Position numbers and translations under genes: made by a program. The notes under the pieces are model-generated. The model had not been told where the DNA came from, ran no database searches, and saw nothing but the letters and a program-made list of their open reading frames with translations. Shown here piece after piece: positions 1-55,854 of a stretch of DNA of 55,854 nt. Origin of the DNA: Tychonema sp. LEGE 07203 (GTDB lineage: Bacteria; Cyanobacteriota; Cyanobacteriia; Cyanobacteriales; Microcoleaceae); NCBI RefSeq assembly GCF_015207285.1, contig NZ_JADEXD010000017.1, positions 1 through 55,854 on the forward strand, given 5' to 3'. Numbering within the stretch: the first letter of the stretch is position 1; every line of letters begins with the position of its first letter.

Positions 1-296
1 GTTAAAACACTTAGCGATCCGTCGTCGCTGTTTTTAGTTTCTAGCGCGCCCCAAACCTGTATAAAACTTAGCTAGGACTTACGCAGAAACCGGCTTTCTC
101 AACGAAAAATCTGGATTTTATCCGCCAAATCAGGGTCAGAAACCGGGTTTCTAGCCCCCGCGAACAGAAACCCGGTTTCTTGGCAAAATCTTGGTTGAGT
201 GGCGAGAAACCTACACATAAACCGGGTTTCTTTGTCAGGATCGGGTGCAAGCTTGCACCCTGCCCTTGTAGTTTTTGGCAAGTGAACTAGAAGGTT
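1..296. repeat. Intergenic, cluster of GAAACCSGGTTTC palindromes
   Basis: No gene is visible at the left edge. Between about 85 and 235 there are four copies of a near-palindromic 15-mer of the form AGAAACC-G-GGTTTCT, or its complement, some with one or two changes. The same element recurs near 8.86-9.01, 10.26 and 12.1 kb. It lies just past the trigger factor stop codon, so it could fold as a hairpin at the end of that transcript. This role is inferred. Confidence 0.7.
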
Positions 297-1718
297 TTAC
301 TCTTGGCCTACTACTTCCACATCAACGACGCTCGTGGCTGCTTCTTCAGAAATTTCAGAGTCTGCTTCTGCTTCTGCTTCTGTTTCTTCGGGAGTCAGAG
401 AGCCTTCAGGTACGAGTTCGATTGTCCCTTTTTCTTCCAACCATTTCAGAGTTTTTTGTTTGAGCAAGTCTTCTGCTACAAATTCCTGCAACCTTTGGGG
501 GTCAAAATCTCCTTTGGGAAACTGCTTTCTGACTTTTGCTACCTCTGCTGCTACTTCTGCTGGTTCAACAGATAGAGATTCCAGCTTGGCTATTTCTGCC
601 AGAGCTAAAGTCTGCTTGAGGCGCTCGATTGCTTCCGGGCGGGAGCGTTCCCGCATCGGGGCCATATTTTCTTCGGTAAAGAGTTGGTTGATATCTATGC
701 CGTAATTTTTCAATTGGACGGCTTGTTGGTTCAGCAAGTAATCGATTTCGCGATCGACCATTGTTTCGGGAATTTCCACTTCTATTAGCTGCACCAGTGC
801 TGCTGATATAGCTTTTTCCTTATTAGCTGATGTCTTGTTTTCTTGGTCTGCTTTAAACCGAGTTTCGAGGGATTCGCGCAGCTCTGCTAAAGTTTCAAAC
901 TCGCTGATTTCTTGAGCGAAGTCGTCGTCCAACTCCGGCAATTCTTTTTCCTTAAGTTCTTTGAGGGTAATCGTAAAGACTGCAGGTTTTCCGGCTAATT
1001 CTTCGCTGCTGTACTCGTCGGGGAACTGCAGGGAAACTTCTCTAGTTTCTCCCGGATTCATCCCGATCATGCCTTCGACAAAGCCCGGTACAAACTGATC
1101 TGCTGACAGTTCTACTTGAAAGTCTTCTGCATCGCCGCCGGGAATTTCAGCCGGAGTTTCGCCTTCGGGTGCTTCGGCAAATCTGCCGGCGAAATCAACC
1201 AAAGCTACGTCTCCCAACTGAGCGGGCCGGCCTTCTACGGGGATTAAAGTTGCTTTGTCCGATCGATATTTTGCCAGTACCTCATCCACCTGAGCCTCGT
1301 CGTACTTAGCTTCTTCTGCTTGAAGCTGCAAGCCGGTGTACTGATTCATTTTCACTTCTGGTTGTACGTCAACCTTAGCCGAAAAAGTCAGAGGCTGTTC
1401 TGGATCGAACTTTTCTAGCAATTCTTCAAACTCGGTACGCAGTTCAAAACTGCCAATCGCCTGAATTTTTTCTTGTTCGAGAGCTTTTTGCAGCGAGTCG
1501 TTAATCAAATTTTCCAAAGCCGTCGCCTTCAAACGAGTCTGGCCCAGGCGCTGCAGCAAAATGTTGCGGGGAACTTTGCCTTTGCGGAACCCAGGAATAT
1601 TGATATCGCGAGCAAATTGTTTAATTACTTGCTCGTAGGCTTGTTTTGACTTTTCTGAGGGAATTTCGATTTCCAAACCAATTTGGCTAGCTGGAAGTTT
1701 TTCCTGGGTTACTTTCAT
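297..1718 (-). CDS. tig: Trigger factor, ribosome-associated chaperone and prolyl isomerase
   Basis: This 473-residue protein matches trigger factor in length and layout. The N-terminal ribosome-binding domain carries the signature GFRKGKVP near residue 43. A central FKBP-type peptidyl-prolyl isomerase domain follows (about 160-250), then the helical C-terminal chaperone arms. It binds nascent chains at the ribosome exit tunnel and delays misfolding. The C-terminus is an acidic Glu/Ala-rich tail (about 435-473), seen in many cyanobacterial versions. In cyanobacteria tig commonly sits beside clpP and clpX, which would lie beyond the left edge. It is divergent from asd-dapA-rnj. Confidence 0.96.
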   Translation of the reverse strand: MKVTQEKLPASQIGLEIEIPSEKSKQAYEQVIKQFARDINIPGFRKGKVPRNILLQRLGQTRLKATALENLINDSLQKALEQEKIQAIGSFELRTEFEELLEKFDPEQPLTFSAKVDVQPEVKMNQYTGLQLQAEEAKYDEAQVDEVLAKYRSDKATLIPVEGRPAQLGDVALVDFAGRFAEAPEGETPAEIPGGDAEDFQVELSADQFVPGFVEGMIGMNPGETREVSLQFPDEYSSEELAGKPAVFTITLKELKEKELPELDDDFAQEISEFETLAELRESLETRFKADQENKTSANKEKAISAALVQLIEVEIPETMVDREIDYLLNQQAVQLKNYGIDINQLFTEENMAPMRERSRPEAIERLKQTLALAEIAKLESLSVEPAEVAAEVAKVRKQFPKGDFDPQRLQEFVAEDLLKQKTLKWLEEKGTIELVPEGSLTPEETEAEAEADSEISEEAATSVVDVEVVGQE

Positions 1719-2372
1719 CGGCTTTTGTGATATTTAACAATTAATAGAATACATACAAATCTGACTTTGCCTGCATTTTAAGTTTCTGCGCTTTGACTTG
1801 TAGCGGCACAACTACAAACACCTCGACCGGATGAGACTGCAAATCATTTCCGGCTACTTTTTTGGATCTTGCCAAATAGTTTTGGTTTGAGGATACTAGC
1901 TTTTCCTGCTAGGAATGTGGAGTTTAAGTCCACCGCAATCGCCGATGCAACATAGCACATATCGCCCTGCAATGTCAATCTGCCTTGGTGCGGCGGCCGA
2001 TTTTAGATTTCAGATTTTGGATTTACCCCACGGATAAATTCGGGGGCTTGAGGATTTGAGATTTTAGATGCTCCCGATTGATTCCACGGATCAAGCCTGG
2101 GGCTTGTACCACCTTTGAAATTCGCACGGTCAAAGTCAATAGATGCCGCACGTATCGGGGCTGGTGCTTGGTCGATCGCAAGACGATCCCATAGCTGCAA
2201 GCTTCGCTAACGGCGAAAGATGCTAAACTGGGATTGAGTGCGATCGACCGCTGTGGTTGACTGCACCCTTGCCACCGGCTCGCACCCCTGATGTCGCATC
2301 CGATTAATTAAGTTTGATATTCAGTATTGCGATTATTTAAATTTTGGATTTCGATCGTTTAAGCTCTAATTT
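1719..2372. other. Divergent promoter region between tig and asd
   Basis: No convincing coding sequence. It must contain the promoters of both tig (minus) and asd (plus). A short direct repeat (TTCCACGGATCAAGCC-like and CCCCACGGATAAATTC-like) and AT-rich stretches with repeated GATTTTAGATT-type words occur at about 2000-2120. No riboswitch or recognisable operator was found. Confidence 0.5.
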
Positions 2373-2374
2373 GT

Positions 2375-2380
2375 GGAGGA
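2375..2380 (+). promoter_or_regulatory. Ribosome binding site that decides the asd start
   Basis: GGAGGA lies 7 bases before a TTG at 2388. It falls inside the first codons of the reading frame opened by GTG at 2373. The TTG start gives an N-terminus (MSQSYRVAILG) like that of other Asd proteins, so 2388 is preferred. Confidence 0.7.
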
Positions 2381-2387
2381 CACTAAT

Positions 2388-3431
2388 TTGTCTCAATCTT
2401 ATCGAGTTGCTATTTTAGGAGCCACGGGCGCAGTGGGTGCCGAGTTGCTAGAACTCCTGTACAGCCGGAATTTTCCCATTTCTGAATTGAAGCTGTTGGC
2501 TTCCGAGCGCTCAGCAGGCACAACTTTGCCGTTTGGCGGCGAGATGCTGCCGGTCGAAGCAGTTTCGGCGCGAGCCTTTGATAATGTAGACATAGTGCTC
2601 GCCTCCGCCGGCGGCTCTACTTCTAAACTGTGGGCCCCCAAAGCCGTGGCCGCCGGGGCAGTAGTAATTGACAACTCCAGCGCTTTCCGCATGGATGCGA
2701 CCGTACCGCTAGTGGTTCCCGAAGTCAATCCCCAAGCGGCGGCATCTCACCGGGGGATTATCGCCAATCCCAACTGCACCACGATTTTGATGGCAGTTGC
2801 CGTTTGGCCGCTTCACAAAGTTAGGCCAGTAAAGCGCATCGTTGTAGCGACTTACCAGTCTGCCAGCGGCGCGGGGGCGAGGGCAATGGAGGAAATGAAA
2901 GCTCAAGCAAGAGCAATTTTGGCAGGGGAAACTCCCAAAACTGATATATTTCCCTACCCTTTAGCTTTTAATTTGTTTCCGCACAATACGCCGATTAACG
3001 ATTTGGGGTATTGTGAGGAAGAAATGAAAATGGTAAACGAAACTCGGAAGATTTTTGGTACGGACGAAATCAAAATTACTGCAACTTGCGTGCGGGTTCC
3101 CGTACTCCGCGCCCATTCGGAGGCGATTAATCTAGAGTTTGCAGAGCCTTTTAGTCCGATCGAGGCTAGGGAAATCTTAAAGGGGGCGATCGGGGTTAAG
3201 CTGGTAGAAGACTGGCAAGCTAATTATTTCCCGATGCCATCAGAAGCCAGCGGTAAAGATGACGTGTTAGTCGGCAGGATTCGCCAAGATATTTCTCACC
3301 CCTGCGGGTTGGAGATTTGGGTGTGCGGCGATCAAATTCGCAAAGGGGCGGCTTTAAATGCGGTGCAGATAGCTGAGTTGCTGGCCCAAAAAGATTTGCT
3401 GGGAGTCCCTGCGGCGGCGGCTTCTAATTAG
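2388..3431 (+). CDS. asd: Aspartate-semialdehyde dehydrogenase
   Basis: It catalyses NADPH-dependent reduction of aspartyl phosphate to aspartate semialdehyde, the branch point to lysine, threonine and methionine. With the TTG start the protein has 347 residues, a normal length. It opens with the Rossmann dinucleotide motif GATGAVG (residues 11-17). The catalytic cysteine is in ANPNCTT (about residue 130), and the substrate and active-site region RVPVLRAHSEAI follows near 255. A GTG start at 2373 would add five residues but has no ribosome site of its own. dapA and rnj follow on the same strand, so substrate flow from Asd to DapA is encoded side by side. Confidence 0.96.
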   Translation: MSQSYRVAILGATGAVGAELLELLYSRNFPISELKLLASERSAGTTLPFGGEMLPVEAVSARAFDNVDIVLASAGGSTSKLWAPKAVAAGAVVIDNSSAFRMDATVPLVVPEVNPQAAASHRGIIANPNCTTILMAVAVWPLHKVRPVKRIVVATYQSASGAGARAMEEMKAQARAILAGETPKTDIFPYPLAFNLFPHNTPINDLGYCEEEMKMVNETRKIFGTDEIKITATCVRVPVLRAHSEAINLEFAEPFSPIEAREILKGAIGVKLVEDWQANYFPMPSEASGKDDVLVGRIRQDISHPCGLEIWVCGDQIRKGAALNAVQIAELLAQKDLLGVPAAAASN

Positions 3432-3538
3432 CGCAAATTCGGGCAACGGGGAAATTTAAATTGGGGATTTTAGATCAACCTTTCATCTGAAATCAAAAAT
3501 TTAAAATCAAAAATCAACAGTCTAAAATCGGAGAAAGT

Positions 3539-4441
3539 GTGGTAAAGTTTGGACGGGTTCTGACTGCAATGATTACGCCGTTTAAGGAAGACGGCAGCGT
3601 TAACTATGCAGTAGCAGAACGGTTGGCAGTTCATTTAGCAGAACGCGGTACGGACAGCTTGGTAGTGTGCGGAACTACCGGCGAGTCTCCCACTATGAGC
3701 TGGGATGAAGAATACGAATTATTTCAGGTGGTGCAAAAGGCAGTCTCCGGTAAAGCTTTGGTAATCGCAGGAGCCGGCTCGAATTCTACTTCAGAAGCAG
3801 TCGCAGCTACGAAAAAAGCAGCGAAACTAGGGCTGGATGGTTGTTTGCAGGTGGTTCCTTATTACAACAAACCGCCACAAGAAGGTTTGTACAATCATTT
3901 TCGGACGATCGCGCAATCTGCACCAGAATTGCCTATAATGTTATATAACATCCCCGGTCGTACAGGCCAAAATATGTTGCCGGAAACAGTAGCTCGACTG
4001 GCCCAAATCCCCAACATTGCGGCCGTAAAAGAAGCAAGTGGCAACTTGGATCAAGCCAGCCAAATCCGACGCTTGACACCGCCTGAATTTGCCATCTATG
4101 CTGGAGATGATTCCCTAACTTTACCAATGTTGGCAGTAGGAGGATCTGGTGTAGTTAGCGTAGCCAGCCACCTGGTAGGAGAGCAACTGCAACAGATGAT
4201 CGCAGCTTTCGAGGCCGGTCAAGTTCAAGTCGCTACCCAGATTCACTTGCAACTTTTTGACCTGTTTAAAGCTCTTTTTCTCACCACAAATCCCATTCCC
4301 GTCAAGGCAGCTCTCAAACTTCAAGGCTGGGATGTAGGTTCCACCCGTCCGCCCCTGTGCGATCCGCCCGTTGAGATAACTCAAAAGTTAAAGGACGTAC
4401 TGGATAAGCTAGCCGCAGTATCAGCTAGTCCGACTAGATAG
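3539..4441 (+). CDS. dapA: 4-Hydroxy-tetrahydrodipicolinate synthase
   Basis: It condenses pyruvate with aspartate semialdehyde, the first committed step of lysine and diaminopimelate synthesis. The 300-residue protein is a typical (beta/alpha)8 class I lyase. The Schiff-base lysine is K164 in VKEASG, the catalytic tyrosine Y136 lies in [10 protein letters not shown], and the pyruvate-binding GTTGES is at residues 45-50. The start is GTG, supported by GGAGAA just upstream. It lies 107 bp after asd, in a spacer rich in AAAATCAAAAATC-type words. No truncation is seen. Confidence 0.97.
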
Positions 4442-4794
4442 GCGAGAACGAGTTTTCAGACAACTGAATATTAGTTGTAATGAGTCATTAGTCATTAGTC
4501 CTCAGTCATCAGTCATTAACTTTTGGTAAGTAGCTAATAGTGAAGGATTAAATACTGAGAATTAAAGATTGAAGGCAAAAGACAACTGACTGTACGGGAG
4601 AGTAAAACCCGTAGGGGAGTTTTTCACAAATATCTGGGAAAAAACCGCCCCCATCAACGAACAGCAGACGACAAAAGACAGTAGAAAACAGACAAAAGAC
4701 AGTAGGCGACAGACGACAGTCAACAGTCAACAGTCAACAGTCAACAGTCAACAGTCAACAGTTAACACTCAAAAATAACTAACAAAGGATACGC
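4442..4794. repeat. dapA-rnj spacer with heptamer tandem repeats
   Basis: The spacer holds degenerate TCATTAGTCATTAG repeats near 4480-4515. A tight tandem array of the heptamer AACAGTC runs from about 4718 to 4760 and ends within about 35 bp of the rnj start. Such arrays match the short tandemly repeated repetitive (STRR) sequences known from filamentous cyanobacteria. No gene is seen. Confidence 0.8.
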
Positions 4795-6687
4795 ATGATC
4801 AAGAATACAACTGCATCGGCTCTAAAAGTTATTCCCCTCGGCGGGCTCCACGAAATCGGCAAAAACACCTGTGTGTTCGAGTACGGCGACGAAATAATTC
4901 TTTTAGATGCAGGTTTAGCCTTCCCGACAGATGGAATGCACGGCGTAAATATTGTCCTCCCAGACATGACTTACCTGCGGGAAAACAGCCACAAAATTAA
5001 AGGTATGATCGTGACTCACGGTCACGAAGACCACATTGGGGGCATCCCTTATCACCTCAAAGAATTTGAAATTCCCGTCATTTACGGCCCGCGTTTGGCG
5101 ATGGCTTTGCTAGCCGGAAAATTGGAAGAAGCCGGAGTTTCCCACCGCACCGAATTGAGGACAGTTAGACCCCGCGACACGGTAAGAATTGGCAAGAATT
5201 TCTTAGTCGAATACATTCGCAACACTCACTCGATGGCCGACAGTTTCACGGTGGCAATTCACACTCCAGTCGGAATTATCATCCACACCGGAGACTTTAA
5301 AATTGACCACACTCCTGTAGACGGCGAGCATTTCGATTTGCAAAAGCTGGCGGAATACGGGGAGAGAGGGGTGCTGTGTTTGATCAGCGATTCTACTAAC
5401 TCGGAAGTTCCTGGTTTTACTGCTTCAGAACGTTCTGTTGCTCCGAATTTAGACAGAATTATCGCTCAAGCAACGGGACGGATAATGATCACGACTTTTG
5501 CTTCGTCGGTACACCGATTGCAAATTATTTTGGACTTGGCTAAGAAAAACAATCGGTACGTCGGAGTGGTGGGTCGATCGATGCTTAACGTCATCGCTCA
5601 CTGCCGCAATCTCGGCTACATCAAATGCGAAGATAGTATTTTCAAACCGCTCAAAGAAATCCGCAATTTGCCAGAAGACAAAATTTTGATTTTGACTACG
5701 GGTTCCCAAGGCGAACCGATGGCGGCGATGACTCGCATTGCTAACGGCGAACATCACGAACTGAAAATCAGAAAAGGCGATACAGTTATTTTCTCGGCTA
5801 ATCCGATTCCGGGAAATACGATCGCAGTGGTAAACACGATCGACAAACTGATGATGCTGGGAGCAAACGTAGTTTACGGGCGCGACAAAGGCATTCACGT
5901 TTCCGGACACGGCTGTCAGGAAGACCAAAAGTTAATGATCAACATGACCCGTCCCAAGTTCTTCTTGCCGGTACACGGAGAACACCGGATGCTGATTCAG
6001 CACTCCAAAACAGCTCAAAGCATGGGCATTCCCGCGAGCAATATGGTGATTATTGACAACGGCGATGTCGTAGAACTAACAGAAAATTCGATCCGAGTTG
6101 CTGGTACTGTACCTTCAGGAATTGAATTAGTAGATGCTTCTCGATCGGGCGTTGTCAAGGCGAATATCCTCAAAGAACGCCAGCAGTTAGCCGGAGATGG
6201 CGCGGTAACAGTAGCTGCGGCGTTGAATGCAGAAGGCAAATTAGTTGCCAAGCCAGAAATACACTTGAAAGGTGTAGTCACATCAGCCGATCGCGCACTA
6301 TTACAACAGTCGATCGCTCAAACGATAGACACAGTTTTGAGCGATCGCTGGTCAGAATTCGTCACGCCTTCTGGAACTACCGAATCAGGAGTTGACGTAG
6401 ACTGGGCAGGAGTGCAAACGCAAATAGAACGAGCAATTGGACGAGTGCTGCGCCGGGAACTTCAAAGCAATCCCATGCTAGTATTCCTGATGCAAATTCC
6501 CGAAGGAGCATCATTTGTGCGGCGGGAACCAGCAGAAGTAACACCAGGTTCTATAGAAGCACCCAAACTATTAGGTTCATCACCGACATCAGCACCAACG
6601 CCGCCGCCAGCGCCAGTTCCTGTGAATAAAGTAACAGGTCGTCGTCGCCCCCGGACTGCAGCCAAGGTCGCTTCCACTGTCTCCTAG
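4795..6687 (+). CDS. rnj: Ribonuclease J
   Basis: This is an RNA-processing and decay nuclease of the metallo-beta-lactamase/beta-CASP family with endo- and 5'-exonuclease activity. The 630-residue protein has the zinc signature THGHEDH (residues 74-80). A further metal ligand lies in GDFKIDH near 160-167. The beta-CASP part includes the TTGSQGEPMAAMTR segment (about 300-315), and the C-terminal ligand is in PVHGEHRM near residue 390. About 50 residues at the end form a Pro- and Arg-rich tail (PTPPPAPVP, then RRRPR) that may bind RNA. It stands downstream of asd-dapA, an order I recall from other cyanobacteria. A terminator follows directly. Confidence 0.95.
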   Translation: MIKNTTASALKVIPLGGLHEIGKNTCVFEYGDEIILLDAGLAFPTDGMHGVNIVLPDMTYLRENSHKIKGMIVTHGHEDHIGGIPYHLKEFEIPVIYGPRLAMALLAGKLEEAGVSHRTELRTVRPRDTVRIGKNFLVEYIRNTHSMADSFTVAIHTPVGIIIHTGDFKIDHTPVDGEHFDLQKLAEYGERGVLCLISDSTNSEVPGFTASERSVAPNLDRIIAQATGRIMITTFASSVHRLQIILDLAKKNNRYVGVVGRSMLNVIAHCRNLGYIKCEDSIFKPLKEIRNLPEDKILILTTGSQGEPMAAMTRIANGEHHELKIRKGDTVIFSANPIPGNTIAVVNTIDKLMMLGANVVYGRDKGIHVSGHGCQEDQKLMINMTRPKFFLPVHGEHRMLIQHSKTAQSMGIPASNMVIIDNGDVVELTENSIRVAGTVPSGIELVDASRSGVVKANILKERQQLAGDGAVTVAAALNAEGKLVAKPEIHLKGVVTSADRALLQQSIAQTIDTVLSDRWSEFVTPSGTTESGVDVDWAGVQTQIERAIGRVLRRELQSNPMLVFLMQIPEGASFVRREPAEVTPGSIEAPKLLGSSPTSAPTPPPAPVPVNKVTGRRRPRTAAKVASTVS

Positions 6688-6693
6688 AATTAA

Positions 6694-6726
6694 CAATCCC
6701 TGGTAAATCCAGGGATTTATTTTTCA
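6694..6726 (+). terminator. Intrinsic terminator of rnj
   Basis: A perfect 9-bp stem, AATCCCTGG with CCAGGGATT, closes a 5-base loop and is followed by TATTTTTC. It starts 7 bp after the rnj stop codon. Confidence 0.85.
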
Positions 6727-6818
6727 ACCGCAGACAGACGAACGCAAAAAAACGCAGATAGTCGTTAATTCTTCTATCTGCGTCCATTTGTGTTAATCTG
6801 CCAGCATCTGCGGTAGCA
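6727..6818. repeat. Dispersed CCGCAGA...TCTGCGG repeat copy
   Basis: Words such as AACCGCAGACAGACGAACGC, then ATCTGCGTCCATTTGTGTTAATCTGCC and ATCTGCGGT, form an inverted-repeat element. Related copies occur at about 15.84-15.89, 46.71-46.80 and 55.57-55.85 kb. It lies between convergent genes. Confidence 0.65.
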
Positions 6819-6822
6819 AAAA

Positions 6823-7098
6823 TCAACCACCAGCAACTGCTGGAACAATACTCACTTCATCGCCATCTTGGAGGGCTGTTTTTGAGCCGTCCAAAAAGCG
6901 GATATCTTCGCTATTGACGTAGAAATTCAAAAACCTGCGGGGTTCTCCCTTTTCATCGCACAAGCTTTTTTTGATACCGGGACAATTTGATTCGAGGGAT
7001 TCAATCAACTCAGAAATATTGCCGCCGCCACATTCGATAGTGGCTTGATTGTTGGTGAATTTTTGCAGGGGAGTGGGAATTAAAACTTTAACAGTCAT
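6823..7098 (-). CDS. MoaD/ThiS-family ubiquitin-like sulfur carrier
   Basis: This 91-residue beta-grasp protein ends in Val-Ala-Gly-Gly. The C-terminal Gly-Gly is where family members are adenylated and thiocarboxylated. The motif [15 protein letters not shown] (77-91) is typical, and the segment [17 protein letters not shown] fits MoaD-like carriers. It is the last gene after thrC on the same strand, 134 bp downstream across a heptamer array. A second carrier precedes thrC. The placement recalls sulfur carriers paired with PLP enzymes (CysO-CysM, HcyS), so a role in cysteine or homocysteine sulfur transfer is possible. Molybdopterin or thiamine sulfur transfer are alternatives. The family is certain, the partner is not. 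Confidence 0.85.
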
Positions 7099-7225
7099 GG
7101 TTAGTTGTCAGTGGTTAGTTGTTAGTTGTTAGTTGTTAGTTGTTGGTTGTTAGTTGTTGGTTGTTAGTTGTCAGTTTTTGAGCCCAATAACCAATAACCA
7201 ATAACCAATAACCAATAACCAATGA
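7099..7225. repeat. Heptamer STRR array between moaD-like gene and thrC
   Basis: About 11 copies of GTTAGTT/GTTGGTT-type heptamers (7100-7170) are followed by about five copies of ACCAATA (7187-7225). The two arrays are mutually complementary in part (TTGGTTATT against AATAACCAA), so the spacer transcript could form a long hairpin between thrC and the carrier gene. Confidence 0.75.
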
Positions 7226-7232
7226 CTAATAA

Positions 7233-8531
7233 TTAAACCGAAACTTGCTGCCATTCTAAGCGTTCGAGCGTGCGGGCGCGTTCTAGGGCGCGCTCGAAGG
7301 CTTCTAATTTCGGTTCGAGGGTGATGGGTTCGCCGATGTAGCCTTGGACGGCTTCCTGAGTCTTCAAACCGTTGCCGGTGATGTAGGCGACGGTGGTTTC
7401 GTCGGGGTTGATTTTACCTGCTTCTACAAGTTTCTTCAAGACTGCGATCGTCGTGCCGCCAGCGGTTTCGGTGAATATGCCTTCGGTTTCGGCTAGCAGT
7501 TTCATGCCTTCGATGATTTCGGTGTCGCTGACGGATTCGATGTTGCCGTTAGTTTTGCGGGCGATTTCCAAGGCGTACATACCGTCGGCTGGATTGCCGA
7601 TCGCGATCGATTTAGCAATAGTATTCGGTTTGACTGGCGTTACAAAATCGCGACCTTCGCGGTATGCTTGGGCGATCGGCGAACAGCCGTCAGCTTGAGC
7701 GCCGCTGAACCGAACTTTCTTCTCATCAACCAAACCGACTTCGATAAATTCATTAAAGCCTTTGTAGATTTTTGTGAACAAAGAGCCGGAAGCGAGGGGA
7801 GCGACGATGTGATCTGGCAACTGCCAGCCTAGCTGTTCGGCAACTTCGTAGCCGAGAGTTTTCGAGCCTTCGGAGTAGTAGGGGCGCAAGTTAATGTTGA
7901 CAAATCCCCAGCCGTGTGTATTGGCGACTTCGCAGCACAGGCGGTTAACTTGGTCGTAGTTGCCGTGAACTGCCATTACAGTTGGATTGTAAATCAGAGT
8001 GCCGAGGACTTTGCCTGATTCTAAGTCGGAGGGGATGAAAACTACACAGTCGAGGCCGGCGTGGGCGGCGATCGCAGCGGTGGAGTTAGCTAAGTTGCCA
8101 GTGCTGGCACAGGATACCGTTGTGAAACCCAATTCTCTCGCTCTGCTGAGGGCGACTGACACCACTCTGTCCTTAAAGCTGAGAGTGGGCATATTGACGG
8201 CATCGTTTTTAATATAAAGATTTTTTAGACCGAGGCGGCGGGCCAAGCGGTGGGATTTTACTAAAGGAGTCATGCCGGTGCCGACATCGATGACGTTATC
8301 TGTAGCGACGGGTAAAAATTCGCGGTAGCGCCAGATCGAGTTGGGGCCTGCTTGGATAGTTTGGCGAGTGACGCGGCGGCGGATTGCTTCGTAGTCGTAC
8401 TTGACCTCAAGCGGGCCAAAACAGCAATCGCAGACGTGCTTGGCTTGGAGTTCGTACTCTTCGCCGCATTCTTTACATTTGAGGGCTGTGAAGGTTGCTG
8501 CTGTGGATTGGGTTCTGGTCGCTTGGGTCAT
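7233..8531 (-). CDS. thrC: Threonine synthase with N-terminal zinc ribbon
   Basis: This fold-type II PLP enzyme converts O-phosphohomoserine to threonine. The 432-residue protein starts with a zinc-ribbon-like Cys set (C19, C22, C34, C37). The PLP lysine is K120 in LSFKDR, and the phosphate-binding glycine-rich loop CASTGNLANS lies near 160-170. GTGMTPLVKS and NPADGMYALEIAR support threonine synthase over threonine dehydratase. It is flanked on the same strand by two MoaD/ThiS-like carriers. That is odd for a plain threonine synthase, so a sulfur-transfer side role, or a different product from phosphohomoserine, cannot be excluded. ATG start with only a weak ribosome site. Confidence 0.92.
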   Translation of the reverse strand: MTQATRTQSTAATFTALKCKECGEEYELQAKHVCDCCFGPLEVKYDYEAIRRRVTRQTIQAGPNSIWRYREFLPVATDNVIDVGTGMTPLVKSHRLARRLGLKNLYIKNDAVNMPTLSFKDRVVSVALSRARELGFTTVSCASTGNLANSTAAIAAHAGLDCVVFIPSDLESGKVLGTLIYNPTVMAVHGNYDQVNRLCCEVANTHGWGFVNINLRPYYSEGSKTLGYEVAEQLGWQLPDHIVAPLASGSLFTKIYKGFNEFIEVGLVDEKKVRFSGAQADGCSPIAQAYREGRDFVTPVKPNTIAKSIAIGNPADGMYALEIARKTNGNIESVSDTEIIEGMKLLAETEGIFTETAGGTTIAVLKKLVEAGKINPDETTVAYITGNGLKTQEAVQGYIGEPITLEPKLEAFERALERARTLERLEWQQVSV

Positions 8532-9072
8532 AGCTCAACTCTCTAGTTTTGCGATGTTTTCTAATTCTTAGGACAGATTAGCACGGTGGATCTACCCCGT
8601 CAACCATACCCGACTTTTTTGGTCGGGATTAATTTTGCAGCAGTGTTTTGTCCGAAACTGCAGGTGGTTGGATAGTCTTCAATCTCTTTCTCAGAGAAGT
8701 TTCTAGGCTCTGCAGAATAGTGTTGGTTCAGAGGAAAAATCTCTTGTTTAACCGAACTCAAGAATGATTTGGCTGCAAAACTAATTTCAAAACTTTATAA
8801 AGTTTTTTTTGCTTGGTGACTCAAAACTACAAAACTACAGGGTTGAGGCGCGGGGGCGAGAAACCGGGTTTCTACGAGATTTTGGGTTGATTCACTAGAA
8901 ATATCGCTAGAAACCCGGTTTCTGAATTCACGGCGGGGGCGAGAAACCGGGTTTCTACGAGATTTTGGGTTGATTCACTAGAAATATCGCTAGAAACCCG
9001 GTTTCTGAATTCACGGCGGGGGCTTTCCCAATTCTTCAATCGAAAATCCAAAATCCAAAATCCAAAATCGGA
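8532..9072. other. moaD-thrC spacer
   Basis: There is no gene. The stretch at 8790-8813 (AAAACTTTATAAAGTTTTTTTT) is a small hairpin with a T-run on the plus strand. The 83-bp tandem duplication described separately occupies 8850-9015, and AATCCAAAATCC repeats precede the moaD stop codon. Confidence 0.6.
8850..9023. repeat. Perfect 83-bp tandem duplication of paired palindromes
   Basis: Two identical 83-bp units start at 8850 and 8933, and a third partial unit (GCGGGGGC) starts at 9016. Each unit contains AGAAACCGGGTTTCT and, 36 bp later, its reverse complement AGAAACCCGGTTTCT. Each 15-mer is itself almost self-complementary. Identity over the full unit implies a recent duplication or active homogenisation. 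Confidence 0.95.
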
Positions 9073-9333
9073 TTATCCACCGCTGACGGGGGGGATGAGT
9101 ACAACTTCGTCGCCGTCTTGCAGGATGGTGTCGGGAGAGACGAATTCTAGGTTGACACCGAAGCGGGTGCGATCGCGCCACTGTTGTAATTGAGGATATT
9201 GGGCGATCGATCTTTCGAGAATTTGAGACACTGGGGTTTCGGGAGGAAGTTCTACAGTAATTTCCGAAACTCCGTAGGCTTCACCGAAGGCGGCGAACAG
9301 TTTAACGGTGACGTTAATCGAAGAGTTAGACAC
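9073..9333 (-). CDS. moaD: Molybdopterin synthase sulfur carrier subunit, MoaD-like
   Basis: This 86-residue beta-grasp protein has the family ending DGDEVVLIPPVSGG, with the C-terminal Gly-Gly that receives sulfur as a thiocarboxylate. The N-terminal VTVKLFAAFGEAYG matches MoaD (the VKLFA...RE pattern). In the canonical route MoaD pairs with MoaE to convert cPMP to molybdopterin. MoaE is not in the window. The gene reads toward thrC, about 540 bp away. Of the two carriers here this is the more typical MoaD. Confidence 0.82.
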   Translation of the reverse strand: MSNSSINVTVKLFAAFGEAYGVSEITVELPPETPVSQILERSIAQYPQLQQWRDRTRFGVNLEFVSPDTILQDGDEVVLIPPVSGG

Positions 9334-9834
9334 GGCTGTTTTGTGCGATCGACAGTTTGGCAGTTATCAACTAAACCATACAATTAATTGGGAATTAGGC
9401 ACACCGAGGCCTAGAATTGAAAACGGCAATCTCTAGTTGCGTTTTACCCGATCGGGCAAACATGACTGTTGATTGCAGCAAAAAGTTTGAACAGTATTGT
9501 ATGTATGCCGATCGATCTACCAACCAGGCGCTATAAGCAGTTGGCATCCATTTAAATGCACTTAACTAACGTCTGGCGGGCTGCTGTTTGGGCTGCTGCA
9601 AAACTATTTTTCAATGACACAGTATAAATACTTGGCTGCAAGTGCAGGAGAGTACAAAGACATCGCCCTAAATTTAGCGGCCAACAGCGCATACCCTGCC
9701 CTGCTAAACCGCTGGGACAGCGACTAAAAAACGGGTTGTCAAGTCCGGCTTGCCAGTCCCAAAGCTTTACCCTGTTTAGCAAGCGTGCTGTTTTATCTAA
9801 GAATAATTGTCAAGTTAACGCGATCGAGATATTT
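9334..9834. other. Divergent spacer upstream of moaD and a small gene
   Basis: No coding sequence is supported. A short open frame can be read on the minus strand at 9552-9782, but it lacks family features. The region must hold promoters for both flanking genes. AGTTAACGCGATCGAGA lies just before the downstream start. Confidence 0.4.
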
Positions 9835-10122
9835 ATGGCAAGTAACGATTTTAAAGTGCTGCAAATTATTGAAGCTAAAGGCTGGTATGCCTTTGGGAGT
9901 ACAAAGCAAAGCCAGCACGTTGAAAGGTGGGTAAGACCTGTGGTGTGTTGGGTTTTAATAGAAGATAAAAAAAAGCGGCGGATTGTAACTGCTACCGCTA
10001 GCTATCGGATCGAGATTGACGACAAAGAAGTCGAATTCTTTGCTCACGAAAGCGAAATTCAAGATATCGAGAGTTTGCCGAAGTCGGTATCGGTATCAGA
10101 ATTTCTGAAAACTGAAGATTGA
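9835..10122 (+). CDS. Small conserved-looking protein of unknown function
   Basis: A 95-residue soluble protein that I do not recognise. It starts MASNDFKVLQIIEAKGWYA and ends with an acidic tail. The middle alternates hydrophobic strands and charged residues (RPVVCWVLIEDKKKRRIVTATASYRIEID), suggesting a small beta-rich fold. A longer frame opens 99 bp upstream at 9736, but ATG at 9835 is preferred because the extra residues look non-coding. It stands alone between divergent and convergent neighbours. Confidence 0.6.
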   Translation: MASNDFKVLQIIEAKGWYAFGSTKQSQHVERWVRPVVCWVLIEDKKKRRIVTATASYRIEIDDKEVEFFAHESEIQDIESLPKSVSVSEFLKTED

Positions 10123-10670
10123 GATTCGGATCCGAGGAGATTATTTAACAAGTTATTAATTATTCCTTAGTAATTCCTTAAACTTGCTCTCTGATTCTAT
10201 TTCAATTAGAGACAAAACCTCTAGATGGGGGTGTCCTGGATGCACTCCCATCAAAGAAACCGGGTTTTTACCTGATTTGCGGGCGGCCGCGAAGTCTTTT
10301 GGCAAAAAAACCGGTTTCCGTCAGCCCATCCGTCCCAGACGATCTCAAGTACGAAAAAAATCGCTTCTTTGGCGCTGCTGCATCACAAAGTCCAATAGCT
10401 CAATTAGCCCAAAAAAATAAAGAGGCCGGAAGATTGCTGGCAATGCCAACACGCTTCCGACCTTGCTGAATAACAGGGTATGCATATGTTTCTAAAGTAT
10501 GGCAGCCAAGCTTTCGAGATATCAAGAGGGCTATTGCAATCACCCACTTTTGCTTTTAAGGTATGTTTGCAAGGCTCATACCATTTTAGACTGAAAATTT
10601 GAAACTTGAGAGCGGGTGATGGTTGCAGGTTAAGGATTCTAGCGGTTTTTATGTAGCGGGTGCTACAACT
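10123..10670. other. Intergenic, two degraded AAACCGGG repeats
   Basis: No gene is supported. Two degenerate copies of the GAAACCGGGTTTC element lie at about 10255 and 10305. The rest shows no palindromes or family-like translation. The open frame at 10184-10420 translates mainly across these repeats. Confidence 0.5.
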
Positions 10671-12047
10671 TCAAACCCCACTAACCACAGGTTCAGGCTT
10701 TGACTGCCGCATCCGCCGCCCCAGCAGAGCCATCCGCACGCCACCGCCCGGCCCTAAAGTCACCCCTCGGCGTTTGGCCTGTACCGGCTTTTTCTCGGCC
10801 AATACCAAGTCGAAATCGCGCAAAATGGTTGCCAGCACCAGTTTCATCTCCAACTGCGCCAGCGCCAAGCCGATACAGCGGCGGCTGCCGCCTCCAAAGG
10901 GCAAATACTCGTAGGGCGAGAATTGCCTCTCCAAAAACCGTTCCGGCTTAAATTGCAGCGGTTCTGGATACAAATCCTCCCGCCTGTGGGTTAAATAAAT
11001 CGAGCCGAAAACCACCGTACCCGGTTCGAGTTGATGTCCCATCAGTTCCACGGGCTCTCGCACCACTCGCGGAAAGGTCAGCATTCCCACGGGATAAATT
11101 CTGAGTGTCTCTTGACAAACCGCACTCAGGTAGGGCAAGCGGGAAATATCCATCGGATCTGGATTTTCGCCCAAACTGTCCAATTCTTGCAGCAGTTTCT
11201 GGCGCACTGAGGGCAAGCTGTGAATCCAGTAAAATGCCCAAGCTAGGGCCGTTGCTGTGGTTTCGTGGCCTGCAAACAGCAGCGTCATCAACTCGTCGCG
11301 CAATTCTTCATTCGTCATCGGTTCGCCGTTTTCGTCGCGGGCGGCCATCATTAAGCTGAGAATGTCGGTGCGGTTGCTGTCTGGTTGCTGTCTGCGTTCG
11401 GCAATTTCCGCGTCCATCAGTTGCTGAATTTTCCGCTGCTGCTGCTTCATCCGTCCCCAAGGACTCCAAGCGCCCCAATCTTGCTGCATCCAAGGCAGAA
11501 ATAGCATACTCGATCGCAGCGGAGAGCCTGTTGTATCGATAATTGAAGCCAGCAGCGGGGACAGTTGCTGCAGCCGCGGCCCTTCATCCAGTCCGAAGAC
11601 TACTTGCAAAATTACCCGCATGGTGATTTCTTGCATGGCGGTGCGGGCGACAAAAGGTCGATCGACCGTCCACTTGCTGGCAACATCTCGAGTAATATCG
11701 CAAATTTGCTGAGCGTAATTACGCATCCGTTCGCCGTGAAAGGGCGGCATCAATAATTGGCGCTGGCGTTTGTGCTTTTCTCCAGAGATCACAATCATCG
11801 ATTGTTCTCCCAGCAAGGGTTTGAGAATACCGTTGATATCGCCTGGAGCCTCAAGGGCTTTGCTGTTTAGCATTTCCTGGATCGCTTGCGGGTTGTGGAT
11901 CATTACGAATGGTTGGAGGTTTCCCCACCGAGTCGTGAAAATCTCCCCGTACTTTTTGGCGCTGACATCCATGTATGTCAGCGGATCGGCTATCCATTGA
12001 ATTAGCTGCACGAAGCGGGGGTTTTTGGGGCCGTCTGGTAAGGTCAT
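10671..12047 (-). CDS. Cytochrome P450, CYP110 family
   Basis: This is a haem-thiolate monooxygenase of 458 residues. The N-terminus MTLPDGPKNPRFVQLIQWIADP matches the cyanobacterial CYP110 pattern, so ATG at 12047 is preferred over a TTG 42 bp upstream. The I-helix oxygen-activation motif is AGHETTA, the K-helix ExxR is ETLR, and the haem-binding loop is FGGGSRRCIG with the axial cysteine near residue 391. No membrane anchor is seen, as expected of a bacterial P450. CYP110 enzymes of cyanobacteria are reported to hydroxylate fatty acids, alkanes or terpenoids. The substrate here is unknown, and no redox partner or terpene synthase is adjacent. Confidence 0.93.
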   Translation of the reverse strand: MTLPDGPKNPRFVQLIQWIADPLTYMDVSAKKYGEIFTTRWGNLQPFVMIHNPQAIQEMLNSKALEAPGDINGILKPLLGEQSMIVISGEKHKRQRQLLMPPFHGERMRNYAQQICDITRDVASKWTVDRPFVARTAMQEITMRVILQVVFGLDEGPRLQQLSPLLASIIDTTGSPLRSSMLFLPWMQQDWGAWSPWGRMKQQQRKIQQLMDAEIAERRQQPDSNRTDILSLMMAARDENGEPMTNEELRDELMTLLFAGHETTATALAWAFYWIHSLPSVRQKLLQELDSLGENPDPMDISRLPYLSAVCQETLRIYPVGMLTFPRVVREPVELMGHQLEPGTVVFGSIYLTHRREDLYPEPLQFKPERFLERQFSPYEYLPFGGGSRRCIGLALAQLEMKLVLATILRDFDLVLAEKKPVQAKRRGVTLGPGGGVRMALLGRRMRQSKPEPVVSGV

Positions 12048-12141
12048 AGAAATTGCGGTAGTGCTTGTTAAAGGACTTGGAGAACACAAATAGGACTGCT
12101 GCAGAAACCGGGTTTATACCCTCTGCAATAATTTTAAGAGG

Positions 12142-12747
12142 TTATTCTCGAACGGTGCTCACAATGTCCTGTCCGAGTTCTGTAAAACGCACTGTTTTGA
12201 TTTGCCAAGGAGCATAACTGGTTAAAGTTTGGCGCACGCCTCCAAACAAACCTAGCATTTGACAGCTTGACAGATTTTGCAATTTCTGCCGGGAATTCCC
12301 GAAGGCTCGCAGATCGAGGGTAGCTATTCCGAGGTCGCGATCGATCGTCAGCCGATAGCCAACCAAACCGAGACTATCGAAAATCTGCTGTTTTAACACT
12401 TCATTAACAACGGATGACATTAACTGATTGTCGGGGCCTGTTACTGTTTCCGGGCTCAGAGTTTGACAGAGATTGTTTACCTTATAAACTTTAACGGTGA
12501 CAGTATTTTGTGATGCTACTCCACTGGCTAAAACAGGAGAAATAAAGTTAGAGGCCGGAGCTGTTTGAGTCGATCGCTCCTCAAGTTGATTTCCCGTTAG
12601 CTGTATGTCTCCGAATCGATCGGCACCCGTTCGGGATTGGCTCTGATTTACGGTTAAGTTCGCTGCATCATAGGTGGAACAACTGCTACCGCCCATCAAA
12701 ATTAATCCAGCGGCTAAATACCCGAACTGTTTGCAAATACGGTTCAT
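12142..12747 (-). CDS. Lipoprotein with GerMN-like domain
   Basis: A 201-residue secreted protein. The N-terminus has a signal peptide ending in a lipobox, MGGSSC, with the lipidated cysteine at about residue 23. A roughly 35-residue polar linker follows. From about 80 to 200 the pattern VTVKVYKVNN, then LGIATLDLR, LFGGVRQTLTSY and IKTVRFTE resembles GerM/GerMN domains, first known from spore germination but common in non-sporulating bacteria, including cyanobacteria. A cell-envelope location is inferred. Assignment is by eye, so another small alpha/beta envelope domain is possible. Confidence 0.6.
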   Translation of the reverse strand: MNRICKQFGYLAAGLILMGGSSCSTYDAANLTVNQSQSRTGADRFGDIQLTGNQLEERSTQTAPASNFISPVLASGVASQNTVTVKVYKVNNLCQTLSPETVTGPDNQLMSSVVNEVLKQQIFDSLGLVGYRLTIDRDLGIATLDLRAFGNSRQKLQNLSSCQMLGLFGGVRQTLTSYAPWQIKTVRFTELGQDIVSTVRE

Positions 12748-13430
12748 AGTTTCTAATACTCAACTAAACGTCTGTGTGTGGAGGGTGAATTTTTCTGGTA
12801 GAAAGCACTTACTCCCTGATTACACTCACTTATGAGTATTTCCCGGCATCCGCAATACTGAGGCGAAAACAAGTTAAGAGTTCTGATTAATACCTTGATT
12901 TTAGTGTGATTTCACGTAAACGGGCAAGGCACTTGATGCTGGCAACGCTGGTGCAGGCTCGGTATCTCGCCAGATTAAGCTCGTAACCCTAGACTGCCAG
13001 TCAGCTCGAATAACCGATCGGCGGTGTGATGCAGCCTTGCAAATCGCTCGATCGCGTCAGATTTAAAAAGCCTTTTTCCGGTTGGCGAAACCTTGACCTT
13101 GATTAGTAGTAATGAGGACATATTTTCGACGGTTGCGCGTATTTTACGAGGGCTTCGGAATGGCATAACTGAGCTTTCGGTGCAGTTGCAAAACAAAATC
13201 CGCATTAAAAATCCGTGATGATTCGGTGATTGAAACTTCGACTGTACAAACTTTCCTCCGCCGAGGCGGACTAAGAAATAAAGCGGGTATTTAAGCCGGA
13301 TTTGGCACCAGCAAACGTGCCAGTCGCGAACAAGATAATTTAGCAGCCAGCCTCTGGCGCATTCAGGGTGCGATCGCAATATTTGGTGATTTTTCTACCG
13401 AATTCCATCAAAAATAGTGAGAACATCATC
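12748..13430. other. Intergenic, upstream of the COP23 gene
   Basis: Nothing codes convincingly. A 134-codon frame on the minus strand (12975-13379) has no recognisable motif and overlaps the COP23 promoter region, so it is treated as chance. The COP23 gene shows only a weak ribosome site (GTGAGAACATCATC) before its ATG. Confidence 0.4.
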
Positions 13431-13964
13431 ATGAAACAGCAATTATTGACGAAGGTTTTGGCGGCAAGCGCGATCGCCCTCAGCAGCGTGACAGTGCCTT
13501 TTGAGCCTGGTTACGGCTGGAGTTCAACCAGGGAAAAGGGATTTTCGTGCAGTACCGTCAGGGGCGCACCGGTAACGGTGTACCAAAACTCTAAAGGTGC
13601 GGTAGAGCCTTGGATTGAGTGGAATTCCGATTATTTTTCCGGTTCTGGCTACAATCCACAAACTCGGTGTCAATTAGTCAGCCAGCGCCTCGAAACCTAT
13701 CGCCGCAACCGGGTGCTCAAGTACATTACAGCAGGCCGGATGAACGGCCAAAACGTCATCTGCACGGCGAATCAAGTCAACGGTTTGTGTCAAAATTTGA
13801 TTTATACTCTCAGACCCGGCCAAGACCCGATCGGCTCTTTATATAATTTGTTAGCTTGGCGTCAAGGATATGTCGGGATGCCGTCTTTTGATGAAACCCG
13901 TAACATTCCTTACATTGACGTAAGGGAAAAACTAGGGGAAAGCACGGATGATGCGGCGCAATAG
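13431..13964 (+). CDS. COP23-domain secreted protein
   Basis: This 177-residue protein has a Sec-type signal peptide (KQQLLTKVLAASAIALSSVTVPF) with likely cleavage before residue 30. The mature part carries the COP23 pattern: FSCSTVRGAPVTVYQNSKG, WIEWNSDYFSGSGYNPQTRC, then KYITAGRMNGQNVICTA and GLCQNLIYTLRPGQDP. Four cysteines are spaced as in the family. COP23 was described as a circadian-oscillating, membrane-peripheral protein in a Cyanothece-type strain. Its biochemical role is unknown. The same domain is fused to a protease in the next gene, about 590 bp on. Confidence 0.85.
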   Translation: MKQQLLTKVLAASAIALSSVTVPFEPGYGWSSTREKGFSCSTVRGAPVTVYQNSKGAVEPWIEWNSDYFSGSGYNPQTRCQLVSQRLETYRRNRVLKYITAGRMNGQNVICTANQVNGLCQNLIYTLRPGQDPIGSLYNLLAWRQGYVGMPSFDETRNIPYIDVREKLGESTDDAAQ

Positions 13965-13994
13965 CCGATTTTTTCGCCATCCTCCAGCCTTGCT

Positions 13995-14104
13995 TATACC
14001 ATTTTTCTAAAGATGTGGCATGGATGAAGTTTTAGCCCCCCCCCAAGGCATCGGGGGGGTTGGGGGGGGGTAATATCTAGCACTACTTTATTCCATTGGT
14101 ATTA
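13995..14104. mobile_element. MITE-like element, copy A
   Basis: The element begins TATACCATTTTTCTAAAGATG, has a G/C-tract core (runs of C then runs of G), and ends ACTTTATTCCATTGGTATTA. The ends form an imperfect terminal inverted repeat (ATACCA....TAAAG). Two more copies lie head to tail at 38.1-38.3 kb. No coding capacity, so any movement would need a transposase in trans. Confidence 0.7.
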
Positions 14105-14555
14105 ATGGTTGGGCAATTTTCAAGATTGAATACATCTGTGTCGATCGGTGTTTGTACGCTTGAAATCTGCGGTTAACAGATCGATCGACAGCAGTTCCTA
14201 CGCCCTGCGGTGGGACAGTCGCCGCCGCCGGATTCCCTGCCGGTGCTGAGGTGTGGGCAGTAGCGCGGGGTTTTGTAAATTTGCTGCTGCCAAAATCTTT
14301 TTGTCAAGGCTATAGCTTGCGGTATGCAAATAACGTTAAAATTGCCGTGAACCGCCGCCGGATTTTTAAGGGCAAAGGTTTCTTGGTGGCAATTAACGAT
14401 CGGGGCAACGATCGACATCTCGGTTTTGAGGTCTATACTTTTGAAGATGGAAGCGCGCCGACGCGAGAATTATTGGAAAAAATGGTTAAATCCAGTTGCG
14501 GAATTCCGATCGGTATATATTTGCAGTTCGTCTCGTCATGTCTGGGGAGTTAGCG
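14105..14555. other. Spacer before the protease-COP23 gene
   Basis: A frame opened by GTG at 14251 runs to a stop two bases before the protease start (14553). Its translation has a plausible but unrecognised C-terminal half (KGKGFLVAINDRGNDRHLGF). It has no good start or ribosome site, so it is not called as a gene. It could be a decayed upstream gene. Confidence 0.35.
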
Positions 14556-15794
14556 ATGAATTTGTGGAGTTCGCGGTTCGGGGCGCTGACAATCATCTTG
14601 ACCGGTGCAATAACGGCGACAGCAATTGTCGGCCAACAATATGCTGCTTATGCCAAAACAGCGGAAGAAATTGCCCGGGTAGCAACGTTGAGCACCGTCG
14701 AAGTTAACAATACGCTGGGTTTTGCTACTAGCGGTTCGGGAGTAATTATTGCAAAACAAGGCAATATTTATACGGTTCTGACGGCGAATCACGTTGTTGC
14801 CAGCCTCGCCCAAGAATACAGCATTCGCACTCATTTAGAAAAAAATTATAGAGCAATCAGAATACAGCGGCTGCCGAAAAACGACCGCGATATAGACTTA
14901 GCTCTGATCCAGTTTTACAGCCGAGACAATTATCCAGTAGCGCCAATTGGCGAATCAAAACGTGCTGTAGTCGGTTCTACTATTTACGTTGCTGGCTATC
15001 CACTGCCCATCGCTTCTTGGTATGAAAGAAAACTCGAATTTACTGCTGGTATTGTTTCTTCTCGTCTCGATCGCGCATCATCCGGATACGGACTGCGATA
15101 TCAAGCTGTCACCAGGCGCGGCATGAGCGGCGGGCCTGTATTTGATGCTGATGGCACTGTTGTGGGAATTCACGGTCAGGGTGATACTGTGGGTACGGTG
15201 CTCAGCCAGTGGAACGGTCAAATTGAGGAAATTAAAACAGGGTTGAATGCAGCAATCCCGATCGATTCTTTTATGAGGTTGCGATCGCAAACCTTACCTA
15301 ACGGGTTTGATATTCTCAGCAATATTTCGATCCAGCGCAGCCCCAGCCAAAGTCGATCGAATCTGGGGGCAGGAGGCTTTGTCTGCGATACCTCCACCGG
15401 CGAACCGATGACTGTGTATCAAAATCCGCAAGGGTTTAGGGAGCCTTGGATTCGCTGGAATTCTAATTTCTTTTCGGATTCTGGCTACGATCCTCTGACT
15501 CGCTGCAAACAAGTCACTCAGCGCCTGGAAAATTACAGCCGCAACAAACAGCTAAATTATGTCACTGTCGGCACTGTCAACAATCAAAAAGTGATTTGCA
15601 CCAGCAGCCGCGTTAACGGGCCCTGCGAAGGCTTGATCTACACGCTGCGCCGCGATCAAGATCCGGCTCCAGCACTCAGCAGTTTCTTTGTGTGGCTGGC
15701 AAATCAGAAGGCGAGACCTTCTCTTTTTGAAAGCAGCACTCCCGTTTATATTAATGTTGGGGAACGGCTGGGGCTAGATGTTAGCGAACCCTAA
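14556..15794 (+). CDS. Secreted trypsin-like serine protease fused to COP23 domain
   Basis: A 412-residue fusion. The N-terminal membrane or signal segment is FGALTIILTGAITATAIVG (about 8-26). The trypsin/HtrA-like domain shows the triad by motif: His79 in LTANHVV, Asp114 in RDIDLAL, Ser191 in RRGMSGGPVF. From about residue 273 a full COP23 domain follows (GGFVCDTSTGEPMTVYQN, WIRWNSNFFSDSGYDP, KVICTSSRVNGPCEGLIYTLR). ATG at 14556 is chosen because GGAG sits 6 bp before it. An in-frame ATG 18 bp upstream is possible. It probably acts outside the cytoplasmic membrane. COP23 may direct or regulate proteolysis, and the stand-alone COP23 upstream may be a partner or substrate. Both are inference. 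Confidence 0.88.
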   Translation: MNLWSSRFGALTIILTGAITATAIVGQQYAAYAKTAEEIARVATLSTVEVNNTLGFATSGSGVIIAKQGNIYTVLTANHVVASLAQEYSIRTHLEKNYRAIRIQRLPKNDRDIDLALIQFYSRDNYPVAPIGESKRAVVGSTIYVAGYPLPIASWYERKLEFTAGIVSSRLDRASSGYGLRYQAVTRRGMSGGPVFDADGTVVGIHGQGDTVGTVLSQWNGQIEEIKTGLNAAIPIDSFMRLRSQTLPNGFDILSNISIQRSPSQSRSNLGAGGFVCDTSTGEPMTVYQNPQGFREPWIRWNSNFFSDSGYDPLTRCKQVTQRLENYSRNKQLNYVTVGTVNNQKVICTSSRVNGPCEGLIYTLRRDQDPAPALSSFFVWLANQKARPSLFESSTPVYINVGERLGLDVSEP

Positions 15795-16100
15795 TTTGTA
15801 ATAGACTGCTGGCAAAATTTAGAAACAATCTGGAAAAACATCTGCGTTTATTTGTGTTTATCTGCCTGAAATCTGCGGTTTTCATAGCGCTCCAAGACTC
15901 GTGCAATAAATCTGCTCGGCGATATTTTTTCGGCCAAATCGCGCTGATTTGCTTGTGGAAATTTCGGGCGCACTCATCTAAAAAATTGATATATTTGAAT
16001 GATTTATAATTGCCAATAACAGAAATAACGATCTTTTGCAACAAATAAGTTATAAAATTACTGTTAAATTAATCTAATCCAAATTTTTCAGGTATCAAGC
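15795..16100. other. Intergenic with dispersed TCTGCGGTT repeat relic
   Basis: ACATCTGCGTTTATTTGTGTTTATCTGCCTGAAATCTGCGG (about 15838-15880) is a partial copy of the element that forms the 133-bp tandem array at the right end of the window. The remainder is AT-rich and presumably holds the promoter of the transketolase-family gene. Confidence 0.6.
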
Positions 16101-18341
16101 ATGACTGCAACTACGTCGAAGGCAACGTCAGCCATCCCCAGTTTTTGCGAAGGAATCCAGTATTTCTCCGAAACAGTGCCGGGTTTTGAGACTTACGGGA
16201 AAGCACCCGCGATCGCCAGCGGAAGCAAGTCGATCGCCGATCCCGCCGATCCCGCCGCCGTCTTTCAAACAATGCTGGGAGCAGATGCCCTGCGCTACCT
16301 GACGCTGCAAGTCACCGCCAGCAAGGCATCGGGACATCCGGGCGGTTTTGCCAGCCAAGCCGAGGCTTATGCCGCGTTGGTGATGCTCGGACACAAGAAC
16401 ATTGTCACCGAAGTGGGACACCACGCGCCGGGATTTTACAGTGCCATGTTTCTCGATCGATCTTTAGAAGACATGGGAATTGTCAACGTACAGCAAGTGC
16501 GCGATAAATTCCGCGAAAAAGACGGTTTATTAGGACATCTTTCCGGTTTCATTCCCGGCCTTTTAGCACCTGCTGGCCCCCTCGGACAAGGGCAGCATTT
16601 TGCAATGGCGGGAGCGCTTTTGCATCCCGGAAAACTGTTTGCTTTCACAATGGGCGACGGCGGCATGGGCGAACCCTATCCCATGAGCAGCATGGGACAT
16701 TTCCACACTGCTTATCCCAAGGCTACTAACTTTTTACCAGTGTTAGTTTGGAACGGATTTTCCCAAGAACATCACAGCATGGTTTCGACTAAAACTAATG
16801 CTGAAATGATTGCTTATTGGCAAGGAAACGGTTTTGAAGAAGTTATCTTAGTCGATGCTAAGGAATTTGACGACAAAAATCAACCGGGAGATTATGTTGA
16901 CAGCACTGCTTTTTCCCTCGAACAGCGCATGGCATTTACAAAAGCTGTTTTACAAGGAGTTGACAAAGCGGCAAAATCAGCTCTCGGAGGCAAATTAACT
17001 GCGTTTATTATCAAACAGTTGAAAGGTGCCGGAGTGCACGCGCGCGGCTCGAAATCTCACAACCTTTATCCAAAAGATACGCTGGATGCTCCGCACATTA
17101 TCAGTGCCTTAAAAGAGCGCGCTTTGACGGTGGCTGCTTGGGAGTTGGTGCGGACAAATTGCGAGCGTGCGGGCGGCGGCCCAGCAGCGAAAACAGTTGT
17201 TACTGAGTTTACATTGCCGCTGGCAGATTTGGGCGAATTGCCTTTAGAAGAATTTGCGGTTGGCGGAGACTCGAAGATTTCGACAACTGCAATGGGACGT
17301 TTGGTAGCGAAAGTCGGCGAGTGCGATCGGACTTTTCTTGTCACCAATGCTGACGGCAATGAAGCATCGGCAATTGCCAACATCAACCAAGCTCTGAAAA
17401 TCATTCACCCGACAACAGATGACCTCTACAATCAATCGCCAAACGGTCAAGTTTACGAACCTTTGAGCGAAGATGCTTGCGCGGGTTTGGCAGTAGGTTT
17501 GTCGCTGTTTGGAGGGCGGAGTTTGTGGTGTTCCTACGAATCTTTTGCCGTTAACGGTTTACCAATTTGGCAAACTGTTACCCAAGCGATGGCAGAATTG
17601 CGCCGTCCAACTCCGGCTACTGTCACCTTATTTACAGCGGGTGCATTGGAGCAAGGCCGCAACGGTTGGACGCACCAACGCCCGGAGATTGAGGCTTATT
17701 TTGCCGCCATGATGCGGAATGGAAATGTGTTTCCTTTGTTTCCACCGGATGCTAACAGCATTCAAGCTTGTTACGAGTGGGCTTTGAGTGCTAAAAATAA
17801 GGGAGTTGTGATTACTGCGAGCAAGTCGCCGCTGCCAATTCGCACTACTTTTGCACAGACTCGCCAAGCATTACAAGATGGTGCAATAGTGCTGCACGAA
17901 ATTGATTCTCCGCAAGCATCCCAAAATCAAGGGGGAAGCAAGAAAGTTGTGTTTGCTGTTGTCGGCGACATGAGTTTAATGCCAGTGTTTGAAGCCGCAA
18001 CATTTTTGGAAACCGAAGGGATTGGAGTGCGGATTGTTTCGGTTGTGAATCCCCGCCGTTTGTACCGTCCAAGCGATGTTGCTTGGGATACTTGTTCGGA
18101 AGCTGACGGCGGCTTTTTGAGCGATGAGAATTTTGCCAAAATGTTTGGTGGAGATGCCTTGATTGGCGTAACAGGCGGTGCTTCTGGGATGTTGGAGCCG
18201 GTGATGCTCCGCAGCAATTGCCCGCGCGATACTTTCGCTTGGAAGCGGGGGGAAACTACTGCTAGTGCGGGTGAGTTGATGGCGTTTAACGGGTTGACTG
18301 CTGAGGCGTTGACTAAAAGAGCGATCGAGCTAGTTCATTAA
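16101..18341 (+). CDS. Transketolase-family thiamine diphosphate enzyme
   Basis: A 746-residue ThDP enzyme. The N-terminal domain has SGHPGG (about 73-78), GPLGQGQH near 154 and the ThDP motif GDGGMGEPYPMSSMG, followed about 27 residues on by WNG. The C-terminal half carries the pyrimidine-binding and transketolase C-like domains (NPRRLYRPSDVAW, GGDALIGVTGGASG). The cofactor sequence GDGGMGEP and spacing differ from the standard Calvin-cycle transketolase. The size and the FPLFPPDANS segment recall a second cyanobacterial group annotated as phosphoketolase or transketolase-like. Acting on xylulose-5-phosphate is probable from the family. Whether it transfers a ketol unit or makes acetyl phosphate is not decided by sequence. 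Confidence 0.75.
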   Translation: MTATTSKATSAIPSFCEGIQYFSETVPGFETYGKAPAIASGSKSIADPADPAAVFQTMLGADALRYLTLQVTASKASGHPGGFASQAEAYAALVMLGHKNIVTEVGHHAPGFYSAMFLDRSLEDMGIVNVQQVRDKFREKDGLLGHLSGFIPGLLAPAGPLGQGQHFAMAGALLHPGKLFAFTMGDGGMGEPYPMSSMGHFHTAYPKATNFLPVLVWNGFSQEHHSMVSTKTNAEMIAYWQGNGFEEVILVDAKEFDDKNQPGDYVDSTAFSLEQRMAFTKAVLQGVDKAAKSALGGKLTAFIIKQLKGAGVHARGSKSHNLYPKDTLDAPHIISALKERALTVAAWELVRTNCERAGGGPAAKTVVTEFTLPLADLGELPLEEFAVGGDSKISTTAMGRLVAKVGECDRTFLVTNADGNEASAIANINQALKIIHPTTDDLYNQSPNGQVYEPLSEDACAGLAVGLSLFGGRSLWCSYESFAVNGLPIWQTVTQAMAELRRPTPATVTLFTAGALEQGRNGWTHQRPEIEAYFAAMMRNGNVFPLFPPDANSIQACYEWALSAKNKGVVITASKSPLPIRTTFAQTRQALQDGAIVLHEIDSPQASQNQGGSKKVVFAVVGDMSLMPVFEAATFLETEGIGVRIVSVVNPRRLYRPSDVAWDTCSEADGGFLSDENFAKMFGGDALIGVTGGASGMLEPVMLRSNCPRDTFAWKRGETTASAGELMAFNGLTAEALTKRAIELVH

Positions 18342-18357
18342 GTTAGAATGTGAAAGA

Positions 18358-18390
18358 ATGCCCCTGCCTAGTTTTTACTGGGTAGGGGCT
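18358..18390 (+). terminator. Hairpin after the transketolase-family gene
   Basis: GCCCCTGCC and GGGTAGGGGC form a stem around TAGTTTTTACT, starting 17 bp after the stop codon. It is not followed by a strong T-run, so it may end transcription only partly before the Uma2 gene. Confidence 0.5.
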
Positions 18391-18408
18391 AGCAATATTT
18401 AAAATAGG

Positions 18409-19017
18409 ATGGTGATAGCTGTGACTGCACAAGTTTTAGAAGAAATAGTTACGCTTGGGGAACAGCGATTAATTCTCCCCGGCTATTATAGTTGGGAGCA
18501 ATTTGAGGCTATAGAGTCTTTGATGGCAAACTCTTCTGGTTTGCGGATAACTTATCTTGATGGGTGGATCGAGTTTATGACATTGGGCGAAGCACATGAG
18601 GAGATAAAAAGTATTTTGGCTATATTTATAGCACTTTACTTTTTCGAGAAAGGGATTAACTTTATCCCTGTAGGAAGCGCAACTCGCAGAAATCGAGCCA
18701 AAGATGTCTCATTTGAGCCTGATGAGTCTTATTATATAGGTGAAAAAAAGGAGCATCCCGATTTAGCAGTAGAAGTAACGATGACTAGCGGGAGTACAAA
18801 TAAACTAGCTAAATATCTGCGACTTCGCATTCCAGAAGTCTGGTTTTGGAAAAATAATCAGTTGGCTGTGTATGGGCTGCGCGAGAATGATTATGAGCTA
18901 CTTTCTAAAAGTGATTTGTTGCCGGAATTAGATTTAGAATTGTTGGTGCGTTGCGTTTTAATGCCTTCAAGGATTGAGGCAAGACTGGAGTTTTTGAAGG
19001 GAATTGGGCCGCAGTAA
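18409..19017 (+). CDS. Uma2-family (DUF820) PD-(D/E)XK nuclease-like protein
   Basis: This 202-residue protein belongs to the Uma2/DUF820 family, which is hugely expanded in cyanobacteria. The restriction-endonuclease-like core is visible: HEEIKSILAIFIALYF, the DVSFEPDESYYIG stretch, HPDLAVEVTMTSGS (acidic metal ligands) and the lysine in NKLAKYLRLRIPEVWFW. Its biological role is unknown. Members often accompany mobile or defence loci, and it marks the left end of such an island here. Two closely spaced starts (18409 and an in-frame GTG 12 bp on) cannot be separated. Confidence 0.9.
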   Translation: MVIAVTAQVLEEIVTLGEQRLILPGYYSWEQFEAIESLMANSSGLRITYLDGWIEFMTLGEAHEEIKSILAIFIALYFFEKGINFIPVGSATRRNRAKDVSFEPDESYYIGEKKEHPDLAVEVTMTSGSTNKLAKYLRLRIPEVWFWKNNQLAVYGLRENDYELLSKSDLLPELDLELLVRCVLMPSRIEARLEFLKGIGPQ

Positions 19018-19284
19018 TTAAGCAGAGACGAAGAACGCAAGGGGGCGATCGCTCTTGATGCAAGTATCGCATTGTTTGGTATTTGGTGTGAAGAGCGATC
19101 GCACCACTGAAGAGATTTACCCCATGCTCAGCAATTCATGAGGATATCCGCAAAATTTTGGGGGTTTGCGAAATGGTGGTAAGCTTTCGATAGATAGGGA
19201 TGCGGACATTCCTTGTGTGTTTCTAATGACTATTGCACTCACACATCTCAATTAACGCCAGTATAATTGTAGTTGTTTGTCATC
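19018..19284. repeat. Intergenic with GCGATCGCTCTT inverted repeat
   Basis: A perfect 12-bp inverted repeat, GCGATCGCTCTT at 19045-19056 and AAGAGCGATCGC at 19091-19102, frames a 34-bp loop. Variants of the left arm followed by GATGCGTTATGG recur at 19819-19852 and 20479-20508, so this is a small dispersed family confined to the island. Confidence 0.7.
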
Positions 19285-19465
19285 AGGGCTTTATGTCAGC
19301 ACTAAAGTTTAAATACCCCCAACGTCAGCTATTTTTGGCAATTCCTTTGACGGCGTATAACGATTTATTCAAGGGAGATTTACAACTGCTGTTGTGGAAG
19401 ATTACCAGTTCAAATTATTGGTCTATGACGTAGAAGAAGAGGTGATAGCTTTATGGAAAAAGTAG
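19285..19465 (+). pseudogene. xisH: xisH remnant, N-terminally deleted and frameshifted
   Basis: Only the C-terminal part of XisH remains. One frame reads FMSALKFKYPQRQLFLAIPL and continues TAYNDLFKGDL, ending near 19385. A different frame then gives AVVEDYQFKLLVYDVEEEV, then IALWKK and a stop (TAG 19463-19465). The join requires a frame change near 19380-19390, and no intact upstream two-thirds or start is present. XisH has a nuclease-like fold and is encoded with XisI in fdxN-element excision loci and many orphan pairs. The remnant stop overlaps the xisI start in the normal way (TTATGGAAAAAGTAG). Confidence 0.82.
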
Positions 19466-19788
19466 ACAAATATCGGGATTGTATCAAACAAGTTCTCACG
19501 AAATATGCTGCATACAAGCCTTCTTATGGAGAATTGGATGTGCAAGTTGTTTTTGACACAGAACACAATCATTATCAAGTTGTTCGAGTGGGTTGGGATA
19601 ACAAACAGCGAGTTTACGGTTGTCCTATACATCTCGATATTAAGGATGGCAAAATCTGGATTCAGCAGAATGGAACAGAAATCGATTTAGGGCAAGAGCT
19701 GGTTGATATAGCTGTGCCGAAGTCGGACATTGTGGTTGGGTTTCATCCACCTTATATGCGTCAGTTCACAGAATTTGCAGTGAGTTAA
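19453..19788 (+). CDS. xisI: XisI, fdxN element excision controlling factor-like
   Basis: An intact 111-residue XisI: KYRDCIKQVLTKYAAYKPSYGE at the start, VVFDTEHNHYQVVRVGW, the HLDIKDGKIWIQQN strand pair, then DLGQELVDIAVPKSDIVVGF and HPPYMRQFTEFAVS. XisI and XisH are named for control of XisF-dependent excision of the Anabaena fdxN element. Most copies, like this one, stand outside any such element and have no proven role. Its normal partner upstream is decayed, leaving it an orphan. The ATG overlaps the end of the xisH remnant, so its translation was probably coupled to xisH. Confidence 0.92.
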   Translation: MEKVDKYRDCIKQVLTKYAAYKPSYGELDVQVVFDTEHNHYQVVRVGWDNKQRVYGCPIHLDIKDGKIWIQQNGTEIDLGQELVDIAVPKSDIVVGFHPPYMRQFTEFAVS

Positions 19789-19943
19789 AACTAACCTTGA
19801 TGCTTTTGGTTGCAGACATCGATCGCTCTTGATGCGTTATGGGGCGATCGCTACCAATGTTTACTTGATATTTTATCCTAAACCAGATATTGCCACAGCA
19901 CTCTCAGGTAAGCTAGAATTGCAGGAAGTTTCGGGAGTATGAC

Positions 19944-20171
19944 ATGGAAACAACGTTAAATATTGAATATCTTACGAACAAAGACGGAGATGTAAGCGCT
20001 GTGGTGATTCCTATTGAGCTATGGCGACAACTACTACTACCTAATGAAGAAGTTTCTGTCGATCGACTTGCGGGTGCGGTAGAAGATTATTGCATGAACA
20101 AAGCAATGGATGAAGCTGTTAATACTCCCTTGCTAAATCGCTCGCAAGCCTTAGCTTATCTTGAGGAATAA
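19944..20171 (+). CDS. Antitoxin, RelB/YefM-like
   Basis: A 75-residue protein. The N-terminal half (METTLNIEYLTNKDGDVSAVVIPIELWRQL) looks like a Phd/YefM-type DNA-binding strand-helix unit. The acidic C-terminal half is of the toxin-wrapping type. It sits 5 bp before a RelE-family toxin gene that carries a stop codon. The sequence is intact and may still repress its promoter or neutralise toxins from other loci. Confidence 0.7.
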   Translation: METTLNIEYLTNKDGDVSAVVIPIELWRQLLLPNEEVSVDRLAGAVEDYCMNKAMDEAVNTPLLNRSQALAYLEE

Positions 20172-20176
20172 TTATC

Positions 20177-20446
20177 TTGGAAGTTGAATCCCGTCAGGCT
20201 TTTCTAAAAGACTTGAAAAAACTCAAGAGTTCGACATCATACCAACGCATCTAGGATCGGGCTTTTACCACACTAGAAGCAATCAACACCTTGGAGGAGA
20301 TTTCTGACATTAAAGCCATGAGAGGTTACGCGGGTCGCTATCGCATCCGCATCGGCGATTACCGTATTGGAATAGAAGTTAATGAAGATGTTATAGAAGT
20401 GATGCGTGTTCTACATCGTCGGGAATTTTATCGTTATTTTCCCTAA
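20177..20446 (+). pseudogene. RelE/ParE-type toxin with in-frame amber codon
   Basis: From a TTG start 5 bp after the antitoxin, 89 sense codons read through as a RelE-superfamily mRNA interferase: VESRQAFLKDLKKLKS, then DIKAMRGYAGRYRIRIGDYR, IGIEV, VMRVLHRREFYRYFP. The only lesion is TAG at 20252-20254 (codon 26). All later signature positions are retained (RYRIRIGDYRI and the C-terminal HRREFY). The lesion therefore looks recent. The toxin should be off while the antitoxin persists. A sequencing error is possible. Confidence 0.85.
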
Positions 20447-20570
20447 GCAGTTGGAATCTTGATTTGTAAAAGAGAAATGCGATCGCTCTCGATGCGTTAT
20501 GGGCGATCACTCTCCGTGCGATCGTCGCCCTTTGAGATGGTGGAAATGGATAAGATTGTAAGTAAAAAAA

Positions 20571-20603
20571 GAGGTTGGGTGACACCAGCGTCAACCCAAC
20601 CTA
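20571..20603. repeat. AGGTTGGGT inverted repeat
   Basis: AGGTTGGGTGAC and GTCAACCCAACCT pair around a short loop. Arms of this type (GTAGGTTGGGTT) are common cyanobacterial dispersed hairpins. It lies between the decayed toxin and the convergent Gly/Ala-rich gene and could terminate either. Confidence 0.6.
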
Positions 20604-20653
20604 CAAAAAAAGACGATCGCACTAATGGAGAGCAGCAATCACACTTATTCCTT

Positions 20654-21001
20654 TTATACTAGGCGGACATATTCACGTAGTTGGGAACGTAGACCTTGAG
20701 TAATCATTGGAAAATTATTGATTTCTTGAATGATAGAGCTCTCAGATCTGCCACTCTTCTTGAGTTCCTGAACTACAGCCTTTGCTAAAGTCTCAACCCC
20801 AACCTTTGCAATCATGCTTGAAACGCCTGCAATCAAGGTGAGAGCAACTGCGCCACCAATCATGCCAAAAGGACCACCTAAAAAAGCTAACGAAGTTGTA
20901 ATTGCTACGGCTCCTGCATAAGAAGAGGTTGCAACAAGCCCAACTAAGACTAAACCAGCAACTCCTAGACCAGCTAACTTATTGACTATCTCATCCATCA
21001 T
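20654..21001 (-). CDS. Small membrane protein of unknown function
   Basis: A 115-residue protein. The first two-thirds are hydrophobic with at least two likely membrane segments (GVAGLVLVGLVATSSYAGAV and LGGPFGMIGGAVALTLIAGV, about 12-68). A charged helical tail follows (TLAKAVVQELKKSGRSESSI and beyond). I do not recognise a named family. It is the second gene of a minus-strand pair with the Gly/Ala-rich protein, 54 bp apart. That pair is divergent from a STAND NTPase. The small size, membrane nature and context would fit an effector or a regulator of one, which is inference. Confidence 0.65.
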   Translation of the reverse strand: MMDEIVNKLAGLGVAGLVLVGLVATSSYAGAVAITTSLAFLGGPFGMIGGAVALTLIAGVSSMIAKVGVETLAKAVVQELKKSGRSESSIIQEINNFPMITQGLRSQLREYVRLV

Positions 21002-21055
21002 AATTAAATGTTCCGCTAAACTTCAGATTAATTAGACTTTCAAAGCCAAACTGAA

Positions 21056-21646
21056 CTAACTATCTTTCCCTTTACCTCCAAACAGTTTATATATTCCGTA
21101 TCCAATAGCAGCCGCCGCCGCAACAGGTGCAGCAGCAACTATGGCAGTACCAGCGATCGCGCCTCCCCCGACAACGCCACCGATACCAGCAAGGGTGCCC
21201 ATAATTGCAGCACCAGAAGCACCGCCAGCTACCGTTACAGCACCAGCACCAGCTAAACCAGCAACAGCCCCAATGTTTGTAGCTGTTCTTGCCGCTGCAC
21301 GAGCATCATTCTCTTCCTCAGACAAGTTCGATTGCTCTTTGAACAAAGTTTCATTCATTATTTTTGCCCCCAGATAAGCAGGGCCTGCTGCTAATACCGC
21401 AGGAGCAGCCGCCATACCACCACCAACCACACCACCTGCTGCAGCTAGACCCGAAGTAATTCCTGCTCCTGACGTTGCTGCAACAGTCAACCCTGTAGCA
21501 GCACTGGCAGCCGCACCTACCGCAGCACCAGTTTCTGCAACCGCTTTGACTGTTTTGACTGTATTTCCATTAATTCCCAGAGTGTTTTCTACAACATTTT
21601 CTACAACTTTTTCACCCGCTTTACTGGCAATATTTTCCCAATTCAT
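21056..21646 (-). CDS. Gly/Ala-rich, glycine-zipper-like membrane protein
   Basis: This 196-residue protein is composed largely of small residues. A short amphipathic start (MNWENIASKAGEKVVENVVE) is followed by a Gly/Ala tract (about 40-95), a charged helix with EQSNLSEEENDARAAARTA (about 104-122) and a second Gly/Ala tract (about 122-185) ending YGIYKLFGGKGKDS. GxxxG spacing in the tracts suggests tightly packed or oligomerising membrane helices. No family is recognised. It is encoded divergently from the STAND NTPase, with 204 bp between starts. It could be a pore-forming effector, a phage-like membrane protein or a low-complexity envelope protein. Confidence 0.6.
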   Translation of the reverse strand: MNWENIASKAGEKVVENVVENTLGINGNTVKTVKAVAETGAAVGAAASAATGLTVAATSGAGITSGLAAAGGVVGGGMAAAPAVLAAGPAYLGAKIMNETLFKEQSNLSEEENDARAAARTATNIGAVAGLAGAGAVTVAGGASGAAIMGTLAGIGGVVGGGAIAGTAIVAAAPVAAAAAIGYGIYKLFGGKGKDS

Positions 21647-21850
21647 AAATTAATTTATCCTTTTAATACTTGTTCCATTATCTTAATAAATTCAAAGTTT
21701 GTCTAGCCCAAAAAAGTTCTATTTTGCCGCCAATTCTCCCTCGCTTTTACTTTAACTTTAATCTAAGTTTGTACAACAATGTACGAAAATGTACGAAAAT
21801 GTTGGCAGTTGTGAGCTACAATACACAAAACTCTCGCATCTCCCTGCCAG

Positions 21851-23208
21851 ATGAATCTTAAAGAAATGTTAAACCTCGCCGATCGCATAGTTTTCGAGAA
21901 AACAGGTCAGCACCTTGACGATTTACAAGCAGCCGTACTGCGGGGAACTCTACAACGCGAGACCTACAAGCAAATAGCCAAGAATTTTGACTGTTCCGAA
22001 AGTCGCATCAGGGAAATTGGATCGGAATTATGGCAGATACTTTCAAAAGAGTTAGGAGAAGATGTCAGTAAATCGAATTTTCAATCGGCAATGGAGAGGT
22101 TACAAAACTCTAATGTTTTAAACTTTGCAAAAGACGTTGTAGTGACTGGTAGTTTCAACACCTGCGGAGAAGGTAGACACCCGCCAGATCAACCAAACTC
22201 ACACCTACCCAATCAAGAAATATCACATCAAGATTTAAGCGAAATGCCCGAGTTGGGTGATTTCTTCGATCGCACTTCCTCTCTCGACACCCTCACCAAC
22301 TGGATTCTACAACAAAACAGCCACCTCATCACCCTCACCGGTATCAGCGGCATCGGCAAAACCACCCTAGCAGTACAACTCGTACAACAAATCAAACACG
22401 AGTTTGAGTACACCGCTTGGTACACCCTAGACGAATTCCCCACCATAGATAAATTTCAATCTAACCTAATACAGCTTTTTTCTAACTCACAAAAACAAGA
22501 TTCATCCCCAACCAACCAGAAACCCTTACCGTTAATTAAGTATATACAAAACCATCGCTGTTTAATAATATTAGATGACGTTCATAACCTTTTTTGTAGC
22601 GGCGAATTGGCAGGCAAATATAAACCTGAATGCGAAGAATATCGCACTTTATTCAAACAAATAGAAAAATTATCCCATCAAAGCTGCTTGATGTTAATTG
22701 GTTGGAACCCAGAGAAGTGACTCAAGTTAAAAGCCAAAATACTTCCATTCGCACCTTACAACTCAAAGGTTTAGACATCGCAGCGGGACGGAAAATTCTG
22801 ATAGATTATGGGTTAGCAGAAAGTGATAACATTGAAATACTCATTCATCGCTACCAAGGCAATCCCCTCTGGTTAAAAAGCGTGGCGACTCTGATTCAAG
22901 AATTGGGAGGCTGCGTCAATCAGTTATTACCAAATGATACCATATTGTTGCCCGAAGATTTGAAAGATGTTTTACAGCAGCAATTTAGCCGCCTATCCGA
23001 ACTAGAAAAACAAGTAATCTCCTTATTAGCCAAAGCAAGCGATGCAATTAACCTCACCCAATTGCTAGAAAATAGCCAAATTCCCGCCTCAGATTTGGTA
23101 AATGCGCTGCAATCTTTATCGCGGCGCTGCTTTATAGAACAACAAGCAAAATTTTACACTATTTCACCTGTACTGAGGCAATATGCCACAATAAGACTCG
23201 GCGCTTGA
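21851..23208 (+). pseudogene. STAND NTPase (NB-ARC) with VMAP-type N-terminus, frameshifted
   Basis: Two adjacent frames make one protein of about 450 residues. Residues 1-95 form the helix-turn-helix domain known from vWA-MoxR-associated and NB-ARC proteins of cyanobacteria (LKEMLNLADRIVFEKTGQHL). The P-loop is GISGIGKTTLA near 163-174, Walker B is CLIILDDVHNLF near 239, and a winged-helix end follows (LSRRCFIEQQAKFY). The first frame ends GWNPEK-stop at 22718-22720. Homology-like sequence continues in the -1 frame as EPREVTQVKSQ. This fits loss of one base near 22700-22712, and no canonical slippery heptamer is visible there. No WD40 or other sensor repeats follow. Divergent from two membrane proteins, it may be the switch of a conflict system, now probably inactive. 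Confidence 0.8.
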
Positions 23209-23217
23209 AACCGCTTT

Positions 23218-23266
23218 AGGGGTGCAAAATCGAATGTACTTCGTTTGTCATTTGATTTTCACCCCC
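23218..23266. terminator. Long hairpin after the STAND gene
   Basis: GGGGTGCAAAATCGAATG pairs with CATTTGATTTTCACCCC, with one bulge and one mismatch, around a loop of about 12 bases. It starts 10 bp after the stop codon. No T-run follows, so it may act as a processing or RNA-stability hairpin. Confidence 0.6.
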
Positions 23267-23351
23267 AACGATACAAACGAAGTCCCTCTCTAAGAGACTA
23301 AGAGATATAAATTAGATAGAATAATCAGTAGTCGCAATTCCATTGTTTGCC

Positions 23352-23693
23352 ATGACGCTGAAAGAATTAGAGCCTCAACTGCTGGCACTCTCTGACGACG
23401 AAAAAGCTCAAGTTGTTCAACTCCTATCTCAGGGCAAAATCACCCTGGGGCGCGGTATTGAAAAAACGCCTGATGTCTGTGGTGGGAGTGCCTGCATTGC
23501 AGGAACTCGCATCACCGTTTGGGGACTTGTCGAAGCTCGTCGCATTGGCTATAGCGAAGCCGATTTACTCACAAGCTATCTATCTCTCTCTGCTACTGAT
23601 ATTGCTAACGCTTGGGCCTATGCCGAAGCTTTTCCCGACGAAATTGAAACAGAAATTATGGAAAACGATGAAGTAATGGACGAGGATTTGTAG
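23352..23693 (+). CDS. DUF433 antitoxin
   Basis: A 113-residue protein. A helical N-terminus is followed by the DUF433 core: TPDVCGGSACIAGTRITVWG, LVEARRIGYSEADLLTSY, LSLSATDIANAWAYAEAF. DUF433 proteins are small winged-helix-like antitoxins commonly paired with DUF5615 PIN-like toxins, as here. ATG at 23352 is preferred to a TTG 9 bp upstream. The acidic end (ETEIMENDEVMDEDL) fits toxin binding. The gene lies 3 bp from its partner, so they are one operon. Confidence 0.88.
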   Translation: MTLKELEPQLLALSDDEKAQVVQLLSQGKITLGRGIEKTPDVCGGSACIAGTRITVWGLVEARRIGYSEADLLTSYLSLSATDIANAWAYAEAFPDEIETEIMENDEVMDEDL

Positions 23694-23696
23694 CAG

Positions 23697-24038
23697 ATGG
23701 CACGCCTCTATGCCGACGAGCAATACCCCTATCCGGTTGTAGAATTGCTGCGGGTTTTGGGACACGATGTTTTGACTGTCCAAGAAGCAGGCAGAGCGAA
23801 TCAGAAAATTCCTGACCCAGATGTGTTAGCTTTCGCAACTAGCGAGGAACGTGCAGTCATTACCGAGAACCGAAAAGATTTCTTTCGGCTGCACCGCATA
23901 CAGCCCCGTCATGCCGGTATTATAGCCTGTACGAACGATCGCGATTGGGAAGCTCTGGCTAACCGAATCCACATTGCGATTACAGCAGCAGAATCTTTGC
24001 AAGGCAAACTGATTCGCGTTGTGCGTCCTTCCAAGTAA
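23697..24038 (+). CDS. DUF5615 PIN-like toxin
   Basis: A 113-residue PIN-like nuclease-fold protein: LYADEQYPYPVVELLRVLGH carries the first acidic position, AVITENRKDFFRLH the DxxF-type motif typical of DUF5615, and HAGIIACTNDRD follows. The partner DUF433 gene ends 3 bp upstream. The arrangement is a standard type II toxin-antitoxin pair, expected to cleave RNA when the antitoxin is lost. Both genes appear intact, unlike the RelE pair nearby. Confidence 0.88.
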   Translation: MARLYADEQYPYPVVELLRVLGHDVLTVQEAGRANQKIPDPDVLAFATSEERAVITENRKDFFRLHRIQPRHAGIIACTNDRDWEALANRIHIAITAAESLQGKLIRVVRPSK

Positions 24039-24204
24039 CTTATAGCCTTTCAAGCGAAAGATGAGGTATGCCGAGGTATGCTGCAACCCTTACATTGTCA
24101 AGCTTTTCATGGCAAAACAGGTACCTCACCTTTTAGAGAAAGGCTATATGCGCCCCCGATCGTACCATTTTCTGAACCAATAACAACTCTTATCGGTTTC
24201 TGTC

Positions 24205-24243
24205 CAAAAACAAAAACCGGGCAACTTCGCAGCTACCCGGCAA
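24205..24243 (-). terminator. fba: Intrinsic terminator of the aldolase gene
   Basis: Read on the minus strand, CCGGGTA and TGCCCGG form a stem with a GCTGCGAAGT-type loop and are followed by TTTTTGTTTTT. It lies about 50 bp after the aldolase stop codon. Confidence 0.8.
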
Positions 24244-24291
24244 TCCAAACTTTAGACTTCAGACAAATCTAAAATCTCAAACCTAAAATTC

Positions 24292-25371
24292 TTAAACAGC
24301 CACAGTCTTCTTAGCAGAAGAGCTCAATTCGCCCTTAGCATACTTAGCTGCGAAATCGTCCAAAGAAACTTGCTTGATCTTTGTACCTTGACCGGCGCAA
24401 CCGAAAGAGTTGTAGCGATCGCTACAAACCTTCTGCATATACTTGATCGACGGCTTCAAGAAGTGGCGCGGATCGAATTCCTCGGGCTTAGCAAACAAAG
24501 CTTCGCGCACCGCAGCGGTAATCGCCAAACGGTTGTCAGTATCGATGTTGATTTTGCGAACGCCGCACTTAATACCCTTTTGGATTTCTTCCACAGGTAC
24601 GCCGTAGGTTTCGCGGATTTTGCCGCCGTTTTTGTTGATGATTTCCAGCAATTCTTGGGGCACAGAAGAAGAACCGTGCATCACCAAGTGAGTATTTGGC
24701 AAGCGGCGGTGAATTTCTTCAATGCGGCTGATTGCCAAAATTTCGCCAGTCGGCTTGCGAGTGAACTTGTAAGCGCCGTGGGAAGTGCCAATTGCCACTG
24801 CCAGAGCATCAACGCCGGTTTGTTCGACGAAATCAACAGCTTGCTCGGGATCTGTGAGCAATTGATCGTGGGAAAGCGCACCTTCAAAGCCGTGGCCGTC
24901 TTCTGCTTCGCCCATTCCTGTTTCCAGAGAACCCAAGCAACCCAGTTCGCCTTCAACGCTAACGCCGATCGAATGAGCCACTTTCACCACTTCGCGAGTA
25001 ACTTCAACGTTGTACTCGTAGCTGGCGGGAGTCTTAGCATCCGCTTCCAGAGAACCGTCCATCATCACGCTCGTGAAACCTTGGCGCATGGCAGAATAGC
25101 AAGTGCCGGGGGCATTGCCGTGGTCTTGGTGCATGGAAATGGGAATGTGAGGATAGGTTTCAACTGCTGCCAAAATCAAGTGGCGCAGGAAATTTTCGCC
25201 AGCGTAGGAGCGAGCGCCGCGAGAAGCTTGCAGGATCACGGGGCTGTTGGTTTCGTCAGCAGCGCGCATGATGGCTTGGATTTGCTCCATGTTGTTGACG
25301 TTGTAAGCCGGTAGGCCGTAACCGTTTTCAGCCGCGTGGTCGAGCAGCAGTCGCATAGGTACAAGCGCCAT
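24292..25371 (-). CDS. fba: Fructose-bisphosphate aldolase, class II
   Basis: It interconverts fructose-1,6-bisphosphate with dihydroxyacetone phosphate and glyceraldehyde-3-phosphate. It also makes sedoheptulose-1,7-bisphosphate in the Calvin cycle. The 359 residues fit the zinc-dependent class II Calvin-type group. Zinc and active-site motifs are HQDHGN (near 81-86), [12 protein letters not shown] (near 139-150), HGAYKF (near 197), HGSSSVP (near 234) and NIDTDNR (near 275). Strong AGGAGG precedes the ATG. The codon use and terminator suggest high expression. A 314-codon frame on the opposite strand is a shadow. Confidence 0.97.
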
Positions 25372-25557
25372 AGATATTCCTCCTAGTTATTTGTGTTTCT
25401 GGGCCGTGAATTTTAGACAAGCTCAATTCTTACGATAATCTTAAGACAATTTGTAGCCGATCGCGCATTAACTTTCCAATTTTCTACTTAAAAGCTCAAA
25501 AAGTAAAATTTCGAGTTTCGAGCATTCTACTCAAAACTCAAAATTATAGATTTTTTA

Positions 25558-25629
25558 TGGGTCGCCCGGGATTTGAACCCGAGACCAATCGGTTAAAAGC
25601 CGAATGCTCTACCGCTGAGCTAGCGACCC
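25558..25629 (-). tRNA. trnK: tRNA-Lys (UUU)
   Basis: Read on the minus strand, GGGTCGC and GCGACCC form the 7-bp acceptor stem. The D arm contains GCTCAGCGGTAGAGC, the anticodon stem TTCGG/CCGAT holds loop CTTTTAA with anticodon TTT, and the T arm is TCGGGTTCAAATCCCGG. CCA is not encoded. It lies between the aldolase and epimerase genes. Confidence 0.97.
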
Positions 25630-25697
25630 GTCAAAACATTGTTACCGCAGACAATTTCTAATAGTAGCACCCATCAATTCAAATAGCAAGTGTTTTT

Positions 25698-26576
25698 TCA
25701 AAAAAAAGTTGCAGTCATGCGAACCAGCATCTGACAAGTCGCTCCCGGCTGCAAATAAATCAAGTGTTCGCCTGTGTTGAGGGCATTTCGAGGAGCCGTC
25801 CAAGGTTCCAGACAGTAAAAATCCTTGCCTTCGACCATCCAGAATACCAACTTCCCGTAGCTGGAACTGTAACTGAGGGTGAGCCGCAAGTTGCGGGCCG
25901 CGTCAGTAACAATTGCAGCAAGACCCGTGAGTTCATCAAACGAAACATGAATTTCATCCAGCGCCGGATCGAAAACCCCCGTGAAATAACCCTTGGAGTG
26001 GGTCTTCTGATCTCTGTATTGCATCCCTGGAATCTCAAAGCGCAGATTTGTCTTGTCTGGAGCTAAAAAGTAAGGGTGCAAGCCGCTAGAAAAAGGCATG
26101 GGTTCAGTACCCATGTTGGTGTATTCCTGCACAATTTCCAAAGAATTGCCTTTAATTTGATAAGTAAAAGCTACTTGGAAATCAAAGGGATAAACAGCCT
26201 GAGTCTTCTCGTCGCTGTTAAGCACCAGGGTAATAGCCGCGCAACCATCCGTGACTTGTTCCGTCGCCGTCCAAGGCAAATCGCGAGCAAAGCCGTGCTG
26301 TTTGAGCTTGCGCTCAACTCCTTTGTGCGTGTAGGTATTGTCGGGGAGATTGCTGCAGATGGGAAACAGGATGGGAATCCCGCCGCGTACAGTCAGATCG
26401 GGATTGGCGAACCGTTCCGCGTCCAAGTAGAACATTTCTTTGCCTTCAACCAGCCAGCTAATGGCAATACCGCCCCGTTCCGGCACAACTTCTAGAGCAG
26501 AGTTAGCGGTTTCGTCGGAGAGGATATAGGTTTTGTACTGCTTTTGCTTCAGCTCGATCGCAAACACATTTGTCAT
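25698..26576 (-). CDS. Aldose 1-epimerase family protein
   Basis: A 292-residue beta-sandwich mutarotase-like protein. ERGGIAISWLVEGKEMFYLD, GGIPILFPICSN, KQHGFARDLPW and SSGLHPYFLAP contain the conserved Arg and His positions of the galactose mutarotase/YeaD-type superfamily. It probably equilibrates alpha and beta anomers of a hexose or hexose phosphate in the cytoplasm. The substrate is not evident. An in-frame ATG 21 bp upstream (26597) is possible. 26576 gives the N-terminus MTNVFAIELKQKQY, closer to relatives. No signal peptide. Confidence 0.88.
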   Translation of the reverse strand: MTNVFAIELKQKQYKTYILSDETANSALEVVPERGGIAISWLVEGKEMFYLDAERFANPDLTVRGGIPILFPICSNLPDNTYTHKGVERKLKQHGFARDLPWTATEQVTDGCAAITLVLNSDEKTQAVYPFDFQVAFTYQIKGNSLEIVQEYTNMGTEPMPFSSGLHPYFLAPDKTNLRFEIPGMQYRDQKTHSKGYFTGVFDPALDEIHVSFDELTGLAAIVTDAARNLRLTLSYSSSYGKLVFWMVEGKDFYCLEPWTAPRNALNTGEHLIYLQPGATCQMLVRMTATFF

Positions 26577-26704
26577 CGGTAGTAGGTCGTCGATCATTGG
26601 TTGTTAGTAAATCAATCGGTCGTTAATAATTGGTCGCTGGTATGTTGCCGTTCGCCCATTACCGCCCTTTCGGGCCCCTGCATCAAAAGCTCCGATCCCA
26701 CCTG

Positions 26705-28768
26705 CTAACCAATGCTAGCTATAGGAGGCAGGACGAGCCGCGGCCCGGAGGGGTTGCCGACTGTGCGTGGAACGAGCCTGTTTGTCGGCTGCTGTTTGAG
26801 TCCAACCTTGAAAGATAGATCCCGACTCGGGGAAAGATAGCTTTGGGGGCTCTCTCCTAGGCTCGGAGGTGGGGGCGAAATAAACGGTTCTTTAATGAAT
26901 GGCTCTCGAGCAAACGGATCTGGTTCCCGGCTCGGCTTTTGAGGTTGATCCCGGTAGATGCGCTGTGGCAAATCTCGAGTCGGAGGCGGGTTCGATTCAA
27001 TTGCAGGCCCCGTCCCATTCTCAAAAAATGACGAGTTGTCAGGCTGTTTGGGCGCAGCAGGCAAAGCTGGCAAAATCGGAGTAGGTTTGGGTTGTCCGGG
27101 GTTTGACAGATTGCTTTCACCGGCCGGGACTGGGGAATCAAGCCTGGGCGCGGAGATACCGCTTTTGGCGGGGTACAAGGTCGAGTTTGGAGTTTTTGGT
27201 CTGATTCCTGGGTCGATCGGGGCCTCTAGAACTACAGAAGATCGCATTGGCCGATCGAAAATACTAGAAATTTGCTCCACGTGTTTGAGAATTCGATCGC
27301 CCGCCGCCCCATTTACCACCTTCGGCTGAAACTTTTTCACCTCCACAGGCAGAAATTCTACCTTCATACTCCTGTCTTTGAGCGATACTTTCAGGACTGC
27401 GGTATCGTAATCGCTGCGAGCATTCGCGCCGAATATAAAATTACCCAGCGAGTAAACAATCGGGCGGCCCTTGTAAACTTCTGCACCTTGGAGGACATGG
27501 GGGTGGTGTCCCACTACCAAATCTGCTCCTTGGTCGATCGTGAACCGAGCCAAATCAATCTGCCAGTCTCCCGGATAATCTGCCAATTCAACTCCCCAGT
27601 GGTAATTAACAATAATCCAGTCTACCTGACCCCTGATCGCTCGAATATCCTCTGCCACGCGATTGTTGCGGCGGGGGTTAGTACCCGCTTTCCCTTGGTC
27701 GGCCGCGTTGAGGTCAGCATCGTAATAACCGAGGTAAGCAATCCGCTGACCCTTAACCTCAATAATATCTGGACGCCTAGCTTCTTTAATATTTCTACCG
27801 GCTCCCAGATGCCCAATTCCAGCATTATTTAGAGTATTTATAGTCTCCACCAGCCCCGGTTCCTCGTAATCCATAGCGTGGCTGTTTGCCAGATTGACAA
27901 TATCCACTCCTCCTGAAGTTAATACTTTCACCGATTCTGGATCTGCTTTAAAATTTAATTGTTTTTTGCTCTTAGTCAAGGTAGAGCTAGTCAGGGGATT
28001 TTCTAAATTAACCATCGAAACATCTGCTTGCCGGTACTCGTCCATATTGGCGAAAGCCCAATGATAATCGTTACCGGCAGATGCGATCGCATCCGATAGA
28101 TTCACATTTCCTCCGAACATCAGCGTTACGGTGGGATCGTAGGGATTAGCAACCTGCTTTTGTTTCACTACGGGTACTACTTCTAAAGCAGCTTGCACCG
28201 CATCTGGACGTTTGGGAGGCGGCCCCGACATTACCGCAGCTTGCTGGTAAGGCGAGACTGGGGATGCTAACCGGATAGCCAGAGCCTCGTGGTAGCTCAC
28301 CCAACACCCTAAAACAAATGAAGCAAGTGCCGAACCCACCAACAGCAGAGAACGATACGTTTTAAATTTAACCCAATCTATGACCAATAGGGAACGATCG
28401 CGCCGCTGCCGCCGATTTGCCGGAGTCACAATTCGCACTGACTGTTTCCAGAGAATCTCTGGTTCTCCCGCCAACCGCGCGTGAATTCGCACCCCTTCTA
28501 CCGCTGGCGAGTTGAGTCTCCAGACTTGGTGACAAATAAATTTGACTAAGCTTTCCCGGAGAGTGCTCCCCAGTAATGTGGTATCCGGCGCAAATTCCCG
28601 CTGGAATTCTACTAAGATTTGGACGCAGCCGGCCTGAGCTTGTTCGACGCGGGCATAAATCCCTTCGGGTCTGAGCAAGCTGTCAATCCAGTAATTCAGG
28701 GCTTGAAAGTTGCCCGATCGCGCTAGATCCAACATAGACGGCTGCGACCAATTTTCTGCATATACCAT
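26705..28768 (-). CDS. CapA-like metallophosphatase-fold protein with membrane anchor
   Basis: A 687-residue protein in four parts. Residues 1-135 are soluble and unrecognised. One membrane helix follows (SLLLVGSALASFVLGCWVSY, about 139-158). A CapA (PGA_cap) domain spans about 210-470, and a long Pro/Ser-rich low-complexity tail ends the protein. CapA motifs are visible: VNLENPLTS, GIGHLGAG, IIVNYHWGVE, GHHPHVLQG and YSLGNFIFG. Two usual metal-side positions differ: FGGNVNLSD where GD is common, and NLANSHAMDY where NNH is common. CapA relatives act in poly-gamma-glutamate or capsule assembly at the membrane. Catalysis is uncertain here. Confidence 0.82.
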   Translation of the reverse strand: MVYAENWSQPSMLDLARSGNFQALNYWIDSLLRPEGIYARVEQAQAGCVQILVEFQREFAPDTTLLGSTLRESLVKFICHQVWRLNSPAVEGVRIHARLAGEPEILWKQSVRIVTPANRRQRRDRSLLVIDWVKFKTYRSLLLVGSALASFVLGCWVSYHEALAIRLASPVSPYQQAAVMSGPPPKRPDAVQAALEVVPVVKQKQVANPYDPTVTLMFGGNVNLSDAIASAGNDYHWAFANMDEYRQADVSMVNLENPLTSSTLTKSKKQLNFKADPESVKVLTSGGVDIVNLANSHAMDYEEPGLVETINTLNNAGIGHLGAGRNIKEARRPDIIEVKGQRIAYLGYYDADLNAADQGKAGTNPRRNNRVAEDIRAIRGQVDWIIVNYHWGVELADYPGDWQIDLARFTIDQGADLVVGHHPHVLQGAEVYKGRPIVYSLGNFIFGANARSDYDTAVLKVSLKDRSMKVEFLPVEVKKFQPKVVNGAAGDRILKHVEQISSIFDRPMRSSVVLEAPIDPGIRPKTPNSTLYPAKSGISAPRLDSPVPAGESNLSNPGQPKPTPILPALPAAPKQPDNSSFFENGTGPAIESNPPPTRDLPQRIYRDQPQKPSREPDPFAREPFIKEPFISPPPPSLGESPQSYLSPSRDLSFKVGLKQQPTNRLVPRTVGNPSGPRLVLPPIASIG

Positions 28769-28812
28769 AAATTATTCTCCTTAACGCATCGAGCGATGAC
28801 TCAAATTTGTGG

Positions 28813-29136
28813 TCAACTACCAGCCACCGCAGGCGGAGTGCCGCTGCACGGTGCGGGCTTGCACCTGAACTCCACCGCAACCAACAAAATTGAAAATCTC
28901 GAAAGGGTTTCAGCTTTTGCTCGCGCCCTGTCCGACACCTTAGGGAGTGCTGACAATATCCCCGTACTCGTCGAGTTTTGCCGGAAAAGCAGCGTTCTGA
29001 GTGCGATATTTCTGCCGACGGCGAGTTCGGCATCAAGTTCATACCCAAAGCATTCACAGCGGAAAATTAGCTTTTTCTGCGGTTGATTAGCTTTAGAGGT
29101 ATGCCCAGACTTCGGGCAACGAAAGCGAGGTATCAT
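28813..29136 (-). pseudogene. tnpB: TnpB (IS200/IS605 family) C-terminal remnant
   Basis: Translation on the minus strand gives CPKSGHTSKANQPQKKLIF, then RCECFGYELDAELAVGRNI. This is the zinc-ribbon and DADxxAxxNI end of TnpB, with one zinc cysteine changed to Ser (CPKSG for CxxCG) and altered spacing in CECFG. A plausible C-terminal tail follows to the stop. Everything N-terminal, including the RuvC core, is missing. The fragment abuts the promoter of the CapA-like gene. Confidence 0.75.
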
Positions 29137-29916
29137 TACCTAGATAGCCTTGTTCTTTAATGAACTGAGACTGGCTATCTCTTAGCGAGTTAGTAGTGCT
29201 TGTCTGCTGCTGTCAACTGTTCGACGGATAGCTCAAACAGCGACAAAACAGAGCGACAACAAACACAGACTAACTCGCTGTGGAAATCTCGATTTCTGCT
29301 GGCTCAACTAGAACCGGATGATTCCCCCACCATATCGTACTCGGTTAGTGGCGGGTCAGCCCAGCGATCGAGATGACGACAGCACCGCCAAACCCACTGA
29401 TTCTCAGTCACTCACTACTTGAGAGCGGTTTGGCGGTGCTTGAGGAAGCGCACCAATACTCTACGAGCGCACAGAGCATTTTCAAATAGTATATTTTTTC
29501 GATCGATCTATTGAAGACAATACTCCAGATTGTTTGGGATTGACTACTATATAGTAAGGGTTTGGGCGTTTGAGGGCAATCCCGCAACCCGCGCAAAATC
29601 AACAGTTTCAGACTGCGACCTCAAAAGATTCCGGACTGTTGGAAGAAATTGTCAGCCAAGTAATTACCGTCAAATTAAATCTCAACCTGACTTCTGACTA
29701 AAAAGTGAGTGTCGGTAGCGAGGGTTTCTTTAGCCATTGTTCCCTCCAGTCCAGATTCTGCGATGTATTCGGGCAAATGCCTCTAGCGAGAGATGCCGGC
29801 GGCTGCAAAATCTGCGATCGGATAAATGGCGTACTGGATAGATTTAGTGGTACAATCAAATTCAATAACACCAATCGGTGTTGAAGTTTCAGAAAACGTG
29901 AAACTGGTCAGTCAAT
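29137..29916. other. Gene-free region with two long inverted repeats
   Basis: AGCGAGTTAGT (29184-29194) pairs with ACTAACTCGCT (29269-29279). AGCACCGCCAAAC (29381-29393) pairs perfectly with GTTTGGCGGTGCT (29428-29440). Neither has a T-run. They could be IS ends, a structured RNA or fossil hairpins. Around 29580-29700 one plus frame reads AIPQPAQNQQFQTATSKDSG, then LLEEIVSQVITVKLNLNLT, then a stop. This may be a decayed C-terminus of an unknown gene. Confidence 0.45.
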
Positions 29917-30129
29917 ATGGCTGTGCCTTCCGATTTAAAACTCAAAATACGTTACAGAAAAATTGGGATAGGAATCCAGTCCTTGTCGGACGGCTTTCAT
30001 GATAAGTTATGTATTGTTGATTCGCCAGATGTCAAAATCCGGTCTCAACTCTATAAAATCCCAAAAATCTCAAATAGGTTGGGGCATCAACTATCGGGCT
30101 AGGCAATATCAGACAAGCCGTGCTTGCTG

Positions 30130-30184
30130 AAAGCTATTTGAATCGAGAATCCCCACGCCTTGAGGTTGGGGAGAATGTCAAGGT
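30130..30184 (+). mobile_element. IS200/IS605-type right-end relic
   Basis: TTGAATCGAGAATCCCCACG, followed by CCTTGAGGTTGGGGAGAATG and TCAAG, has the form of cyanobacterial IS200/IS605 right ends. In those a tnpB tail (..NRESP) runs into a CCCC..GGGG hairpin and GTCAA. No tnpB reading frame remains upstream on this strand, so it is a solo end or a deletion relic. The match is by eye. Confidence 0.55.
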
Positions 30185-30232
30185 AAACAGCCCATATTTT
30201 AAGCAAGTTACACTGCGCAGGAGAACTGACAA

Positions 30233-30544
30233 ATGCTACAGCGCAAAATCTATCAACTCTGTTGTGATGGTCGTGAGGTTTCTATTTTTCTTCGAGATCA
30301 GCAACGTTGGATAGAGCGCGCTCGTATCCTAGATATTGAAGGGGATCTAGTCACGTTGCGCTACGAAACCGATGAAGAAGACGAAATTAGCTCCTGGGAA
30401 GAAATGGTGCGTCTAGAAAGTATTGGAGCTGTGTCCCAGAAGTTGGCTTCGGTGTCGAGAACTAACTGCGAACCCCTAGTTTCTGACGATTGTCCCGAAG
30501 CCGAACAAATTCGCAATCACTACCCGGACTCGAATTTAGATTAG
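30233..30544 (+). CDS. DUF6679-type small conserved cyanobacterial protein
   Basis: A 103-residue protein. MLQRKIYQLCCDGREVSIFL, then DQQRWIERARILDIEGDLVTLRYE and SSWEEMVRLESIGAVSQKLA match a small cyanobacteria-specific family of unknown function (DUF6679, recalled from memory). The beta-rich first 70 residues look like a Tudor/SH3-type barrel, and the last 30 are acidic. It is monocistronic. The upstream promoter seems to include the IS right-end relic, ending about 50 bp before the start. Confidence 0.75.
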   Translation: MLQRKIYQLCCDGREVSIFLRDQQRWIERARILDIEGDLVTLRYETDEEDEISSWEEMVRLESIGAVSQKLASVSRTNCEPLVSDDCPEAEQIRNHYPDSNLD

Positions 30545-30786
30545 TTTCGCTCTCGCGCTTGAGGCACAAAGAAGATTTGGGGGAAAAGAAAACGACTTTT
30601 CTCCCTTTTTTCTGGAAGAATTAGGCAAAAAACCAGATTTAATCAGAGTAAAAAAGCGTTTGTGTTGGAGTGCGATCGTATTGCTAGCTATCTGTAAGTA
30701 AGTCGGCGCGAATATTTATCGTTGGGATCGGCTGAAGGCACTCGGCAGAAGGCAGGAGGGATGAGGGAAAGCGCGTAATTTGTATT

Positions 30787-32424
30787 TCAATCGCCTTCTG
30801 TTTCCCCATCTAGGAAAAGTTCGGACTCCGGTATCGATTCAAACACCGGACAGTAACCGTCGGGAGTAACTTTAAAGCCAAACAAAGGACTGGACTGGTT
30901 CCAACAGCGCTGGCCGCGGTAGTGCTGGCAATTGCCGCAGCATTCGAGGTTGGTGGCAACGGGGCTGCCTTGAAAAAGCAGTTCCCGCTGGGAAATACCG
31001 CGCAGTACCAGTTCTTCGCCTTGCCAGCGGGCTTCTACTAAACCGGTGTCGGCAAAATTGGCCCACCGAGGATCGGCTGTAATCGGACTCGGCAAGCTAA
31101 TTGCTACCTCTGTGCCTAATTCGCTGAGTTCTCCTTCATAGTTAGTTTCCGGGATCGCGGGCTGCAAAAACATTTCCCCGATCGGCAATTCAACGATCGT
31201 ACCCGTCGCCGGAGTGTGCAACTGATAGCGGTTGCGGAGCTCGTCTAAGTTAGCCAAATCAGCCAAATAGGCGGGGGAACCGTGCACCAAAATTACGTGC
31301 TGGGGACGCAAGTTGTGGATGAGCTGGGTAGTTCCCGGGCCGTCGCAGTGTTCGGCTAGCAAATAAGTTTCGATGCTTCTGACTCCTGATTCGGGCCAGT
31401 TGGGCAGCCAGTCTTTGAGGGGATATCCGGGTTTTTGAGGTGCGAGCAAAATCCAAGGATTTGTCCGATCGGCAACATACAAATTCAAATGGGCAATGCG
31501 GTCAGTAATCACAATACAAGGTGTAGAACCCAATCCGGCGCGCCCTTCGGCAGACAGTCGGCGGACGCGGGGTTTCACCCTTTCGTCCCAAAACAAAGGT
31601 TGGTGCAGGGCAAAATTTTGGACAGCCGTGGGAAATTGGGGCAGCATTTCCAGATAAGCGTCGCAGCCGTCAGCGACAGTGCCGTCTACCCAAATATCCA
31701 AGTCGCGGCCTGTGAAATAGTGGTGGCTGCGGAGCAGCATCAGCAGTTCTTGGCCCAAACCGATCGCCGGCGAGGGCAGCAGTACCGAGTACCCGTCGGC
31801 GATCGCCCGGTGGATGCGATCGGCTAATTGATTTTCCAGTTGTCGGCGGTGAGGGTGGCGCGCCGTGCCGTAACTGCCTTCGACAATTAATACGTCGGGC
31901 TTCATGCCTCGGAGTTCTCCCAGCGGCAAACCTTCCACCAAACGAGAATTGGACAGGAAAAAGTCGCCGGTGTAAACGAGGGTGTAGGTGCGGTGGGGGG
32001 CTGTATAGGTCAGCAGTACAGCGGCCGCTCCGGGCAAATGGCCCGAGGGGAACAACTGCACGCTCAGTCCGGGGCACAGTTCGATCGACGACTGCCAGGG
32101 CAGTCCCTGACAGAAACGGGACTCCGGCTGCTGAGATTGTTCCGGCCAGTTGAGCGGTAGCAGTCGCGCTGTGACTTCGCTGGCGTAAATTGGCAAGTGC
32201 GGGAAAGACTGGTGAAGCGCTAGCAAACCTCTGGCGTGGTCGGAGTGGGCGTGGGTGCACACCACAAAATCGGCTGGGAGCGATCGATCTAGTGCCGCTG
32301 ACAGGGGCGAGACATCCTCTACACCGCAGTCAAGTAAAATGCGGTGGGGCCCCATGCGGACTAGCAAACAGACTCCTTCCTGTGCGTGGCCTGCGCCGTA
32401 AGGTAAACAATCGAGATCCATCAC
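30787..32424 (-). CDS. Metallo-beta-lactamase fold exonuclease, CPSF/beta-CASP-like
   Basis: A 545-residue protein of the MBL superfamily. The zinc motif THAHSDH is at residues 57-63, with further ligands in SGHLPGA and YTGDF (near 127-152). VLIVEGSYGTARHP, HNLRPQHVILVHGSP and a substrate-cap region fit the beta-CASP RNA/DNA-processing group (CPSF73/YSH1-like) rather than RNase J. The C-terminus has a Cys cluster, CCGNCQHYRGQRC, plus a later Cys in GYCPVFE. This may be a second zinc site or an iron-sulfur site. Probably an RNA nuclease, with the target unknown. A second ATG lies one codon in. Confidence 0.85.
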   Translation of the reverse strand: MMDLDCLPYGAGHAQEGVCLLVRMGPHRILLDCGVEDVSPLSAALDRSLPADFVVCTHAHSDHARGLLALHQSFPHLPIYASEVTARLLPLNWPEQSQQPESRFCQGLPWQSSIELCPGLSVQLFPSGHLPGAAAVLLTYTAPHRTYTLVYTGDFFLSNSRLVEGLPLGELRGMKPDVLIVEGSYGTARHPHRRQLENQLADRIHRAIADGYSVLLPSPAIGLGQELLMLLRSHHYFTGRDLDIWVDGTVADGCDAYLEMLPQFPTAVQNFALHQPLFWDERVKPRVRRLSAEGRAGLGSTPCIVITDRIAHLNLYVADRTNPWILLAPQKPGYPLKDWLPNWPESGVRSIETYLLAEHCDGPGTTQLIHNLRPQHVILVHGSPAYLADLANLDELRNRYQLHTPATGTIVELPIGEMFLQPAIPETNYEGELSELGTEVAISLPSPITADPRWANFADTGLVEARWQGEELVLRGISQRELLFQGSPVATNLECCGNCQHYRGQRCWNQSSPLFGFKVTPDGYCPVFESIPESELFLDGETEGD

Positions 32425-33097
32425 TGAGTTTAGTATCCCTGTTTAGCGCACAACTTGCAGTATCGCCAGAGCTAAAATATTGGCGGAGACTGCATTTATT
32501 TCGATCGAGTTCAGATACCGACGCGCGATCGACCAGCTTTGACAAACTAAAATACTTTGCCCGACACAAAACCAGGTCGATCGCGCGTCGTCCAATAGCC
32601 CTAGAGTTTAATGTTGGCTCGAAGGCTCCGGCTCCCGTGCAAGGAAAGTAATAGAACTTTAAGATTTGATGCAGCGCCCTGAAAGCAATTTTCCGAAGGC
32701 AGCGACCCTTGGGTTTTGGCCTTTCGACAAACTTAATGCTAGTGGTTCCGGCATCAAAAGTTACATTTTATTGCACCTTGTAAGAGCAGCCAACTCGATC
32801 TTGTATTCTGAGTTTTAAATCTTTTTTCACAATTTGCGCCTGCTAAAAGCTAGTCTTTTTTATGAGAAGATTTTAATTCAGCAGCCCCAAGATGTTGACA
32901 AAACTTTACAAATCTTCATCTCTCGGCTTTTGAGGGCGGTGTATAGTCCAATAAGAAAAACTTAGAGAACCAGACTCGCGCTAGCTAACTGCTGCTGTCA
33001 GGGCAGATAGGGAGTTTATGAGTTCGATCGGTTTCTTTGTAAAAGTTTTGATACATTTTTCTCAGCAAACCTTGTGGCTATCCAGGAGAGAGTTTAA
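32425..33097. promoter_or_regulatory. cpe operon leader and promoter region
   Basis: No gene is seen in about 670 bp between the divergent nuclease gene and cpeC. TTGACA occurs at 32895-32900. CTTTACAAATC at 32904-32914 matches 9 of 11 positions of the CcaR-type G-box CTTTNCNATTT, which is weak. AGGAGAG before the cpeC ATG is a good ribosome site. In phycoerythrin strains the cpeC operon is green-light induced. The actual control element cannot be fixed here. Confidence 0.4.
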
Positions 33098-33967
33098 ATG
33101 ACTTTTGGACCTGCATCTCAATTGGGCGTCGCCCTATTTGAAGACACAGACCCTATTCAGTTGTGGCCCGGACGCTCGGATGAGGAAGCCGCCACCGTAA
33201 TTCAAGCAGTGTACCGACAAGTTTTGGGCAATGCTTACGTAATGGAGAGCGAACGGCTTTCTGTTCCCGAATCGCAGCTCAAACGCGGTGAAATCAGCGT
33301 CCGCGAGTTCGTGCGCCAAGTAGCGAAATCGGAACTTTACCGATCGCGCTTTTTTGACGTTTGTCCGCGCTACCGCTATACGGAGCTGACTTTCAAGCAC
33401 CTGTTAGGTAGAGCGCCAGAGGGCTACGAAGAAACGAAGCATCACAGCAATATCCTCGATGCAAGCGGCTTTGAAGCTGATATCGATTCCTACATCGACA
33501 GCGACGAATACCAAAATGCTTACGGGGAAGACACAGTACCGTATTACCGCGGCTACAAAACCCAAACGGGCAAGAACATGGTTGGTTTTACCTATATGTT
33601 CCAACTGCTGCGCGGTGCTTCCAGCAGCGACCTGAAGGGCAGTTTGGCTGGTAACAGTCCCAAATTGTACAAGCACGTAATTCAAGAAACGCCCCTAGCT
33701 GTAATCGCTCCTTCGGGCGGTTCCGACGGCTGGGCGTTCCAAGACTCGCCCGTCGGCGCTCGGACTCGTCACGGAGCCGGGGCTGGCGAAGAAGGCAAGG
33801 TATACCGGATCGAAGTTACGGCTTATCGATCGAATGTGGTCAACCGCGTCTCGAAATTCCGCCGCAGCAACCAAGTCTATCTAGTACCTTTTGACAAATT
33901 ATCGCAAGAGTACCAGCGGATTCACCAAATGGGCGGCGTGATTGCTAGCATCACACCGGTGAGCTAG
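33098..33967 (+). CDS. cpeC: Phycoerythrin-associated rod linker CpeC
   Basis: A 289-residue rod linker. The PBS_linker_poly domain (about 15-150) shows [47 protein letters not shown] and FEADIDSYIDSDEYQNAYGE. The CpcD-type capping domain ends the protein (GKVYRIEVTAYRS to GGVIASITPV, about 232-288). Linkers thread through phycobiliprotein hexamers to stack rods and tune energy flow. The name cpeC rests on gene order, since it heads a cpeC-D-E-S-T-R series, and on length. Phycocyanin CpcC or PecC would look similar in isolation. A good ribosome site precedes it. Confidence 0.88.
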   Translation: MTFGPASQLGVALFEDTDPIQLWPGRSDEEAATVIQAVYRQVLGNAYVMESERLSVPESQLKRGEISVREFVRQVAKSELYRSRFFDVCPRYRYTELTFKHLLGRAPEGYEETKHHSNILDASGFEADIDSYIDSDEYQNAYGEDTVPYYRGYKTQTGKNMVGFTYMFQLLRGASSSDLKGSLAGNSPKLYKHVIQETPLAVIAPSGGSDGWAFQDSPVGARTRHGAGAGEEGKVYRIEVTAYRSNVVNRVSKFRRSNQVYLVPFDKLSQEYQRIHQMGGVIASITPVS

Positions 33968-33985
33968 GAAACAGCAAAATGTTTG

Positions 33986-34065
33986 AGTAAGGTGCGTATT
34001 GCGAACCCTAGGTTGATTGCAGATGCAACGCAGACTGGGTAAGGTACGCAGTGCGCGCCTTACAG
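33986..34065. repeat. Inverted-repeat hairpin between cpeC and cpeD
   Basis: GAGTAAGGTGCGTATTGCGA near 33986 and the complementary TACGCAGTGCGCGCCTTAC ending near 34063 form an imperfect stem of about 20 bp. The GTAAGGTGCG..CGC(C/A)CCTTAC form matches dispersed cyanobacterial hairpins, and a relative lies at 38294-38356. Within the operon it may cause partial termination or mRNA processing and set linker ratios. Confidence 0.65.
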
Positions 34066-34161
34066 TTGTTTTGGATGCAATCTACTCGCGGAATTTAACA
34101 GAGTAGAAAAGCAGATTTTCAAAGGTTTTTATCAACAGAATAGGAAGGGGGAAAAGTAAAA

Positions 34162-34956
34162 ATGGTCAGTACAGCACCAGCAGTAAAATTCGGAATAGAA
34201 GCTTTTTCTGGCGCACCAGTTGAGCTGTGGCCGGCGAGCGGTTTGGAAGAGTTGCAAGTCGCGATTCGAGCAGCCTACCGGCAGGTTTTGGGCAACGCTT
34301 ACGTGATGGAAAGCGAGCGTTTGACGAGTGCAGAATCTCAGTTGTGCGATGGTAGCATTTCGGTGCGCGACTTCGTGCGGGCGATCGCCAAATCGGAAAT
34401 GTACCGCGCCCGTTTTTTTGAAACAGCTTCTCCCTATCGGTTTGTAGAACTCAATTTCAAGCATTTATTAGGTCGAGCACCTCAAGATCAAGCCGAGATT
34501 TCCGAACACGTTCGCCTGTACAACGAGCACGGTTACGACGCGGAAATTGATTCTTATCTTGACAGCCAAGAATATCAACAAAACTTCGGCGAAAATACTG
34601 TACCTTTCTACCGCGCTGCTGTCAGCCAAATCGGTCAAAAACAAGTAGGCTACAACCGGATTTTTGCTTTGTTCCGCGGCCCTGCCGAAACAGACACAAA
34701 TAAGGACTCTCAGCTAACCTATGCTGTGGCAACTAACAGCACCAGCAAGATTGTACCTCCGATGTCTGGAGGACGTAGCGGTTATGCTGACGCGACTGAA
34801 AAAATGTTTAAGATTGTGGTGCAAGGTGCTAAATACAACCAACCCCGCCGCCGCAGCACTGTGGAATATATTGTTCCCGGTAACAGAATGAGTCCCCAAA
34901 TTCAGCGGATTAATCGCACGAGCGGCCGAATAGTCAGCATCACTGAAATTGGATAA
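34162..34956 (+). CDS. cpeD: Phycoerythrin-associated rod linker CpeD
   Basis: A 264-residue linker with the same two-domain layout: [70 protein letters not shown], then a CpcD-type end, MFKIVVQGAKYNQP to GRIVSITEIG. It lies second in the operon, 194 bp after cpeC across a hairpin, and has a GGGGG-containing ribosome site. D versus E is assigned from position and cannot be tested without comparison. Confidence 0.85.
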   Translation: MVSTAPAVKFGIEAFSGAPVELWPASGLEELQVAIRAAYRQVLGNAYVMESERLTSAESQLCDGSISVRDFVRAIAKSEMYRARFFETASPYRFVELNFKHLLGRAPQDQAEISEHVRLYNEHGYDAEIDSYLDSQEYQQNFGENTVPFYRAAVSQIGQKQVGYNRIFALFRGPAETDTNKDSQLTYAVATNSTSKIVPPMSGGRSGYADATEKMFKIVVQGAKYNQPRRRSTVEYIVPGNRMSPQIQRINRTSGRIVSITEIG

Positions 34957-35248
34957 GTGGTAATGGATAATTGGTAATTGCGAAGGGTAATTGCGAAGGG
35001 TAAAGAAAAAGGATGAATCATGAATTCAAACTTGAGAAATTACCAATGAAAAAGAGGAATTACGCATCGAAGCGTGCAACTTTTGATGAGTTGCGAGTTA
35101 CCAATTACCAGTTATGTCGTTGCCGATACCTCGCAATCAAAACGGTTCGATCGCTCGGAATGCAAGTTTTCAAGCTCGGAGAACTGGCCTTGCGAACGAT
35201 CGAACTAATTATAACAACCAAAGCAATAGAAAATTAGGAGAAAATCAA

Positions 35249-36007
35249 ATGTCTTTATGGGCTGTAGAATCGACACCGGTGGAACTGCGAGCAAATGCTA
35301 CAGAAGATGATTTGCAGACAGTGATTCGGGCTGTTTACAAACAAGTCTTGGGTAACGCACACTTGATGGAGTGCGATCGACTTACCAGTGCAGAATCGCT
35401 GTTGCGAAATGGCGATATCACCGTCAAGGGTTTTGTAAACTTAGTAGCAAAATCGGATTTGTATCGATCGCTCTTTTTTGAATCGAGTTCCCCCTATCGG
35501 TTTATCGAACTCAATTCTAAGCATTTGTTGGGCCGCGCACCTGCCGATCAATCGGAGATTTCCGAACACGTTATCACTTATAACGAGCAAGGATACGACG
35601 CTGAAATAGACTCTTATCTCGATAGCAACGAGTACAATTCAAGTTTTGGCGAAAATACTGTTCCCTATGCCCGCAGCACTCGCAGCCAAGTTGGCAAGAA
35701 AAATGTTGGTTTCAATCGGATGTTTGCTTTGTACCGCGGCGATGCTACCAGCGATGCGAGCAATAAGGCAAAATTGATTACCGATGTAGCTGCTAATCTC
35801 GGCACAAAAATCAAAGCTCCTGCTAGCGGTTTTGGTGCTTACAGCAATACTGGCAAGCGTTTTCGGATCTCGGCTGTCAAGGGTAGCGGCTCTCGGAGAA
35901 GGGTGAGCAATGTAACTTATGAAGTGGGTTACAGCCAGTTGTCTGAGAACATTCAGTACATCAATAAAAGTGGGGGCAAAATCCTCAGCATTACTGAGGT
36001 TGCTTAG
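35249..36007 (+). CDS. cpeE: Phycoerythrin-associated rod linker CpeE
   Basis: A 252-residue linker. The open frame extends 135 bp further upstream, but AGGAGA at 35236-35241 places the start at ATG 35249, giving [20 protein letters not shown], the usual short linker N-terminus. Domain motifs are [53 protein letters not shown] and a C-terminal CpcD-type segment ([16 protein letters not shown] to KILSITEVA). The spacer to cpeD (about 290 bp) contains only degenerate short repeats. Confidence 0.85.
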
Positions 36008-36019
36008 AGCAGTCATCTA

Positions 36020-36155
36020 TCGGTAGTTATTGGTTATTGGTTGTTGGTTATTGGTTGTTGGTTGTCTTCAATAACTAATAGCTAATTACTGATAACCGAT
36101 TGCAAATTACAAATTACCGATAACTGATTTAAAATTACAAATTACCAATTAGCAG
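36020..36155. repeat. Heptamer STRR array in the cpeE-cpeS spacer
   Basis: GTTATTGGTTATTGGTTGTTG-type heptamers (about 36027-36065) are followed by complementary CAATAACTAATAGC and by ATTACAAATTACCAATTA words. They run up to the cpeS ATG with no clear ribosome site. The two halves could pair as a hairpin. Confidence 0.7.
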
Positions 36156-36689
36156 ATGCAGTTAAGTGAATTTATCGATCGTTCAATTGGCAAATGGCGA
36201 TCGCAGCGCAGCGCTCACCATTTAGCATTCAGTCACTTTGAAGAAGTTCGTTCTAGAATTGACATTGTAGCGCTGAATGCGGACGATGCAGAAGTAGTTG
36301 AGCTTTGTCGATCGTACAACATCGATCCTGCTACTGCTGCTCATCCTTTTCGGATGAGTTGGGAGGGCGAGTCGGATTGGGACGAAAAAGAGGTACTAGA
36401 AGGCAGTTGCGTGCTCGTACCCGTGCCAAATCCCCAAAATCCGTCCGAGGGGAAACTGCTGCGCGATCGCGGGTATGCTGAGACAGTGCCTGCCGTTGGC
36501 CGCTACCAGTTGACAGAGGACGGAACTTTTATTTTAATTACAGAGTACGATCGAGCCGCAGCAGAAGAGCGCATCTGGTTCGGTACTCCCAATTTGCGCT
36601 TCCGCGTCTCCCTAATCAAAACAAGCGACGGCACAGGCGTTACCACCGCTTCTTTTTCATCAGAAATCCGCTGTTTGTCCACTAATTAG
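36156..36689 (+). CDS. cpeS: Phycoerythrobilin lyase, CpeS/CpcS family
   Basis: A 177-residue lipocalin-like chromophore lyase. EFIDRSIGKWRSQRSAHHLA at the N-terminus, the FRMSWEGES and GKLLRDRGYAETVPAVGRYQ segments, and ERIWFGTPNLRFRVSLIKTS to FSSEIR are the S-type lyase pattern. Such enzymes attach bilins to a conserved Cys of beta subunits. In Fremyella diplosiphon CpeS acts on CpeB. Its place after cpeE and before cpeT matches the cpeCDESTR order, which supports the name. Confidence 0.88.
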   Translation: MQLSEFIDRSIGKWRSQRSAHHLAFSHFEEVRSRIDIVALNADDAEVVELCRSYNIDPATAAHPFRMSWEGESDWDEKEVLEGSCVLVPVPNPQNPSEGKLLRDRGYAETVPAVGRYQLTEDGTFILITEYDRAAAEERIWFGTPNLRFRVSLIKTSDGTGVTTASFSSEIRCLSTN

Positions 36690-37111
36690 TCATTAGTCAT
36701 TAGTCATTAGTCATTAGTCATTAGTCAGTGGTCATTAGTCATCAGTCATCAGTCATTAGTCAGTAGTTGTTGGGAGTTGGTTATTAGTTATTAGTTATTG
36801 GTTATTGGTTATTGGTTAAGCTGTTGCGGCATTTAAATTGAATGTCAAAAAAAATCCCCTTCTTGTGGGGAGTAGGGGTTGGGAATCCTGCCCGCCCTGA
36901 ACATACAATGTTTATTTGTCCGACAGCTTATTGGTTACTTGTTAAGAATTCCCAATCCCTCCACAACGCTAGAGCCCAATTCTCAATTCCCAATAACAAA
37001 TAACAAATAACAACTAACAGCTAACAGCTAACAGTCAACAGTCAACAATTCCCAATTCCCAATTCCCAATTCCCAATTCCCAATTCCCAATTCCCAATTC
37101 CCAATTCCCCA
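36690..37111. repeat. cpeS-cpeT spacer packed with STRR heptamers
   Basis: TCATTAG repeats (about 36684-36765) come first, then TTAGTTA/TTGGTTA repeats (36775-36820). A C/G hairpin CCCCTTCTTGTGGGG follows at about 36857. Then come AACAAAT and AACAGCT repeats and nine exact tandem copies of AATTCCC (37047-37109) that end 2 bp before the cpeT ATG. There is no Shine-Dalgarno sequence in front of cpeT. Confidence 0.88.
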
Positions 37112-37711
37112 ATGACAAGTGAACTTATCGCCCTAGCTAACTTGATGGCCGGGCATTTCAGCAACCAAAAGCAATCAATTGCCAATCCGCAAAGCTACGC
37201 TCACATTCGGGTTTTGTTTCGGCCTTTACCCTTTGAGTTTTTTGGCGGCATTGGTTTTTATTCCGAACAAGTTTATGACTACGATGTGTGGAATCCTTAC
37301 CGTCAAGGCATTCACCGACTTGTCGAACAAGAAAATCAAATTTATATAGAAAATTACGGCCTAAAAGATGGTATGCTTTATGCAGGTGCAGGACGAGAAT
37401 TAGATATTCTGAGGACGATTGCGCCGGATAGTATTGAACGGCGCTATAACTGTTCGATGGTATTTAAGAGAGATGGCGAAATGTTTCGAGGAAGCGTAGA
37501 ACCCGGGCAGAAGTGTTTGATTAATCGCAAGGGATGCGAGACTTATTTAGTCAGTGATGTGGAATTGACAGAGCATACTTGGACAAGTTTAGACCGAGGA
37601 ATGGATGTTAATACTGGCGAGCAAGTCTGGGGTTCGACTGAAGGGCCTTTGCTGTTTGATAAAGTCGAAAGTTTTGCCTGTGAAGTGCCTGCAGTCTCCT
37701 TAGTAATATGA
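37112..37711 (+). CDS. cpeT: CpeT/CpcT-family bilin lyase or chaperone
   Basis: A 199-residue protein of the CpcT/CpeT (DUF1001) family. [79 protein letters not shown] and [14 protein letters not shown] are characteristic. The family forms a calyx-shaped beta barrel and serves Cys-155-type positions of phycobiliprotein beta subunits. CpeT itself has been reported to aid phycoerythrin beta-subunit chromophorylation. The ATG directly follows a nine-copy AATTCCC array, so translation may be weak or depend on upstream structure. Confidence 0.9.
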
Positions 37712-37735
37712 GGAAATTTGAATGTTTAAAATATT

Positions 37736-38041
37736 ATGCTACCGCCCTTAGCTAGAAAAAAGATGGAGTGCTGGATTCGGAGCCGGCATCTGATTTGTTC
37801 GGGAAATTTTTTTATATTTGAAACTCTAGAATATCCTACTATTGAAAGTTTTGGGGAGTGCATTGAGAGTTTGGGCGGAACTTTTATTTGCGTTCATCCG
37901 ATTAATAAGGTTTGGATTGGCAATCACCGAAAAGTTATTCTATATCAAGCTAAGGCGAGTTTGCACGCTCCTCAGCACGAACTCAAGCAATACTGGATTA
38001 AATATGGTAGTTTTTATACTAAGTTTGATGAACGCTGTTAA
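37736..38041 (+). CDS. cpeR: CpeR, phycoerythrin expression activator
   Basis: A 101-residue protein beginning MLPPLARKKMECWIRSRHLI, with ASLHAPQHELKQYWIKYGSF near the end. This is the conserved form of CpeR as I know it. In Fremyella diplosiphon cpeR is the last gene of the cpeC operon and is required for expression of the phycoerythrin structural genes cpeBA, making induction two-step. The same position here, 24 bp after cpeT, supports the call. It has no recognisable DNA-binding motif. cpeBA is not in the window. Confidence 0.88.
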   Translation: MLPPLARKKMECWIRSRHLICSGNFFIFETLEYPTIESFGECIESLGGTFICVHPINKVWIGNHRKVILYQAKASLHAPQHELKQYWIKYGSFYTKFDERC

Positions 38042-38098
38042 ATAAAAATCTGCGGTTGAAATTGGATAATGTTTGGGCTTGTTTTCTCAAATATGATG

Positions 38099-38296
38099 TA
38101 ATACCATTTTTCTAAAGATGTGGTATAGATGAAGTCTTAGCCCTCCCAAGGCATCGGGGGGGTAATGTCTAGCGCTACTTTATTTCATTGGTATAATACC
38201 ATTTTCTAAAGATGTGGTACAGATGAAGTCTTAGCCCCCCTTAGTAAGGGGGGTTGGGGGGGTAATGTCTAGCGCTACTTTATGAAATTGATGTAA
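38099..38296. mobile_element. Two head-to-tail MITE-like copies B and C
   Basis: Both copies have TAATACCATTTTCTAAAGATGTGGTA, ATGAAGTCTTAGCCC, a C-run/G-run core and GGTAATGTCTAGCGCTACTTTAT. Copy B (about 38099-38195) ends ATTGGTATAAT, which merges with the start of copy C (about 38194-38296). Copy A lies at 13995-14104. The cores differ in length, and C has CCCCCCTTAGTAAGGGGGG. The end of C is degenerate. Confidence 0.75.
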
Positions 38297-38356
38297 GGTG
38301 CGTCGCCCTGAGATTGTTAATTGGATGTACGGATTTTTAATGGCGACGCACCCTAC
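38294..38356. repeat. GGTGCGTCGCC inverted repeat
   Basis: GTAAGGTGCGTCGCC and GGCGACGCACCCTAC flank a loop of about 34 bp. The 11-bp arms GGTGCGTCGCC/GGCGACGCACC are perfect. It adjoins MITE-like copy C and lies between the convergent cpeR and CpcS-like genes, so it may act as a bidirectional terminator. Confidence 0.75.
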
Positions 38357-38416
38357 AAATACTACAAATCTTTGAATATGTAAGAATTATTCAGTCGGAC
38401 AAGATGCGACTGCTGA

Positions 38417-39010
38417 TTAATGAGTGATGAGTTGTTGCTGTTGTTGAATGATTTGCTGCAAATCTGCTGGTGCGACGCAGCGGCGTTCTGAACTGTAAGT
38501 CATAAGATTGATGCCGTTCATCATGCGTACTGTGCTGACGCGGACGCGAAAATCGTCGGTGATAAACCAGCAGCGTTCTTGACCTTGATTTTTTTCATAT
38601 TCGGTGTCGATTGTCAATACTCCATCGGTTGCAAAATTGTATCTCCCGATAACTGGGATTCCTTCGACATAACCTTGGTTGCGGAGGAATTTTCCTGATT
38701 GGGGATTGTGGCGATCGGGAATATCTACTAGAATTGCTGCGTAATTTGGGTTGGGTTCTTTGTCTTTGGCATCGAGGGTTGTCTGCCACATGAATATAGC
38801 TCCACCGACGGCTAGTGCTGGATTTACTGCTTGGTTTTCGCAAATTTCTTGAATTTTGGGGTGGTCTTTTTCCATGATTTGAATGATGAGATTTGATTCG
38901 CCTGACTCGTCTGCGGCTGCGTCGAAGTGATGGACTGAACGCTGCGAAAACCAGGTTCCTTCGCTTTTGCGAAAGAAGTCCATCATTGTCATTGGCGGTT
39001 TGATTTTCAT
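38417..39010 (-). CDS. Second S-type phycobiliprotein lyase (CpcS/CpeS family)
   Basis: A 197-residue protein. MDFFRKSEGTWFSQRSVHHF, SGKFLRNQGYVEGIPVIGRY, NFATDGVLTIDTEYEKNQGQ and RCWFITDDFRVRVSTVRMMN to YSSERRC mark the CpcS/CpeS lyase family. It is clearly diverged from the cpeS in the operon (longer, with an insertion near residues 65-90). It may correspond to CpcS-I, CpcU or CpeU. Convergent placement next to the cpe operon suggests phycobilisome use, but its substrate subunit is unknown. The first ATG is used; MMDFF starts 8-9 codons later are possible. It ends in a Gln run. Confidence 0.85.
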   Translation of the reverse strand: MKIKPPMTMMDFFRKSEGTWFSQRSVHHFDAAADESGESNLIIQIMEKDHPKIQEICENQAVNPALAVGGAIFMWQTTLDAKDKEPNPNYAAILVDIPDRHNPQSGKFLRNQGYVEGIPVIGRYNFATDGVLTIDTEYEKNQGQERCWFITDDFRVRVSTVRMMNGINLMTYSSERRCVAPADLQQIIQQQQQLITH

Positions 39011-39266
39011 GGTGTTTGTGACCTCTGCTGATTTTTTGGCAATCCGGTTTTCTCGATTTTACTAAATTTGAGAATGTTTGATTGTAAAGTTTAGTAATTC
39101 CAGCAGCCAAAAAGAAGATAACTGCTGGCTTGTGCTGATAACCGACATTCGGTAAATGATTCGGAATTGAAAATTAAAAATCAAAAATCGAAAATGGCGT
39201 GAGGGATGTCGGGAGGGGTTCTGGTCAAGGTATAATCAGTTGGATTGAGGTATTTTTTTTAAAGAA

Positions 39267-40103
39267 ATGGTTAATTTAACGATCGATCGCACAAATTTCG
39301 ATTCGGAGAGTTTACTGGCTGCTGTGAAGTCGGGGCAGAGTTTGGCGGGGGTTGATTTGAGTGGGGTTGATTTGTACGATCGCGATTTGAGCGGTGCTAA
39401 GCTTAACGGTGCTAACCTCGCGGGTGCTAGTTTGATTGGTGTTAACCTGTGCGGTGCAGATTTGAGCGGTGCTAATCTGGTTGAGGCGGATTTGCGGGGT
39501 GCTAATTTGCAGGGGGCGATTTTGCAGTCGGCTGCTTTGCAAAACAGTTGTTTGTGCAGGGCTTCTTTGCAGAATGCTAATCTGAGCGAGGCTGATTTGA
39601 GCGGCTCGAAATTGCAAGTTGCTATCTACGATTCGCTGACAGTTTGGCCGTCGGGTTTTAGATTCAAAAATTGCGGCGCTGTGGGGCCTGGAGCTATTTT
39701 GACTGGGGCTTTTTTAAATACAGCTAATTTGCGGTTTGTGGATTTGAGGGGTGCTAATTTGTTGGGCGCTTATTTAAGCGGGGCTGATTTGACTGGTGCT
39801 AATCTGCAAGGTGCGGGTTTGAGCGGCGCTAATTTGCGGAGGGCTTTTTTGACTGGTGCTTGCTTGCGGGATGCGCGGTTAAATGGTGCGGAATTGCAGG
39901 GTGTTGATTTTCGAGCTGCTGATTTGACTAATGCTAGTTTCGATCATGTTACTAGCATTGAAGGTGCGGATTTTACTGGGGTTCGCGGACTTGACGAAGG
40001 GGTGAGGGCCATGCTTTGTCACCGGAGTTCGGCCCAGTTGGATAGTTGGAATTCTTTGACTAGAACTACTACTCGCGAAAGTTTGAATTGCGAAGGTGTT
40101 TGA
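39267..40103 (+). CDS. Pentapeptide-repeat protein
   Basis: A 278-residue protein made mostly of A(D/N)LxG pentapeptides in two blocks. The first (about 28-116) begins LAGVDLSGVDLYDRDLSGAK. A non-repeat insert of about 30 residues follows (SLTVWPSGFRFKNCGAVGPG), and the second block (about 145-230) includes LRGANLLGAYLSGADLTGAN. Such repeats fold as a right-handed quadrilateral beta-helix. The WPSGF insert is common in cyanobacterial members. There is no signal peptide, so it is probably cytoplasmic. Function is unknown. The C-terminal 50 residues are non-repetitive. Confidence 0.93.
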   Translation: MVNLTIDRTNFDSESLLAAVKSGQSLAGVDLSGVDLYDRDLSGAKLNGANLAGASLIGVNLCGADLSGANLVEADLRGANLQGAILQSAALQNSCLCRASLQNANLSEADLSGSKLQVAIYDSLTVWPSGFRFKNCGAVGPGAILTGAFLNTANLRFVDLRGANLLGAYLSGADLTGANLQGAGLSGANLRRAFLTGACLRDARLNGAELQGVDFRAADLTNASFDHVTSIEGADFTGVRGLDEGVRAMLCHRSSAQLDSWNSLTRTTTRESLNCEGV

Positions 40104-40524
40104 TTGTTTGATATTTTTTTGAGAATAGTAGCCGATCGCAATTAACGCTGAAATCAGGATCGATCGCCAAAACTCGGTTTTCTTAATAAAAAATCGGGTT
40201 TTTTTGATTTGGCATTAATTGCAAAATTTGGTAGCCCTGGCCGCCAATGACACTCACCATTGAGATAATGCTCGACGAGCAATCGCTGTCGGCGACAAAA
40301 ATTATTTAGACAAAAAACTTGACATCAGCGGGTAATCGAAAGTAAAAATAAATAACAGCAATCATAAATATGAGGCTTTATGTTTGATTCGCGCATCGGC
40401 GATCGGCAAGTATGGCATTGATAAGTAGCTATCCCCTACAACAATTTTGGCTAAAATACATCCGGTAAAATACGGAGACTCTAGGATTTTTTGGCAATCT
40501 AAAATCTAAAATCTAAAATCTAAA
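40104..40524. other. Spacer before the glycan cluster
   Basis: No gene is seen. A degenerate AAACTCGGTTTTC/AAATCGGGTTTTTTT hairpin-like pair lies at about 40170-40205. The segment ends in four near-exact heptamer repeats of TCTAAAA (about 40498-40525) that abut the glycosyltransferase ATG, again without a ribosome site. Confidence 0.6.
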
Positions 40525-41721
40525 ATGGCAACAGCTATTCTCGACCTGGAAATCTCCAAACTCCCGCCAGAAATTGCGGTTGAGGAACGTTACAGCAAAG
40601 CCTTGGTTTTAATTAGACTGCACGGAAAGCCGATCGCGAGCGCTCAAGTTTCGGTAGTCGGAGGTCGCATTGAGGGCTCTCAATTGCGGGAAACACTGAT
40701 GGATGCTGCGGGGGATAACCTTTGGAAAAACTGGCTCTACGACACTCTAGAATGGGATGAGCGGGGGCCGATGGAGGCATTGCCGATCGCCACTGTAGCG
40801 GTTTGCACGCGCGATCGACCGGAAGATTTGCAGCGCTGTTTGGAAGCGTTCATGCAGCTCCCAGACGACGGTCAGGAATACTTGGTAATTGACAATTGTC
40901 CCGCCACGGACGCTACTGAGGAATTGGTCAAAAATTACCCAACAGTCCGCTATGTACGCGAGGATGTACCGGGTTCCAGCGCTGCCCGCAACCGAGCTTT
41001 ACGCGAAGCTAAACACGAATTCGTAGCATTTACAGATGACGATGCAGTGCCAGATCCGAACTGGCTGCGATCGCTCTTGCGAAATTTCAGCGATCGGCGG
41101 GTGATGTGCGTTACGGGGCTAATCATGCCCTTGGAACTCGAAACAGAAGCGCAAGAATGGTTCGAGCGCTACAGCCCCCACGGGCGGGGCTTTGAACGCC
41201 GAATTTTTGACGGGGCGCAGTGCAACCCGCTGATAGTCTCTCCGGTGGGTGTTTCGGCGAGTATGGCTTTACGCAAAAGCTCGATCGACTTTATTGGATT
41301 GTTTGACGAAGTTCTGGGGGCGGGAACCCCAACAGTCGGCGGCGAAGACTGCGAACTCTTTGCCCGCATTTTGCGCGCCGGCTACTGCATCGTCTACGAG
41401 CCCAGAGCATTGAGCTGGCACCGCCACCGCCGTACTTGGGAAGAATTGCAAAAAACGCTCCACGGCTACGGCATCGGAGTCTATGCTTTCTGGACGCGGA
41501 TGTTTGTCATCAACAGAGAATTCAGTGTGCCTCGGTTAGCTTTGGGATGGCTGCTACACAAACAAATTCCTGAATTAGTGGCTTCTTTGCGGCAGCAACC
41601 GGATGCGATTCCGAAGGATTTGCTGTTAGCTCAACTGCGGGGCTGTGTCAGGGGGCCGATGGCTTATTTTGCTTCTAGGAAGTGGTTACAAGCTTTTAAG
41701 GAAGAAGTCAGTAGTCATTAG
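40525..41721 (+). CDS. GT2-type glycosyltransferase with N-terminal novel module
   Basis: A 398-residue protein. The GT-A core begins near residue 88 (IATVAVCTRDRPEDLQRCLE), carries VPGSSAARNRALREA and the nucleotide-sugar/metal motif FTDDDAVPD with Asp171-173, and has GGEDCELFARILRAGY as acceptor-side motif. Residues 26-76 (ALVLIRLHGKPIASAQVSVV, then GGRIEGSQLRETLMDA) match a module also found in two downstream proteins. There is no signal peptide or membrane helix, so it is a cytoplasmic or membrane-peripheral sugar transferase. It opens the glycan/export cluster. Sugar and acceptor are unknown. Confidence 0.88.
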   Translation: MATAILDLEISKLPPEIAVEERYSKALVLIRLHGKPIASAQVSVVGGRIEGSQLRETLMDAAGDNLWKNWLYDTLEWDERGPMEALPIATVAVCTRDRPEDLQRCLEAFMQLPDDGQEYLVIDNCPATDATEELVKNYPTVRYVREDVPGSSAARNRALREAKHEFVAFTDDDAVPDPNWLRSLLRNFSDRRVMCVTGLIMPLELETEAQEWFERYSPHGRGFERRIFDGAQCNPLIVSPVGVSASMALRKSSIDFIGLFDEVLGAGTPTVGGEDCELFARILRAGYCIVYEPRALSWHRHRRTWEELQKTLHGYGIGVYAFWTRMFVINREFSVPRLALGWLLHKQIPELVASLRQQPDAIPKDLLLAQLRGCVRGPMAYFASRKWLQAFKEEVSSH

Positions 41722-42124
41722 TTAGTAGTCATTAGTCATTAGTCATTAGTCATTAGCCGGAGGGAAGAAGTCATTAGTCATTAGTCATTAGTCATTAGCC
41801 GGAGGGAAGAAGTCGGAGGAAAGAGTGTTTAAAATTACCAATTACCAATTATTTTTAGTCAGAACACGGAAGTCACGCATACACGGAAAACTGTTTTTTC
41901 CTCTTTCTTCTTTCTTATTTTTGCTGAATAACAACCAACAACTAAAACAATCCTTGCAGGAGTCGTAAACTTTTTACCCCACCCCAACCCTCCCCTTGCC
42001 AAGGGGAGGGAGTAAGAAATTCAACAATGATTTAGGATTGCTATAACAACTCACAACTCACAACTCACAACTCACAACTCACAACTCACAACTAATTGCC
42101 AATTCCCAATTCCCAATTCCCAAT
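41716..42124. repeat. STRR-rich spacer between the two glycosyltransferases
   Basis: TCATTAG heptamers recur about nine times (41712-41805) in two blocks separated by a repeated AGCCGGAGGGAAGAAGTC unit. A perfect hairpin CCTCCCCTTG/CCAAGGGGAGG lies at 41987-42008. Six copies of CTCACAA (42050-42092) and AATTCCC copies then lead directly into the ATG. Confidence 0.85.
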
Positions 42125-43474
42125 ATGAATAGAGAAAATCCAACTGTTAGCGTAATTATTCCCAGTCACAATCGCAGTTTTTCGCTGCGGCGGGCTCTGG
42201 ATGCTTTGCACTCGCAGACTTATCCGATCGACCTAATGGAAGTTATTGTAGTTGCAGATAGCTGCATTGACGATACTTTGGCAATGCTCCAAGACTACAA
42301 AGCTCCGTTTAAATTGCAGGTTGTTGAGGTAAATTGCCGGAGTGCTGCCATCGCTCGCAATACGGGAGCGGCTTCGGCTAGCGGGGAATTGCTGCTGTTT
42401 CTCGATGACGATATCGAAGCGCTGCCTTCTTTGGTGGAAAGCCACGCGCGGGTTCACCGAGAGCGTCCGGGCTGTGCTGTCATGGGCCCTTATCCGCCAA
42501 AGTTGCAGGGAGAAACTAGATTTTTTGGCGTAGAAGTGCGCTCGTGGTGGGAAGACAAGTTTTATCAGATGAGCCAGCCGACTCACCGATTTACTTATCA
42601 AGATTTGCTCAGCGGCAACCTTTCTTTGGATGCAGAAATGTTTGCTCATCTTGATGGCTTCGATTCGGCTTTCGGGAATTGTGGCGGGGAAGATTACGAG
42701 TTTGGGGTGCGTTTGCTGAAAGCTGATGTACCTTTTGCTGTAGCGGCTGATGCTGTTGGCTATCATTACGAACATGAAACTAACAATCTCGATCGCTCTT
42801 TTCGCCGCGCTCGTCAGGAAGGGCGATCGGATGTTTTGATCGGTCAGCGGCACCCGGAAATGAGACCGACGCTGCACATCAAAGACTACGAAACTCCTGA
42901 TTCTCTGGTAAATAAAATTTTGGTTGCGATCGTATTTTTCTGGCCTGCCGCCTTGGATTTGCTGGCTGTCGGACTGAGAAAATCCCTTGACTGGCTTCAA
43001 TACATGGGGATGCGGGGAACTTGGCGGTGGTTGCAGACTAAACTACTGGCTTACTCGTACTTGCGGGGTGTTATCGATGAGTTGAAAAGTCGATCGGCTC
43101 TTTCTCGTTTTATGCAAGAAGGAATGGCTAGCGGCGATTTGGGCAGACATGAAATTGAAATCGATTTGCAGGAAGGTTGGGAAGCAGCAGAACGAATTAT
43201 TGATCGGAAAAAACCCGATGGCATTTATCTGCGTTACGGTGAACAGTCGATCGGTCACGTCACTCCCAAATTCGGTGTAGAGCCACTGCGGGGCGCTCAC
43301 TTGCGATCGATTCTGGCGCTTGACTTTGCCGAACCTCTGGCTCGGGCGATCGCGGTTAACGGTATGCCCAAAAGTGCTGCTCATTCTGAGCCTAGCTTAG
43401 TTGACAACACCCTACTTCAACATCTACAGTTATTTACAGTATTGGACAAAAAAAAGCTGGAAAATGTAGTCTAG
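42125..43474 (+). CDS. GT2-type glycosyltransferase with C-terminal novel module
   Basis: A 449-residue protein. The GT-A domain spans about 8-270: VSVIIPSHNRSFSLRRALDA, AAIARNTGAA, and LLLFLDDDIEALP with Asp94-96, followed by the GGEDYEFGVRLLKA motif. After a linker, residues 365-411 (DGIYLRYGEQSIGHVTPKFG, then LRGAHLRSILALDFAEPLAR) resemble the module in the first glycosyltransferase and in the sulfotransferase-NodB protein. Hydrophobic ILVAIVFFWPAALDLLAVGL (about 264-284) may touch the membrane. It probably adds a sugar to the exported glycan. It is preceded by AATTCCC repeats rather than a ribosome site. Confidence 0.87.
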   Translation: MNRENPTVSVIIPSHNRSFSLRRALDALHSQTYPIDLMEVIVVADSCIDDTLAMLQDYKAPFKLQVVEVNCRSAAIARNTGAASASGELLLFLDDDIEALPSLVESHARVHRERPGCAVMGPYPPKLQGETRFFGVEVRSWWEDKFYQMSQPTHRFTYQDLLSGNLSLDAEMFAHLDGFDSAFGNCGGEDYEFGVRLLKADVPFAVAADAVGYHYEHETNNLDRSFRRARQEGRSDVLIGQRHPEMRPTLHIKDYETPDSLVNKILVAIVFFWPAALDLLAVGLRKSLDWLQYMGMRGTWRWLQTKLLAYSYLRGVIDELKSRSALSRFMQEGMASGDLGRHEIEIDLQEGWEAAERIIDRKKPDGIYLRYGEQSIGHVTPKFGVEPLRGAHLRSILALDFAEPLARAIAVNGMPKSAAHSEPSLVDNTLLQHLQLFTVLDKKKLENVV

Positions 43475-43689
43475 AAATGACATAATTAGATCATCTAAAT
43501 AATAGAATATATAGCCTTTAGATATCTCATAGGAGGTACTATCCGGCATCGGGCATCGGGCCGAAGAGCATCGGGCATCGGGCCTAAAAGCATACCTCAA
43601 TTTTTTGAGAACCGCTATAGAGGTGTAATTAAGTAAGCCTTTAATTGCTCGGCAATAGTAATTTAGAGTAAAAAAAATAGAAATTGACA

Positions 43690-43842
43690 ATGGTAATTAT
43701 GGCAATAGAATTGAATAAAGCTAATTTTTTAGAACCAATTCCTGATAAGTTGAACCTGGTGCAGACCCAGAATTTGGTTGAGATTCAGCCGGGTAATTTA
43801 TCCGGGCGAGAACCTCAGATAGTTGCTGGGGGTGTGCTGTGA
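43690..43842 (+). CDS. 50-residue ORF overlapping the Wzm-type permease start
   Basis: ATG GTA ATT ATG opens a 50-codon frame whose TGA overlaps the GTG start of the permease (GTGA). Its residues (MAIELNKANFLEPIPDKLNL and onward) are free of low complexity, with no membrane segment or known motif. The GTGA overlap suggests translational coupling to the permease. It may be a genuine small protein or a leader peptide. A second ATG lies three codons in. Confidence 0.5.
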   Translation: MVIMAIELNKANFLEPIPDKLNLVQTQNLVEIQPGNLSGREPQIVAGGVL

Positions 43843-44630
43843 GAAATGCGAGAAAGGTAGCTTACATTCGCCAAATCACTCATTTCTTTGATTTGCTACG
43901 GGTATTGGTCGATCGCGATATGAAATTACTTTACAAGCGATCGACCTTGGGGATTGCTTGGACTTTAATCAGTCCGCTGTTACAGTTGGCTGTATTTTCC
44001 TTTTTGTTTCGCTCTGTCGTAGCGCTTAACATTCCCAAATTTTCTTCCTTTGTTTTCAGCGGCTTGTTAATTTGGAGTTGGTCTCAAACGGCCTTATTTA
44101 AATCAACGGGATTAATTACCACTAATAAGGCACTAATCAGGCAGCCAAATTTCCCCACGGCAATTTTGCCGGTAGTCACGACGATGACTGGGCTAATTCA
44201 CTTTGTGTTAGCTTTGCCGGTGTTAATTATCTTTCTGCTAATTGATGGTGTTCGTCTAAATTCAGTGCTACTTTTGTTGCCGCTGCTGATGATTATTCAG
44301 TTTGTTTTGACAGTTAGTTTTGCTTATCCCCTTGCAGCTTTGAATGTCACTTTTCGCGACACTCAACACACTTTGGGAGTCGTGTTGCAGATGATGTTTT
44401 ACCTGACTCCGATTTTCTACGACATCAACAGCGTCCCGGAAAAATTCAAGATTTTTTATTACTTAAATCCAATGGTGCCGCTGATTGAAGCTTACCGCGC
44501 CATACTGCTCAAAGGTATGCAGCCGGATTGGCAGGCTCTGTTAGTTTTGAGCTTGGCTGTGGCGGTTCTTTTGCCTATCGGACTGGGAATTTTTAGACGG
44601 CAAAGCGATCATTTTGTGGAGGAATTGTAA
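43839..44630 (+). CDS. ABC-2 type polysaccharide export permease (Wzm-like)
   Basis: A 263-residue integral membrane protein with about six helices. An amphipathic N-terminus (VLVDRDMKLLYKRSTLGIAW) is typical of the Wzm/TagG/KpsM group, and the C-terminal MMFYLTPIFYDINSVPEKFK, then YYLNPMVPLIEAYRAILLKG is a hallmark of lipid-linked glycan exporters. It pairs with the ATPase encoded by the next gene, whose ATG directly abuts this stop (TAAATG). Together they should flip a finished glycan across the cytoplasmic membrane. GTG start. Confidence 0.92.
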   Translation: MRNARKVAYIRQITHFFDLLRVLVDRDMKLLYKRSTLGIAWTLISPLLQLAVFSFLFRSVVALNIPKFSSFVFSGLLIWSWSQTALFKSTGLITTNKALIRQPNFPTAILPVVTTMTGLIHFVLALPVLIIFLLIDGVRLNSVLLLLPLLMIIQFVLTVSFAYPLAALNVTFRDTQHTLGVVLQMMFYLTPIFYDINSVPEKFKIFYYLNPMVPLIEAYRAILLKGMQPDWQALLVLSLAVAVLLPIGLGIFRRQSDHFVEEL

Positions 44631-46703
44631 ATGCGAGAAGCAATTATTGTCAAGGGTTTGGGCAAGCGTTTTAACCGCTACTCTGCCGCGAAACCTTATA
44701 CGATTATGGAGGCAGCTTTGTCCGGTTGGTGGAAGCTGAAGCCGGAGGCGAGTTTTTGGGCGCTGCGGAATATAAATTTTACTGTTTATCCTGGGGAAAT
44801 GCTGGGAATTCTTGGCAAGAATGGGGCGGGAAAATCAACGCTGCTGCAACTTGTCGGCGGGATTGGTAAGGCAGAGGAAGGAACTATTAAAATTAACGGC
44901 AGAATCGGCGGTTTGTTAGATTTGGGTGCGGGTTTTCACACGGATCTAACAGGCAGAGAAAACGTGTTTGTGGGTGCTGTGGTGGCCGGTTTGACTAGCC
45001 GAGAAGTGGCGCGCAGGTTTGACGATATTGTGGAATTTGCCGAGTTAAAAAAGTTTATTGATAGCCCGATGCGGACTTACAGTACGGGGATGAAAATGCG
45101 GCTGGCTTTTTCGGTGGCGGTGCATACCGATCCAGAAGTGCTGTTAGTTGATGAACATTTGTCAGTTGGTGATGTGGCTTTTCAAACTAAATGTTTGAAC
45201 AAGATAACTGAGTTTAAAAATCAAGGATGTGCGATTGTTTTGATTTCTCACACTGCGTCGCAAATTCAGAAAATGTGCGATCGGGCTTTGTGGCTGAAAT
45301 CAGGTGAAATCGTGGCCTACGGGGAACCGGAAGTAGTAGTCGGTCAGTATTTGTCAGAAATGCGATCGCCCACAGAAAATCGCACTCCCCTGGGCGGTAC
45401 TGAAGCTACAAGTAGCGGCTCGCCACTGCGAGGCAATCAGAATCGATTTGGTTCTTTGGAAGTAGAAATTACCGATGTTAAAGTATTTCCGAATGCCGAA
45501 ATAAATAGCGGCGATGCGATTAGCATTGAAATCCATTATTCGGTATCTCAGGAAATTTCTGCTGCTATTTTTGCCGTGACAATCAGCAGGGATGATGGTC
45601 AAAGTTGTTTTGAGACTAATACTAATCAAATGGGCAAACTGCTGCCGCTCGTGAAAGGGCAAGGCAAAATCCGGCTACAAATAGACAGGCTGGATTTAGG
45701 AAACGGTCAGTATTACGTGAATGCTGGGGTTTACGACGAAACTTTGGCTTACGCCTACGATTATCATTGGCAGATTTATCCACTGTACGTGCGATCGACT
45801 GTCAACCAAAAAACGATTCTTTGTCCGCCGTACCGCTGGCAATTTGAGGGCAAAATGCCGCTTCTCGATTTAGCCGAGCCAGCCACTGCAACTTACGATT
45901 TGGATAAGAATAATCCCGCCTACGCCAAGATTTTAACTCAGTTGGAAAACAAGCAAAAACCTGATTTTTTAATAATTGGTGCTCAAAACTGCGGCACGGA
46001 ATCTCTATACAGCTATCTCGCAAATCACTTGCAAATTATCAAAGAAGGTTCGCGGGACATTCACTTTTTTGAATTAAATTTCGAGCGCGGTGTTGAGTGG
46101 TACAGCAAGCAGTTGACGCGGAGTGTAGCGAGTGAGAAAGTGTTCCTGTGGGAGATGACTGCTTACTATATTTATCATCCCTTGGTAGCGGAGCGAGTTT
46201 ACAAGTGTTTCCCGGATATTAAGCTGATTGTAATGCTGCGAAATCCGGTAAAACGAGCGTGGATGCACTATCATTTAGAAGTGGCGAACGGCTGCGAAAA
46301 ATTAGATTTTGAAAAGGCGATCGCCTCCGAGGGCGATCGGCTAAAAGGTGAAATTAAAAAAATCAAAGCCGATGAAAATTATTACAGTTTCAATCACCAG
46401 CACTATTCCTATTTGTCGCGGGGAATTTATGTAGAACAAATCAAAAACTGGCTCGACTATTTTCCGAGAGAACAATTGCTAATTATCAAAAGCGAAGATT
46501 TTTACGCGCAGACAGGCAAAGTATTTTCCGAAGTATTGAAATTTCTGGATATTAGTGAAAGTACAAGTAAAGAATATGAAATCAATCATGTCGATGAATA
46601 CAGCCAAATGCCACCAGAAATCGCACAAGAATTGACTAACTACTTCAAACCTTATAATCAGGAACTTTCGGACTTGTTGCACGAGGATTTTAGTTGGAGT
46701 TAG
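44631..46703 (+). CDS. Wzt-like ABC ATPase fused to a sulfotransferase domain
   Basis: A 690-residue fusion. Residues 1-240 are an ABC ATPase: Walker A GKNGAGKST (62-70), signature YSTGMKMRLAF (from about 150) and Walker B VLLVDE (near 170). Residues about 270-430 resemble the Wzt C-terminal glycan-recognition beta-sandwich. From 444 a sulfotransferase domain follows: PDFLIIGAQNCGTESLYSYL, IHFFELN, VMLRNPVKRAWMHYH, YLSRGIYVEQIKNWL. In the usual PAPS 5'-phosphosulfate loop (QKxGTTSL) the lysine is Asn453 and a Thr is Glu457. The 3'-phosphate motif has Met545 where Ser is expected. The domain may be inactive or a glycan reader. Fusing export and sulfation domains is unusual. Confidence 0.88.
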   Translation: MREAIIVKGLGKRFNRYSAAKPYTIMEAALSGWWKLKPEASFWALRNINFTVYPGEMLGILGKNGAGKSTLLQLVGGIGKAEEGTIKINGRIGGLLDLGAGFHTDLTGRENVFVGAVVAGLTSREVARRFDDIVEFAELKKFIDSPMRTYSTGMKMRLAFSVAVHTDPEVLLVDEHLSVGDVAFQTKCLNKITEFKNQGCAIVLISHTASQIQKMCDRALWLKSGEIVAYGEPEVVVGQYLSEMRSPTENRTPLGGTEATSSGSPLRGNQNRFGSLEVEITDVKVFPNAEINSGDAISIEIHYSVSQEISAAIFAVTISRDDGQSCFETNTNQMGKLLPLVKGQGKIRLQIDRLDLGNGQYYVNAGVYDETLAYAYDYHWQIYPLYVRSTVNQKTILCPPYRWQFEGKMPLLDLAEPATATYDLDKNNPAYAKILTQLENKQKPDFLIIGAQNCGTESLYSYLANHLQIIKEGSRDIHFFELNFERGVEWYSKQLTRSVASEKVFLWEMTAYYIYHPLVAERVYKCFPDIKLIVMLRNPVKRAWMHYHLEVANGCEKLDFEKAIASEGDRLKGEIKKIKADENYYSFNHQHYSYLSRGIYVEQIKNWLDYFPREQLLIIKSEDFYAQTGKVFSEVLKFLDISESTSKEYEINHVDEYSQMPPEIAQELTNYFKPYNQELSDLLHEDFSWS

Positions 46704-46837
46704 GAAAAAAGTTTTTAACCGCAGACATCCCAGAGAAGAACATCAATCATACCTCTTTCTTCTCTTCCTCTGCGCCCTCTGCGCTCTCTGCGGTTCGTAA
46801 AAAAATCTAATTCACAAACCCTTTATTAGCTATAAAA

Positions 46838-49261
46838 ATGAAACGGATATTTTTAATAGGCTCTCCGAGAAGCGGCACAACCATGCTTCAAAGTTTATTA
46901 GCTGCCCATCCTGAAGTTATCTCTTTTCCTGAATCTAAGTTTTTTCACTATTTACTGTACAAGAAGTTTGCGGGAAAGTTGCCAGGTAGGATGGAAGCTT
47001 TTTTTAAAAATGAGATTAATCGTCCTGAACTTTTGCAAAGTTTTGATGACAGTCAAACTGCAGGCACTAAAGTTAGTTGGTTTGCAGGAGTTTTGGATGG
47101 TTTGGCTGCGGAACAAAACAAAAGCATTTGGTTGGAAAAAACGCCGGAACATATATATTTTATTGATGACATAGAGCGATTTTTACCGGATGCGAAATTC
47201 ATACATATTTTGCGAAACGGTATGGATACAATAGCTTCTCTGCATGAGGCTACTAGGAATTCTCATGATTTGTGGGGGCCAGGTTGGGATTTAAACCACT
47301 GTATCCATCGCTGGAAGGAGGCGACGTTAATTAGTCACAAATATGCTAAAAAGTCTAATCATATATTAGTCAAGTATGAGGAAGTTGTCGATAACAAAGT
47401 CAAAAGATTAGAAGAACTTTGTCACTTTATGGGGGTTGAATATGACGGAAAAATGCTGGAGTTTTATCAAGAAAAAGCAGCTAGTCTCAGTTTAAATTTA
47501 CCTTGGCACCAAGGAATTGAGAGAGAGGTTAAAAGTAGTAATGTTCACAAACATCATAAAATTTTTACGAACAATGAAATTAAAGATATTTTAGATAAAA
47601 TTAAGCGAGTCAAGGGTGAAATTGCCTGGAAAGTTACGGTAGAAGTGAGCGAACCAATTTCGGATATTTACACTTTGCAAATATACGATCGCCTGCACTG
47701 TACAATTCAATTAGAAGGCATTAAACTCGGTGTTGTGGAATTGCCAGTCTGCGACGGGATTGTGGCGGGTGCGGTGTTGGCGGATGCGATCGCAGCCCAG
47801 TTGGCTTGGCAAATTCTCGATCGCTACTTTCAACGCAATCGCTGCGAAAAAGGTAATAGATTGTGGGAAACTTTGCTGCAACCATTCCACAAGAAAAATG
47901 ACTGGAGGCTATTTTTGCAAGAATTATGGGGGCGTTTGCATTGGCATTTGGATGATTTCTACAAGCCAGAAATAGCCGAAGAAGTCCCAACAATTACGCT
48001 CGAAAAAGATTTAATTGCTGTAGAAGTTAGCGAAGAATTACCTAATATAAAAGTTGAGCTTTCTGAAATTGACGTGCTGGTGAAAGTCGGCGGTGTTGCT
48101 GTCGGTATTGTCACGGTTGCGGTGGAAAATAATTTTGTTTCTGCTCAAAAATTGCGATCGACAATTACTCAAAATAGCGGTTTTGAATTGTGCGTCGCCG
48201 CCGTGCGAGAAGCTTTGCTGGGAAAACCGCTCGACGGCAAGCAATCGCTGCGATCGCGCTTAGCCGCTGCTGCTCAGCAAAGGTCGAATCAGCCCGAATG
48301 GTTGAATGCAGCGGGTGCTGGGGGCATTTACCCGCCAAATGCAGTGATGTTCGGCAGGCGATCGGGTGCGATCGGCACCAGTATCAGCCGCCGCGCCGCA
48401 CTCCCAGCTGCAGCGCTGCCGGAAATCGCATCAGCAGCAGCAATCGCCGGGGAAACAACAATGAAAATGCCCCAAGAAAACGAGCTACCAAAACAAGTAT
48501 TTTATGCACCGGAAATCATTGGCTCAAAATCTTCTTATCGAGAACCTTCTCACTCGCTGAAACCTCAATTTTCCGAGAATCATAGCATTACAAAAAAACT
48601 CCCAATTCTCTCCTACCGCCGCATTTCTCCCGATGGTTTAGACGCAATTACTCCCCAGATTTTTGAACAACAGTTACACAATCTCAAAAATCAGGGTTAT
48701 TACAGTGCAAGTTGGGAAAATTGGCGAAGCGCAAAACAGACTAAAACTCCTCTACCAGGCAAAGCCGTATTGATAACATTTGACGGCGGCTATCTCGACT
48801 TTTTCCAATATGCTTGGCCCTTGCTAAAACGCTATGATTTTACAGCAACTGTTTTTCTAGTAGCCGAGTCGATTGGAAAGACAAATAGTTGGGAAAAAGC
48901 CGAAGGTGAAGAAGTAAACTTAATGGGATGGCCAGAAATTCTGCAACTGCGGGATGCAGGAATTGAATTCGGTTCAATGTCTGCTACTCATCAACCTCTA
49001 ACTGCATTATCGCCCACAGAAATTGTGCGTGAGGGGGTAAAATCCCGCGCTATTTTGGAACTGGAATTAGGGAAATCTGTTAAATGTTTTGCTTATCCTT
49101 ACGGAGATGTCGATAAAACTGTAGAACATTTAATCGGGGCGAGCGGGTATACTTTTGGTGTATCGTATAGGTCAAACTTTAGCAGCTTAGACGATTCTTT
49201 AATGTCGCTACCCCGCATTCAAATTACAAAGGAAAGCCCCTTAAAACTAGGTTCGCAGTGA
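46838..49261 (+). CDS. Sulfotransferase - repeated module - NodB deacetylase-fold fusion
   Basis: An 807-residue three-part protein. Residues 1-260 are a sulfotransferase with a canonical PAPS loop, GSPRSGTTML (8-17), and KFIHILRNGMDTIASL as 3'-phosphate motif. Two copies of the unnamed module follow (about 285-331, CTIQLEGIKLGVVELPVCDG; about 412-462, VLVKVGGVAVGIVTVAVENN). After a linker, a NodB fold spans about 585-800. Its metal triad looks broken: TFDGG (D649, G650) replaces TFDDG, and GSMSATH has Met714 for the first His while H718 remains. AYPYGD is kept. No signal peptide, so action on a cytoplasmic glycan intermediate is likely. Confidence 0.86.
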   Translation: MKRIFLIGSPRSGTTMLQSLLAAHPEVISFPESKFFHYLLYKKFAGKLPGRMEAFFKNEINRPELLQSFDDSQTAGTKVSWFAGVLDGLAAEQNKSIWLEKTPEHIYFIDDIERFLPDAKFIHILRNGMDTIASLHEATRNSHDLWGPGWDLNHCIHRWKEATLISHKYAKKSNHILVKYEEVVDNKVKRLEELCHFMGVEYDGKMLEFYQEKAASLSLNLPWHQGIEREVKSSNVHKHHKIFTNNEIKDILDKIKRVKGEIAWKVTVEVSEPISDIYTLQIYDRLHCTIQLEGIKLGVVELPVCDGIVAGAVLADAIAAQLAWQILDRYFQRNRCEKGNRLWETLLQPFHKKNDWRLFLQELWGRLHWHLDDFYKPEIAEEVPTITLEKDLIAVEVSEELPNIKVELSEIDVLVKVGGVAVGIVTVAVENNFVSAQKLRSTITQNSGFELCVAAVREALLGKPLDGKQSLRSRLAAAAQQRSNQPEWLNAAGAGGIYPPNAVMFGRRSGAIGTSISRRAALPAAALPEIASAAAIAGETTMKMPQENELPKQVFYAPEIIGSKSSYREPSHSLKPQFSENHSITKKLPILSYRRISPDGLDAITPQIFEQQLHNLKNQGYYSASWENWRSAKQTKTPLPGKAVLITFDGGYLDFFQYAWPLLKRYDFTATVFLVAESIGKTNSWEKAEGEEVNLMGWPEILQLRDAGIEFGSMSATHQPLTALSPTEIVREGVKSRAILELELGKSVKCFAYPYGDVDKTVEHLIGASGYTFGVSYRSNFSSLDDSLMSLPRIQITKESPLKLGSQ

Positions 49262-49332
49262 GGAATTTAGTCCGCATTCGGAAGAAATAAAGTCCTCACT
49301 ACAAACCAACTTGATGACGATTTAGATCGTTG

Positions 49333-50559
49333 CTAGAAACTTTTTCTCAGCCGCTGCACCAAACCCTGAAACTTCCGCCCTAAATAACCGCCAAATCCTC
49401 TATAAATCTTCTCAAACTTATAATAAAATAAAATATCCATCACATCATCAGTTTTCATGTACTTTAAGTAAGAAATTACCTTGTCTGTAAGCTCATCATT
49501 AACATCATCGATATACTTTCTCACCGCCAACCTTTCCGAAATATGCCATTTTTGATCGAACTTGCGGTGCATTTGGGTTTCATAATCTCCCAAATCTGAG
49601 ATTTTCCCGTCCAAATATTTTTCAATGTATTTCCCCGCAATTTCGGCACCATCCATCCCGTGTCTGATACCCTCGCCGCCCAAAAAATTTACAGTGGAGA
49701 CAGTATCGCCGATCGCAATTATATTATCCTTGTAATAAATATCCTGCAAACCCTGACTGTACTTCAGAGTAGAACCGTGTTTGTCAATAATTGTATAATT
49801 TTTAGACTTCAGATATTCATCAATCAGCAAATCGATATATTTTTTCAAAGGTTCCAAATTTTTCACAGTTTTCGGATCTAAAAAAATGCGGCCCGCACCA
49901 ACTTTCAGCCTGTTTTGTTCCATTGGAAATATCCAAGAATAACCCTTCGGCATCCATTTATCGCCCAAAAAAAAGATTAAATCCTTGGCATATTTATGAT
50001 AAATTTCCGGTTCTACTTCAATTAAATATTCGATGCCGGTTCCCGATAAAAACTCTGGCTTGTCTTTTTCTTTTTCGTACATAATCGCCCTAGCAAAACC
50101 CGTAGCATCAACCAAAACTTTAGTGCTAACTTTGATAAGTTGACCGTCAGATAGCTGTTTGAATTCTACGATTGTTTCACCGTTAGCTTGGGAATGTCCG
50201 GTGTAGCGACAACCAAGCCAAACTTCACCGCCAAATCGCTCAACTTCCTCGGCTAAAAAAGCTCTAAATTTAGCAAAATTGAGAACAACTCCCAAGTTTT
50301 CGGGAGACTCCCAAGTTTGACTGACTTTGCTGGTTTCAATAGTCAGTTTGTGCCAAAAACTGCCGATTACTGATTCGGGTAAATCGAATTGAGAGAGGGT
50401 TTCTAACGGTGTGGCGGCGCTGGAAAAGTCGTTTTTATTAAAATTGTCGTTTTGTTCGGCAAGCAAGACTTTGCGGCCGGATTTAGCGAGAATTCTTGCA
50501 CATTGGCCTCCTGCCGGGCCTGCTCCTACTATTACTATGTCAAAACTTTTTAAGTTCAT
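49333..50559 (-). CDS. FAD-dependent oxidoreductase, geranylgeranyl reductase-like
   Basis: A 408-residue flavoprotein. The ADP-binding motif is IVIVGAGPAGGQCARILAKS (8-27), and the second FAD motif is NIIAIGDTVSTVNFLGGEGI near 285-305. The overall layout and the PKGYSWIFPM segment match the geranylgeranyl-reductase/digeranylgeranylglycerophospholipid-reductase-like family of NAD(P)/FAD oxidoreductases. It may reduce or cyclise an isoprenoid, which fits the nearby dxs only loosely. It is not the standard ChlP. It is convergent with the glycan cluster. Confidence 0.78.
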   Translation of the reverse strand: MNLKSFDIVIVGAGPAGGQCARILAKSGRKVLLAEQNDNFNKNDFSSAATPLETLSQFDLPESVIGSFWHKLTIETSKVSQTWESPENLGVVLNFAKFRAFLAEEVERFGGEVWLGCRYTGHSQANGETIVEFKQLSDGQLIKVSTKVLVDATGFARAIMYEKEKDKPEFLSGTGIEYLIEVEPEIYHKYAKDLIFFLGDKWMPKGYSWIFPMEQNRLKVGAGRIFLDPKTVKNLEPLKKYIDLLIDEYLKSKNYTIIDKHGSTLKYSQGLQDIYYKDNIIAIGDTVSTVNFLGGEGIRHGMDGAEIAGKYIEKYLDGKISDLGDYETQMHRKFDQKWHISERLAVRKYIDDVNDELTDKVISYLKYMKTDDVMDILFYYKFEKIYRGFGGYLGRKFQGLVQRLRKSF

Positions 50560-50643
50560 CTTGCTTTTAAATCGCTTCCAATGTCAAAATACCCGCAGAC
50601 ATATCAACTACTAACCGCCGATTTTTTAGCTATTGGCGATCGA

Positions 50644-50931
50644 TTAAAATTTCCGGTACTCCCGCACATGAACGGGAATGTCAAAATCTTGCTCATCAAT
50701 TGTAATTTTTCCTGCATAAATATCGAAATCAAATTCTCCCTTAGCTGTTCGCATTGTTTCTTTTTCTACATAAGTCCAATCAAGTCCCTCTAAATCCTAA
50801 ATGTCCATTGCTAGCCAGCCAGAAAATCCTGTATCTAGGAGAGCATCAACAGGTAATTCTAAGCCGTTATCAGCAATCAATTCAATTTCAAAAAATAGCT
50901 CATCCTCCTCACCAAATATTCCTTCCATCAT
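50644..50931 (-). pseudogene. Retropepsin-like aspartic protease with amber codon
   Basis: Minus-strand translation gives MMEGIFGEEDELFFEIELIA, then LPVDALLDTGFSGWLAMDI, a TAG stop at codon 45 (50797-50799), then DLEGLDWTYVEKETMRTAKG, EFDFDIYAGKITIDEQDFD and a normal end. DTGFSG is the catalytic aspartate motif of the single-domain clan AA proteases common in cyanobacterial toxin-antitoxin-like pairs. Restoring CAG for TAG would give 95 residues. The start overlaps the upstream stop as ATGA, so the two genes form one coupled operon. Confidence 0.78.
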
Positions 50932-51244
50932 ATCGTGCCACAAATTCCGGTTTCATTGATTCTAAAGACGTGCGGGATTGCATTAGGATGTTTTTGGCGA
51001 CATCTTTTTCCAGCACCTAACGAATCTTTTTCGATAAAATAATCCCCGCTGTCGGGTTCAACTGCCATGTACCAGTTGTAGTGGGTTTTAATCAATTCTG
51101 GTTTTAGGCGATCGAAGGTTGGTTTGCAGCGTTGATAAAATGCTTCTCTTTCAGCGCGCCACTGGGCTTTTTTTCTTCTGACCACTGGATTTCGGGGAAC
51201 AATCTTCCGCGCCGTACTGTACGATTTGGTTTCACGTTAGTCAT
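50928..51244 (-). pseudogene. Small conserved-type protein with frame break at an A7 run
   Basis: From ATG 51244 (GGAGAATCAACAATG) the frame reads MTNVKPNRTVRRGRLFPEIQ, then WSEEKK, and after seven A residues (T7 at 51168-51174) the product continues only in the -1 frame as AQWRAEREAFYQRCKPTF to INETGICGTI. The full product would be 105 residues. The break is exactly A-AAA-AAG in zero-frame phase, a dnaX-type slippery heptamer. A one-base loss, transcript slippage, -1 frameshifting or a homopolymer sequencing error are all possible. Family unrecognised. It is coupled to the retropepsin gene by ATGA. Confidence 0.72.
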
Positions 51245-51312
51245 TGTTGATTCTCCTTTTGTGCAGTATAAAATTGTAAGGTGAGCAGCGCCCACCCTAC
51301 AATTCTAGCTAA

Positions 51313-53220
51313 TTACACGCTAACGGGTGATTCTTTGCGGCTGAATTGTGCTAAGATGCGATCGCACATTTGCGACGGATTCAAACCCAATGTTGCCATC
51401 GACTGATCCGGTGTAGCGTGGTCTACCAATGTATCAGGTACACCCAAGCGCATCACTGGAACAAGAACATTATTGTCTAGCAAAGCTTCGGCTACTGCTG
51501 AACCGAAACCGCCCATCAAACAACCTTCTTCCATTGTGACAACTTTGCCGATTCGCTGTGCTAAAGGCAAGATTAATTCAGTGTCCAAAGGCTTGACAAA
51601 ACGCGCGTTGATGACTGTTGCTTCGATGCCGTGTTCGCTCAAAATCTCGGCAGTTTGCATTGCCGGATAAACCATCGAACCGTAACCTAATATTAGCAAA
51701 TCGTCGCCGTTGCGGAGAATTTCAGCTTTGCCGATCGCCAATTCTTCCCAACCCTCTTCCATCAAAGGAACACCGTAACCGTTGCCGCGCGGGTAACGCA
51801 TCGCGATCGGGCCGCTGGTGTGGTTGATTCCCGTGACTACCATCCGCTGCAATTCTGCCTCGTCTTTTGGAGCCATAATTGTCATGTTTGGCAGACACCG
51901 CAAGTAAGAAATATCGTACATTCCTTGGTGGGTGGGCCCGTCTGCGCCAACAATTCCGGCGCGATCCAAACAGAAGAAAACAGGCAAGTTTTGGATGCAG
52001 ACATCGTGAATTATTTGGTCGTAGGCGCGCTGCAAAAAGGTAGAGTAAATTGCGACAACCGGGCGCATTCCTTCGCAGGCTAAACCAGCCGATAAAGTGA
52101 CAGCGTGCTGTTCGGCAATACCAACATCAATGTACTGTTTCGGCAGTTTTTCCTGAAGTTTGTCTAAGCCTGTGCCTGTTGCCATTGCAGCAGTAATGCC
52201 GACAATTTTCGGATTATCTTCTGCTAGCTTGACTAGGGCGTGGGCAAAGACTTTCGCGTAGGCGGGAGGTTTGGGCTTGGTGGACGGAAGGCCTTTACCG
52301 GTGGCGAGGTTAAACGGATTTTGGGCGTGATATCCTACTTGGTCTTTTTCGGCGATCGCATATCCTTTGCCCTTCACCGTCACAACGTGAACTAACACAG
52401 GCCCTTGGATAGTATGAGCGTGTTTGAAAGTAGTAATTAACTCTTGCAAATTGTGTCCGTCTACCGGGCCCATGTAAGTAAAGCCCAATTCTTCAATTAC
52501 AGCTCCAACTTTCGAGACAGCCAAGCGTTTCATCCCTTCTTTGATGCGTTCCATTTCTGGAGTAAAAGTTTCGCCAACAAAGGGAATTTGTTTGAATTGT
52601 TCCTCTAAGTTATCTTTGAGAAACTGCACCGGTGGCGACAAGCGCATTTTGTTCAAATAGCGGGTAATTGCGCCGACGTTGGGGGAGATTGACATCTCAT
52701 TGTCGTTGAGCACAACTAACAAATTGGTTTTCGGCATATGGCCCGCGTGGTTGATCGCTTCGAGTGCCATGCCGCCCGTCAGCGCACCGTCGCCGATGAC
52801 TGCTACAGTTTTGAAGTTTTCGCCCTTGAGGTCGCGTGCCATTGCCATTCCCAGGGCTGCGGAAATGCTCGTGGAGGCGTGACCGGCGCCGAAGTGGTCA
52901 AACTTGCTCTCGCAGCGCTTGAGATAGCCTGCAACGCCGTCTTTTTGGCGCAGGGTGTGGAATTGGTTGTAGCGGCCGGTGATCAATTTGTGCGGATAAG
53001 CTTGGTGGCCGACATCCCAGGTAACTTTGTCGCGATCGAGGTCTAGGGTTTGGTATAGTGCTAATGTGAGTTCGACTACACCCAATCCTGGGCCGAGGTG
53101 GCCGCCGCTCGCAGCTACTGTTTCTAAATGCTTTTCTCGAATTTGTCGGGCAATTTGTTCGAGTTGATGAATCGAGAGACCGTGTAATTGGTTTGGATGA
53201 GTCAGTTCGCTGAGATGCAT
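51313..53220 (-). CDS. dxs: 1-Deoxy-D-xylulose-5-phosphate synthase
   Basis: This ThDP enzyme condenses pyruvate and glyceraldehyde-3-phosphate, the entry to the MEP isoprenoid pathway that feeds carotenoids, phytol and quinones. The 635 residues match the family. [17 protein letters not shown] is near 67, the ThDP motif [18 protein letters not shown] leads to NDNEMSIS (about 143-174), the catalytic Glu lies in [17 protein letters not shown] (near 367-383), and [15 protein letters not shown] is near 418. AGGAG precedes the ATG. The gene stands alone, with a long promoter spacer upstream. Confidence 0.97.
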
Positions 53221-54434
53221 ATTTTAAAATCTTGCTCCTGTGAATCAGGACGAATCCTTAACAGCTATAGGTTGAGCCTGCAACGATCGGGACGCGCAAA
53301 CATTAGAATAGTTTAGCTGTTATTTGGGAAAAACTGTTAGTCGTAACAATTTTATCATTTCTGACCTGGTAATTATAGTAAATAAATATTACATATTCAA
53401 CATAAAAAATACTTGTATTGTAATTTGATAATCGCTAACCATCGGGCAAACATGGCCGATTAAAATTGTTGGGCGGTCAAATAGAACTCTAAAAATTTTG
53501 AGGACTCAATGCGGTTATTTTATCCCAAATTTTGTGATTTTCTGGATGTCCAAGCATCTCTGAATTGAACTAAGGAGGCTCTTCGGAACCCCAGAAGCAT
53601 TACCAGGCAGAGCGAAAGTAACGAGCAATCGCTTAAATTATTAAATTTTCATTCCTAATAAAGTTTTTAACTTGTAGCCAAATTCCCTCAACGGGATTTT
53701 CGGACGGGGTAGAAATCGGAAGACGCTCGTAAATGATTTACCAATCTTTTCGCTAAACATCATCACCCCGGAAATGACGTTCGCGATCGCGCATACACCG
53801 CCATAATTCCAGCTTATATTTCCGGTTTAAACTATTTTAAAAATCTACAATTCCTGGTTGTTTTTTGATAGCTCCTGGGTCATTTTTCTAACATTCTTCC
53901 TACTGTTCGTGAACTCTGTCAATTCTTTTAAATCCGTCGATTTGCTATGTAATTGAGCGCTATTTTCCATAATTTCCACCGTTTTGTACATCATTATTCG
54001 ATCCGAGCGGACTCTTCTTGTCAAACTGACTTAGGCTCGCTAGATTTAGTTGAAATTTTAAAATCTACCAGTAAATGCTCGAAATATAACACCAATCTTA
54101 GAAGGAAGATTATCCGGCTTTAAGAAGTTCATGAAATGTTAAGGTTGTGATTTAATCTGCTCGATTGGCGTGAAAATTAAGAATTTTAAGAAAGTTTTGT
54201 GAGTTATTTAGTAATGCACGAGTTCAGAATTTTGTCAAATAAATTTAGATGCGTTTACCCTGATTTCGATCGCCCTCAGCGCAAACTAGATGAAAACTAG
54301 ATCCAGTCCGGCCCGAATCGCGGGGAATCCAGAAGTATAGAATAGAGGTTGCCGAACCGGCACACCGCCCGATCGCTCCCCGCCAGCAATTTGTTACCCT
54401 AAAAATAGAATCTGCCCTCCTTCAACTCCCAGTC
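53221..54434. other. Long gene-poor spacer upstream of dxs and the SPFH-FHA gene
   Basis: About 1.2 kb between divergent genes. Apart from the transposase relic described next, I see only AT-rich sequence (53340-53460 and 53930-54260). No RNA gene or riboswitch motif was recognised. The promoters of dxs and the SPFH-FHA gene must lie at the two ends. Confidence 0.5.
53633..53830 (-). pseudogene. DDE transposase relic (IS630-like C-terminus)
   Basis: On the minus strand one frame reads LNRKYKLELWRCMRDRERHF, then RGDDV, two stops (53753-53755 and 53738-53740), then IIYERLPISTPSENPVEGIW, LQVKNFIRNENLII and a stop. The ENPVE-W segment with IWLQVKNFIR resembles the region of the last catalytic Glu of IS630-type DDE transposases. 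Multiple stops and no upstream catalytic Asp show an old fossil. Family assignment is by eye. Confidence 0.5.
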
Positions 54435-55550
54435 ATGAACAACGCCTCTCCCCTAATTCAAACCATCACACCCGAACGCTGGGCCGGCTTTAGCATGGAC
54501 TTTATCGGGGCGGGTTACACGGGTTTGTTGGTCAAAAACGGCCGCGCCGTGCGTACCCTGAAATCCGGGCGGCATTTCAGCTTCGCCCTTCCCCTGCTGG
54601 AACAGTGTCAAATTGTCATCGTAGACACCAAACTCCGCAATTTGGATGTACAGTCGCACGGAGATTTTTTATCTAAGGATCGATTTTTAATTGATGCCAC
54701 TCTGACTGTTATTTATCAAGTTATAGATCCGAAACGAGTAGCTTTGGAATTGTCCGATCCTATCGCTGTTTTAGCAAGTGCAGTTAAGGATTGTATGGGA
54801 GTGGCGATCGGGCAATTTTCCTTACAACAGCTTATCAGTCAAGGACGGCTGTTGCTGCGCCAAAACTTGCTCGATCGCGTCCAAGATTTTTATACCCTAG
54901 GTTTTAACTTAGAAGACGTGCGAATTGGCGATGTCAGCTTTCCCGAAACCAACGGAGTTATTCGCCAAGTTGAGGGAATGAGTGCCCGACAAGAAGCAGA
55001 AAATTCGGCCGCCCTGCAAATGAGAATTGCCGAAGCCAGCCGGCCGATCGCTCCTCAAGCTCCCGTACAGCAGTTAAACTTAATTTCAGGTAATTCTCCT
55101 GCGAGTCTTCCAACTTCTGACACAGCAGCAGGATTCGATCGCGATTTGCAACAACTGACAGAACAACTCGCTCAAAACAGTCTCCCTCCTGCGAGAAATT
55201 CACCTTCACTTGCACCGACGGTACTCGCCAGCAGCGATCGCAAAAACACCGCATATTTAATCTACAAATTTTCTGGACAGGCGATCGGTTTAACCGCCAA
55301 TCCTTTTACAATTGGACGGGAACCTACTAACACTTTAGTATTGCAAGATCCGCAAAGTTCGCGCTACCACGCCCAGATTCGCCGCGCCACTGACGAAGTT
55401 GGCAAACAGCGATATCAGCTTGTCGATAGCGGGAGTTCCAACGGCACTTTTGTCGGAGGGCAGAGGCTGGCTGCTAACGAGCCTTTTTGGCTGGCAAACG
55501 GTTGCGAAATTGCGATCGGCGACCAAAAATGGGTGTTTCAAGATTCGTGA
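54435..55550 (+). CDS. SPFH/band 7 domain fused to an FHA domain
   Basis: A 371-residue protein. Residues about 20-190 resemble an SPFH/band 7 domain (YTGLLVKNGRAVRTLKSGRH, LRNLDVQSHGDFLSKDRFLI, DATLTVIYQVIDPKRVALEL, EDVRIGDVSFPE), but the usual N-terminal membrane helix is absent. A Gln/Pro/Ser linker follows. Residues about 270-371 form an FHA phosphothreonine-binding domain: PFTIGREPTN, SRYHAQIRR and GSSNGTFVGG with the key Arg, Ser, His and Asn. It may be a scaffold that reads Ser/Thr-kinase signals at a membrane complex. No kinase is adjacent, and the partner is unknown. Confidence 0.85.
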   Translation: MNNASPLIQTITPERWAGFSMDFIGAGYTGLLVKNGRAVRTLKSGRHFSFALPLLEQCQIVIVDTKLRNLDVQSHGDFLSKDRFLIDATLTVIYQVIDPKRVALELSDPIAVLASAVKDCMGVAIGQFSLQQLISQGRLLLRQNLLDRVQDFYTLGFNLEDVRIGDVSFPETNGVIRQVEGMSARQEAENSAALQMRIAEASRPIAPQAPVQQLNLISGNSPASLPTSDTAAGFDRDLQQLTEQLAQNSLPPARNSPSLAPTVLASSDRKNTAYLIYKFSGQAIGLTANPFTIGREPTNTLVLQDPQSSRYHAQIRRATDEVGKQRYQLVDSGSSNGTFVGGQRLAANEPFWLANGCEIAIGDQKWVFQDS

Positions 55551-55573
55551 TTGAAAGATATGAAGATTTGTTT

Positions 55574-55854
55574 AAACAGCAGACAAACACAGATAAATCC
55601 CATCAGCGTTCATCTGTGTTTATCTGCTGACATCTGCGGTGAAAAAATCCCAATCTAAGTAACTCACTTGAATCACGACATACAACTAAGACATAAAGAT
55701 TTGCTTAAACAGCAGACAAACACAGACAAATCCCATCAGCGTTCATCTGTGTTTATCTGCTGACATCTGCGGTGAAAAAATCCCAATCTAAGTAACTCAC
55801 TTGAATCACGACATACAACTAAGACATAAAGATTTGCTTAAACAGCAGACAAAC
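55574..55854. repeat. 133-bp tandem repeat running off the window
   Basis: AAACAGCAGACAAACACAGA begins at 55574 and recurs at 55707 and (cut by the window end) at 55840, a period of exactly 133 bp with few differences. Each unit contains an 18-bp inverted repeat with one mismatch (CAGCAGACAAACACAGAT / ATCTGTGTTTATCTGCTG) followed by ACATCTGCGG. The unit is the amplified form of the TCTGCGG repeat seen singly at 6.7 and 15.8 kb. Confidence 0.93.

Follow-up and report, generated by a model that had tools for sequence, protein, structure and literature searches.

The Glycan Cluster of the Window

The window, i.e., the whole stretch of DNA analysed here, comprises positions 1 to 55,854 of contig NZ_JADEXD010000017.1 of Tychonema sp. 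LEGE 07203, read on the forward strand, and all the features described below lie on the + strand. Two genes encode GT2 glycosyltransferases (GTs), one at 40525..41721 (398 aa; PF00535, E 3.1e-23 at residues 90-254) and one at 42125..43474 (449 aa; PF00535, E 1.9e-19 at 9-134); both proteins exceed the curated PF00535 cut-off (83 and 70.6 bits vs. 23.3) and carry a DDD motif (FTDDD and FLDDD). Downstream lie a Wzm-type ABC-2 permease (43839..44630; PF01061, E 4.7e-20) and a Wzt-type ATPase (44631..46703) in which Pfam recognizes, besides the ATPase domain (PF00005, E 5.8e-21), Wzt_C (PF14524, E 9.6e-23) and a fused C-terminal sulfotransferase domain (PF00685, E 1.4e-13 at 444-647). The next protein (46838..49261, 807 aa) joins a sulfotransferase domain (PF13469 at 4-203), containing the motif PRSGTT, which we take to be the PAPS loop, to a C-terminal NodB-like domain (PF01522 at 638-773). 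A third module-bearing GT (GTC), which 19 of the loci fetched from the genus contain, is absent from the window apart from a possible C-terminal remnant directly before the permease (43735..43836), a weak tblastn match (38% identity, E 0.35) to residues 382-415 of the GTC of locus L093.

An earlier note on this DNA had pointed to an unnamed module of roughly 50 residues recurring four times in three of these proteins. The four segments were found where it had placed them, the first GT having LVLIRLHG at residue 27, the second IYLRYGEQ at 367, and the sulfotransferase-NodB protein both CTIQLEG (288) and VLVKVGG (413). Its size has to be revised, as the unit spans about 70 residues once an N-terminal strand some 20-25 residues upstream is included. 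We call the copies M1 (residues 4-75 of the first GT, 40534..40749), M2 (C-terminal in the second GT, about residues 343-410, 43151..43354), M3 and M4 (in tandem, 47633..47839 and 48011..48217). M4 is followed by a segment, X (48245..48562), in which alignments show GRRxGxxGTSxSRRAxLP in most orthologues; X is perhaps disordered, to judge from the low-confidence prediction (pLDDT blocks of about 25-56 from X onward in the model of the tandem protein region).

The NodB-like domain (48749..49156) matches PF01522 (80.2 bits vs. a cut-off of 23.1), but its metal site calls for a correction of the NodB label. CE4/NodB enzymes bind their metal through D-H-H ligands, in TFDD and a two-histidine motif; the window domain reads TFDGG and SMSATH. 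Among 31 proteins of the genus, TFDG is found in 27 of the 27 that are readable there, and the first metal histidine is lost in 20 of 20 readable ones. The site is intact in the proteins of L153 and L081 and in a one-copy protein (L194). Without its ligands, the window domain is unlikely to N-deacetylate and, judging from these motifs, probably has no deacetylase activity.

Homology of the Four Copies

Single sequences relate three of the copies (M1-M4, z 5.8; M3-M4, z 4.8; M1-M3, z 2.95, p 0.019) and leave the three M2 pairs at chance level (p 0.25-0.66). Profiles of genus orthologues, compared pairwise, gave 67% for M1-M4, 63% for M3-M4, 20% for M1-M3, and less than 5% for M2 pairs. We then compared each copy, represented by 25-30 orthologous sequences, by hhalign with a family profile that excluded the segment's own type: M1 reached 99.3%, M2 89.3% (E 2e-6; 87, 93, and 89% against the different family profiles), M3 98.8%, and M4 97.5%. 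None of 100 column shuffles per copy attained the observed score, no slice outside the modules rose above 1% in a scan of the same proteins, and the alignments are collinear over about 70 columns.

One has to keep in mind that a false positive, the GAF region of a histidine kinase (L148), had entered the profile. The five type-vs-family comparisons were rerun without it, the shuffles being those of the original set, and the results for M1-M4 hardly changed; the tree, the Wzm count over 69 loci, the window scan, and the NodB motif counts include L148 or a profile trained with it. In that six-frame HMM scan of the window, M1 (E 9.8e-25), M3 (E 3e-23), and M4 (E 5e-21) were strong and M2, as a single sequence, was marginal (E 0.44; E 0.71 in a separate HMM search), with no further match better than E 1. 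M2 is likewise the weakest copy in plain HMM searches: of 26 orthologues of the second GT, one profile picked it up in just 5 with an E of 1 or less (best, 0.044) and a wider profile in 1. With this reservation for M2, profile-profile similarity (89-99%) bears out the recurrence in three proteins of the cluster, and sequence comparison confirms that the four segments are homologous copies of one domain.

Predicted Structure and Novelty

The models of M1, M3, and M4 predict the same order of strands and helix: E3-9, E16-18, E25-32, E35-43, E48-50, H51-62, and H64-74 for M1; E6-12, E28-35, E38-46, and H54-80 for M3 (pLDDT blocks 70-94); and E135-139, E146-149, E153-160, E163-171, and H179-203 for M4 (72-91). 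The first GT was modelled as one compact chain including M1 (pLDDT 94.5, pTM 0.92), and this pTM suggests that M1 is firmly packed on its own GT. In the alignment, conservation falls on E/D in strand 1 and on R, G, and P of the hairpin, positions that seem to serve the structure. An aromatic residue occurs in at least 40% of the members at one family column only (column 20, 68%), so that we see no evident conserved platform for sugar stacking.

The earlier note knew no established name for the module, and indeed no Pfam or NCBIfam model covers it among the proteins scanned. A sequence search of the PDB with the module profile gave a best E of 0.12; with a module+GT profile, 40 PDB sequences matched, all from profile position 53 or later. 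Foldseek found no match at E 0.001 for the tandem model, in which 103 of the 318 residues have a pLDDT below 50, and matched the whole-GT model to GT enzymes, the aligned part of the query not being given; a viral structure library likewise gave no match at E 0.001. Our searches of openly licensed full texts listed no description of the module, and the available portion of a paper on an Actinoplanes cluster (PMC13390465) does not mention such a module. It is most likely an undescribed accessory domain of glycan-building and glycan-decorating enzymes.

Distribution, Tandem Copies, and Partner Enzymes

With a GT2-containing query, the module was found in 53 of 80 fetched loci, from at least eight phyla according to the record names; our ORF set holds 241 modules in 180 ORFs (240 in 179 without L148). 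Among 386 cyanobacterial genomes searched, 22 had matches, and 20 of these had at least two. Each of the 20 carries its matches on one contig, within 15 kb in 19 of them (G177 has two groups), and in G037, G048, and G398 both copies lie inside one protein. Only half of the eight Actinobacterial genomes with matches were trusted (G424, G443, G464, and G518): the ORFs of L272, L274, and L278 look like wrong frames, L275 scored E 0.0097, and a rescan of L276 found no match.

A Wzm homologue accompanies the module in 25 of 69 loci. The other 44, some of whose fetched stretches are short, include L140-L147, the Rhizobium and Ensifer plasmids, and every Actinobacterial locus of the 69, and the module is thus not tied to Wzm/Wzt. 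The order module-GT, Wzm, Wzt, tandem protein is found in the window, L153, and L134, and the order Wzm, Wzt, tandem protein in L135.

The tandem occurs in proteins of varied make-up: sulfotransferase-NodB (window, L135), GT2-NodB (L133), GT2-methyltransferase (L134, truncated where the fetched stretch ends), GT2-methyltransferase-NodB (L153, L081), and methyltransferase-NodB (L215, Brocadia). The placement at the N-terminus, at the C-terminus, or in tandem in different enzymes was rightly recognized from the window, the C-terminal copy M2 being the weaker case. In a tree of 154 modules (from 229 before redundancy filtering), all 21 M3 fall in one clade (support 0.998) and all 14 M4 in another (support 1.0); as M3 and M4 keep to separate clades whether they accompany a sulfotransferase, a GT2, or a methyltransferase, the tandem is older than its partners. 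Other types also group together: M1 (10/10 in a clade of 10), MC (12/12 in a clade of 13), dual-N (18/18 in a clade of 22), and dual-C (18/18 in a clade of 21).

Possible Function of the Module

The module probably serves structure or docking. Our tentative preference, at somewhat less than even confidence, is an accessory scaffold or docking domain that would keep the enzymes carrying it assembled close to the Wzm/Wzt exporter. Each copy would pack against its own enzyme domain and offer a docking surface, through which the enzymes would be gathered near the exporter; each GT would contribute one copy, and the tandem protein, carrying a sulfotransferase here or another modifying enzyme elsewhere, would act as the organiser. 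We infer the docking role, the physical complex, and its place at the exporter, and the product would be a sulfated, ABC-exported glycan. This view is favoured by the clustering of the copies, by a tandem that is independent of GT2, by an arrangement of genes with Wzm/Wzt that is seen in several phyla, and by the precedent of multiprotein complexes in ABC-dependent O-antigen assembly (excerpt of PMC11231755). Tandem gene duplication would explain the clustering of the GT copies too, and G084 and G205, with one match each among at most 14 scored candidates, a cap that may conceal further copies, count against docking.

Almost as likely is an intramolecular role, in which the module would complete or regulate the GT2 catalytic domain (as an N-terminal cap, or in orienting acceptor or membrane) and the tandem would reuse the same fold as a spacer between two catalytic domains. 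The compact, confident model of the first GT is consistent with it, as are the clades by enzyme type (M1, MC, dual-N, dual-C), which show long co-inheritance with the enzyme. In the genome-contig set, 77 of 89 modules have a DDD/DDA motif as in GT2 within 170 residues downstream, a count biased by the GT2-containing query; a module that usually precedes a GT2-like stretch could equally well belong to the GT as serve in docking. Such a role sits badly, however, with M2 at the C-terminus of the second GT and with a tandem placed between a sulfotransferase or methyltransferase and NodB in proteins without GT2 (window, L135, L215). A module that acts like a CBM, holding on to the growing glycan or the lipid carrier and keeping the chain near successive active sites, seems rather improbable to us: the Pfam-scanned module proteins, except L148, do have glycan-active domains, and avidity would rise with tandem copies, but the conserved positions look structural, there is just the one aromatic column, and Pfam reports no CBM match in the module proteins scanned. 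As for a chance likeness of short strand-turn-strand-helix segments, the M2 pairs at chance level as single sequences and the entry of a GAF domain into the profile would suggest a generic pattern; the shuffles, the collinear alignments, and the GAF family itself, which does not match, make this explanation highly improbable overall and in effect refute it for M1, M3, and M4.

Going beyond the docking domain near the exporter that we prefer, the module might be a widespread recruitment domain, with interlocking copies on GTs, sulfotransferases, methyltransferases, and deacetylases, where modules pairing with one another about a conserved tandem hub would set the order in which enzymes act on the nascent ABC-exported glycan, a logic comparable to that of the docking domains of polyketide assembly lines; we consider this unlikely.

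For many bacterial GT2 enzymes, annotation goes no further than the catalytic domain, and an unnamed domain common to the GTs and tailoring enzymes of one pathway would give a handle on which enzymes work together. It would also help to annotate putative sulfated polysaccharides in cyanobacteria and to test the organisation of ABC-dependent glycan assembly beyond the enterobacterial models.

Comparison with Known Systems

The best NCBIfam match of the first GT is TIGR03965, the mycofactocin glycosyltransferase MftF, which is also a GT2 with a small N-terminal domain; both GT proteins score below its cut-off of 280 bits (129.5 and 79.2 bits). The N-terminal domain of MftF is PqqD-like, and its kinship with the module was rejected (hhalign 1.4%, E 0.038, with a shallow profile of three MftF N-termini). 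NDST, the heparan N-deacetylase/N-sulfotransferase, and the Nod enzymes NodB, NodS, and NodH offer a parallel for a single chain that combines a sulfotransferase or methyltransferase with a NodB-type domain; the window domain differs from them in lacking the metal ligands, and an NDST-like mechanism was dropped on account of the lost site. GAF domains (PF01590) share with the module a hairpin with G-x-x-x-G followed by a helix, and one GAF region matched our first profile; a comparison with the 18 readable loci of 30 fetched led us to reject a kinship (0.33%; score 10.8 vs. a mean of 10.2 and a maximum of 18.6 in 60 shuffles). For the two-GT operon of L140, a link to the Anabaena HEP island genes alr2836/alr2837 was considered. 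This lead was dropped, as the coordinates in PMC2211374 give proteins of about 322-324 residues, not 403-451; the available portion of PMC4390870 merely lists the HEP island.

A close parallel to the docking domain that we favour lies in ABC-dependent O-antigen assembly, for which the excerpt of PMC11231755 describes multiprotein complexes of GT and terminator modules. The WbdD/WbdA-type polymerase-terminator complexes presented there resemble our cluster in their ABC-exporter gene clusters and dual GT proteins, in a multidomain protein with modifying enzymes, and in activities spread over single- and multi-module proteins. Their organiser, according to the same excerpt, is a coiled-coil ruler that bears a recruitment site, whereas here a beta-alpha module, shared by the GTs and the modifying protein, would provide the recruitment.

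Glycan cluster of the window

The glycan cluster at 40.5-49.3 kb encodes a first GT2 glycosyltransferase (398 aa), a second GT2 (449 aa), an ABC-2 permease (Wzm), a Wzt-type ATPase in which Wzt_C is fused to a sulfotransferase domain (44631-46703), and a sulfotransferase/NodB protein of 807 residues, hereafter the tandem protein. The Wzt relatives of the fetched loci L153, L134, L138 and L135 (408-431 aa) gave no sulfotransferase match. One module lies in each GT (M1, M2) and two lie in the tandem protein (M3, M4); a fifth type, MC, is carried by a third GT (GTC), present in 19 fetched genus loci and absent from the window, where a possible 34-residue remnant of its C-terminus lies 5' of the permease (43474-43838; tblastn E 0.35). 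Repeats between the two GT genes (about 41698-41812 and 41942-42125) occur tens of times in the genome, and the stretch 40600-43400 has 71 genomic matches in all, self-match counted.

Homology of the module copies

The four segments lie in the window proteins where the earlier note had placed them. Pfam gave no match overlapping any module in these proteins at E up to 1; in NCBIfam, a TIGR03965 match starting at residue 65 of the first GT touches the edge of M1 (which ends at 75), and a chance-level match to NF005610 (E 0.09; residues 235-285 of the tandem protein) touches that of M3 (start about 266). At the level of individual sequences, the pairs M1-M4 and M3-M4 were above chance, M1-M3 less strongly so, and M2 did not stand out against the other three. 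Searching 59 genomes with M1 returned 33 matches (E ≤ 1.1e-22) in 27 of them, the window's own genome included; every matching genome belongs to the genus, of which 29 genomes were searched. Type profiles built from 30 (M1), 25 (M2), 28 (M3), 27 (M4) and 19 (MC) sequences tied M1, MC and M4 together, with M3 joining less firmly; two of the four M2 pairs (E 0.009 and 0.012) slightly beat the best control (0.021), and the other two (0.099 and 0.15) were no better than it.

In a later test, the family was widened and every type compared with a profile lacking that type, with 100 column-shuffled profiles as control. Probabilities were 99.3% (M1), 89.3% (M2), 98.8% (M3), 97.5% (M4) and 99.5% (MC); observed scores of 32-101 stood against shuffled maxima of 14.8-17.9, and none of the 100 shuffles attained the observed score. 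Removing a false positive from the training set, the GAF domain of L148, left 99.3, 89.2, 98.7, 97.5 and 99.4%, respectively. The recurrence of one module proposed by the earlier note is thus confirmed for M1, M3 and M4 and, with less force, for M2, the weakest member: plain HMM searches with two profiles found M2 at E ≤ 1 in just 5 and 1 of 26 second-GT orthologues, and the module-only profile did not list it in genome G000. The module is, in short, a real accessory domain, nameless in the libraries searched.

Predicted shape and conserved positions

The model of the first GT (41 aligned sequences; pLDDT 94.5, pTM 0.92) predicts for M1 the elements E3-9, E16-18, E25-32, E35-43, E48-50, H51-62 and H64-74, after which comes the GT2 fold. 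The tandem-region model (318 residues, 31 sequences) is only partly reliable (mean pLDDT 63.7, pTM 0.54), with M3 at pLDDT 70-94 and M4 at 72-91; its alignment placed 26 single modules on M3 and covered M4 with five rows, one ending inside it. The predicted M3 and M4 agree with each other and with M1 in strand and helix order. Among 154 modules, L148 included, strand 1 carries E or D in 146, column 28 is R in 81, column 31 G in 112 and column 33 P in 95; column 20 is the sole one aromatic in at least 40%. In the tandem proteins of L085, L087, L089 and L090, about 30 residues, near-identical across the four genomes, are added inside M3 between two strands.

Distribution across bacteria

At E 0.001, the module-only profile matched at least 22 of 386 cyanobacterial genomes, in 14 of 142 genera, a lower bound as at most 14 candidates were scored per genome; an earlier, narrower profile had matched 20 of 386 at E 0.01. 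Among 149 genomes of the phylum to which the Mycobacterium G424 belongs, 8 had matches, and four of these were judged trustworthy. When genome contigs were queried with a GT2-containing sequence and the best 80 of at least 476 relatives taken as loci, 53 of the 80 carried the module at E 0.001; their record titles take in Cyanobacteria, Planctomycetes (Loosdrechtia, Brocadia), Chloroflexi, Verrucomicrobia, Acidobacteria, Ignavibacteria, Alpha- and Gammaproteobacteria and Actinobacteria. The other 27 had no module at this threshold; 20 of them are labelled Streptomyces, which may hold a divergent version, judging from sequence matches of several proteins at E 0.01-1. A GT query matched 158 plasmid records, four of which were read for modules: Rhizobium sp. 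CB3090 carries one in one of two GT genes (E 2e-9) and Ensifer adhaerens another (E 3e-4), Kitasatospora scored E 0.45, and the module profile found none in Phyllobacterium.

Gene neighbourhood and export

Of the 69 module-bearing loci numbered L133 and up (false positive L148 included), 25 contain a homologue of the window's permease at E 1e-8. These 25 represent Cyanobacteria, Planctomycetes, Chloroflexi, Verrucomicrobia, Acidobacteria, Ignavibacteria, Proteobacteria and the unplaced bacterium HR37; two of them (L172, L185) have a window-type cluster. In most of the 25, the permease/Wzt pair adjoins the module GT. L153 and L134 keep the gene order of the window (module-GT, permease, Wzt, tandem protein), and permease, Wzt and tandem protein are neighbours in L135. 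The remaining 44 loci have no permease homologue within the fetched stretch, and the GT pair of L140 lies near an ABC exporter of another type, a GT1, a GT2 and a methyltransferase; the module therefore belongs to glycan synthesis broadly, its tie to Wzm/Wzt being frequent but not exclusive. A Rhizobium plasmid (L149:10098-16491) resembles L140 in having two GT genes after an ABC exporter gene; its first GT is 50.6% identical to the L140 counterpart over its length. For two cyanobacterial MAGs from Shark Bay, PMC9723792 reports stretches of about 20 kb that contain genes for sulfotransferases, GTs and exporters, and cyanobacterial Wzm/Wzt systems are covered in the review PMC4390846.

Architectures and the tandem unit

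Some GTs bear a single N-terminal copy; in dual GTs, which span about 860-910 residues, the order is copy-GT2-copy-GT2, both GT2 stretches having been checked in L137 and L153 and the remaining cases called from two module matches, length and sequence. In the Brocadia MAG (L215:9992-12657), a dual-GT reading frame is apparently broken into several ORFs. Aminobacter (L194) has a GT2-NodB protein with a single copy. The tandem follows an N-terminal enzyme and precedes one or more C-terminal ones: it lies between sulfotransferase and NodB in the window genus and L135, and is combined with GT2 and NodB in L133, with GT2 and a NodS-like methyltransferase in L134 (whose protein runs off the fetched stretch), with GT2, methyltransferase and NodB in L153 and L081, and with methyltransferase and NodB in Brocadia (L215). 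Exactly two modules (E 0.001) were found in 25 of the 32 module-bearing ORFs matching the tandem protein at >400 bits, L081 counted; the 32 include fragments as well as four proteins whose M3 carries an insertion. In a FastTree phylogeny of the 154 modules, M3 (21/21, support 0.998) and M4 (14/14, support 1.0) each form one clade taking in Brocadia, Coleofasciculus and distant cyanobacterial proteins; because each clade spans different partner enzymes, the tandem is a single old unit whose N-terminal enzyme has been exchanged.

Segment X, which follows M4 (48245-48562), has a GRRxGxxGTSxSRR-like motif and a low-confidence structure prediction; the motif is in part common even to Brocadia (L215: GRNTYGLMGTSASRR). 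The tandem proteins of L092, L094 and L097 have a duplicated stretch of about 20 residues ahead of the NodB domain.

The NodB-like domain itself (48749-49156) has lost metal ligands of the TFDD and histidine motifs. Among 31 genus proteins, TFDG replaces TFDD in all 27 that were pattern-readable, and the first histidine is gone in all 20 readable ones. L135 reads TFDGG and SLGTTY, L133 TFDDE and SRSLSH, and L215 TFDNG with both histidines present; the motifs are intact in L153, L081 and the one-copy L194. Since TFDD is altered and the first histidine lost throughout the readable genus proteins, the window domain is probably inactive, which weakens a simple scheme of deacetylation followed by N-sulfation; it may bind sugar in place of catalysis.

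What the module may do

Homology and spread of the module are well supported; its mode of action is not. The earlier note proposed docking or glycan binding. The docking half fits the fusion to several enzymes, the several copies per cluster and the old tandem, and a scaffold or docking part of glycan enzymes is the role that we tentatively put slightly ahead, at somewhat below even chances. Nearly as probable is a role internal to the GT that carries it: the module often sits directly ahead of GT2 and is predicted to be compactly packed on the GT. That the module binds glycan is less likely, the company of glycan enzymes being the sole point in favour of this half of the proposal.

Of the organisations described, the closest to the module cluster is that of ABC-dependent O antigens, whose terminator-polymerase complex divides its activities between single and multi-module proteins (PMC11231755).
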